From a bacterium (GTDB taxonomy: Bacteria > B130-G9), in contig JAGHCW010000040.1 of assembly GCA_021160245.1 (NCBI GenBank), positions 1 through 38,126 of the forward strand: a stretch of DNA of 38,126 nucleotides. The letters are read 5' to 3'. The translations under genes were made by a program, and so were the position numbers. How positions within the stretch are numbered: the stretch's first letter is position 1; the number at the start of each line of letters is the position of its first letter. Shown here piece after piece: positions 1 to 38,126 of the stretch. The notes beneath the pieces were generated by a model that was given only the letters and a program-made list of their open reading frames with translations, had not been told where the DNA came from and did not search any database.

Positions 1-2964
1 GAAGGCAGCTTTGACTTCGCCCCCGCAGCCGATGGCGCATACGGGTTCTACACAGTTGCGACAGATGGCGCCGGGAACGTTGAGGCCGCGCCGGTTGCGG
101 CTGATAACACTACCGGTTTTGACACCGTCGCGCCTGAATCAACCTGCGAAAGCCCTGATCTGGCAAACAGCTCTAAAATTGCGGTGAGCTTCACCTCGTC
201 GGACGACAGGTCGTTCGTGGCTGAGGTCTGCCTCTATTCTCGTTTTGGGGAAGGCGCCTGGGTACTATATGAATGCACGTCGGCGACTATTGGCTCCTTC
301 GATTTCGAGCCTTATGGCGATGGTACTTACGAGTTCTACACAATCGCGACAGATGGCGCCGGAAACCTTGAGGAAGCGCCGATCGCGGCGGATGACTCGA
401 CAGAATACGACACAGTCGCGCCTCAGAGCAGCTGCACTAGCCCAACTTATGCAAATTCATCGCCTATTGCAGTGGACTTCACGGCAAATGACAGCCCATC
501 GACAGGAATTGCCTCAGTTGATCTCTGGTATAGTATAGACGGCGGCGATTGGACGGATAGCGGCCTTTCAGAGACCGGTACCGAAGGCAGCTTTGACTTC
601 GTGCCCGCTGCCGACGGCGCTTATGAGTTCTATACAATCGCGACAGATGGCGCCGGAAACGTCGAGGCGGCGCCGGGGACAGCGGACGGTTCAACTGAAT
701 ACGACACAGTCGCGCCTCAGTCATCTTGCACCAGCCCAAGCTCCACTAATTCAAAGCCGATCGCGGTTGGTTTCACAGCGAGTGACGGCACGTCCGGAAT
801 CGCAGAGGTTATCCTTCGGTATAGACTCAACGGCGGCGATTGGACGAGCAGTGGTCTCTCCTCCACTGAGGCGTCCGGCGCTTTTAGCTTCGCGCCCGGA
901 AACCAGGGGATGTATGAGTTCTACACAATCGCAACGGATAACGCCGGAAACGTGGAGGCGATACCGGGGGCAGCGGACGATACTACTGAATACGACACGA
1001 CCGCGCCTCATTCATCTTGCGAAAGCCCGGAGTTTGCGAGCTCATCTCCGATCGCGGTGAGCTTCACAGCCAGCGACACCCCATCTTCAGGAATCGCTGC
1101 AGTTGATCTCTGGTACAGAGTAAACGGCGGCATTTGGACCAACAGCGGCCTGTCTGAGGCGGGCACTGAGGGCAGCTTCGCCTTCGAGCCAGAAGCCGAT
1201 GGGACATATATGTTTTGCACGATTGCGACCGATGGCGCCGGAAATGTCGAGGCGGTTCCGGAGGCTGCTGACGATACGACGGAATACGACACAGTTGCCC
1301 CTCAATCATTCTGCGAAAGCCCAGAGTTTGCCAACTCATCGCCGATCGCGGTTGGTTTCACAGCGGGCGACAGCCCATCGTCCGGAATCGCGGCAGTCGA
1401 TCTCTGGTACAGATTGAATGGCGGCGATTGGACTGATAGCGGCCTCGCCGGCACTGGAACTTTTGGTAGCTTTAACTTCGTGCCCGGCGCTGATGGGACT
1501 TATGAGTTCTACACGATTGCGACCGATGGCGCCGGAAATGTCGAGGCGGTTCCGGAGGCTGCTGACGATACGACGGAATACGACACAGTTGCCCCTCAAT
1601 CATTCTGCACGGCGCCCGCAGACGCGACGACGACGCCGATAGTAGTTGACTTCACCGCGTCCGACACGGACTCAGGTGTTTTGGAGACGAAGCTCCGGTA
1701 TCGCAAAGATAGCGGAGCCTGGCAGAATTGGGGCGCAGCGTTGCCCGGGACCTCGGGCAGTTTTGATTTCACAGCGCCCGATGGTGAGGGTCTCTATGAC
1801 TTCTACACGGTTTGCGCAGACAACGCGGGGAACATTGAGGCGGCCCCGGCAGGACCCGGTGCAACCACGAATTACCACATACTGGCGCCGGAGATTTGGT
1901 TGAGCGCGGACTCCATCGACTTTGGTGAGGTCCCGACGGGCGATCACGCGGAAGAGACGTTGGTTGTTCGTAACGACGGCGACAGAGACCTTACGATAGA
2001 GAGTGTCCTTACTGGGCTTTCGATCTTCACGATAAGCTACACTGGCGCCTTGCCGGCAGTCCTCGCGCCGTCCGGAACGTTCGAGATTGACGTGACTTTC
2101 ACACCGGATAGCGTCGGCGAAGTTAATGATGAACTGACGATCACGTCGGATGATCCTGATTCTCCTTCGTCCGCTGTCGATCTTGCTGGAGAGGGCGTCC
2201 TGGAAGGCGAACTGACGGTTGATATATCCACGAACGCGGCTGCATATCAATTTGACGACACGCTCGAGATGAATATCGCGGTGCAGAACACGGGTGAGCC
2301 GGTCACGGTCGATGTCTATCTCATCCTGATATACGATCTGGGCGGTCCCGAGGAGCGGCAATGGTCGGGTTCGCTGGCTACTTGGTGGATAGACGGCATA
2401 CTCCCCGTCGCCACGGACTTCCCAATCGGTGCGGGCTATGACCTGGCGATGCAGTGGTGGAGCTCCACGCTGCCCTCTGAAATGCCGGGTATCGCGAAAT
2501 CGGGAACATACACTCTCTGGTTTGGAGCCGTTGAACCCGGCACGCTGAACCTCGTCTCAAATTTCGCTAGCTGCGAGTTCACACTCGATGGAGAGCCATT
2601 CGCAGATATTTACACCAACGCCGAGTTCTATTCACTAACTGCCGATAAGATCGACATATCGCTGGACCTCCAATTCCCACCATACTCCTTGGACACCGAC
2701 TTCTACATGCTGATGATGGCGCCGGACGGCACATTCTGGATTCCAACCCTCGATGCTTGGTGGCAGCCAGGTGTACTTCCGCTCATGCCCAACTTTGAAG
2801 CGCCACCGGGGCTGGTCCTTGAGGACGTCTTCTGGGAAGTGGACCTGCCGGCAATGGCGCCATTTGACGCGGCCGGTCAGTTCTGGCTCTTCACCGCGCT
2901 CGCAGAGCCCGGAACCGTGACGCCATATTCTGACATAGGCGTCGCGACATTCACATTGCAGTAA
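1..2964 (+). CDS. Secreted Ig-like repeat protein, 5' end missing
   Basis: The frame is open from base 1, so the gene begins before the window and 987 residues are visible. Residues 1 to about 625 are one partial and six full repeats of about 98 residues. Each repeat carries a short Cys motif near its start, a WY segment, and the signature FYTIATDGAGN followed by a TEYDT boundary. This looks like a bacterial Ig-like or fibronectin-like beta-sandwich array. Residues about 628-735 resemble an ASPM/SPD-2/Hydin-type domain (IDFGEV...LVVRNDGDRDL). Two copies of a roughly 120-residue module follow (about 736-860 and 865-987), with motifs such as APDGTFW and EPGT. The same module is at the N-terminus of the 5021-6082 gene. 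It is probably secreted or surface-exposed, but the export signal lies outside the window. No catalytic motif is visible and the function is unknown. A possible terminator downstream faces the other strand. Confidence 0.85.
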   Translation, partial: EGSFDFAPAADGAYGFYTVATDGAGNVEAAPVAADNTTGFDTVAPESTCESPDLANSSKIAVSFTSSDDRSFVAEVCLYSRFGEGAWVLYECTSATIGSFDFEPYGDGTYEFYTIATDGAGNLEEAPIAADDSTEYDTVAPQSSCTSPTYANSSPIAVDFTANDSPSTGIASVDLWYSIDGGDWTDSGLSETGTEGSFDFVPAADGAYEFYTIATDGAGNVEAAPGTADGSTEYDTVAPQSSCTSPSSTNSKPIAVGFTASDGTSGIAEVILRYRLNGGDWTSSGLSSTEASGAFSFAPGNQGMYEFYTIATDNAGNVEAIPGAADDTTEYDTTAPHSSCESPEFASSSPIAVSFTASDTPSSGIAAVDLWYRVNGGIWTNSGLSEAGTEGSFAFEPEADGTYMFCTIATDGAGNVEAVPEAADDTTEYDTVAPQSFCESPEFANSSPIAVGFTAGDSPSSGIAAVDLWYRLNGGDWTDSGLAGTGTFGSFNFVPGADGTYEFYTIATDGAGNVEAVPEAADDTTEYDTVAPQSFCTAPADATTTPIVVDFTASDTDSGVLETKLRYRKDSGAWQNWGAALPGTSGSFDFTAPDGEGLYDFYTVCADNAGNIEAAPAGPGATTNYHILAPEIWLSADSIDFGEVPTGDHAEETLVVRNDGDRDLTIESVLTGLSIFTISYTGALPAVLAPSGTFEIDVTFTPDSVGEVNDELTITSDDPDSPSSAVDLAGEGVLEGELTVDISTNAAAYQFDDTLEMNIAVQNTGEPVTVDVYLILIYDLGGPEERQWSGSLATWWIDGILPVATDFPIGAGYDLAMQWWSSTLPSEMPGIAKSGTYTLWFGAVEPGTLNLVSNFASCEFTLDGEPFADIYTNAEFYSLTADKIDISLDLQFPPYSLDTDFYMLMMAPDGTFWIPTLDAWWQPGVLPLMPNFEAPPGLVLEDVFWEVDLPAMAPFDAAGQFWLFTALAEPGTVTPYSDIGVATFTLQ
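1218..1608 (+). repeat. Perfect 97-bp direct repeat within the Ig-like array
   Basis: Bases 1218-1314 and 1512-1608 are identical over 97 bases, offset by 294 bases (98 codons, one repeat unit). Other repeat units match at protein level but have drifted at synonymous positions. This stretch therefore looks recently copied by unequal crossing-over or gene conversion. Confidence 0.85.
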
Positions 2965-2987
2965 GAAACCGAAAACAATCGCAACGC

Positions 2988-3033
2988 AAAAAACGGGATA
3001 GACGGGCTTTTGAGGGTCTCTCAGAAGCCTGTC
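2988..3033 (-). terminator. Probable intrinsic terminator for the minus-strand nfo gene
   Basis: Bases 3001-3014 pair with 3020-3033 over 14 positions (12 matches) around a 5-base loop. Read on the minus strand, a run of six T (2993-2988) follows the stem after 7 bases. There is no T-run on the plus side, so it probably serves nfo rather than the upstream repeat-protein gene. Confidence 0.6.
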
Positions 3034-3109
3034 ACCACATCTGGTATGCCACAATGAGATCTCCCGTGACATCATAAAGAGACCTGGCCTATTGGACAGT
3101 CAATTCAGA

Positions 3110-3955
3110 TTAGGCCCTGTTGAAAAGCGATGTGAACGTCTTCAGATTCTGGCTATCGCCGCATTCGTCATCCACGGGCGTTTCCAGTATGAACGGGAGA
3201 TGTGACAGTCGCTCATGATTTGCGATGTTGCGAAATCCATCTAGGCCGATGGCGCCTAACCCTATGTGGTAATGCCGGTCAACGTGGCTGCCCAGCTTGA
3301 CCTTCGTGTCGTTGACATGGACGACCTTCAGACGGTGATATCCAATATGCCGGTCAAGGTCATCAAGTGTCTCCTCAAGCCCCGCGCGTGTGGCCACGTC
3401 ATAGCCAGATGCGTACGCGTGTGCCGTATCAAGACATACACAAAGCCGATTCTCAACGTGCGACGCCTCGATTATTCTCGCAAGCTCCGCAAACGTCGAG
3501 CCAATTATGTTACCCGAGCCGGCTGTAAGCTCCAGCACAAGCTGCGCCTCATATTCATCAGAGAGTATCTCATCAAGACCCTGCGCTACCGCCCTGATGG
3601 CATCTTCGACAGGTCTTCCCCTTCCGGACCCAATGTGCGTCACAACGTTTTGTGCTCCGAGTAGATCGGCCCTCGAAAGGGAAATTCTGATGGCCTGTCT
3701 TGATTTTGCCACGAGCTCCTTGTCAGGGCTTGCTAGATTTATGAGATAGGGTGTATGGATAACGACCGCCTCGATTTCATATTCACTCACGAGGCGTCGG
3801 AAGGTCTTGACGTCCGTGTGGGAGGGCGCATTGCTCCGCCAGCTTCGGGGATTCTGAGCGAATATCTGAAGGGCGTTGCAGCCCAATTCATGCGCCCGCT
3901 CAACGGCCTTGTAAACCCCTCCGGCGGCTGAGAAGTGCATTCCAACGATCATCAT
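3110..3955 (-). CDS. nfo: Endonuclease IV (AP endonuclease)
   Basis: This 281-residue protein matches the Nfo TIM-barrel family in length and motifs. It should cleave DNA 5' to abasic sites in base-excision repair, using three metal ions. All nine family metal ligands can be placed: H67 (HTPYLINLASP), H107 (THIGSG), E142 (LELTAGSG), D176 and H179 (CLDTAHAYASGYD), H213 (HVND), D226 and H228 (DRHYH), and E258 (LETP). The start is the first ATG of an ATGATG pair, with GGAAGG about 10 bases upstream. It is transcribed against its neighbours as a single gene and followed by a hairpin terminator at 2988-3033. The cytoplasmic repair role is inferred from the family. Confidence 0.96.
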   Translation of the reverse strand: MMIVGMHFSAAGGVYKAVERAHELGCNALQIFAQNPRSWRSNAPSHTDVKTFRRLVSEYEIEAVVIHTPYLINLASPDKELVAKSRQAIRISLSRADLLGAQNVVTHIGSGRGRPVEDAIRAVAQGLDEILSDEYEAQLVLELTAGSGNIIGSTFAELARIIEASHVENRLCVCLDTAHAYASGYDVATRAGLEETLDDLDRHIGYHRLKVVHVNDTKVKLGSHVDRHYHIGLGAIGLDGFRNIANHERLSHLPFILETPVDDECGDSQNLKTFTSLFNRA

Positions 3956-4091
3956 AACTTTTATCCCTTCCGGAGAAGGCGCAGTTGTGTTCGATCCGAG
4001 CTTTACCCAGAGACAAAATCACAGTAGTATCAAACTCAATGTATTCTCAAAGTCGTAAATGCTCAAATTGTATTTCGAGGAGGCTTGCCAA

Positions 4092-4937
4092 ATGAACAGG
4101 AGGAGTTTTCTAAAACTGGGCGGCGTCTCAATGCTCTGCTCGCTATTTGCGCCTCGCTTGGTCAGGCGGGCAAGCGCACAGGACGGCGGACCGTCTTATT
4201 GGGCTGGAAACTACTTCATTCAGGACACAGTAGATAGCAGCGACCTTCCGGAGCGCATACTGGCTAGGATTGGCGGCGCTTGGCACGTCTATCCGGTGAG
4301 GGAGCTTCCGCAGGAGTTCCTGGATTGGAACCTCAGCTCCCGGGTCTCGATGCTCGAGGATATGGCAAGCGGCCAAATGGCGATGAGCTATGACGGCCCT
4401 CATAACGCCGCTGTGGCGACATTCTCCCGCTTCGGGCGAGGGGATAGTGATTTCGTCATCAATAATGCATACAAAGGGATGGGAATGGTTCCGAAACCGG
4501 ACCGCATCGATGAGATCATCGACCGGCTTAAGATGACCAAAGACCACCCAATGAGCGCTAAGCTCCAGGTACTCATCGGGAACTACAACGACGACACGAT
4601 CTGGGATAGGACGAAGCAGGGCTCCATAGAGCTATACACATCGCCGTCATTTGAGACTCACAGCTTCACAAACCAAATGCGCAATCCAATCTCGACCGTG
4701 GTCTTTTTGGACTCCGTATCCTATGAGCTCAGAACGATAAGCAGACTGATGCACCACCGCGACCCAACGCTCTCCGAAGAAGAGAAGAAGGAGTCTGAGT
4801 ACATCAACTTAGTCCACTCCTATTTCCACGGCGGACCGACTGACTTCATCGCCTGCGTTTATCATGTGATAGAGGTTTTTGACAACTCTCCAGGGCATTC
4901 GGGAGCCGGAAGCAGAGTTGTGCCTCCACTCGCTTAA
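4092..4937 (+). CDS. Tat-exported protein of unknown function
   Basis: I chose the ATG at 4092 because GAGGAGG lies about 10 bases upstream. An in-frame start 33 bases earlier would put extra residues in front of a signal peptide. The N-terminus carries a twin-arginine motif (NRRSFLKLGG), a short hydrophobic stretch and an Ala-x-Ala cleavage region (RASAQ) near residue 30. This predicts folded export to the periplasm. The mature part of about 250 residues is soluble and rich in aromatic residues and His (AMSYDGPHNAA, MHHRDP, SYFHGG). I recognise no family. The Tat signal suggests that it folds or binds a cofactor before export, which is inference only. It lies 83 bases upstream of the SUMF1-fold gene on the same strand, so the two could be co-transcribed. 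Confidence 0.8.
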   Translation: MNRRSFLKLGGVSMLCSLFAPRLVRRASAQDGGPSYWAGNYFIQDTVDSSDLPERILARIGGAWHVYPVRELPQEFLDWNLSSRVSMLEDMASGQMAMSYDGPHNAAVATFSRFGRGDSDFVINNAYKGMGMVPKPDRIDEIIDRLKMTKDHPMSAKLQVLIGNYNDDTIWDRTKQGSIELYTSPSFETHSFTNQMRNPISTVVFLDSVSYELRTISRLMHHRDPTLSEEEKKESEYINLVHSYFHGGPTDFIACVYHVIEVFDNSPGHSGAGSRVVPPLA

Positions 4938-5020
4938 GGGAGCAAAGTTGTGCCGTATGATAATCGTAGCAACCACTTGCTGGGCTTAAAGTGAGCAAGT
5001 TTTTTTGAAGGAGATTGAGA

Positions 5021-6082
5021 ATGCAGATAAGATTGGCTTCTATTTTAATGATTGTGGCTTTGCTCGGCCTCCAAAGTGCAGCCCTGGCGATTGAGTCGCC
5101 ATGCGTTGAGGTGACAACAGACCGCGCCGCGTATTCGTTCGGCGACAGCTTGGAGGTCCTGCTTACTGTGAGCAACGATAGCACTGAGCGCTCGGTGGAC
5201 TTCTACATGGCGTATTTAGCGCCTGACGGGACACCGTACTTCTATCCGGATTGGTCCAGTGAGATGGCGCCTGGGATGGCTGAAGTAGCCCTGCCTTCAG
5301 GTTTTGCTATGGGGACATTTGCCTTTCTCACATGCCCGATTCCCGGCAGCGGCCCGCCGATTCTTGTCGAAGGGACGCATACCTTCGCCGTGGCTCTCAT
5401 GGAGGCGGGCTCTTCCGACAATCTTCTTCAGGATGTGAGTTTTGCGTTCTTCGACGTGAGCTCGAGCTCGGAAGGCTGTCCTCCAGGAATGGTCCGAGTT
5501 CCAGCTGGGGAGTTTATGATGGGCGACACATCCGGTATGGGTTATCTAGACGAGTATCCCCTGCATCAGGTGTTTTTGGATTCTTATTGCATTGACGTAT
5601 TTGAGTATCCGAATCAAGAGGAAGAGACGCCTGATTCTAATCTGTCATGGCTCGAGGCGAACTCGCTTTGCTCCCAACAGGGCAAACGACTCTGCGGCGA
5701 GGCGGAGTGGGAGAAGGCCTGCAAGGGCCCAATGGATTGGATATATCCCTACGGAGACAGTTACAGCAATATCATGTGCTGGACGCAAGTCGCGAGCGAT
5801 GAGCCCGCAAATCCGTCCGGTGATAGAGGGCGCTGCACAAATGCCTATGGCGCCTTTGACATGAGCGGCAACGTCTTGGAGTGGGTGAACGACTTCTATT
5901 CGGCGGACTATTACTCGTCATCAGTCTATGAGAATCCAACCGGGCCGGCAGTCGGAAGCTCAAAAGTCATTCGCGGAGGCGCCTCGTTCCATGGGGGTCT
6001 TGCGACTAGGTGTTCTTTCCGAGGCTCCTATTATCCGGAAATGGCGAAGTTTGGCGCTGGCGTCCGCTGTTGCAGAGATTAG
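5021..6082 (+). CDS. Secreted SUMF1/FGE-fold protein with an N-terminal beta module
   Basis: The ATG at 5021 follows GAAGGAG at 7-base spacing. A TTG two codons earlier would sit too close to it. Residues 1-23 form a signal peptide ending ALA. Residues about 25-150 match the module found twice at the C-terminus of the first protein in the window (AYSFGDSLEV, VDFYMAYLAPDGT, SGTH/GTH-type ending). Residues about 155-353 are a formylglycine-generating-enzyme/SUMF1 fold: GMVRVPAGEFMMG, RLCGEAEWEKAC, NAYGAFDMSGNVLEWV and RGG at 318-320. True oxygen-dependent FGE has two active-site Cys shortly after that RGG. Here the segment reads ASFHGGLATRC, with no Cys until 331, so sulfatase activation is unlikely. 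A structural, ligand-binding or adhesive envelope role is more probable. Confidence 0.85.
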   Translation: MQIRLASILMIVALLGLQSAALAIESPCVEVTTDRAAYSFGDSLEVLLTVSNDSTERSVDFYMAYLAPDGTPYFYPDWSSEMAPGMAEVALPSGFAMGTFAFLTCPIPGSGPPILVEGTHTFAVALMEAGSSDNLLQDVSFAFFDVSSSSEGCPPGMVRVPAGEFMMGDTSGMGYLDEYPLHQVFLDSYCIDVFEYPNQEEETPDSNLSWLEANSLCSQQGKRLCGEAEWEKACKGPMDWIYPYGDSYSNIMCWTQVASDEPANPSGDRGRCTNAYGAFDMSGNVLEWVNDFYSADYYSSSVYENPTGPAVGSSKVIRGGASFHGGLATRCSFRGSYYPEMAKFGAGVRCCRD

Positions 6083-6218
6083 AGCGAAGACAGGAGTTTG
6101 CGTCGGCAATATAAATGGAGGTTGCCGGGCGGGGGGCTCTTAGGGAATCCGGGGCTTTGATTGAGATGGCCTCGCTTATTTTGTTTTTTTATGTTGGGGA
6201 AACTCCTTCCCTAAGGAC

Positions 6219-6245
6219 TTGACATAAACAGGTGTTTAGTATTAG
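6219..6245 (+). promoter_or_regulatory. Candidate promoter with internal palindrome, upstream of tRNA-Val/thrS
   Basis: A perfect -35 hexamer TTGACA lies at 6219-6224. The best -10 candidate is TATTAG at 6240-6245, with a short 15-base spacer. Between them sits a perfect inverted repeat, TAAACA-GG-TGTTTA (6225-6238), placed where a repressor would block polymerase. A T-rich tract at 6174-6191 lies just upstream, but I see no convincing terminator stem with it. The rest of 6083-6301 shows no gene. Confidence 0.4.
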
Positions 6246-6301
6246 AGTTCCCTTGCATTTATTTGGATAGATATTACCTACCAAGGGATTGATCGACATG
6301 T

Positions 6302-6376
6302 AGGCACGTAGCTCAGGGGTGGAGCGCTACCTTGACGCGGTAGAGGTCGGCGGTTCGAAGCCGCCCGTGCCTACCA
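6302..6376 (+). tRNA. tRNA-Val (GAC)
   Basis: All four arms fold. The acceptor stem is AGGCACG with CGTGCCT, the D arm GCTC/GAGC, the anticodon stem CTACC/GGTAG with loop TTGACGC (anticodon GAC, valine), and the T arm GGCGG-TTCGAAG-CCGCC. Discriminator A and an encoded CCA (6374-6376) complete the gene. It lies 66 bases upstream of thrS on the same strand and may share its transcript. Confidence 0.95.
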
Positions 6377-6442
6377 TTTCCGGCTCGCGTCTCCCCCAAT
6401 GCACGGGTTTATCCAAATGGAATATATGTTTGAATATAACTA

Positions 6443-8233
6443 GTGAGTAGCGAATTGAGAGACGAAATAAGCAATAAATCTGACCGGCTGGGGCTTGAGG
6501 AGTATAGACACAGCACGGCGCATGTCCTTGCTGATGCCGTAAAGCAGCTTTTCCCCGGGACGAAATTGGGAATAGGGCCGGCGATTAAGAACGGCTTCTA
6601 TTACGATTTCGATCAAGAGAGCAGATTCAGCGATTCGGACTTCGTCGCAATAGAGAAGAGGATGCGGGAGATAATCGCGAAGGACCTTCCTTTCGAAAGA
6701 AGCGTTGTCTCCAGGGAAGAGGCACGTCGTATCTTTGAGGCGCAGGGCGAGAGTTACAAACTGGAGCTCTTGTCAAAGGTGCCCGACGACGAGGAGGTCG
6801 TGCTATATAGGCACGGCGATTTCGTGGACCTTTGTCGCGGCCCTCATGTTGAGTCCACCGGCAGGTTAGGCGTGTTTAAGTTGACGTCAGTTGCGGGCGC
6901 GTATTGGCTTGGCGATGAGCACAATCCGATGCTTCAGCGGATATATGGAGCGGCATTTACAGATGAGCGCGAGCTTGAGGAGCACCTTCGCCTTGTTGAG
7001 GAGGCGAAGAAGCGTGATCACCGTATTTTGGGCAGGCAGCTCGACCTCTTCTCGATAGACGAGGAGGCCGGGGCCGGTCTTGTCTATTGGCACCCCAATG
7101 GCGCGATGCTGAAGCACATCATAGAGGACTTCTGGCTGAAAGAGCACCTCAAGCGAGGCTACGAATTGCTTAGCACTCCCCACATTGCCAAGAGCTCGCT
7201 TTGGCACGCTTCAGGGCATTACAGCTATTACAAAGAGAACATGTATATCCTCCCTGTTGGGAATGAGGAGTACGTCCTCAAGCCAATGAATTGCCCTATG
7301 CACCTTCAAGTTTACCGTTCGAGGGTTCGATCTTACCGGGAGTTGCCGATAAGGTATGCGGAGCTCGGCACGGTTTATCGACGTGAGCGTTCAGGGACAC
7401 TCCATGGCATGTTCAGGGTCCGGGGATTCACACAGGACGATGCCCATATATTCTGCACGCCAGAGCAGGTGGAAGCGGAGGTCGGTTCCGTTGTGGACCT
7501 TGCGCTTCACATGCTGAAAGTCTTCGGCTTTGAGCAGCTTGGTATCGATCTCTCGCTCATGGACAGGGGAAAGCGACAGGACTATATAGGCGATCCGGAG
7601 GTCTGGGACAGGTCCGAGGCAATCCTCCGCAAGGTTCTTCAGGCAAAGTCCCTGGACTTCAGGGAGATGCTGGGCGAGGCGGCCTTCTATGGTCCCAAGA
7701 TCGATTTCCAGTTGGTTGACATCTATGGCCATAAGCAACAGGGCGCCACGATTCAACTGGATTTCAATCTCCCGAAGCGACTTGACCTAGATTACATTGG
7801 GAGTGATGGATCAGAGCAGCATGTGGTGCTGATTCACAGGACGATTCTGGGGGCGTTGGAGCGATTCGTGGCGGCCCTCATTGAGAGCTGTGGCGGAGCG
7901 TTCCCACTCTGGCTTTCTCCCAAGCAGATTGCAGTTTTGCCGATTACCGACACTCAGCATGAATTCGCCTCCAAAGTCCGCGATGATCTATTGGATGCGG
8001 GCTTTAGAGTCTTGCTGGACGACAGGAATGAGAAATTGGGATTCAAGATAAGGGAGCACACTAAGCTGCCCTACCTCTTGATTATAGGCAAGAGGGAGCA
8101 AGCAGAGGGCAGTGTGTCTGTAAGGCGCCGCTTCGAGGGCCAAATAGGGGCGATGAAACTCGACGAGTTTATCTCGATGGCCCGGGAAGAGGCGCAGAAG
8201 CGTGTGATTTTTACTGAAGGAGATCGCCGATAG
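6443..8233 (+). CDS. thrS: Threonyl-tRNA synthetase lacking the TGS domain
   Basis: This 596-residue class II synthetase charges tRNA-Thr. The editing domain starts almost at the N-terminus: HSTAH at residues 23-27 and CRGPH further on are the zinc-like motifs of the tRNA_SAD domain. The catalytic core follows, with NCPMH (zinc-ligand Cys about residue 284) and motif 2, YRRERSGTLHG. The HGTP anticodon-binding domain (IAVLPITDTQ) is at the C-terminus. E. coli ThrS has about 642 residues with a TGS domain in front. Here an in-frame stop lies directly upstream (TAA at 6437-6439), so TGS is truly absent from this reading frame. The start is GTG at 6443 with no good ribosome-binding site, and TTG at 6455 is an alternative. 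The stop codon overlaps the infC start. Confidence 0.95.
   Translation: MSSELRDEISNKSDRLGLEEYRHSTAHVLADAVKQLFPGTKLGIGPAIKNGFYYDFDQESRFSDSDFVAIEKRMREIIAKDLPFERSVVSREEARRIFEAQGESYKLELLSKVPDDEEVVLYRHGDFVDLCRGPHVESTGRLGVFKLTSVAGAYWLGDEHNPMLQRIYGAAFTDERELEEHLRLVEEAKKRDHRILGRQLDLFSIDEEAGAGLVYWHPNGAMLKHIIEDFWLKEHLKRGYELLSTPHIAKSSLWHASGHYSYYKENMYILPVGNEEYVLKPMNCPMHLQVYRSRVRSYRELPIRYAELGTVYRRERSGTLHGMFRVRGFTQDDAHIFCTPEQVEAEVGSVVDLALHMLKVFGFEQLGIDLSLMDRGKRQDYIGDPEVWDRSEAILRKVLQAKSLDFREMLGEAAFYGPKIDFQLVDIYGHKQQGATIQLDFNLPKRLDLDYIGSDGSEQHVVLIHRTILGALERFVAALIESCGGAFPLWLSPKQIAVLPITDTQHEFASKVRDDLLDAGFRVLLDDRNEKLGFKIREHTKLPYLLIIGKREQAEGSVSVRRRFEGQIGAMKLDEFISMAREEAQKRVIFTEGDRR
8216..8232 (+). promoter_or_regulatory. 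Ribosome-binding site fixing an ATA start for infC
   Basis: GAAGGAG (8216-8222) sits 7 bases before ATA at 8230-8232. The infC frame has a stop at 8215-8217 and no ATG, GTG or TTG between it and 8320. Starting at 8320 would remove about 30 conserved residues. The ATA overlaps the thrS stop TAG (8231-8233) by two bases. Confidence 0.75.
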
Positions 8234-8811
8234 AGAAGAATGACCGGGTTCGCGTCAATAGAGGCATAAGAGCCGATGAAGTCAGGGTCATTGGCCAGGA
8301 CAGCAAACAGCTTGGGATAATGCCATTGGAAGTGGCTTTGCAGAGGGCTTTTGACCGTAATCTTGACCTTGTGGAGGTTGATGCGCGAGGGACTCCACCA
8401 GTGTGCAAGATAATGAACTACGGCAAGTACAAGTACGAGACAAGCAAGAAAGTACATGGGGCCAAGAAGACGCAGGTGAAGTCTATGGTAAAGGAGGTCA
8501 AATTCAGGCCTCGAACAGACGAGCACGATCTGGAGTTCAAGCTCAATCATGCCAAACGTTTCTTGGATAACGGCCACAAGGTCAAGATAAGCATCTGGTT
8601 TCGAGGTAGAGAGAAGCTGCATGTGGATTACGGTCGTCAGCTGCTTGATAGAATAATGGAGCGTCTGAAGGATGAAGTGCAGACGGTCGGGATACCACGG
8701 TTCGAGGGGCGGAACCTATCTGTCATATTGTCTCCTAAGAAAAAAGTAGAGCCCAAGAAAGTCGTCGAGCCATCAGAAGCGGATGCTGCTCTGAATGGGA
8801 CAAAAGTTTAG
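8230..8811 (+). CDS. infC: Translation initiation factor IF-3, ATA start
   Basis: IF-3 binds the 30S subunit and rejects non-AUG or mismatched initiation. Starting at ATA 8230 gives 193 residues, close to the usual 180 or so. It also restores the conserved N-terminus: NDRVRVNRGIRADEVRVIG, then QLGIMPLEVAL and LDLVEVDARGTPPVCKIMNYGKYKY. The linker helix and C-terminal domain follow (KEVKFRPRTDEHDLEFKL, then VKISIWFRGRE). A charged tail of about 25 residues (KKKVEPKKVVEP) extends the C-terminus. The first ATG in frame (8320) would delete the N-domain core. Non-AUG starts are the known basis of IF-3 autoregulation (AUU in E. coli). Here the codon would be AUA, coupled to thrS termination. Confidence 0.93.
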   Translation: MEKNDRVRVNRGIRADEVRVIGQDSKQLGIMPLEVALQRAFDRNLDLVEVDARGTPPVCKIMNYGKYKYETSKKVHGAKKTQVKSMVKEVKFRPRTDEHDLEFKLNHAKRFLDNGHKVKISIWFRGREKLHVDYGRQLLDRIMERLKDEVQTVGIPRFEGRNLSVILSPKKKVEPKKVVEPSEADAALNGTKV

Positions 8812-8841
8812 AATGGGAATTAACAAATAAGTGAGAAATCA

Positions 8842-9039
8842 ATGCCGAAGATGAAAACATCAAGCGGGGCCAAGAAACGCTTTAGGGTCACCGGCTCAGG
8901 TCAGATAGTGAGGCGCCACGCCAATAAAGGGCACATCCTGACTAAGAAAAGCAGGAAGCGCAAGAACAGGCTTGGCAAACCGGCTATTGTGAGCTCGGCC
9001 GACAGGAAGAACATCGCAAGGCTCATACCATATTCCTAA
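8842..9039 (+). CDS. rpmI: Ribosomal protein L35 (bL35)
   Basis: This 65-residue, strongly basic protein has the L35 signature: [20 protein letters not shown] near the N-terminus, then [14 protein letters not shown], and a tail ending in IARLIPYS. The length is typical. It is a component of the large ribosomal subunit. It follows infC by 30 bases in the usual infC-rpmI order. The ribosome-binding site is weak (GTGAGA), which suggests coupling to infC or regulated translation. The next gene in the usual operon, rplT, is unusually far away (337 bases). Confidence 0.97.
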
Positions 9040-9376
9040 CGGTCTATCTGTGAGATTCTGGCGACAGATTGCAGGAGCTTTTCTGCGCCTCATGCTTGGG
9101 CCGGGCTTGTCATCTATCGCAGTATGATGTTTGCGGATTTTCGGCGAGCAGAATCCGACGGCGGCAGCTATGGGTGCATCGGGCGAGACTGTTTTTCGCT
9201 GACAGAAGGTCTATAGCAGGCTTGCACGGCACATTCAGAGATTATTCAGCGGGCGGACTACAGGATAGATTCCCGGCCGTGAATTAAGTAATGGCAATGA
9301 ACGCATTGCTTTTCTTGATGCCGGATGCAATATACTGTAGTTTATTGATTAGGTATTACTTTAGAAAGGATAGAAA
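9040..9376 (+). other. 337-base gap between rpmI and rplT, possible leader
   Basis: I see no convincing gene here. An open frame at 9069-9287 has no recognisable motif and no ribosome-binding site. The gap holds small hairpins: ATCTGT/ACAGAT just after rpmI (9047-9070), a 6-bp stem with loop GCTT (9070-9085), CGGATT/AATCCG near 9135-9158, and a terminator-like stem at 9294-9309. A good -10 hexamer, TATACT (9331-9336), follows. Its only -35 candidate is TTGCTT (9306-9311), with a long 19-base spacer. The gap may be an rplT leader with attenuation or a second promoter. Confidence 0.45.
9294..9316 (+). terminator. Terminator- or attenuator-like hairpin before rplT
   Basis: GCAATG (9294-9299) pairs perfectly with CATTGC (9304-9309) around the loop AACG. 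TTTTCTT follows. The stem is short (6-7 bp), so termination would be partial. Its position 68 bases before rplT fits an attenuator. Confidence 0.4.
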
Positions 9377-9745
9377 ATGCCAAGAGCAAAATCCTCGATT
9401 GTAAAAAGAAAGCGGCATAAGCGAGTTCTTGAGATGGCCAAGGGCTATCGCGGCAGTCGCGGCAATCTATATCGGGTTGCCAATGAGACGGTCCTTCGGG
9501 CCTTGGCTTTCGCATATAGAGACCGGAGACGCCGCAAGAGAGACTTCAGACGGCTTTGGATATTGCGCATCAGCGCAGCGTCCAGGGCCCAGGGATTGAA
9601 GTATAGCGAGTTCATAGATGGTCTTCAGAAGAGGCACATATCGCTTAACCGCAAGGTGCTCTCCCAAATAGCGGTGTTTGATCCGGATGCGTTTGAGGCC
9701 TTGACCAGTCTCGTTTTGCAGAAGGAGTCAGATGATGGAAGATGA
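9377..9745 (+). CDS. rplT: Ribosomal protein L20 (bL20)
   Basis: This basic 122-residue protein has the L20 signature: MPRAKSSIVKRKRHKRVLEMAKGYRGSR, then RRRKRDFRRLWILRISAA and the YSEFIDGLQK helix. L20 is needed early in 50S assembly and in several bacteria represses its own operon through an mRNA structure. The ATG follows AAAGGA at about 7 bases. The 3' end overlaps the next coiled-coil gene by 11 bases, while the gap to rpmI is exceptionally long. Confidence 0.97.
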   Translation: MPRAKSSIVKRKRHKRVLEMAKGYRGSRGNLYRVANETVLRALAFAYRDRRRRKRDFRRLWILRISAASRAQGLKYSEFIDGLQKRHISLNRKVLSQIAVFDPDAFEALTSLVLQKESDDGR

Positions 9746-10013
9746 TCCCAGATTAGGCCACACGGTGGAGCAGCCATCGGCTTTCTCAGACGTATTTGAG
9801 CGCGTTGAGAGGCGAATAAAGGCGTTGAGAGATGAGAAGAACGAGCTGGAGCAGAAGCTCGAACAGGAACGCCTGAAGGTGACCGGACTTGAGCAGACAG
9901 TTGATGAGCTTATGTTGATAAAGGAGAAACATCTATCTTTTGTGCAGGAACAAGAAATAGTTCGGGGAAAGGTCGAGGGGCTATTGTCTCTTCTCGAAAC
10001 GGAGGAGGATTAG
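9735..10013 (+). CDS. Small coiled-coil protein, ZapB-like in position
   Basis: This 92-residue acidic protein has a long helical stretch (about residues 20-75) with heptad-like Leu/Val/Glu spacing, typical of a coiled coil. I use the second ATG of a pair (9735) because GAAGGAG is 7 bases upstream. The first (9732) would be only 4 bases away. The gene overlaps the rplT end and ends 5 bases before the zapA start, so it is translationally coupled to both. Its size, coiled coil and place next to zapA suggest a division-associated protein like ZapB. The sequence alone does not prove this. Confidence 0.75.
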   Translation: MEDDPRLGHTVEQPSAFSDVFERVERRIKALRDEKNELEQKLEQERLKVTGLEQTVDELMLIKEKHLSFVQEQEIVRGKVEGLLSLLETEED

Positions 10014-10018
10014 ACTGA

Positions 10019-10342
10019 TTGGACCTTGAGGCTGTGGAGCTGCTTGATAGAGGCGATACTCCGAGTCCTCAGAGAGATGTTGAGGTTGAGGTTCTTGGAA
10101 AGCGATATTTTTTTAAGAGCATCTACGATGCTCGCACAGTTCAGCAGGTTGCGAGCATGATAAATGAGATAGCTGCAGGTCTCCAGGATCATGTGGGTGT
10201 GCATTCGAGCCCAGGGCTTCCTATCCTGACTCTTATGCAGATGGGTTTCGAGCTGCGAGTCCTGAAGAAGGAGTATCGGGCGCTTCGAGATAAATTCGAG
10301 CATGAAAGTGAACGGCTTTTGCTCTTAGTTGGGGACCAGTAG
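10019..10342 (+). CDS. zapA: Cell division protein ZapA
   Basis: This 107-residue protein has the ZapA layout. An N-terminal strand pair (VEVEVLGKRYFFKS) is followed by a helical core (VQQVASMINEIAAGL) and a long C-terminal coiled coil (LRVLKKEYRALRDKFEHESERL). ZapA bundles FtsZ filaments at the division ring. The start is TTG at 10019, with GGAGGAGG ending 10 bases upstream, and no better start exists nearby. It lies 5 bases after the coiled-coil gene. In many proteobacteria zapA is followed by the 6S RNA gene, and a matching structure follows here. Confidence 0.8.
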   Translation: MDLEAVELLDRGDTPSPQRDVEVEVLGKRYFFKSIYDARTVQQVASMINEIAAGLQDHVGVHSSPGLPILTLMQMGFELRVLKKEYRALRDKFEHESERLLLLVGDQ

Positions 10343-10407
10343 GTCTCAGGCTGCCGGGCAAAAGCGGCGGAGTAATAATACATGGCGATAATGGGCGTAT
10401 TGGAGAG

Positions 10408-10623
10408 AACTAGTCGGGGTGGATCAAGCGCTAAGACGTTTGTGATGGTTTTTCGGGCATTGAGCCAACAGCATGAGAATGGGGCTCCTCAATCAGGCAT
10501 GGTGCGCACGCCGTGCTTTACGCAGGGTAGCCTGAAGTGCCTTAGGGGTACCCCACCTACGTCGATGGGTTCTCATAATGCCTTGCCACACGGCTTTTTG
10601 GCAGGTCCGCCCCTTTTATAGTT
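10408..10623 (+). ncRNA. ssrS: Candidate 6S RNA
   Basis: The region downstream of zapA folds into one long, interrupted hairpin. Closing pairs are 10408-10412 with 10619-10623, and 10416-10423 with 10606-10613 (8 bp, one G-U). Next come GGCATT (10456-10461) with AATGCC (10577-10582), and ATGAGAA (10473-10479) with TTCTCAT (10570-10576). A large central bubble follows, with a small GGGGTACCCC hairpin on its 3' side (10545-10554). The apical stem is TCAGGC (10493-10498) with GCCTGA (10530-10535). A long rod, a central bubble with a 3'-side hairpin, a size near 200 nt and the site after zapA all match 6S RNA, which binds sigma70 polymerase. GATAAT at 10387-10392 could be a -10 box, but I see no clear -35. 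The exact ends are inferred. Confidence 0.55.
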
Positions 10624-10662
10624 GGCCCTGGGCCGAAATTACTCCTTCATTTTTGCAGCCAT

Positions 10663-10690
10663 TCGATTGTCCTCAATCGAGTCTTGCTTA
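10663..10690 (+). terminator. Hairpin between the 6S candidate and rny
   Basis: TCGATTG (10663-10669) pairs perfectly with CAATCGA (10674-10680) around TCCT, and wobble pairs extend the stem. It is followed by GTCTTGCTTA, only a weak T-rich tract. It could end the small RNA or sit in the rny leader. Confidence 0.35.
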
Positions 10691-10762
10691 TCGAGCACAA
10701 TTCCCAGCTCTCTCTTGTTCAATGCATGATTGAGAGTCAATTTAGAAAGGTGGCGAATTGAA

Positions 10763-12315
10763 GTGGATAAAGTCGTTCTAGCTGTTGTAGTTATCGCGGG
10801 CCTATTGGCCGGGTACTACATCAGAAAATACCTAGCGGAATCAAAGATCAAGCGTGCCGAAGAAACGGCCGAGAAGATACTCGCAGACGCCAAACAGGCA
10901 GCCGAGACAACCAAACGAGAAGCACAGGTAAGAAGCAAGGATGAGCTCTATCGTCTTAAGGAGGAGCTCGAGCGTGAAATGCGCGAACAGGGCGATAAAC
11001 TGCGCCAATTTGAGCGGCGGCTCCTGCAGAAAGAAGAAAGCCTCGACCGTCGTGTGGACAGCTTTGAGAAACGAGAGCGTCTTCTCGGTAAGCGTGAGCG
11101 AGAGACAGCTGCGAGAGAACGTGAGCTTAATCTCCTGAAGGAGAAGCGACTCGTTTTGCTCAGGGAAGCCCAGCAGGAAATCGCAAGAATCGGCGGGCTC
11201 AGCCGGAACGAGGCGCGTGAGACATTGATGAATGAGATGATCTGTGACGCAAGGGAACGGGCGGCTCGGACGATACGGGACGTTGAGGCCGAAACGCGAG
11301 AGAACTCTCAGAAGATCTCCAGGGAGATAATCTCCACGGCGATACAAAGATGCGCGACCGAATACGCGGCTGAGACGAGCGTGGCAGTAGTGTATCTTCC
11401 GAACGACGAGATGAAGGGTCGGATAATCGGGCGCGAGGGTCGAAACATTCGAGCGCTAGAGCTCGCGACCGGTGTTGACCTTATCGTTGACGATACACCT
11501 GAGGCGGTGATCATCTCCTGCTTTGATGGCATCAAGCGAAAAATAGCCGAGGTCGCCCTCGAGCGCCTCATACAGGATGGACGGATTCACCCCGCGCGCA
11601 TCGAGGAGATAGTTGCCAAAGCGAGGAAGGAGATCGAGTCCAAGATGATCGAGGAGGGTGAGCAGGCTCTCTTTGAGGCCAGAGTGGGCAAGGTGCATCC
11701 GGAGCTTGTGAGGCTACTTGGCCGGCTAAGATATCGGACGAGTTATGGGCAGAATGTTCTTCAGCACTCAAAAGAGGTGGCCCATATTGCGGGCGTGATA
11801 GCGAGCGAGCTCGGCGTGGATGCTCGGCTGGCCCGGCGAGCCGGACTCTTGCACGACATAGGCAAGGCCATTGACCACGAGGTGGAGGGCACTCACGCCG
11901 AGATAGGAGCGGAGATAGCCAGGAAATGCGGCGAGTCCAAGGCTGTCGTCGAGGGCATCGCAATGCACCATGACAACGATCTCTGCGAGGCGAGAATCTC
12001 AACTGTTCTTGTTCAGGCCGCCGACGCTCTTTCGGCATCGAGGCCCGGGGCAAGGCGCGAGGTTTTGGAGAGCTATGTTAAGCGCCTAGAGAAGCTGGAG
12101 CAGATCGCCTCGTCCTTCAAGGAGTCAACAAGACATACGCGATTCAGGCGGGCAGGGAAGTTAGAATACTCGTTGATCAGGAGGAAGTGCAGGACAATGG
12201 CGCCTTGACACTCGCCCGTGAAGTCGCTCAGAAGATAGAGAACGAGCTTGAGTATCCGGGTCAGATAAAGGTTACCGTGATTCGAGAGACAAGGGCAATT
12301 GAGTACGCGAAGTAA
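10763..12315 (+). CDS. rny: Ribonuclease Y, with a frameshift near the 3' end
   Basis: RNase Y is the membrane-anchored endonuclease that initiates mRNA decay in many bacteria. I use GTG 10763, which follows AGGTGG at 9 bases and puts the membrane helix ([17 protein letters not shown]) at the N-terminus. A long charged coiled coil, a KH domain ([15 protein letters not shown]) and an HD domain ([19 protein letters not shown]) follow. After SSFKE the frame breaks and would stop at 12208. The expected ending continues in the -1 frame as [13 protein letters not shown] and then [16 protein letters not shown], stopping at 12313-12315. One missing G in the GG at 12121-12122 explains it, and the repaired protein is about 517 residues, normal for the family. 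A sequencing or assembly error is as likely as a real mutation. Confidence 0.92.
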
Positions 12316-12378
12316 GCGGACGGATTATGTTCCGGCCCCCGATCTCCGCAGTCCACAGGATATACGGGAGTGCTGGTT

Positions 12379-13161
12379 TTGAGAATACTCTTCATCGGGG
12401 ATGTTGTAGGGAGATGTGGTCGCTCTGTTATCAGTAACTACTTGGGCTCTCTGCTTGAGGAATTTAACATCGAACTCTGCATCGCGAACGGTGAGAACGC
12501 CGCCGGGGGCTTTGGCATCACCCAGCCGGTCGCAGAGGAGATGTTCGCAGCGGGCGTTGACGTGATCACCTCTGGCAACCATATATGGGACAAGAAGGAG
12601 GTCTATGAGTACTTCGACATCGAACCGAGGTTGCTAAGGCCGGCCAACTATGTCGATAGTCTGCCGGGCTCTGGAGCCATCTTGGTCCCCATGCAGAAGA
12701 GGGGCCAAGCTCTGATCGCGAATATCTCAGGCCGGGCGTTTCTCGACCAACTAGACTGCCCATTCCAGACCATCGACCGAATACTCGAGGCGGAGGGCAA
12801 GGACGCGAAAGTGCGTATTGTCGATTTTCATGCCGAGGCCACAGCTGAGAAGCAGGCTATGGCTTGGTACCTCGACGGACGCGCCTCAGCGCTGATCGGA
12901 ACCCATACGCACGTTCAGACGGCGGATGAGCGCATTCTGCCTGAGGGGATGGCTTATATCACGGACGCCGGGATGACCGGGGCCTTCGACAGCGTGATAG
13001 GATTCAGGCCGGAGGACTCGATCTACAGATTCCGGACGGGCATCTCTCGCTCGCTCCGGCTGGCAAAAGGGAACAGAGGCATCAACGCGGTAATCGTGGA
13101 TATATCGGAAGAGACAGGTGAGGCGGTGTCAATTGAGCGATATTCGGCGAAAATGCTCTGA
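12379..13161 (+). CDS. ymdB: YmdB-family metallophosphoesterase
   Basis: This 260-residue protein is of the YmdB/TIGR00282 type, a cyclic-nucleotide phosphodiesterase linked to RNase Y. The metal-binding motifs are complete: FIGDVVG, NGENAAGGFG, SGNHIWD, DFHAEATAEKQA and GTHTHVQTAD. TTG 12379 gives the family N-terminus RILFIGDVVG and has GGGAG 8 bases upstream. GTG 12370 in the same frame is an alternative. The rny-ymdB pairing is conserved across many bacteria and supports both calls. The gap to rny (about 60 bases) suggests one transcript. A short 5-bp GC hairpin (13173-13186) follows but has no T-run. Confidence 0.92.
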   Translation: MRILFIGDVVGRCGRSVISNYLGSLLEEFNIELCIANGENAAGGFGITQPVAEEMFAAGVDVITSGNHIWDKKEVYEYFDIEPRLLRPANYVDSLPGSGAILVPMQKRGQALIANISGRAFLDQLDCPFQTIDRILEAEGKDAKVRIVDFHAEATAEKQAMAWYLDGRASALIGTHTHVQTADERILPEGMAYITDAGMTGAFDSVIGFRPEDSIYRFRTGISRSLRLAKGNRGINAVIVDISEETGEAVSIERYSAKML

Positions 13162-13245
13162 TAAAGACGTCACGCCCATACGGGCGAAAAGGACTCAGAA
13201 AAGAACGAGAAGAACCGGTTCAACCCTATTCGGAGGCTATGGCCA

Positions 13246-15603
13246 ATGAAAGCACTGATAACAACATGCTGCATACTGGCGTTGCTGTCGCCGGGCTTAG
13301 TCCTAGCTGATGAGCCGGACTCTGAGCAGATGGCCGACGAGCTCGCCTCGTTGTGGCTGCCAATTGATTTTGAGTTCTCCGTGGGCTACGAGGACTATCT
13401 GGCGGATTTGATTCCGCAGGAGACCGAGATAACTTCGGTAACTAGCTTTCCGTACCGGCTGGAGGGCGAAATGGCCGGAAGGGTACTTATTCTGTGCAAT
13501 ACCGAGCTTTTCCCCTATGTGGAGGACAATCTTCACATCTGGGCGGCAGACATGCGCAGCGAAGGCTTCGAAGTTCTGCTAGTTGCTGGGACGTTCGAGA
13601 CGCCGAAAGAGCTGCGCGACTCACTTTATGATCTTTGGGCGAGCGATGAGGGCTTACTGGGTTGCATACTCGTAGGTGACTTCCCCGTCCCCTGGTTCGC
13701 TCATGCGGACGATTTCGACCATGACGCGGCCATATTCCCCATCGACCTCTATTACGAAGACCTCGACGGGCGGTTCATGGACTTTGACGCCGACGGGATG
13801 TTTGATGAGCACAGGGACGGCAGTTTCGGAGACACATTGCCCGAGATATGGCTCGGAAGATTGACCCCATCCACGCTTGAAGGTGACGAGGCGCTATATA
13901 TAAATCGTTACCTTGAGCGCAACCATTTGTACCGGACCGGGCAGTTCGCGCTTCCGCGGCGGGCGTTGCTTTTCATAGACGATGATTGGGTCCACATGAC
14001 GAGGCCGTGGGAGGAGGCAGTCGGCAGCCTCTATGACGAGTATCGTGTCATCAACGATAGGGAAGTCACTAATGCCGAGGAGTATTTGGAGCGAATTTCC
14101 CAGGGGTATGAATGGGTTGACGTAATGGTCCACTCCAGCCCCGAGACGCACGCCTTCAAGTGGCGGGACATGAACTCGCTCATTTATAGCGATGAGATGT
14201 CGCGCTTACCTATCAACTCCTTCTTTCTAGTCCCCTTCTCATGTTCCAACGCCAGATATGTTGAGCCGGACTATTTCGGGGCATGGTATATTTTCGGCGA
14301 GAACACGAATGGACTCTGTTCGATAGGCTCAACGAAGGCCGGCTCGCTTTATTACGGAACCAGCATGTACGAGCAGCTTTCTGGGGGAGCTAGCATTGGC
14401 GATGCTTTCAGGCATTGGTTCTCAGGCAAGGCGCCCTATTCGGACTCTGATATAAGCTGGTTCTATGGAATCACGATTCTTGGTGACCCGACGCTGCGCC
14501 CGACCGACACGGCGCCACCGGCTCCGCCCGGGGATTTCTATTATGCCCGCGACGCTCAGAACACTGCCATTACGTTGCGGTGGGAGGCTCCTGAAGCGGC
14601 GGACCTAGCGGGCTTTCAGCTCCATTACGATTCGAATCAGGAATATCCCCCCTTTCAGGGCCAGGGCCTTCCGCAGGGGGATTCGCCGATCGAACTCGGG
14701 GATGCCACCTCGTTCACAATCTTGCTGAGCGATATCGCCCGGCCAAAGGTGTATTTCGCTGTAACGGCACTTGATGTTCGCGGCAATGAAAGCGGTTATT
14801 CAGAGTACGTTCGCTTCCGCCAAATGCCGTCGCCAAGAGCGCCCAAGATTGACTGGGTCTCATTTAGCCAGGAGGCTGACGTAACCTCTGATATGGGGGG
14901 AGCTGTAACTGTCTTTGCATTCGCGGAAGACGTGGAGGACGATTTTGGTTTCCTACGTGTTGAGCTTCACCTCGACGGTGTGCCGACCGGGACCCTGCTC
15001 TTTGACGACAGAACACACGGGGACATTTACAAACAGGATGGCTGCTACACCAATACACTGAACATTGAAGAGGGAACGCTTCAACCCGGCAATCACCTCA
15101 TCTCGGTTGTCGCGACGGACAGCGATGGCGCGCAGTCTGATGAATGGCCTTACGTTAGCATTGGTGAGGTTACAAGTCGGGCGCCCAGCACCGTTAGCTC
15201 TTACATGAACTCTGCGATCGCACTCAAAAGAGGCCCGCGGGTCGTGGGGCCAAATCCTCTTATTGCCTCTAAGATGGCAGATGACGTTACTGATGCGCCA
15301 GTCATAATGGGCGGCACGATGCGCTGGGACACATACGAGGGCGCGCCGTTTGCCCAGGTCGCTATTTTAGTCAAGCACCCCGAGGCGGCAACAGAGATCG
15401 CGAAGGCGGAGCTCTATCTCAACTGCGAGCCGACCGGAATTATGCTCGAGAGCTTCCCGGTCTCTCGCAAGTTCGCCTACTTCAGAACTTGGTCGTTTAG
15501 GGATGAGTTGGCGCTACTTCCGGGCAAGTTCCTATTGGAGGTTGTGGCCACAGACAAGCAGGGCAAAACGTCACAGCTCTTCCCATATCTCCACGTCAAG
15601 TAG
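13246..15603 (+). CDS. Secreted C25/gingipain-like cysteine peptidase
   Basis: This 785-residue protein has a signal peptide (residues 1-21, ending VLA). Residues about 75-430 resemble the caspase-like fold of peptidase family C25: RVLILCN, GLLGCILVGDFPVPWF and LPEIWLGRLTP. A putative catalytic His296 lies in VMVHSS and Cys333 in VPFSCSN, 37 residues apart, close to the spacing in gingipains. CSIGSTKAGS and GDAFRHWF follow, then ILGDPTLRP, a typical end of this domain. Residues about 430-530 look like a fibronectin type III domain (ITLRWEAPEAADLAGFQLHY), and two more beta-sandwich regions complete the C-terminus. No C-terminal sorting signal is evident. It probably cleaves proteins outside the inner membrane, and the substrate is unknown. 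Confidence 0.75.
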   Translation: MKALITTCCILALLSPGLVLADEPDSEQMADELASLWLPIDFEFSVGYEDYLADLIPQETEITSVTSFPYRLEGEMAGRVLILCNTELFPYVEDNLHIWAADMRSEGFEVLLVAGTFETPKELRDSLYDLWASDEGLLGCILVGDFPVPWFAHADDFDHDAAIFPIDLYYEDLDGRFMDFDADGMFDEHRDGSFGDTLPEIWLGRLTPSTLEGDEALYINRYLERNHLYRTGQFALPRRALLFIDDDWVHMTRPWEEAVGSLYDEYRVINDREVTNAEEYLERISQGYEWVDVMVHSSPETHAFKWRDMNSLIYSDEMSRLPINSFFLVPFSCSNARYVEPDYFGAWYIFGENTNGLCSIGSTKAGSLYYGTSMYEQLSGGASIGDAFRHWFSGKAPYSDSDISWFYGITILGDPTLRPTDTAPPAPPGDFYYARDAQNTAITLRWEAPEAADLAGFQLHYDSNQEYPPFQGQGLPQGDSPIELGDATSFTILLSDIARPKVYFAVTALDVRGNESGYSEYVRFRQMPSPRAPKIDWVSFSQEADVTSDMGGAVTVFAFAEDVEDDFGFLRVELHLDGVPTGTLLFDDRTHGDIYKQDGCYTNTLNIEEGTLQPGNHLISVVATDSDGAQSDEWPYVSIGEVTSRAPSTVSSYMNSAIALKRGPRVVGPNPLIASKMADDVTDAPVIMGGTMRWDTYEGAPFAQVAILVKHPEAATEIAKAELYLNCEPTGIMLESFPVSRKFAYFRTWSFRDELALLPGKFLLEVVATDKQGKTSQLFPYLHVK

Positions 15604-15630
15604 TGGCCAATAGGCGTGAACGCCAGCAGA

Positions 15631-15650
15631 GCATGTCACATGCAATTTTA
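15631..15650 (+). terminator. Weak terminator-like hairpin after the peptidase gene
   Basis: GCATG (15631-15635) pairs with CATGC (15639-15643) around TCA, followed by AATTTTA. The stem is only 5 bp, so the call is tentative. Confidence 0.3.
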
Positions 15651-15752
15651 CATTGCGTGTCCCTCTTGAGCCCGAGCTTAAGGCAAGGGCTGGCCTCACC
15701 AAGAAAGAGCCTTGCGATCGCCCATCGCGAGATTCGAGGCTAGACGACCCAA

Positions 15753-16652
15753 ATGCAGATCATTCAGGCGCATCTTGGAGAGACACTCGCGCTCTCTTGC
15801 GGACTCTGCTGGGCAATCGCGGTTTGCCTGTTCAAAAAGAGCGGAGAGACCATGCCGCCCATGTCGCTCAATCTCGTCAAAAACCTCGTCGCGGCGCTAC
15901 TCTTTGCGATTACTATGGCCGCATTCGACCAGCCAATTCTCATCGACGCGCCTCGAGAAGACTTTCTGCCAATAATCATCAGTGGCCTCGTCGGCATGGC
16001 TATCGCGGACAATCTCTTCCTCTCGAGCCTCAATAGAATCGGCGCTGGCCTATGGGCCATTATTGATTGCCTCTACACGCCAAGCGTCATAGTCCTTGCC
16101 TTCCTCTTTCTGGGCGAGAGGCTAACCGCTTCCGACCTGCTTGGCGCCGCCCTTGTGGTTGCCGCTATACTCATCGCATCAGTGAATATGGGCCAGCTAC
16201 GGCGCCTCAAAGGCCACGGCCTTACATCGGCAGTCCTCAAGGGTCTCCTGGGCATTGTCCTGATGGCAGTTGGAGGAATAATCCTTAAGCCTGTTCTCTC
16301 GAGGCAATCGCTGCTCTGGATAGTGCAGACAAGGCTCCTTGCTGCCACAATTGGACTCCTTCTGATCACGCTTCTGCGCAAAAATCGATGGCAGATTATC
16401 AAGGGAATGTGGCCCCGCGCAAACGTGCGCCATGTTCTACTCGGTTCCCTATTCGGACCATACGCAACTGTTCTATTATGGGTGGCCGGGATGAAATATA
16501 CTCAGGTCTCCATCGCGGCGATTCTCAACCAGATGAGCATTATCTTTATCTTCGTTTTCGCCGGCCTATTCCTGAAGGAGTCCCTGACAATGAGGAAGCT
16601 CGCCGCAATCGTCGTGGCCTTTCTTGGTGTTGTCATAGTGATTGGATTCTGA
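15753..16652 (+). CDS. EamA/DMT-family membrane transporter
   Basis: This 299-residue hydrophobic protein has about ten membrane helices arranged as two EamA repeats, roughly residues 8-140 and 160-299. Each repeat ends in the characteristic EamA pattern: SVIVLAFLFLGERLTASDLLGA in the first and IIFIFVFAGLFLKESLTMRKLAA in the second. Both have the conserved Glu before the last helix. The family exports or exchanges small metabolites, and the substrate cannot be told from sequence. ATG 15753 is preceded by only a weak GAGG. The gene converges with the minus-strand AsmA-like gene, with 8 bases between the stops and no obvious shared terminator. Confidence 0.9.
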   Translation: MQIIQAHLGETLALSCGLCWAIAVCLFKKSGETMPPMSLNLVKNLVAALLFAITMAAFDQPILIDAPREDFLPIIISGLVGMAIADNLFLSSLNRIGAGLWAIIDCLYTPSVIVLAFLFLGERLTASDLLGAALVVAAILIASVNMGQLRRLKGHGLTSAVLKGLLGIVLMAVGGIILKPVLSRQSLLWIVQTRLLAATIGLLLITLLRKNRWQIIKGMWPRANVRHVLLGSLFGPYATVLLWVAGMKYTQVSIAAILNQMSIIFIFVFAGLFLKESLTMRKLAAIVVAFLGVVIVIGF

Positions 16653-16660
16653 CGGCCGGA

Positions 16661-19600
16661 TTATTCATTGTCTTGGGGCTCGACGGTCAACAGACGACGG
16701 AATAGGGACTTGGTTCCCTCTTTGACCTTCTCGACGCCTACCGACTGGACATTGGGGTCCGCCAAGTCCCCATTGACGCGGAAATAGGATGCGATTAGCG
16801 TCTCGTTCTCGTGTGTTATGATCCTCCCCATCAGCGGTATCTTGCTCGCGATAATGCCCATCGTTGGCAGCAGAAAGACCCCTATGGACCCGTCGATCTT
16901 CATGTTGACCAGGTCAATGTCGCACATACCGGTCACCTTCATCGAACTGCCGTCGAGGAAAAGGTCGTCTGTGTGCAGCTGGCCATCTTTCAGAGTCGCC
17001 GTGCATCTCATCAAACTGTATGCCGTGCCGGTCGTTGCGAAATCCCGGAAATCCAGCTTGAACACCCTCAGAATATCGAGCAGAGAAAATATCTTCGAAA
17101 GCAGGCCGAACTTCTTTATTATCCCATCTCTCATCCGGATTCTGAATTGTCCGTCGGCCGACCGCAGAAGGCCGTCAGAATCATTGCCACAAGCTTGAAT
17201 ACGGCCCGAGATGTTTCCCTTGCCGGTCATAAAGGTCCTCTTGGCGCCAAGTAGGTCAAGCATCTCCTTCACGTCGTAATCATCGAGCGTGAAATCAGTC
17301 CGGATATCGAAGCCGCAAGCGGCAGATATGTCTGTCAGAAGAGAGATGCGGAGATTGCCTTGACAGAGAGCCAAGGTCAGGTCCTTAACGGATAGAGCGC
17401 CTCGGTCGATTGGCAGATCGAGGTTCAGCTTCCCAAATTCGTGGCCGTCAAACCTCAAATCGTCTATCCTTGTCGCAGCCTGGATACGCCCATCAGCAAG
17501 GAGTGGTGTTGACCAGAGCCAAGTCAGGTCCGAAGTCGTGACGGTTGCAGCTGAGGCGCCCGGTCGATTAGATTCCCTCGGAGACGCCGGCCAAAGCGCG
17601 GCCGCGATGTCCGCGATGTCGAGTCTTGGTGATTCTACGTCAAGCCGCAAGGCCGAATCTTTTAGCCTAGCCTCACCATCAATGCTCAAAGTGGATTTCC
17701 CGGCGCTAAAATTCATCTTCTTTACGCTTATCGTGTCCGAGGATGCCTCCACAAGAAGGTTCAAGTCACTGATGGCCTCGATTGCTCCGGCAAGCTGAAA
17801 GCCAACGTCTCTTGCGGTCAGTGTGGCGTGGAAATTATGCTGCTCTGAGTTATCGCCGCCCAGCATTCCAGCCAATTTCACTCCGAGCTCGCCTTTGGAC
17901 TTCCCAGGCTCAAGCATTGAGAAAAGGAACGTAAGATCGCTCGTCTTCAGGGCGCCATCGGCCAATTGTAGCTCCACTCCGGGGTTTTTCAGGTCCGCGA
18001 TATCTGCCGTGAATGAGAAGTTTGATGACCCGATGGTCAGCAGACCTTCTTCCATGAGGACACGCCTAAGCTCCGCAAGATGCCCGGCAAGACTGAGCCG
18101 CAACGCCTTTCCCTCCGGTTTGCAGATGACATCACCCCATGAAAGACGCGATCCCCCGAGGTCGAGGCGCGAGTTGAACTTGAGATCGGTGAGGCTTCCT
18201 CGCGCCTGAATCTCCAGGGCTGCGCGCTTGGATATGGCCACGTCCTCGGGCAGGAGTGAGCCCAATAGCGTCCTTATATCGAGAAGCGATGGCTTGCAGG
18301 CGATTTTGAGTTCGAGTTCATTCTTGTCCCAACCCCTGTCATTCAGCAGTGCTTTCAAAGGCTCTTTGAATTGGCCGGAGACCTCGAACTCGCTGCCTCC
18401 CAGCAGTCCCTTCAGGGACAATAGCCTGAGGGTCTCGTTCGCCATCTCAATGCGGCCGGAAAGACCAGTCAGGGGAAGCGGGAAGTCCTTATACTTGGCA
18501 GTCAGGTCCTGAACGTCGGCGCCGACCTCATATTGCAGGCTCTCCGGCTCACTTAGGGGAAATCGGGCGCTCATCAGAGTACTTATCTTGCCAGATAAGA
18601 CATCGAGCTTAAGACTTGCTTGCTGAAGCGCCAAAGGCATAACTTCCGCACCAAGCAATCGATCGACCGTCTGGGCGTCGATCTCCAATGCGATCCCAGC
18701 CTCGAATAGGTGTTCGGCCATCGAGTCGCCTCGCCCTGCAGATTGCTCTGATTGTCTTGCAGGCGACATGAGCCTTGCCCAACCGGATATCTCACCGTCG
18801 GATTCCAAATCCGCAAATGGAGGGAAGAAAGCTGTAGCATTTTGCACCTTAGTCTCGCGTAAATAGGCGGATAGGTTGCACCGAGGTTGCGATGGCGATG
18901 TTATATCGCCGGTGAGTTGTATTGATATGCCGCCCATATCCAATCGCGAATCGCTTATTATGATCTTCTCAAACTCCTTGATAACGCCAGAAAGACTAAA
19001 ATTGCACTTCTCGTTGGTGGGCTTCCAGAGGATGTCTCCGAAACGAATGTCGAGCTCTTTCATATCCGTTGAGAGGGCGAGTTTTATCCCCTCGGGAGAT
19101 GAGCCGAGTCTGACAACCAGAGTTGGGATGCCGCTCATTGTCAGTTCCTCCGCGTCAATCGCTCCAAGCCTTGCGAGCAGATGTGGCAGAGCGAGCTCGA
19201 CGCGGCCGTTGGTCTCCCAAGTTGGGGTCTCGTCGAAAGGAGCGTCCATGTGAAGGTCAGCTATGACGGATGATTGATCGTCTAGCTGCGCCTTAAGATC
19301 GGCAACAAGCGCGTCGTTTGATAGTTTGACCTCGGCCGAGGCGCCTCTGAGTTGAAAGCCGGAAGCGTCATGTCGAAGCCCCCCGTCGGAGAGACCGAAG
19401 GTGGCTAGAAACTCCGCCCTATATGGTCTGGCTAGGAATGACAGGACTTTCACGCCCGCTCTTATGTTACCCTCCGCACGGCCAAGCTCCATCATGGCGC
19501 CCGAGACGGACGAGAGTGACGGGATTGCGTCTGAGACACGCTGGAAGCTGAGTAGTGACGAGGTCGCCCGAGCGCCAACGACCACTACTGCATCAAGCGC

Positions 19601-21142
19601 TCGCTTGTTCAAGTTGCTGCTTGTCCGCATAACGCTCGAAATATCGACCGGCAACATCTCGACATCCTTCATAAACCCGATACCGCATTCGCCCTCAAGT
19701 GGAATCGGAGCCTTCAGAACTCCATCAACTAGCACTCCGGCATTGCCCCGAATATTCTCAAAGCACACGACGCCGTTGCGTATTGAGACAAGGCTCTCCA
19801 CGGTGTTTGCAGAAATCCCCTTAAAAGCCGGCGAGACTGCCCCACCCGTCAACCGACATGAAGCCGAGAGCTGCGCTGGAAAAAGCGACGCTGACGAGCT
19901 CAAATCCGAGACCTTGCCCCTCAATTCTGCCGAGAGGTCGCAGAGCTCGCCTGATATGTCCATGGCTTTGAACTCGTCGCTAGTATCTGTGGGCAGCAGC
20001 GGAGCCGGTATCAAATCTAGGATAGTCTTGACCGGTATGGAGCGCAACGAGATCGAGCCTTGTACTTCTGCCCGATCCGAAAGCCAGTTACTAATATCGG
20101 CCTCACCCTTCGCCACCGAATCGTCCAGCTTGACAACAAGCTGGCGCAAGGACATTCGCTCCGAATTCAAGTCAGCAGAGAATGAAATCTCAGCGTGATG
20201 CCCTTGAGGCGGGCGGAGTTGATTCAGGCTTTTTGAAAGCCAAAGGTCTGAGACATTGATCTCGCCATGCGCCGTCGCTTGCTCGTGACAAACCTTCGCC
20301 AACTTCAATCGCAGGTCTAGTGAACCGTGCACTCCGGCTTCCCGTAGTTCAGGTGAGAGGCATGGGCGTAGAGAAGCGATGAGAACATCCGTTGCTATCA
20401 ATTCGCCAGTGAGAGATATGCCGGACTCCGCAGATTGCATATCGCCGCAAGAGGGCGCTATATTGAAAGAGCCTCGAGCCTCGCCGGCACGCCCTTCCTT
20501 TCCGAGCTTATATGACATCTCGACCTCAAAAGGCCTATATGAGTTCATACCCATAACTGACACCTCAAGGTCCGACAACGTCGTCACTCTCACCCGGGAA
20601 TCATCGGCTGCAGCATCATAGAAGACCATCTGCCCGTCACTTATGAAGATAGATAGACTATTCGGCAGCTCATCCACCGTATCCAGAAATCCGAACGGAT
20701 TCTTAACCGCCAGCAACTCAAATGGGTTCAGCGCCTCGTCATTCTTCTCGTGCTCGACACCAGAGACTTTCGCAGAGTCTCGGATTATCCGGATAAGTGG
20801 GCTGTAAACGTGAGCCTCCTCAACCAGTACCCGCCCGCAAATTAGCGAGAAGAAATCGAGATCGACCCTTACGCTCTCGATCTCAAACGTCTCTATTGCG
20901 TCGCTTGCATGGGCTATTCTGATGTCCGATGCCACAAAGCTCAGGTCGGGAAATATGGCGATATGGCCGTGGCCAATCGTGACTTTCAAGCCCGTTGCGT
21001 TCGATAGACTCCTCGCAAGGTCGTGCGCAACGCCGTCGAGGCTAATGAAGTGGGGAACGACAAGAAGCGCTAGAATGAGCAGCAAGAGCACGGCCGCTGA
21101 CCAAGTGATGAGTCTGCTGCGCATTATTCTTGACCAATTCAT
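16661..21142 (-). CDS. AsmA-family envelope protein (large)
   Basis: This 1493-residue protein has one N-terminal membrane helix (SAAVLLLLILALLVVPHFI). A long beta-rich periplasmic part begins with an AsmA-type N-domain (GLKVTIGHGHIAIFPDLSFVASDI). The C-terminus has the AsmA/YhdP-type ending: GRIQACGN, then FGLLSKIFSLLDIL, MKVTGMCDIDLVNMKIDGSI and FRVNGDLADPNVQ. AsmA-like proteins form long hydrophobic grooves that bridge inner and outer membranes and are implicated in phospholipid transport. ATG 21142 is chosen because GGGAGAGA lies about 10 bases upstream. The upstream GTG at 21175 would add 11 residues without a site. It lies 102 bases downstream of batE on the same strand and may be the last gene of that operon. 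Confidence 0.88.
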   Translation of the reverse strand: MNWSRIMRSRLITWSAAVLLLLILALLVVPHFISLDGVAHDLARSLSNATGLKVTIGHGHIAIFPDLSFVASDIRIAHASDAIETFEIESVRVDLDFFSLICGRVLVEEAHVYSPLIRIIRDSAKVSGVEHEKNDEALNPFELLAVKNPFGFLDTVDELPNSLSIFISDGQMVFYDAAADDSRVRVTTLSDLEVSVMGMNSYRPFEVEMSYKLGKEGRAGEARGSFNIAPSCGDMQSAESGISLTGELIATDVLIASLRPCLSPELREAGVHGSLDLRLKLAKVCHEQATAHGEINVSDLWLSKSLNQLRPPQGHHAEISFSADLNSERMSLRQLVVKLDDSVAKGEADISNWLSDRAEVQGSISLRSIPVKTILDLIPAPLLPTDTSDEFKAMDISGELCDLSAELRGKVSDLSSSASLFPAQLSASCRLTGGAVSPAFKGISANTVESLVSIRNGVVCFENIRGNAGVLVDGVLKAPIPLEGECGIGFMKDVEMLPVDISSVMRTSSNLNKRALDAVVVVGARATSSLLSFQRVSDAIPSLSSVSGAMMELGRAEGNIRAGVKVLSFLARPYRAEFLATFGLSDGGLRHDASGFQLRGASAEVKLSNDALVADLKAQLDDQSSVIADLHMDAPFDETPTWETNGRVELALPHLLARLGAIDAEELTMSGIPTLVVRLGSSPEGIKLALSTDMKELDIRFGDILWKPTNEKCNFSLSGVIKEFEKIIISDSRLDMGGISIQLTGDITSPSQPRCNLSAYLRETKVQNATAFFPPFADLESDGEISGWARLMSPARQSEQSAGRGDSMAEHLFEAGIALEIDAQTVDRLLGAEVMPLALQQASLKLDVLSGKISTLMSARFPLSEPESLQYEVGADVQDLTAKYKDFPLPLTGLSGRIEMANETLRLLSLKGLLGGSEFEVSGQFKEPLKALLNDRGWDKNELELKIACKPSLLDIRTLLGSLLPEDVAISKRAALEIQARGSLTDLKFNSRLDLGGSRLSWGDVICKPEGKALRLSLAGHLAELRRVLMEEGLLTIGSSNFSFTADIADLKNPGVELQLADGALKTSDLTFLFSMLEPGKSKGELGVKLAGMLGGDNSEQHNFHATLTARDVGFQLAGAIEAISDLNLLVEASSDTISVKKMNFSAGKSTLSIDGEARLKDSALRLDVESPRLDIADIAAALWPASPRESNRPGASAATVTTSDLTWLWSTPLLADGRIQAATRIDDLRFDGHEFGKLNLDLPIDRGALSVKDLTLALCQGNLRISLLTDISAACGFDIRTDFTLDDYDVKEMLDLLGAKRTFMTGKGNISGRIQACGNDSDGLLRSADGQFRIRMRDGIIKKFGLLSKIFSLLDILRVFKLDFRDFATTGTAYSLMRCTATLKDGQLHTDDLFLDGSSMKVTGMCDIDLVNMKIDGSIGVFLLPTMGIIASKIPLMGRIITHENETLIASYFRVNGDLADPNVQSVGVEKVKEGTKSLFRRLLTVEPQDNE

Positions 21143-21244
21143 CTTTATTCTCTCTCCCAGCGCGCATAATACCACTTACTATGTTGCATTATTGCAAAGT
21201 TCTAGCAAGGAGTCGCCGGCCGGAGGTCTTAGGTGACAGAAGGC

Positions 21245-22078
21245 TTAAATAGTAGCAAGTGACTCCTTTGGAAGCCAGCCGGAGAGCCCAGAAGGAATGC
21301 TAATCTGCCGCCAGCCCTCTTTGGTTGTGTGAATTCGCGCAGAAGTGCCGCTATGCAGCTCAAAGACCTCGGCGAAATCCTCAGAAGGCCCGCTCCTGAC
21401 TTTGACCTGCTTGGCCACGACTATGCCGCTCTCCAGGTTCGAGGCGTACGCCTTGACCAGAGTGTTGGTCCCGCAATAGAGAAGCAAAATCAGAGACACG
21501 ATGAGAACTCGTTTTGATATTTTGATGATGACATTCCTCGCTCCGCTGTTATCTGTCTTGAGAAGCGTGTCCCTCGTGATCAGAATCACCGCGAGCGAGA
21601 GCATCACCAATAAATATAGCACGAGTGAGATGATCGTCCACTCGTTGAGGCTCAACATTGAATGGACACCAACCAGCAGCTCTGAGACGATATTGCGGTC
21701 CGCCGGCTCGGTCTTGTCGATGATGTTTGCTCTCGCCAGTTTCAGATTGTGCGCTATCGAATCGTCTCGCGGCGAGATGCGCTTGGCCTTTTCGTAATAG
21801 AGAATAGCCCGCCCAAAATCACCCATTCTGAAGTATGAATTGGCTAAATTGTAAAAGAGATCAGCATTATGCCAGTCAGCAAAAACCAGGGTCAGGAATC
21901 TGTCCTTTGCGCCCTCGTAGTCTTTCTGCTCGTAGTGGATACAACCCTCGTTATAGAGATCGATAGCGGTTTTTGGGTCAGGCTCGGAGAACGCTAGGCC
22001 AGAAAACGCAGGCAAGAGAATTAGGGCGAGCGCGCAAATACTAAGCAAAGATGTGCGATTTAGAATAGGCACTCTCAT
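21245..22078 (-). CDS. batE: BatE-like TPR/SH3 protein
   Basis: This 277-residue protein has a signal or anchor sequence at residues 5-30 and two or three TPR units (about 35-115: AIDLYNEGCIHYEQKDYEGAKDRF, then LFYNLANSYFRMGDFGRAILYYEKA). Two membrane helices follow (about 140-165 and 190-210). A bacterial SH3 domain is at the C-terminus (VRSGPSEDFAEVFELHSG, ending GWLPKES). This layout is typical of BatE, the last gene of Bacteroides-aerotolerance operons. Its ATG overlaps the batD stop as ATGA, so the two are translationally coupled. The complex probably works at the inner membrane facing the periplasm. Its molecular job is not settled in the family. Confidence 0.83.
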   Translation of the reverse strand: MRVPILNRTSLLSICALALILLPAFSGLAFSEPDPKTAIDLYNEGCIHYEQKDYEGAKDRFLTLVFADWHNADLFYNLANSYFRMGDFGRAILYYEKAKRISPRDDSIAHNLKLARANIIDKTEPADRNIVSELLVGVHSMLSLNEWTIISLVLYLLVMLSLAVILITRDTLLKTDNSGARNVIIKISKRVLIVSLILLLYCGTNTLVKAYASNLESGIVVAKQVKVRSGPSEDFAEVFELHSGTSARIHTTKEGWRQISIPSGLSGWLPKESLATI

Positions 22079-23940
22079 TGCGTCTTCGCCTCGTCAATTC
22101 GGTTTGCGGGTTTGAGCTTCTCCAACGTTGTGATGACTTCCTCAATTTTCAATAACACCTCGTTCATCTCCTCCTCAGTGCTGTTTTGCGCGGAGAACCT
22201 GTGAAAATCACACAGCTCAAAGCACTCGGCCGCAAGTGAAGACGCCTTCTTGCCCTCCGCCGAATCGCCCACGAGAGAGCCAATGGTCATCGCGCTGATG
22301 CCAGGGGCCGGCACGTCGAATCGCACGGCCAAATAACCAGTGAGCAATTTCGCGACTTGCGAATAGAATTCGCCGGCGGCCTCAGGCCGCATCACGGCCC
22401 TAGCTCTCTTGAGCTCCCGCCTCGCATGTTTGCCTGCGGCCTTGATCCGAGCGACCCCGGTATCTCTGAATAGACTCCGATGAGCGATCCCCTTCGCCCA
22501 AATCGCGAATACAAAGAGCGCGGGAAGGAAGAGCAACCACTTCGTAACAGGGCGTCGAAATAGGTCCTGAGGGGAACTTCTGAATCCTGTCATCTTGGGC
22601 TTTATGTGATGAATATCGGTCGCGAGCTGCGAGACGCCCGCTTTCTGGGGAAGACCCCCACCCGAGCCTTGAGCGGTCGCCGGTGGCAGCGAGCCGGTCA
22701 CCGTTATGGAGATGGCTCTCGTGCTAACAGTCCGATATCGCCTCGTCTTCGGGTCGAAATATGTGAACTCGACAATTGGCAGGGAACGAATGCCCGGCTG
22801 CTTGGGAACCATGACGAACTCGAATGTCTTGCTCCCCTTTATGGGCGAGGTCTTGCGATTGATGACCTCCCTGACGTCTGGTTCATACTTATCAAAGCCG
22901 TCAACTGTGGGCAATTCGATTCGCGGAATCGTCTGCACATTGCCTGTGCCCCAAATCTTTATGTGAAAAGTGAGCGGCTTCCCAACGTCCACACTCGTCT
23001 TGTCCACGTTTCCCACAATTGAGAATTGTCCGACCGCGCCAGAAAAGCCCTCCGGCGCGCCTTCAGGCAACGGCATAACGGAGATTACTATCGGCTCAGT
23101 CCTCAGTTTCTTCGGCCGCATCTGTCCGGAACGCCCAAACGGGTTCCTGAAAGAGAAGAACGTATCGAAGGTGCAGTCAATTGTCGCCGGGCCGATCTTC
23201 TGTTTTCCTGTCTTGGTTGGAAATACCGCCGTCTTGATCTCCTGAACCCTATATCGCTTGCCATCAACAACTGCCTTGTACGACCTACGCTCCTCAATAT
23301 CCTCCTTCCAAAAATTCGTGCAGGCCGGCGGAGTGTAATCTGCCGATGCCAGATCGGTTCTGGTGTAGAGCTTGAAAGTCAACGTAATCTGCTCACCCAG
23401 AAAGACCTCGTTCTTGTCGGCAGTAAGATGAACGAAGATGTTCTCATCGCCGGCCGCCGCCGGAAAACGCTCGGGCTCCCCCCTACCCGCTGGCGGCGTT
23501 TGACCTGCTCGTGGCCTTAGAACTCTTGCCTCGCTTGAGCCGCTCTTGGGTTCCAGCACGTTGATTGTTATCGGCGCCGTTTTCAGCCTCTTTGCGCCCG
23601 CCCGCGCTGTAATAGTAGGGATTGTGTTCCTGCCGCTCTTCTCTGGCCTGAGAACATAAGTGTACCGCGTGCTCGATTTGACCTGCATGTTGATTATCGT
23701 CATGCTTCTTGACGTGCTGCGCGAGACTATCGTGAAGCTTCCGGAGATATCCGGCATCTCCGGCTCGCCATCGATATCGGTGGCGGTTACCGTCAGCGTA
23801 ACTAGATCATCCAGAGAGAGGGTCCTCTTGCTGATCGTCGCATCAAGCGATGCCTCAGCTCCAAACGCCGAGCCGACAGCGAGAAGACAGAAAAGCCCTA
23901 TGAATGAAAAAACCGAAACCGCGCGACCGAACGAAACCAC
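22075..23940 (-). CDS. batD: BatD family protein
   Basis: This 621-residue protein carries a signal peptide (VFSFIGLFCLLAVGSAFGAEA). Several beta-sandwich domains follow (LDATISKRTLSLDDLVTLTVTATD, and a second motif HLTADKNEVFLGEQITLTFKLY). Near residue 500 there is a C-terminal membrane helix (KWLLFLPALFVFAIWA), then a cytoplasmic helical tail. This is the standard BatD arrangement. I use GTG 23940 because AAGGA lies 6 bases upstream. TTG 23946 would be 1 base from it. The GTG overlaps the batC stop TAG by one base, and the stop overlaps batE as ATGA. BatD is thought to scaffold the Bat complex on the periplasmic side. Confidence 0.88.
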   Translation of the reverse strand: MVSFGRAVSVFSFIGLFCLLAVGSAFGAEASLDATISKRTLSLDDLVTLTVTATDIDGEPEMPDISGSFTIVSRSTSRSMTIINMQVKSSTRYTYVLRPEKSGRNTIPTITARAGAKRLKTAPITINVLEPKSGSSEARVLRPRAGQTPPAGRGEPERFPAAAGDENIFVHLTADKNEVFLGEQITLTFKLYTRTDLASADYTPPACTNFWKEDIEERRSYKAVVDGKRYRVQEIKTAVFPTKTGKQKIGPATIDCTFDTFFSFRNPFGRSGQMRPKKLRTEPIVISVMPLPEGAPEGFSGAVGQFSIVGNVDKTSVDVGKPLTFHIKIWGTGNVQTIPRIELPTVDGFDKYEPDVREVINRKTSPIKGSKTFEFVMVPKQPGIRSLPIVEFTYFDPKTRRYRTVSTRAISITVTGSLPPATAQGSGGGLPQKAGVSQLATDIHHIKPKMTGFRSSPQDLFRRPVTKWLLFLPALFVFAIWAKGIAHRSLFRDTGVARIKAAGKHARRELKRARAVMRPEAAGEFYSQVAKLLTGYLAVRFDVPAPGISAMTIGSLVGDSAEGKKASSLAAECFELCDFHRFSAQNSTEEEMNEVLLKIEEVITTLEKLKPANRIDEAKTQ

Positions 23941-24782
23941 TACCAATCCTTCTCAACAGCCACTGAGCCTGAGCTCTTCTTATGCAGCGTTTCCTGCACC
24001 TGCTCCTCTTGCTCCCTGAGCGCTGCAAGAATCTGCTCAATCTGATCTTTTGTCAACTGCTGCTGCTTCTTCTTTGCATCCTCCTGCTGGGCCTGTTGCT
24101 GTTTCTCCTCTTCCTTCTGCTGATTCTGCTGTTCGTCCTTTGGCTTTTCATTCTCCTGCTTTGTATCCTCTTTCTGATCCTGCTTTTTATCTTTCTGGTC
24201 ATCTCCTGTCTGACCAGATTGGTTCTCTTTGTCCTGCTCTTTCTTATCCTCGTCCTTCTTGTCCTGTTGGTTCTGGTCTTGCTGATTCTGTTGCTCCTGC
24301 TGCTCCTGCTGCTCCTTTGCTCGAAGCGCAAGCTCAAGATTGAACCTCGCCGCCTCATCACCAGCATCCAGAAGCAGAGCCTTCTGATACGACTCAATCG
24401 CAGCATCAAGGTCGCCAGCCTTGAACGAGGCGTTGCCCATGTTGTACGTCGCGTATCGACTCAGCCGCTCATCATCTCCCTGAGCCGAGATATGATAGCC
24501 CGCCCGCGCGTCGTCGAACTTGCCTTGCTTGTAAAGGACATTACCAAGATTATACTGCAAACTGGGGCTATCAGGCATCTCAACTTGCGCCTCAGTAATC
24601 CTGCGAAGCGCCTCGTCATATTTCTGCTCGTTATATAGTTTCTGGGCCTGCTCGATCTGCTGGGAGGGCTTGTCCTTCCATGTGAGCGCGGCCGTGAACA
24701 CGAAAACTCCGGCCAGCGCGGCAATCGACAGAATGCTCGTCAATGCCCAAAGACTGGCCTCTCCTGAACCTCTTAACCTCAT
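23940..24782 (-). CDS. batC: BatC-like TPR protein with a charged, Gln-rich tail
   Basis: This is a 280-residue protein with one N-terminal membrane helix and three TPR-like units (about residues 45-155: SLQYNLGNVLYKQGKFDDARAGY, then YATYNMGNASFKAGDLDAAIESY). A low-complexity tail rich in Gln, Glu, Lys and Asp follows (about 158-255) before a last helix. I chose ATG 24782, with AGGAG 5 bases upstream. ATG 24806 in the same frame overlaps the preceding stop as ATGA and is a credible alternative. The charged tail produces a long artefactual Leu-rich open frame on the opposite strand. The TPR part likely binds the other Bat proteins. Confidence 0.83.
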   Translation of the reverse strand: MRLRGSGEASLWALTSILSIAALAGVFVFTAALTWKDKPSQQIEQAQKLYNEQKYDEALRRITEAQVEMPDSPSLQYNLGNVLYKQGKFDDARAGYHISAQGDDERLSRYATYNMGNASFKAGDLDAAIESYQKALLLDAGDEAARFNLELALRAKEQQEQQEQQNQQDQNQQDKKDEDKKEQDKENQSGQTGDDQKDKKQDQKEDTKQENEKPKDEQQNQQKEEEKQQQAQQEDAKKKQQQLTKDQIEQILAALREQEEQVQETLHKKSSGSVAVEKDW

Positions 24783-24802
24783 AAAAACTCCTAATTCCCT
24801 CA

Positions 24803-25882
24803 TCATTCCCCGCGCCTCGACCCGGTGGCGTTCTTCGCTCTGGTGGGCAAGACCAACGCAATAATAATGAGCAGTATCGCGACTAATAAGGGATACTGGA
24901 ACCTCTCATTATAGACAACGACGGTTCTGGACTGCAACTCTTTTCTGACCATCTGGGCGATGGCAGCCGAAATGGGCCCCGAGCCGCCGCCCCGACCGGA
25001 GAGCTGCACGGTTTTCCCACCCGTGATTTCCGCGGCCCTCGCAAGCCCCGTCAGGTTGAGTTTTGAGATGATGACGTTCCTGTCTCTATCTCTCCGATAC
25101 TCCTTCAATCCCCCGGACTCCTCGCGGACGGGTATGGGCGCGCCTTGAGCGGTTCCGACGGCGACCGAATGGATGATAACGCCTTGCTTACTCGCTTCCC
25201 GTGCCGCCGCCTCGAGGTCGCCCGAGTGGCTCTCACCGTCCGAGAAGACAACCAGCGTCTTGTATTGCTGCTCCCCAGCGGCAAAAAGATTGCACGCCTT
25301 CTCAATCGCCGAGGGCAAGGCCGTCCCTCCAACCTCGACCGAGCCGACCTGGACGCTTTTCAGAAACATCGAGAACGCCCCGTAGTCCATCGTGAGCGGG
25401 CACTGCACGTGCGCCCGGCCTGCGAATACGACCAGCGCGACGCGGTGGCTCCGAAGGTGGCTAATGAGGCGCAGTATCTCGAGTTTGGCCCGCTCGAACC
25501 TGTTTGGGCCGATGTCCTCAGCAAGCATACTACGCGATGTGTCCAAGAGGATGACGACGTCAACGCCTCTGGCGGAAAGCTGAACCTCGCGCTCTCCGTA
25601 TCTCGGCCGAGCAAGCGCAAGCAGCACAAGAGCAATAGCGATGATGATGAGCGCGGCCCGCAATTTCTGCCGAGAGGGATTGACCGACGATAAAAGCCCA
25701 TCAAGAACCGGCGCATTAGCAAATCGCGCCAGCGCCCTCTGCCGGCGCCTCGTCGCCCATCTAACGAGAAGCACGAGTAGGACGACCACGAGCGGAATAA
25801 GATACAGATACGGCAGATTGCCGAATGCGACTCGGATGGCGTCAAGAATCCTTTCAACCACGTTTGTAAGCAATTTATTCAA
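24803..25882 (-). CDS. batB: BatA/BatB-type von Willebrand factor A membrane protein
   Basis: This 359-residue protein has a membrane helix at about residues 24-40 and another at about 76-91. Its VWA domain has an intact MIDAS metal site: DTSRS at 114-118, a Thr in VGGTALPSAI, and VVFSDGE further on. A last helix lies near the C-terminus (LVAILLIIIALVLP). This is the BatA/BatB architecture. The order VWA-BatC-BatD-BatE supports the name, and BatB is the usual neighbour of BatC. The start TTG 25882 has only an adjacent GGGGA. A GTG 7 codons downstream is possible. No MoxR ATPase, DUF58 protein or second VWA gene is next to it. The upstream region is taken by repeats and a toxin-gene remnant. 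Confidence 0.88.
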   Translation of the reverse strand: MNKLLTNVVERILDAIRVAFGNLPYLYLIPLVVVLLVLLVRWATRRRQRALARFANAPVLDGLLSSVNPSRQKLRAALIIIAIALVLLALARPRYGEREVQLSARGVDVVILLDTSRSMLAEDIGPNRFERAKLEILRLISHLRSHRVALVVFAGRAHVQCPLTMDYGAFSMFLKSVQVGSVEVGGTALPSAIEKACNLFAAGEQQYKTLVVFSDGESHSGDLEAAAREASKQGVIIHSVAVGTAQGAPIPVREESGGLKEYRRDRDRNVIISKLNLTGLARAAEITGGKTVQLSGRGGGSGPISAAIAQMVRKELQSRTVVVYNERFQYPLLVAILLIIIALVLPTRAKNATGSRRGE

Positions 25883-26016
25883 TCCCCGTTTGTCTTTTCG
25901 CTCTTAATAATAAGGCAATCTAGATTCTTAACAAGTACCAAGCGGTGTCGGTTGCCGAGGTTCATGGGTCAAATGAGATGTGACTCCGGATTGTAGGTAG
26001 GAACTTGCTGTCGTCT

Positions 26017-26143
26017 CACCCGCGTTGAAACGCGGGTGGTCTGGAAGCTGAGTCGCCCTCCCTCCTTCTCCCCGAAATCTTGATCTGAGGAGAATGGGGA
26101 GGAGCGTGTGGGGGTCCTGGGGCCTCCCGATTGAAACCGGGAG
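26017..26143. repeat. Pair of REP-like hairpins with TTGAAA loops
   Basis: Hairpin one is CACCCGCGT (26017-26025) with ACGCGGGTG (26030-26038), 9 bp around TGAA. Hairpin two is CTCCCG (26124-26129) with CGGGAG (26138-26143) around ATTGAAAC. Both have a GC stem around a TTGAAA-type core. Between them lie C-rich and G-rich stretches that can also pair (near 26060-26072 and 26096-26104). This resembles a small palindromic repeat element of the REP/BIME kind. Confidence 0.6.
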
Positions 26144-26208
26144 TTAATACAATCATAGCCAAGCTGTCGCCACCGCTTTCGCCGGGCGATGAGCGTGATT
26201 TGCCTGTT

Positions 26209-26352
26209 CTACAGCTTTTCCCAATCGGTTCTATTGACGCCAGCTTGCCGGAGTATTCTCGCCAGCAGCTCTTTGCCCACGTCGCTGTGATGCGGGTTGG
26301 GGATCCGGGGCATTACACGACTTCTTTGACTGTCAATCCGCCTCCGCAGATG
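26209..26352 (-). pseudogene. HicA toxin remnant, 5' truncated
   Basis: Read on the minus strand, the frame between stops encodes about 47 residues. It ends in IPNPHHSDVGKELLARIL, then RQAGVNRTDWEKL and a stop (26209-26211). This matches the C-terminal half of HicA mRNA interferases, which typically end with a IPNPH-x-LLxxILRQAGISxxEW pattern. The N-terminal half is missing: an in-frame stop lies at 26353-26355 and the segment between (RRRIDSQRSRVM) looks degraded. The only internal ATG gives 34 residues, too short for a working toxin. No hicB follows, because the hairpin element begins about 65 bases downstream. The recognition rests on my reading of the motif, not on a search. Confidence 0.65.
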
Positions 26353-26373
26353 CTATGACGAACAAGCTGCCAA

Positions 26374-27180
26374 CTACAAAAACCGAAGCGTCAGTTTTTG
26401 CCCCTTGTCAAAACCAAGCACCTCTTTCGCGCTCGCCTCATTGACGGAGACCTCGAGCTGCGAAGTGCTGCCGAACAACAGAGCGGGGCTTTGCTTGTCG
26501 CATTCCGCGTAGAAGTGCTTAAGCTCCTTGATGACATGGTCGCCGACAGCGAGCTCAAACTGATGATTTTCTGAGGCCTCGAGCATCTCGTCGAATCTCG
26601 CCCGCGTTATGTTCGTAACTAAGTTCCCAAACGAGTCGATGTGGATTATTTGGCCCTCGACCATGCCCTCGTCCTCGTTGACCTCGGGAACAGGCAGCTT
26701 GAGATCAACATAATCATCTATCTTATCGCCAAAACTCTCAACCTCCACTCCCTTGGTCAGCCAGCCAGCCACCGGGGCAAGGATGTCCCGACCGTGAAAT
26801 GTCGATGAGAGAGGCCTTAAGAAGTAATGCTCCGCCTCAATCTGGTGAACGTTGATGTCCTCTGGGTCCTGATAGACCCCAGACAGCACGCCGTTATCCG
26901 GCGCGACGAAGAGATGGCTATTGATCGATGCTAAGAGCATCCGCCTTCCGCTTCCAACAGTTGGATCAACAACCACCACGTGAATCGTCCAGTTTGGGAA
27001 GTAGTGATAGCTGTTCGCGAGGACGAGGCTCGCCTCCATTATGTCGTGGCGCCCGATCTCGTGAGTTATGTCAATTACGGTGACGTCACGGTTTATGTTC
27101 AACATAACGGCTTTCATCACGGCCGCGTAGTTGTCTCTGGTCCCAAAATCTGTCGTGAGCGTTACGATTGGCTGCTTCAT
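26374..27180 (-). CDS. SAM hydrolase (adenosine-forming), DUF62 family
   Basis: This 268-residue protein belongs to the SAM hydroxide adenosyltransferase family, related to fluorinase and chlorinase. It has the N-terminal motif TLTTDFGTRDNYAAVMKAV, an Asp-Arg-His set at D72 and R79 (VVVDPTVGSGRR) and H129 (STFHGRDILAP), and APDNGVLSGV. The C-terminal domain contains HIDSFGNLVTNI. Family members hydrolyse S-adenosylmethionine to adenosine and methionine. The Asp-Arg-His set, at the expected spacing, favours hydrolysis over halogenation. The gene stands alone on the minus strand. Its physiological role, perhaps SAM turnover, is not known from context. Confidence 0.9.
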   Translation of the reverse strand: MKQPIVTLTTDFGTRDNYAAVMKAVMLNINRDVTVIDITHEIGRHDIMEASLVLANSYHYFPNWTIHVVVVDPTVGSGRRMLLASINSHLFVAPDNGVLSGVYQDPEDINVHQIEAEHYFLRPLSSTFHGRDILAPVAGWLTKGVEVESFGDKIDDYVDLKLPVPEVNEDEGMVEGQIIHIDSFGNLVTNITRARFDEMLEASENHQFELAVGDHVIKELKHFYAECDKQSPALLFGSTSQLEVSVNEASAKEVLGFDKGQKLTLRFL

Positions 27181-27478
27181 GCTAAGACCTCCAAAACTGC
27201 CGGCGCGAGGCCTCGCGATTTGATCACCTGCGCCTCATTATGATTCATGACCAACATCAGATTGACGCTGTTTAATATACTTGCAGCACGCCGGATGTAA
27301 AGCGTGAAGTTTTGGTCGAAGTTGCCCAAGGCGAAAAGAGGGACAAATGGGAAGGAGCAATGCTTGTTGCCAAAGCTCGAGCAATTCTTTGGGCCATCGC
27401 AGTTCGATTTGACAGCGGCGCCCTGGATTGCTATCTATCAATGACTGTTCATGTTTAACATCAGATTAGGGAGATATT
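27181..27478 (+). other. 298-base intergenic region with a 20-bp imperfect direct repeat
   Basis: TTCATGnnnAACATCAGATT occurs at 27244-27263 and 27448-27467 (17 of 20 positions identical). A short open frame between them (about 27275-27459, containing KRDKWEGAMLVAKARA) has no clear start and I do not recognise it. It could be a gene remnant. The divergent promoters for the SAM hydrolase and tlpA must lie here, but I cannot place them. Confidence 0.4.
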
Positions 27479-28000
27479 ATGAACACTAATAGGTCTCGTG
27501 CTCGGCTGGCCCTCATAGTCCTGCCGTTTGTGATACTTGCTCTCTCCGCCTCGGCCTTTGCCGGCGATGTCAAACCCGCAAATAAGAAAGCGCCGGATTT
27601 CACGCTCAAAGACGCAAAGACCGGGAAGATGGTCTCTATGTCGGATTTCAAGGGCAAAGTTGTGCTTGTTGATTTCTGGGCAACCTGGTGCGTGCCATGC
27701 AAGAAGGCGATGACGTTTTATGAGAAGCTCTACCGGAAGAAATACAAGGAAGGCTTCGTTGTCCTAGCGATCTCAATTGACAAGAGCGAGAAGAAGCTTA
27801 ACCGCTTCCTCAAGCGGCGTCCAGTGAGTTTCTACATTCTCCACGATCCGGGAAAGTTAGCGGCGAAGAAGTATGGGGCGTTTAGGGTTCCCACGACGGT
27901 TCTGATTGACAGAAATGGTGTGATCCAAAACAAGTACTTTGGGGGTGGCGCCACCATGAAGAAGATCATAACGGCGAGGGTGGAGGAACTATTGAAATGA
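27479..28000 (+). CDS. TlpA/ResA-family thioredoxin-like protein
   Basis: This 173-residue protein has a signal peptide cleaved near SAFA (residue 28) and a thioredoxin fold of the TlpA/AhpC-TSA group: APDFTLKDAKTGK, then VVLVDFWATWCVPCKK with redox Cys71 and Cys74, and a cis-Pro region, FRVPTTVLIDRNG. ATG 27479 follows GGGAG at 7 bases. It probably acts as a periplasmic thiol-disulfide reductase. The stop overlaps the next start as ATGA, linking it to a DUF4266 lipoprotein and a DUF3570 barrel. Reduction of cysteines or cofactors in those partners is plausible but inferred. Confidence 0.9.
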   Translation: MNTNRSRARLALIVLPFVILALSASAFAGDVKPANKKAPDFTLKDAKTGKMVSMSDFKGKVVLVDFWATWCVPCKKAMTFYEKLYRKKYKEGFVVLAISIDKSEKKLNRFLKRRPVSFYILHDPGKLAAKKYGAFRVPTTVLIDRNGVIQNKYFGGGATMKKIITARVEELLK

Positions 28001-28296
28001 AAGACTGCACCAACGGCACAGAGCAGAGGGGGAGTTGCGCGACGTCCGCCGGCATAATAATCCGTCGATGGCCTATCCTTCTGGTTTTACTCGCGATCGT
28101 TTTGCCGACCTGCCAGGGCTGCGCGACTGTAAAGCCCTACGAGATGGAGTTCTTGACCGATCCTATAATGTTGTTCGATGAGATAAACCCGGACGTCGCA
28201 TCGCTTGAGTTTCTCGTCTTTGGCGACGCTGAGCGGACGTGGGTGACCGGGGCTGGTGGTGGCGGAGGCGGTTGCGTAAGCTGCGCCGGACGCTGA
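27997..28296 (+). CDS. DUF4266-type small lipoprotein with a Gly/Cys tail
   Basis: This 99-residue protein starts at an ATG overlapping the tlpA stop (ATGA). After a positively charged region and a hydrophobic stretch (WPILLVLLAIVLP), the segment TCQGCATVKPYE gives a likely lipidation Cys at 42. The lipobox is imperfect and Cys39 is nearby. The mature part has the DUF4266 pattern LTDPIMLFDEINPD, then a Gly run and CVSCAG at the extreme C-terminus. Such short lipoproteins have conserved Gly/Cys ends, which suggests metal or cofactor binding or modification. The function is unknown. Position between a thioredoxin-like protein and an outer-membrane barrel indicates a shared envelope job. Confidence 0.75.
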   Translation: MKDCTNGTEQRGSCATSAGIIIRRWPILLVLLAIVLPTCQGCATVKPYEMEFLTDPIMLFDEINPDVASLEFLVFGDAERTWVTGAGGGGGGCVSCAGR

Positions 28297-28392
28297 AATC
28301 TCGTGAAGACATTGAATGAACGGAACCAACCTTTGAAGGCTGGCCGAGAATCCGGTCACGAATCGCAAATTTCGCCAATTGAGAGGGGTCTT

Positions 28393-29523
28393 GTGCATAC
28401 AATCAATAGGTACTGCGTGGTCTTGCTCTTTGTCGCCTCGTTATCTCTTCTCTCATCAGTGGAGAGCTGGGGCAGCCAGGATATGTTCACATATAGCTAC
28501 TTTCACTACACTGATGACGATGATACAGATCAGGATGCGATGGCCTTCAGGCTTGAGAAGCAGATTATCGAGTGGACGAAGATAAAGGCGTCCTATATAC
28601 ACTCCGACATCAAGTATTTCAATACTGAGTTCGGCTCTTGGCAGGGCGATAAGAAGCCTTTTTACTCGCATGGCGATCAGTATTCACTTCAAGTTGAGCA
28701 GAAGACCTTCAAGGAGGGCAAGGTCGTGCTTGGCTATACGTTTTCTGAGGCGGCGATGAGGCTGACCGATGCGTACTTGATGCATGAGATGGAGGACAAG
28801 CTGGGCAAGATACGTAAGCCGTCGTCGAACAGCTACAACATCTCTTATTCCCAGCCGCTTTTTGAGCAGAACACAACAATTGAGGCCGCCTATTCCTATA
28901 TAGACGCCAAGTTGACGCCTTATTGGGAATACAGTCTCTTCACTAATGACTGGGAGGGCGACAGGACTACGTCATACACTAATTCTGTCTCGCTTACCGT
29001 TACGCAGATACTCACTGAATACACAATGTGTCAGCTCAGCGCATCTTATGCCACGCAAAGCGATCTGCCCGCCACGTGGGACTTCTCGGCCAAGTTGAAC
29101 CAATATCTGCCAACCCGGACCTCCATTCAGGGCTACTACCGCTACTCCGAGGATGGGGACCGCTTCTATTCCGACACGTTTGAGGTTAAGGCCTATCAAT
29201 ACATTTTGCAGGACATAACACTCCTCGCCCGATACCGTATGCACAAGGAGCACGATTCCAGCCTCAATGAGGAGCAAGAAGAGGTTTACCACATTCGTGA
29301 AGATGGCGCCGCCGGCGACCTCAGCGTGGGACTCTTCCCCACAAACTCGGACACGGTTGGCGGCGGCCTCATCCTGGACGTGCTAAACCTTGCTGGAGCA
29401 CCGGCCTGGATGGGCGGCAATCATCTGGATAAAATCAATCTCGATGTGAGGTACGATCACTACCACACAAATCACGGGCTGAAGGCTGATATGTACCTCG
29501 CCGGGCTCGCGTTCCTGTTCTAG
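28393..29523 (+). CDS. DUF3570-like outer-membrane beta-barrel
   Basis: I use GTG 28393, with GAGAGGGG just upstream and a signal peptide directly after it (YCVVLLFVASLSLLSS). GTG 28303 in the same frame would put 30 unlikely residues in front. The 376-residue protein is rich in alternating aromatic and polar strands (MFTYSYFHYTDDDDTDQD, SYNISYSQPLFEQNTTIEAAY, SIQGYYRYSEDGDRFYSD) and ends in Phe (LAGLAFLF), a typical last strand of outer-membrane barrels. The strand pattern and the DUF4266/TlpA neighbours fit DUF3570. It may form a channel or receptor for whatever the lipoprotein and thioredoxin handle. Confidence 0.75.
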   Translation: MHTINRYCVVLLFVASLSLLSSVESWGSQDMFTYSYFHYTDDDDTDQDAMAFRLEKQIIEWTKIKASYIHSDIKYFNTEFGSWQGDKKPFYSHGDQYSLQVEQKTFKEGKVVLGYTFSEAAMRLTDAYLMHEMEDKLGKIRKPSSNSYNISYSQPLFEQNTTIEAAYSYIDAKLTPYWEYSLFTNDWEGDRTTSYTNSVSLTVTQILTEYTMCQLSASYATQSDLPATWDFSAKLNQYLPTRTSIQGYYRYSEDGDRFYSDTFEVKAYQYILQDITLLARYRMHKEHDSSLNEEQEEVYHIREDGAAGDLSVGLFPTNSDTVGGGLILDVLNLAGAPAWMGGNHLDKINLDVRYDHYHTNHGLKADMYLAGLAFLF

Positions 29524-29584
29524 TCCGAACGCAGCGCTTAAGTTCTTTGCCGGATTTAAGATTCTGCCCTGCCTCAACGCTGGG

Positions 29585-30355
29585 CTACAGGTTTCCGTTC
29601 ACGAACGCCTTTGTTTGGTCGTTTGATGGCGAATCGAAGAGTTTTGGAAGCGGGCCTTCGTCCACCTTCTGGCCATCTACCAGCAACAAACCGCGGTCGC
29701 CGATTCTCTTTGCCTGGTCAACGTCGTGCGTGACGAAGAGCACCGAGAGCCCATGCTCGAAAGTTAGATGCCTAACGTGCTTTTCAATGGCGAGAGTTGC
29801 GCTCGGATCGAGCGATGCGGTCGGCTCGTCCATGAGCAAGACCTCCGGTTGATTTGCGAGCACACGGGCAATCGCGACGCGTTGCTTTTCGCCCTCAGAC
29901 AGCTCCGCGGTCTTGCGTTCAATAAAATCGCCGGATAGGCCGGCCATGCCGAGGCATTCGACAACTTGTCTCTTCTCCTCCTCATAGCTCATGGCGCCAG
30001 TCTCATCTCTATTTAGCCGGGGGCCGAACATTATGTTGTCAAGAACCGTGCCCTCAAAAAGAGCTGGCGTTTGTTGCACTAGACCGACGCGGCGCCTCAG
30101 CTGAGTAACGTCAAGTTCAAGCGTGTCTAGGCTGTCCAAGAAGACTGTGCCTCCAGTCGGAATCAACAGGCGATTGGCTAGTCTTAGCACCGTGCTCTTG
30201 CCGGAACCGGACGGGCCGGCGATTATGAAAACCTCCCTCGGCCCAATGCTGAAGGAGATATTCCTCAATATCGCTCGCTTGCCGCCCTTGAGCTCCTTCT
30301 CGTCAACATCAAGCCATGCAAATGATACAGACTTGAAGCCCAATTTCTCAACCAT
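29585..30355 (-). CDS. ABC transporter ATP-binding protein
   Basis: This 256-residue ABC ATPase has an intact Walker A (GPSGSGKST), Q-loop (VGLVQQTPALFEG), signature (LSEGEKQRVAIAR), Walker B (VLLMDEPTASLD) and H-loop (VLFVTHD). It most resembles the FetA/PstB-like group, by the Q-loop and spacing. No permease gene is next to it, so its partner must be encoded elsewhere. Alternatively it is a non-transport ATPase. It lies 47 bases downstream of the ATP-grasp/FMN fusion gene on the same strand and is probably co-transcribed. The ribosome-binding site is weak (AAGG). Confidence 0.9.
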   Translation of the reverse strand: MVEKLGFKSVSFAWLDVDEKELKGGKRAILRNISFSIGPREVFIIAGPSGSGKSTVLRLANRLLIPTGGTVFLDSLDTLELDVTQLRRRVGLVQQTPALFEGTVLDNIMFGPRLNRDETGAMSYEEEKRQVVECLGMAGLSGDFIERKTAELSEGEKQRVAIARVLANQPEVLLMDEPTASLDPSATLAIEKHVRHLTFEHGLSVLFVTHDVDQAKRIGDRGLLLVDGQKVDEGPLPKLFDSPSNDQTKAFVNGNL

Positions 30356-30402
30356 TTGGGGGCCTTTTCTATGTTATGCGATGTGAATTCTGGTCTTTTG
30401 CT

Positions 30403-32637
30403 TCAGACCTGAACAACAACATCCGGCGTGATGTCATCGAGGGACTCGCATCCCGTAAGAACCATCGAACTCTCAAGCTCCTCCCTCAGACTGTTGATAT
30501 AGTACTCGACGCCGTCAATGCCGCCCCCAAAAGCCGCAATCGCCATCGGCCTCCCTATAAGCACCGCCTCAGCCCCCAGCGCCAGGCATTTCAGAACATC
30601 CGCTCCTGAGCGGACGCCACCATCTACTAGAATCTTCGCTCTTCTTCGGACAACAGAGACGATCTTCGGTAGAACGTCAAGTGCTCCCGGCATGTTGTCC
30701 AGCACTCTTCCGCCATGATTCGAGACAACAATCGCTCTAGCGCCCGCCTCAACGGCTGCCACAGCGTCCCAAACCGTCATTATGCCCTTAACGACGAACG
30801 GCAATCTCGTCATGGCAATGATCTCCCGCAGCTGCTCGGCGGATTTCGACTCGACCGGTTGCTGCATCATGTCCATCGTCAAGAACCTCGCGCCATCGAC
30901 ATCCATTCCAACCGCGAGGCATCCCGCCTTCTCTGAGGCCTTAATTCGCTCCAAGATAGCGTCTCGGCTGACGCGCGGCTTGAAGATCGGAATACCACAG
31001 CCACCACACTCCGCAATCGCGCCCAGACCAGCATGATACATTGTCGGCAAAGCGCCATCGCCAACCAAGCAAACCGTCCCGGCGTGCTTGCAGCCGGTTA
31101 CTATAAGTCTCGCGTATTCTTCTTCGGTAACCGCGCCGCCCATATTCAAATTCGTCCCGGTCATTGGCGCTGCCAAGATGGGGCAGCTGAGCGTTAAGTT
31201 GAAGAGATCATAGGACGTGTCCGGCTTCCGCACGCCGTGAATCGAGCGAACGTTGATCTTGTATTTATTAAGCGACTTGATGTTTGCCACGAACGAGGCG
31301 CCGGTGCCGACTGCGCCCATGCCGGGCACTGAAGTCGGGCAATCTCGGCCATCGCAGACTTCACAGGCTCGACAGGCAAGACCCATGAGCCGACGCGCGT
31401 TGTCACGCAGAATCTTGTGGGTTAGCTTCACCTGCTTACCGATCTCTATGTTGATCAGGTTCTGGGCGGCCTTGTTCACGGCTATCGCCTCGTCCCGGGT
31501 GTCGGCAACGGTTATGATGTTTATGGGTTTATCGAGATTGCAGGTCGGTGCATGGACATAATCGCCGGGGCTGACATTGACGACAACTTCCACTACTCCG
31601 GGTATCGATTGCGCGGCGTTCACGCCCTCTATCTTTCTTATCTGTCCAGGCAATGAGAAGACAGCGCGTTCGGCTGAAACTCGTCTGTACTTCGGCTCCA
31701 CACCCGTGGGCTCAACGCCGAGCGCTATCTCTATCGCTCCCTTGATGCTACTTATGCCAGTTGAGAGCGGATATGTATGGCTCGACATGAAGCCACCGGA
31801 GAGCCGGGCCGCTATCTCGCCGATCATGGCGCCCTTGGAAGTTAGCTTGATGTCCCCCTTGGCTGCTCCAATCGTCAGACCGAGCGCCCTAATGCCCCGA
31901 AGCATCACCTCGCAAGCGTCATCGATCTGCTCCTTCGGGAGAATGCTGGGCATCGTATGACCGATCTCAACGAAGTACGGGGGAAAACCTATGATCCGAT
32001 CAGCTATCCCAACGAGGCGGACTTCACCTTTCCAAACCAGGGCATCTATAGAGAGCTCCGGGCCGTCCATGAAATCCTCTATGATAAGCTCCCCTGAAGG
32101 GGAGGCCTCCTTCGCTCGGTGGAACGCCTCGGGGATATCGTCCTTTGAGTCAACGCGCATTACGCCGCGCGCCCCCATGTTATCCGAGGGTTTCACTACA
32201 AGTGGGAAGCTGTCCAGATCGTCCGTTGCCCGGAATGCCTCCTGCAAGGTCCAAACCCCCCGAAAGCTGGGTGATGGCACGTTGTGCTCCTGAAACCGCC
32301 GACGCATTTTTATCTTGTTCGTTGCAGCTTCTGCATTCTCAAACTTGTTCCCGGGCAGTCCTAGAGCATTCGCCACCGCTGAAACCGTCATCGAGGCGTC
32401 CGTCCCTGCGGTAATAACGCCGTCGATTTTCCGATGCATCGCGTAGCTTCTGGCAACTCGAACCGTTCCCTCGATATCCCGTGTGCTGACAATAACAGGG
32501 ATATCTGCATAGCGCATCCCGACCGCCTTCGAGTTCATGTCCGTCACCATGGTGATCAGACCCATGTCCTTCGCTATCCGAATGGCCGGCAGCTGGAGGA
32601 AGCCTGCTCCAATTATCATTATCGTCTTGGGACTCAT
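30403..32637 (-). CDS. ATP-grasp ligase fused to an FMN-dependent alpha-hydroxy-acid dehydrogenase
   Basis: This 744-residue protein joins two enzymes. Residues about 1-310 are an ATP-grasp ligase: IMIIGAGFLQLPAIRIAKDMG, the ATP-binding loop VVKPSDNMGARGV and the metal-binding GEIAARLSGGF with E274. A C-terminal lobe to about 405 follows. Residues about 410-744 are a lactate/glycolate-oxidase-type TIM barrel: PILAAPMTGTNLNMGG, VVKGIMTVWDA with the conserved Lys, SNHGGRVLD with catalytic His641 and Arg644, and VDGGVRSGADV. The junction holds a CX2CX2CX4C motif (C422, C425, C428, C433) followed by GTGASF, as I recall from stand-alone clostridial homologues of the second half. It could bind an iron-sulfur cluster or zinc. 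An amide- or peptide-forming step coupled to oxidation or reduction is an inference. It probably shares an operon with the upstream aminotransferase. Confidence 0.88.
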   Translation of the reverse strand: MSPKTIMIIGAGFLQLPAIRIAKDMGLITMVTDMNSKAVGMRYADIPVIVSTRDIEGTVRVARSYAMHRKIDGVITAGTDASMTVSAVANALGLPGNKFENAEAATNKIKMRRRFQEHNVPSPSFRGVWTLQEAFRATDDLDSFPLVVKPSDNMGARGVMRVDSKDDIPEAFHRAKEASPSGELIIEDFMDGPELSIDALVWKGEVRLVGIADRIIGFPPYFVEIGHTMPSILPKEQIDDACEVMLRGIRALGLTIGAAKGDIKLTSKGAMIGEIAARLSGGFMSSHTYPLSTGISSIKGAIEIALGVEPTGVEPKYRRVSAERAVFSLPGQIRKIEGVNAAQSIPGVVEVVVNVSPGDYVHAPTCNLDKPINIITVADTRDEAIAVNKAAQNLINIEIGKQVKLTHKILRDNARRLMGLACRACEVCDGRDCPTSVPGMGAVGTGASFVANIKSLNKYKINVRSIHGVRKPDTSYDLFNLTLSCPILAAPMTGTNLNMGGAVTEEEYARLIVTGCKHAGTVCLVGDGALPTMYHAGLGAIAECGGCGIPIFKPRVSRDAILERIKASEKAGCLAVGMDVDGARFLTMDMMQQPVESKSAEQLREIIAMTRLPFVVKGIMTVWDAVAAVEAGARAIVVSNHGGRVLDNMPGALDVLPKIVSVVRRRAKILVDGGVRSGADVLKCLALGAEAVLIGRPMAIAAFGGGIDGVEYYINSLREELESSMVLTGCESLDDITPDVVVQV

Positions 32638-32712
32638 TCTCTCACTCCCTTACATCATTTCTGCATAGTTCATTCAGATGATGATCGAATGCATCAATCC
32701 AGTGCTCTTGCC

Positions 32713-33864
32713 TTATTGCAGTCTCTCGACGGCCTCGCGGACTCTTTGCGTGGGCAGTGTCAGCGAAAACCGGACATAGCCATCGCCATGCTCACCAAAA
32801 ACAGTCCCGGGCGTTGCAAGAATCCCAAAGCGATCGAGCAATTGCTCAGAATATTCAGCAGCACGAACTCCGCCGGGAAGCCCAGCCCATATATAGAACG
32901 TCGCGCGAGGGATGCTCGCAGAAAGACCAAGAGCCCGAAGCGCCGGAACCAGAAGCTCCGCCCGCTCCCGATAAATCCCATTCGCTCCTGACGTGAACGA
33001 GCCGCAGCTTCGCATCGCCTCAATCGCTGCAATCTGAATCGGAACGAAAACGCCAGAATCAAGATTGTTCTTCATACTTCCCAGCGCCTCAATCAAGCCG
33101 CTATCGCCCGCCGCGAATCCCACGCGCCAGCCCGTCATGTTGAACGTCTTCGAGAGCGAAAAGAACTCGATAAGATTCCGCCTGTCGCCGCTGGATGCAA
33201 GCAGGCACGGCTGAGATGAGCCGTCAAGAATGGTCTCAATGTAAGCCGCGTCGTGGCAGAGCGCGATGTCGTGCTCCCGCGCAAACTGCGAGGCTAAAGT
33301 AAGGAACTCCGCTGACGCGCAGGCCCCGGTTGGATTGTTCGGGTAGTTCAGAAACATCAGCTTTGCGCGCTTGGCGATGGCCTCGTCGATCGAAGACAGG
33401 TCAGGTAAAAAGCCCCGGTCGGGAATTAGTGGCAAGGGCGCCGGCTCTCCTCCGGAAATGACTGCCGCCGAGTGATAGACGGGGTACGCTGGATTCGGGC
33501 AGAGCACTACGTCTCCCGGACTGACGACGCCGAGAGCTAGATGAACAAGGCCCTCTTTTGAGCCGATAAGCGCTATGACCTCCTTGTCTGGGTCAACGTT
33601 CACGCCAAATCTCCTAGCCAGCCAATCGGCACAAGCCTTTCGAAAGTCCGCCGTTCCGCGATAGGGGGGGTATTGGTGGTGTTTGCCGTTCTTCGCCGCC
33701 TCGCAGAGAGCTTGAACCACATCCGGCGGACTGGGCAGATCAGGATCGCCGACACCAAAATCGATGACATCAACTCCTGACGCCAGAGCATCGGCTTTCT
33801 TTGCGTCAAGACGCGCAAAAGGATACGAAGGAAGCAGGTCAAGACGATTGGCAAGATAGCGCAA
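32713..33864 (-). CDS. DapL-like class I aminotransferase
   Basis: This 383-residue PLP enzyme has the layout of LL-diaminopimelate aminotransferase and close relatives: RLDLLPSYPFARLDAKKADA at the N-terminus, GVGDPDLPSP, NPAYPVY, NYPNNPTGA and the PLP-lysine motif SLSKTFNMTGWRVGF. The start TTG 33864 (GGAG 9 bases upstream) gives the family N-terminus RYLANRLDLLPSYPF. TTG 33903 would add 13 residues. In DapL it would make LL-diaminopimelate from tetrahydrodipicolinate for lysine and cell wall. Subfamily members also act on other amino acids. The next gene, 75 bases downstream, is the ATP-grasp/FMN fusion, so it may supply that enzyme's substrate. The specific substrate is not certain. Confidence 0.85.
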   Translation of the reverse strand: MRYLANRLDLLPSYPFARLDAKKADALASGVDVIDFGVGDPDLPSPPDVVQALCEAAKNGKHHQYPPYRGTADFRKACADWLARRFGVNVDPDKEVIALIGSKEGLVHLALGVVSPGDVVLCPNPAYPVYHSAAVISGGEPAPLPLIPDRGFLPDLSSIDEAIAKRAKLMFLNYPNNPTGACASAEFLTLASQFAREHDIALCHDAAYIETILDGSSQPCLLASSGDRRNLIEFFSLSKTFNMTGWRVGFAAGDSGLIEALGSMKNNLDSGVFVPIQIAAIEAMRSCGSFTSGANGIYRERAELLVPALRALGLSASIPRATFYIWAGLPGGVRAAEYSEQLLDRFGILATPGTVFGEHGDGYVRFSLTLPTQRVREAVERLQ

Positions 33865-34514
33865 GAGAAGCGACTCCAGAAAACGTTGGTGACTGAAAGC
33901 CAAACAAGCGCTACTAAGCTAGCTGAGTCGCCCGCTAATGTCAAGAAGCGGAGGCTGGAGGATTCTCTTGATTTTGTGTCGCATAGTATGTGCACAAACT
34001 ATCTTGTGTCTCACATTCTTGGAAATCCGGCACACAAATCGTCTTGTCGCCCAAAAGTGGTACACAAAGTCGGAAGTGTTCTTGGTCTTATTGGGTGATG
34101 GTTGGGTTATTGGCTCCCTGAAGGGGAGCTACTACGGTAGCCGTGGGTGGCAACCCACGGAATCGGTTCAATATGCGCCGCATTCTAGACCGTGAAGGGC
34201 TTGTGCATAAAAGCGGCGCGACGCCGGGTCGAACATTTCCCGCAGCGACTCTTTGTTCCAAATCCGCTGGGCCCCAGCTTGCTCTGACTGCTTTGATCCG
34301 TGGGTGGTACCCACGGCTATTGCTGTGAATCCTCTTTGGGGATGTAGAGCACCGTCGGTGAACTCATACGTGGGAGCTCACACGATCATCCTGGTGGGCC
34401 TCATCAGTTGCGGCTCCATCAAATGAATACGAATGCTCCTCACACACATTAAGGTGCTTTCGCATAGCCACAAGTCCTGCTATATTCTGCCTTTTAGTAC
34501 TTAGGGAGAACTCA
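33865..34514. other. 650-base divergent intergenic region with repeats
   Basis: The region separates the minus-strand aminotransferase from the plus-strand sulfatase-like gene and must hold both promoters. It contains three degenerate ACACAAA-type repeats (33992-34070) and a hairpin-bounded element (34113-34319). A good -10 hexamer, TATATT (34481-34486), lies 28 bases before the sulfatase start, without a clear -35. I found no gene in it. Confidence 0.6.
34113..34319. repeat. MITE/REP-like element bounded by inverted hairpins
   Basis: A hairpin of GCTCCC (34113-34118) with GGGAGC (34124-34129) is followed by CCGTGGGT (34141-34148) with ACCCACGG (34153-34160). The same CCGTGGGT/ACCCACGG palindrome recurs at 34298-34316. 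With flanks the two ends read TAGCCGTGGGT outward from each side, so they form terminal inverted repeats of an element of about 182 bases (34138-34319). Inside, GCGCCGC (34175-34181) pairs with GCGGCGC (34213-34219). There is no coding capacity for a transposase. Confidence 0.6.
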
Positions 34515-36863
34515 ATGAGAGTTGCGCGAATTGTTCTTGTTGTCGCCTTGGTCCCAGTGGTCCTGACGGTCTTGTTTCTGGCGCTTAATCGCCACGATTC
34601 CGATGTTGCCCCAGTTTGCGGTTGGAACATGATCGACTCGCTTGAGAAGGGCAAGCTTCTGCTCGCCGGGTCTGAATCGATCATCCGCGAGTTTGCCGAT
34701 GTTTCGACCAACAACGACTCCTACATCTCGGCCAATCGGCTCGGGATGAAGAAGAAAGTCACGATAGCAAGCGAGCAGCGGAGCGTGGTCTTTGCTCCAA
34801 GCCCGTTGACGATGCAGTTTGAGGTTCAAGTCCCCGCAGCTGGTGTCTTGGATTTCGGCTATGGGATTTCCCCGGAGGCCTGGTCGAAGCTGGGAGATGG
34901 CACGCTATTTGAGGTCACGGCCTTGGACGGGAAGGTAAGGCGCGTGCTGTTCAGTGACTACATCAACCCGAAGGCGCGGAAGGAGGACCGCAAGTGGTTC
35001 GACGCGCGGATTGATCTCTCCGAGTTTGCGGGCAAGTCGGTCCGGCTCGAGTTCAGCACCCGAGGTACATACCGTGTGGAGCCTCCATTCAAGCGGGCGC
35101 CGGACAACAGATTCGACTACGCATTCTGGAGCAACCCGCATGTCTTCTCCGAAAATGAATGGGCCGGCCGGCCTAACGTCATCCTCATCAGCATAGACAC
35201 ACTGCGGGCGGACCACGTCTCGTGCTTGGGACATGAGCGAAAGACGACTCCGAATTTGGACGAGCTTGCGGGCGATTCTCTCCTCTTTGAGCGATGCGTA
35301 ACGCCAGCGCCCTGGACGCTGCCGGCGCACGCCTCGCTTCTTACGGGTCTTTTGCCCTCGAGACACGGCGTGCAGAACTATTATCAGAGTCTTTCAGACG
35401 AGGCGCTCACCATTGCCGAGGTTCTGCGCAGTAGTTCATTTCTGACACTGGGCGTTGGGAGTTTTGATTACTTGTTCCCCGACTATGGCCTCGTTCAGGG
35501 CTACGACGAGTATTTCTTCCGTTACCCTTTGCGAGCAGATACGATCGTTCGCAAGGGACTGGATTGGCTCGATCTGCATCACGGACGGCAGTTTTTTCTC
35601 TTTCTACACATTTTCGATTGCCACGATCCATACAACGCGCCTTCTCCCTATGACAAAATGTTTTGCGAGCGGGCCGGGGACATCAAGAAGGAGCACAAAA
35701 GCCCCATTACCGCGTTTGTTGGCAGAGGAAGACGACCTTCCGACAGGGACATCGAGCTCATAACATCGCTATATGACGGGGAGATAAGGTTCGTCGATGA
35801 GCAGCTCCGCTTTCTATTTAAACGGCTAAAAGAACTCGGGATATGGGATAAGACGATGATCGTCGTAACCTCGGACCACGGCGAGGAGTTCTATGAGCAT
35901 AGATCGTTTGGGCACGGGCTTAAGCTCTTTGACGAGCAAATTATGGTCCCTCTTATCATAAAATTACCCCATTCGCGAATCAAAGGGCGGAGAATCAAGC
36001 AACAGGTCGGGTTGATAGACGTGCTGCCCAGCGTGCTTGATGGCCTAGGCATCAAGACGCCTGATGATATAGACGGGCGGTCGCTGCTTTCCGGGCTTGA
36101 TTCTCGCCTGAAATCAGGCATCAAAGGCGAGGAGTATTACATCTCAGAGACGGTTGCTCAGGGGATCAGGCGCAATTGCCTCCGATTTCATTCCCACAAA
36201 TACATCTCCGCAAATCGCTATAACTACAAGGGGCTTGTGTTTCGCAACTTGGAGTCCCTTTTTGATCTTGTGCATGATGATGGCGAGAACGAGAATCTAG
36301 CACTGAGAGAGCCCGAGCTGGCGCGATCTCTACGACTTGAATCATCCGAGCAGCTCTATGAGCTCGATAGGCCCGGCTGGCGCCTCGTCTTCTCGACGCC
36401 GAGCAAGCGTACGAAGTTCACGGGCAGAATCGAGACGGATGGCGCCATAAAGAACATCTACAGCCTTCCATGTGGAGGCGAGGCTCTGAATGCCAGTTAC
36501 AATACGATAGAGTTTGTAAAGGACGTCACGACATACGAGAGCACGCTCTATTTTGAGATCGAGCCCGCTGATGCAGAAGTTAGGATGGAGATTGTGATCG
36601 ATGGCAGCTCGGAATGCCTAGCACAGATCATGCTAGGCTCAGGCGGAGCGCATCCGACCGACAACCCATTCAGCATCTCCCGGTCGCAGGCGCTAGCCGA
36701 TATGAACGACCTGATAGGCCTTCTGAATGAGAGAGGGAAGCAGGAGGGTATTCTCGTAATGGCTACGTCGGGGAAAGAGAAGGCCCCACTGCGGTTGGTC
36801 AAGCCGGCGACGATCAATGCGAGGCGTCGGGAGGGACTGAAAGCCCTGGGCTATATGAGATGA
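34515..36863 (+). CDS. Membrane-anchored sulfatase-like hydrolase with Thr at the nucleophile position
   Basis: This 782-residue protein starts at an ATG with GGGAG 7 bases upstream. It has one N-terminal membrane helix (residues 5-23), a beta-sandwich domain (about 60-215) and an alkaline-phosphatase/sulfatase fold (about 220-560). The first metal Asp is D228 (ISIDTLRAD), later metal ligands lie in TSDHGEEF and GHGLKLFDE, and a further beta domain completes the protein. The usual CxPxR or SxPxR nucleophile motif is replaced by APWTLPAHASLLTG, with Thr268 in the nucleophile place. It should therefore not need formylglycine and may act as a phosphatase or phosphotransferase rather than a sulfatase. 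It probably works on the periplasmic side. A terminator-like hairpin follows. Confidence 0.88.
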   Translation: MRVARIVLVVALVPVVLTVLFLALNRHDSDVAPVCGWNMIDSLEKGKLLLAGSESIIREFADVSTNNDSYISANRLGMKKKVTIASEQRSVVFAPSPLTMQFEVQVPAAGVLDFGYGISPEAWSKLGDGTLFEVTALDGKVRRVLFSDYINPKARKEDRKWFDARIDLSEFAGKSVRLEFSTRGTYRVEPPFKRAPDNRFDYAFWSNPHVFSENEWAGRPNVILISIDTLRADHVSCLGHERKTTPNLDELAGDSLLFERCVTPAPWTLPAHASLLTGLLPSRHGVQNYYQSLSDEALTIAEVLRSSSFLTLGVGSFDYLFPDYGLVQGYDEYFFRYPLRADTIVRKGLDWLDLHHGRQFFLFLHIFDCHDPYNAPSPYDKMFCERAGDIKKEHKSPITAFVGRGRRPSDRDIELITSLYDGEIRFVDEQLRFLFKRLKELGIWDKTMIVVTSDHGEEFYEHRSFGHGLKLFDEQIMVPLIIKLPHSRIKGRRIKQQVGLIDVLPSVLDGLGIKTPDDIDGRSLLSGLDSRLKSGIKGEEYYISETVAQGIRRNCLRFHSHKYISANRYNYKGLVFRNLESLFDLVHDDGENENLALREPELARSLRLESSEQLYELDRPGWRLVFSTPSKRTKFTGRIETDGAIKNIYSLPCGGEALNASYNTIEFVKDVTTYESTLYFEIEPADAEVRMEIVIDGSSECLAQIMLGSGGAHPTDNPFSISRSQALADMNDLIGLLNERGKQEGILVMATSGKEKAPLRLVKPATINARRREGLKALGYMR

Positions 36864-36880
36864 TCCCGGTAGGCAGCGAA

Positions 36881-36910
36881 TGCGGAGGCGCCGCATCTCC
36901 CTTTTGTTGC
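36881..36910 (+). terminator. Probable terminator of the sulfatase-like gene
   Basis: ATGCGG (36881-36886) pairs perfectly with CCGCAT (36892-36897) around AGGCG, followed by CTCCCTTTTGTTG. It begins 17 bases after the stop codon. Confidence 0.5.
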
Positions 36911-36971
36911 CATTTCCGCCGAATGTTTGTTCTTCTTTCTGTCAGATATATATTACTCAGACAGAGATCGC

Positions 36972-37001
36972 TTGTCTTTTTGACAGCCTTCTGAGTATAT
37001 T
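36972..37001 (+). promoter_or_regulatory. Candidate sigma70 promoter for the carbamoyltransferase gene
   Basis: TTGTCT (36972-36977) and TATATT (36996-37001) are 18 bases apart, 66 bases before the start codon. A second -35-like TTGACA overlaps the spacer (36980-36985). The upstream hairpin at 36881 separates it from the previous gene. Confidence 0.45.
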
Positions 37002-37067
37002 ATCAGCTCGTTTCTCGGCCCCGCGGGTTAAAGGTTGCAGCGAACACAATGGGAGTTCAAAAAAGAC

Positions 37068-38126
37068 ATGTTCGTTCTCGGGTTTAACGCCTACTTGCAC
37101 GATTCGGCGGCTTGCATCGTCAAGGATGGTGAGGTCCTTGCATTTGCGGAGGAGGAGAGATTTACCCGCAGAAAACATGCCTATGAGTTCCCTGAAAACG
37201 CGATCAGGTTCTGCCTCGACTTTGCGGGGATAAAGCTCAGCGACGTTGACCGTGTTGGATTCTTCTGGAACCCATACAAAGAGATATTTTACAAGTGGCT
37301 GCCGTTCATCAGGTTCCTGCCATTCTCACTCTCGCTTTTCAAGCGTAATGCTGCGATAAACCCGTTCGTGAGGCGCATCGCCTCGATGCTCCGAGCAAAG
37401 CAAGTTCTTTTCTCGCTGTTCGATGAGACGGGGGGCCGAAACCTGCCAGCATTTGAGTTTGTCGATCATCACAAGGCCCATGCCGCAAGCTGCTATCTCG
37501 TCTCGCCTTTTGATGAGGCGGCGATATTCGTCGCGGATGGCTATGCCGAACACGACAGCACGCTTCTTGCGCACGGGCGGGGCGGAGATATTACGCCACT
37601 TGAAACGGTCAAGTTTCCTGTGTCGCTCGGCCAGCTTTATGGAGCGATAACAGAATATCTCGGCTTCAAGATATGCAACGGTGAGGGCAAGGTCATGGCG
37701 CTTGCGTCATTTGGTGAGCCGAAGTATGAGGACCTTTTCGACAGGATCATCTTGCCCAGAAGTAACGGCAAGTATGACTTCGATTTCAGCTATCTGGGCT
37801 ATCAGCGCTATGGATTGCTTAAGACGGTTTCCGACAAGTTCATTGCAGAGACTGCTCCCATCCGTGAGCGCGAGAGCGAAATGGAGAGCGTCTATTTCGA
37901 CGTAGCGGCCAGCTTGCAGCAAGCGCTGGAGAAGCAGTACTTCAGGATGCTGAACGTCCTTTATGAACGGACCGGAAGCCCGAACATCTGCCTCGCCGGC
38001 GGAATGGTGCTGAACAGCGTGGCAAACGGCAAGATACGAGAGAACACCCCGTTTGAGAATATCTTCATTCAGCCCGCCGCAAATGACGCCGGCTGCTCGC
38101 TTGGGTCCGCCGTCTATCTGTACTAC
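37068..38126 (+). CDS. Carbamoyltransferase (NodU/CmcH/TobZ type), 3' end missing
   Basis: The frame is open from ATG 37068 to the window end (353 codons). It was identified by direct translation, since no stop is reached. GGGAG lies 12 bases upstream. The protein opens with VLGFNAYLHDSAACIVKDGEV, the family N-terminus, and continues with AEEERFTRRKH, VDHHKAHAASCY (metal-binding His cluster), DGYAEHDST, GKVMALASFGEP and LAGGMVLNSVANGKI. The family transfers a carbamoyl group from carbamoyl phosphate, by way of carbamoyl-adenylate, to hydroxyl groups of sugars, antibiotics or lipids. The visible part covers most of the ASKHA-like domain. The YrdC-like C-terminal part lies outside. Together with the upstream sulfatase-like enzyme it hints at a polysaccharide or glycoconjugate modification locus. 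Confidence 0.9.
   Translation, partial: MFVLGFNAYLHDSAACIVKDGEVLAFAEEERFTRRKHAYEFPENAIRFCLDFAGIKLSDVDRVGFFWNPYKEIFYKWLPFIRFLPFSLSLFKRNAAINPFVRRIASMLRAKQVLFSLFDETGGRNLPAFEFVDHHKAHAASCYLVSPFDEAAIFVADGYAEHDSTLLAHGRGGDITPLETVKFPVSLGQLYGAITEYLGFKICNGEGKVMALASFGEPKYEDLFDRIILPRSNGKYDFDFSYLGYQRYGLLKTVSDKFIAETAPIRERESEMESVYFDVAASLQQALEKQYFRMLNVLYERTGSPNICLAGGMVLNSVANGKIRENTPFENIFIQPAANDAGCSLGSAVYLYY

Follow-up and report, generated by a model that had tools for sequence, protein, structure and literature searches.

The window analysed here, a 38,126-nt stretch of the bacterial contig JAGHCW010000040.1, contains a reading frame in which an ATP-grasp ligase runs directly into an FMN-dependent alpha-hydroxy-acid dehydrogenase. 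This arrangement raises the question of whether the two enzymes truly form one protein and, if so, which pathway would employ them together. The fusion proves to be real and widespread. For its function we favor, with a confidence that stops a little short of even, a bifunctional enzyme of flagellar nonulosonic-acid (sialic-acid-like sugar) glycosylation.

One protein with a ligase half and an FMN half

The frame lies on the minus strand, where it runs from 32637 to 30403 with an ATG start and no internal stop codon, and the plus strand of this interval is riddled with stops. The gene and its parts are as follows.

30403..32637, minus strand: whole fusion gene, 744 aa, stop included; the only long ORF there
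32645..32649, minus strand: Shine-Dalgarno-like GGGAG, 7 nt 5' of the fusion ATG, read from the sequence
31435..32637, minus strand: N half, residues 1–401, L-amino-acid-ligase-type ATP-grasp (Pfam and structural superposition); kept in all lineages
31816..31818, minus strand: codon of E274, the invariant acidic residue of the ATP-grasp site (GE-x-x-x-R278)
31441..31650, minus strand: LAL_C2 domain, residues 330–399 (Pfam)
30406..31431, minus strand: C half, residues 403–744, FMN-dependent alpha-hydroxy-acid dehydrogenase-type TIM barrel (Pfam and structural superposition)
31339..31374, minus strand: CX2CX2CX4C (C422, C425, C428, C433), at the start of the FMN unit
30706..30717, minus strand: H641-G-G-R644, catalytic His/Arg motif of the FMN family

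An intact fusion ORF is also found in all three of the other genomes of the window's family (75–76% identity), and three distant genomes carry the fusion at 45–49% identity to the window protein. Both halves are under purifying selection, with a dN/dS of ~0.08 each in a comparison within the window's family for which dS is measurable (L003 vs. L004). Because the ORF is intact in the three family genomes and both halves are selected, chance, a frameshift or an assembly artefact is excluded as the origin of the fusion, and neither a stop nor a frameshift separates the halves in the window or in these relatives. A scan of GTDB representatives recovered at least 80 fusion loci, every one a single ORF of ~710–810 residues, with hosts among the matches listed that include Spirochaetota, Nitrospinota, Hydrogenedentota, Coatesbacteria, Lindowbacteria and some unplaced bacteria. 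Within Spirochaetota, 167 of the 179 genomes in an even sample match, mostly at full length. Single-ORF copies across phyla clearly favor a real fusion over a set of homologues in which the halves never occur together. The fusion is real and old, and it is not local to the window's family.

Pfam assigns ATP-grasp_4 (48.7 bits, cut-off 27), LAL_C2 (60.8 bits, cut-off 29.4) and FMN_dh (PF01070; 226.7 bits, cut-off 24.9) to the protein. An AlphaFold model built from 82 relatives (mean pLDDT 91.6) likewise has two complete domains with high confidence within each half; with a pTM of only 0.59, it does not fix the packing of the halves or the mutual placement of their active sites. Residues 1–401 superpose on the L-amino-acid ligase BL00235 (3vot; Z 41.0, 383 residues, rmsd 2.5 Å), while residues 403–744 superpose on human glycolate oxidase (Z ~39, 317–320 residues, rmsd 2.2–2.4 Å) and on mandelate oxidase (Z ~39). 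The initial annotation had read one frame as a complete ATP-grasp enzyme plus a complete FMN dehydrogenase, and this holds for the 744-aa ORF, on which Pfam and the model agree. The catalytic residues that it named, E274, H641 and R644, sit at exactly these positions. The ATP/Mg residues K149, E187, D262, E274 and R278 are invariant in all 82 fusions, and the window protein keeps the catalytic His and Arg of the FMN family (NHGGR); R644 is present in 82/82 relatives and H641 in 73/82. In a profile alignment, the stretch after D581 could not be matched to the family's substrate-arginine segment. We take the residues of glycolate oxidase that bind the substrate carboxylate to be R164, Y24 and Y129. 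As the FMN substrate pocket differs from that of glycolate oxidase, a classical 2-hydroxy-acid substrate is not assured.

The CX2CX2CX4C motif had been described as lying exactly at the junction. It is present at residues 422–433, but it is not a junction feature: all four cysteines are invariant in 82/82 fusions and also in three unfused FMN relatives, which rules out a fusion-specific junction motif. Since the unfused relatives share the cysteines and the motif disappears where the FMN half decays, the four residues serve the FMN unit itself. The site may hold an Fe–S cluster or Zn, the latter being compatible with the spacing as well. A second, unfused FMN enzyme of the subfamily, with the altered Cys motif CGVYKECDG, was observed directly beside large and small glutamate-synthase-like genes (L176:6691-7737).

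Flanking genes and genome-wide associations

Two genes flank the fusion in the window.

32713..33903, minus strand: class I/II aminotransferase, DapL-like, upstream of the fusion; a neighbor in the family only
29585..30355, minus strand: orphan ABC ATPase, downstream of the fusion; neighbor not conserved

The initial annotation described both genes correctly, but the aminotransferase falls below the DapL cut-offs (497.0 vs. 593.25 for TIGR03540; 499.7 vs. 507 for PRK09276). Its further claim, that the two genes share the pathway of the fusion, does not stand, as neither travels with the gene outside the family. Among the loci listed, the aminotransferase (cluster c30) adjoins the fusion in genomes of the same family and in no other locus, and the ABC gene is not beside the fusion in genome G001 either. 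With adjacency not kept beyond the window's family, both are ruled out as partners, and the aminotransferase is probably not part of the fusion's system.

Other features of the window were noted in passing. A perfect palindrome, CCGTGGGTGGCAACCCACGG, lies at 34141-34160 between the aminotransferase and a sulfatase-like gene, with a near copy, CCGTGGGTGGTACCCACGG, seen by eye at ~34300; the pair looks like a REP-type repeat. A protein of the SAM hydroxide adenosyltransferase/(R)-SAM hydrolase family (PF01887, 173.5 bits) is encoded at 26374-27180 on the minus strand, and a secreted protein truncated by the end of the contig, with numerous nearly identical ~90-residue repeats, occupies positions 1-2964 of the plus strand.

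At the genome level, flagellin (PF00669), NeuB (PF03102) and a Maf/MptE-like protein (PF01973) each score over the cut-off in 50 of 50 fusion genomes, with NeuB strong in 49. Among the fusion-free controls of our sample of relatives, flagellin is found in 22/53, strong NeuB in 16/53 and both in ~10/53. Flagellin and strong NeuB together thus mark 49/50 carriers vs. ~10/53 controls (Fisher p 6e-18, with relatedness ignored). When 14 named control genomes were searched for the Maf/MptE-like protein, four archaea were positive, and E. coli, B. subtilis, Caulobacter and Thermotoga were negative. In Spirochaetota, NeuB is present in all 47 carriers checked and absent from 8 of the 12 genomes without the fusion gene (p 2e-7), although these counts are not independent, as the gene occurs in nearly the whole phylum. 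The eight genomes lacking both genes are all 1.0–1.8 Mb in size, and one carrier genome of 1.14 Mb retains the fusion gene plus NeuB. Four draft spirochaete genomes are NeuB-positive with no fusion match, perhaps through assembly gaps; three of the four contain the lyase described below, which would fit a fusion that is absent from the assembly and not from the genome. The NeuB gene is close to flagellin or fliS-like genes in several genomes, and in the window's family it lies apart from both the fusion and flagellin.

These distributions bear on a general amino-acid or hydroxy-acid amide (dipeptide-like) synthetase, unconnected with flagella, whose FMN half would oxidize a 2-hydroxy acid to feed the ligase. 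Such an enzyme would agree with the closest solved fold being the L-amino-acid ligase BL00235, with a locus that is mostly a single gene and with the aminotransferase upstream in the window's family. We nevertheless think it unlikely, as it leaves unpredicted both the 50/50 co-occurrence with Maf, NeuB and flagellin and the joint absence with NeuB from small spirochaete genomes.

Among the loci listed, the commonest neighbor of the fusion is an HpcH/HpaI-like lyase of ~263 residues, which is directly adjacent in 23 of 83 loci, including those of Nitrospinota, Lindowbacteria, Hydrogenedentota and others. Genes of CMP-nonulosonate synthesis or flagellin glycosylation share an operon with the fusion in L022, L033, L082 and L105. 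The gene order is spsF, spsG, lyase, fusion, Maf/MptE-like in L033; spsG, lyase, fusion, MptE/Maf-like in L105; and fused spsF/spsG, lyase, fusion in L022. In L082, the fusion is followed by an MptE/Maf-like gene, and the lyase of the same genome sits with spsG and spsF elsewhere (L141). In Bacillus, legionaminic acid is made by a pathway that includes SpsF and SpsG (PMC7439481). Operons of this kind are found neither in the window nor in most spirochaetes, in the majority of which the fusion gene stands alone, and the operon evidence comes from a few lineages. The analysis of fusions and co-occurrence that had been proposed as a check thus finds same-order fusions to be widespread, but the real associates are the lyase, NeuB, Maf and flagellin rather than the aminotransferase and the ABC ATPase.

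Decoration of capsule or LPS, in which the ligase would place an amino or hydroxy acid on a surface-glycan amino sugar and the flagellin link would arise merely because carriers are flagellated, also deserves consideration. Unfused relatives of the N half are located in capsule loci, and NeuB-type sugars occur in LPS as well. We judge this improbable, however, given that every carrier tested has a Maf/MptE-like gene, which adjoins the fusion in L033, L082 and L105, and that the carrier genome of 1.14 Mb keeps the fusion along with NeuB.

Variation of the FMN half and its relation to the lyase

Across the fusions, the ligase half is the constant and the redox half is optional. In nine spirochaetes among the 82 fusions, H641 is replaced by Arg or Lys. 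The N halves of these sequences have a likeness to the window protein of 0.56–0.58 vs. a mean of 0.56, and their C halves one of 0.31–0.44 vs. 0.51. Brachyspira-like C halves are without the Cys, NHGGR, DGG and GRP motifs, and in Treponema-like sequences the C half is replaced by ~150 unrelated residues. In a tree of N halves, the His-less and decayed forms group together (support 85/79) and the forms without an FMN half make up a separate clade (100/99), so degeneration of the FMN half happened on at least two occasions. This stepwise loss in two lineages provides natural variants for working out the job of each half, and the fusion in turn shows which redox partner belongs with the ligase. 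Individual examples are the Brachyspira-like fusions at L174:5821-8031 and L175:4309-6519, which retain a pseudo-enzyme FMN domain within a 736-aa protein, and the Treponema-like sequence at L170:5685-7361 (G230), which lies immediately after a NIF3-like gene and carries, C-terminal to its ATP-grasp half, an extension of ~150 residues that does not resemble FMN_dh.

The same losses could be taken to mean that the FMN half is mainly a structural or regulatory scaffold and that the ligase is the sole enzyme that matters: the catalytic His is gone in 9/82, the FMN motifs are gone in Brachyspira-like genomes, and Treponema-like genomes keep the N half with the whole FMN half missing. In most lineages, however, the FMN-site residues and the four cysteines do not vary, and FMN relatives also occur unfused as stand-alone proteins, which makes a scaffold quite improbable.

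The lyase tracks the FMN half, with 36 of 65 full-length carriers having it vs. 5 of 42 carriers that are apparently ATP-grasp-only or decayed (p 5e-6), these 42 having been called from score and matched range and the sequence read for part of them. Overall, it is present in 28/50 fusion carriers, and in a 60-genome sample it occurs in exactly the three non-family carriers and in 0/53 others (p 0.001). The T. denticola-like genomes that were read yielded no lyase, nor did Brachyspira-like genomes or the window's own family. As it is missing from this family and from about half of the carriers, it is ruled out as an obligatory partner. In Nitrospinota, the order fusion, HpcH-like lyase, aclB-like, aclA-like (L046, L049, L053, L056, L058, L063, L066 and similar loci) would suit a role in central carbon metabolism linked with ATP-citrate lyase and a CitE-like lyase, such as the handling of a 2-hydroxy or 2-oxo acid within the reverse TCA cycle, but this is very improbable, as acl-like genes adjoin the fusion almost only in Nitrospinota-type loci among those listed and other carriers have none.

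Proposed role and comparison with known systems

We return to flagellar nonulosonic-acid glycosylation as the preferred reading. The link to nonulosonate and flagellin genes is supported by distribution and gene order; the substrates, the direction of the reaction and the order of steps are those that we infer. In the proposed scheme, the HpcH/HpaI-like lyase (in many genomes) or another C–C enzyme would make or cut an acid chain to give a 2-oxo acid. Next, the 2-oxo and 2-hydroxy acids would be interconverted by the FMN half, whose four cysteines probably bind a metal or Fe–S centre, with electrons passing via FMN and perhaps the Cys centre. As its fold, its active-site residues and its genetic associations suggest, the ATP-grasp half would activate the carboxylic acid as an acyl phosphate and join it as an amide to the amine of a nonulosonic acid or its precursor. 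An SpsF-type enzyme would then supply the CMP activation and Maf the transfer to flagellin, as in the known pathway. In Treponema-like and Brachyspira-like spirochaetes, the ligase would work without the FMN half on a donor acid for which the redox step is unnecessary. Of the pathway first suggested for this locus, ligase and redox chemistry in one chain survives, an amide-type product is likely and the pathway is unrecognized in the literature searched, but the partners were wrong.

A more specific version, which is speculative and on the whole somewhat unlikely, is that this near-universal spirochaete enzyme builds and attaches the acyl group of a flagellar nonulosonic acid, in that the lyase would make a 2-oxo-3-deoxy acid, the FMN (possibly Fe–S) module would set C2 and the ATP-grasp half would amidate the sugar. 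The flagellar glycan of T. denticola reportedly bears a 2-methoxy-4,5,6-trihydroxy-hexanoyl amide, that is, a C2-reduced, methylated 3-deoxyhexonate of just the kind that this scheme calls for; in that lineage, the ligase half is kept and the FMN half and the lyase are both absent. To our knowledge, no enzymes that make the special side groups of spirochaete flagellin glycans are known, and a single gene that is in almost every spirochaete and tracks NeuB even at 1.14 Mb makes a direct candidate that would be easy to test. The flagellins of T. denticola carry a 450.2 Da glycan that is essential for filament assembly (PMC9481697). A point against the proposed role is that one study reported no identifiable nonulosonic acid in Leptospira biflexa (PMC3438082), although FlaB1 of this species seems to be glycosylated (PMC13144727). 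Leptospira flagellin glycans also appear to keep the sheath attached to the core (PMC13144727).

The ATP-grasp/FMN fusion was not found in the literature searched. As far as that literature could be searched, the families are known, and their combination, their phylum-wide spread and the link to flagellar glycosylation are unreported. Among single-domain systems, the N half resembles BL00235 (3vot) and BacD over the whole fold of residues 1–401, with both ATP-grasp and LAL_C2 domains, but these are dipeptide ligases without an FMN domain, at ~25% identity. The C half shares its fold, the Lys/His/Arg residues and the FMN-phosphate motifs with glycolate, mandelate and lactate oxidases, from which it differs in the N-terminal four-Cys motif that replaces the usual segment and in the unaligned pocket after D581. 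Closer to it are unfused clostridial proteins annotated as "alpha-hydroxy-acid oxidizing protein" (such as WP_212821939.1, L109), which belong to the same FMN subfamily, have the four cysteines at 41–46% identity, and lack the ATP-grasp half.

The nearest parallel in pathway is the Shewanella oneidensis sfmABCDE cluster (NeuB-like, TPP enzyme, reductase, methyltransferase and ATP-grasp), which is needed for normal flagellin modification (PMC3765264). Shewanella flagellin carries mono-N-acetyl pseudaminic acid and a nitrogen-free, O-methylated moiety of 236–264 Da, and deletion of sfmE, the ATP-grasp gene, reduces spreading but does not abolish flagella (PMC3765264). As proposed for the fusion, SfmE (SO_3265) is an ATP-grasp protein that acts in a flagellin nonulosonate pathway, one that includes a NeuB-like gene and has a Maf gene close by. 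SfmE differs in being a 412-aa single domain with no FMN partner, a comparison made at the level of description. In locus L111, an unfused relative of the N half is clustered with NeuB, a TPP enzyme, FabG, a methyltransferase and pse genes. This cluster matches sfmABCDE in make-up, and its ATP-grasp is 34% identical to the N half of the fusion. Because of the sfm precedent and this cluster, a carboxylate–amine ligase for a nonulosonate side group would be the most economical role for the N half. The two systems share the logic of a C–C enzyme, a redox enzyme and a ligase, which in sfm are the TPP enzyme, the reductase and the ATP-grasp and here are the HpcH-like lyase, the FMN enzyme and the ATP-grasp.
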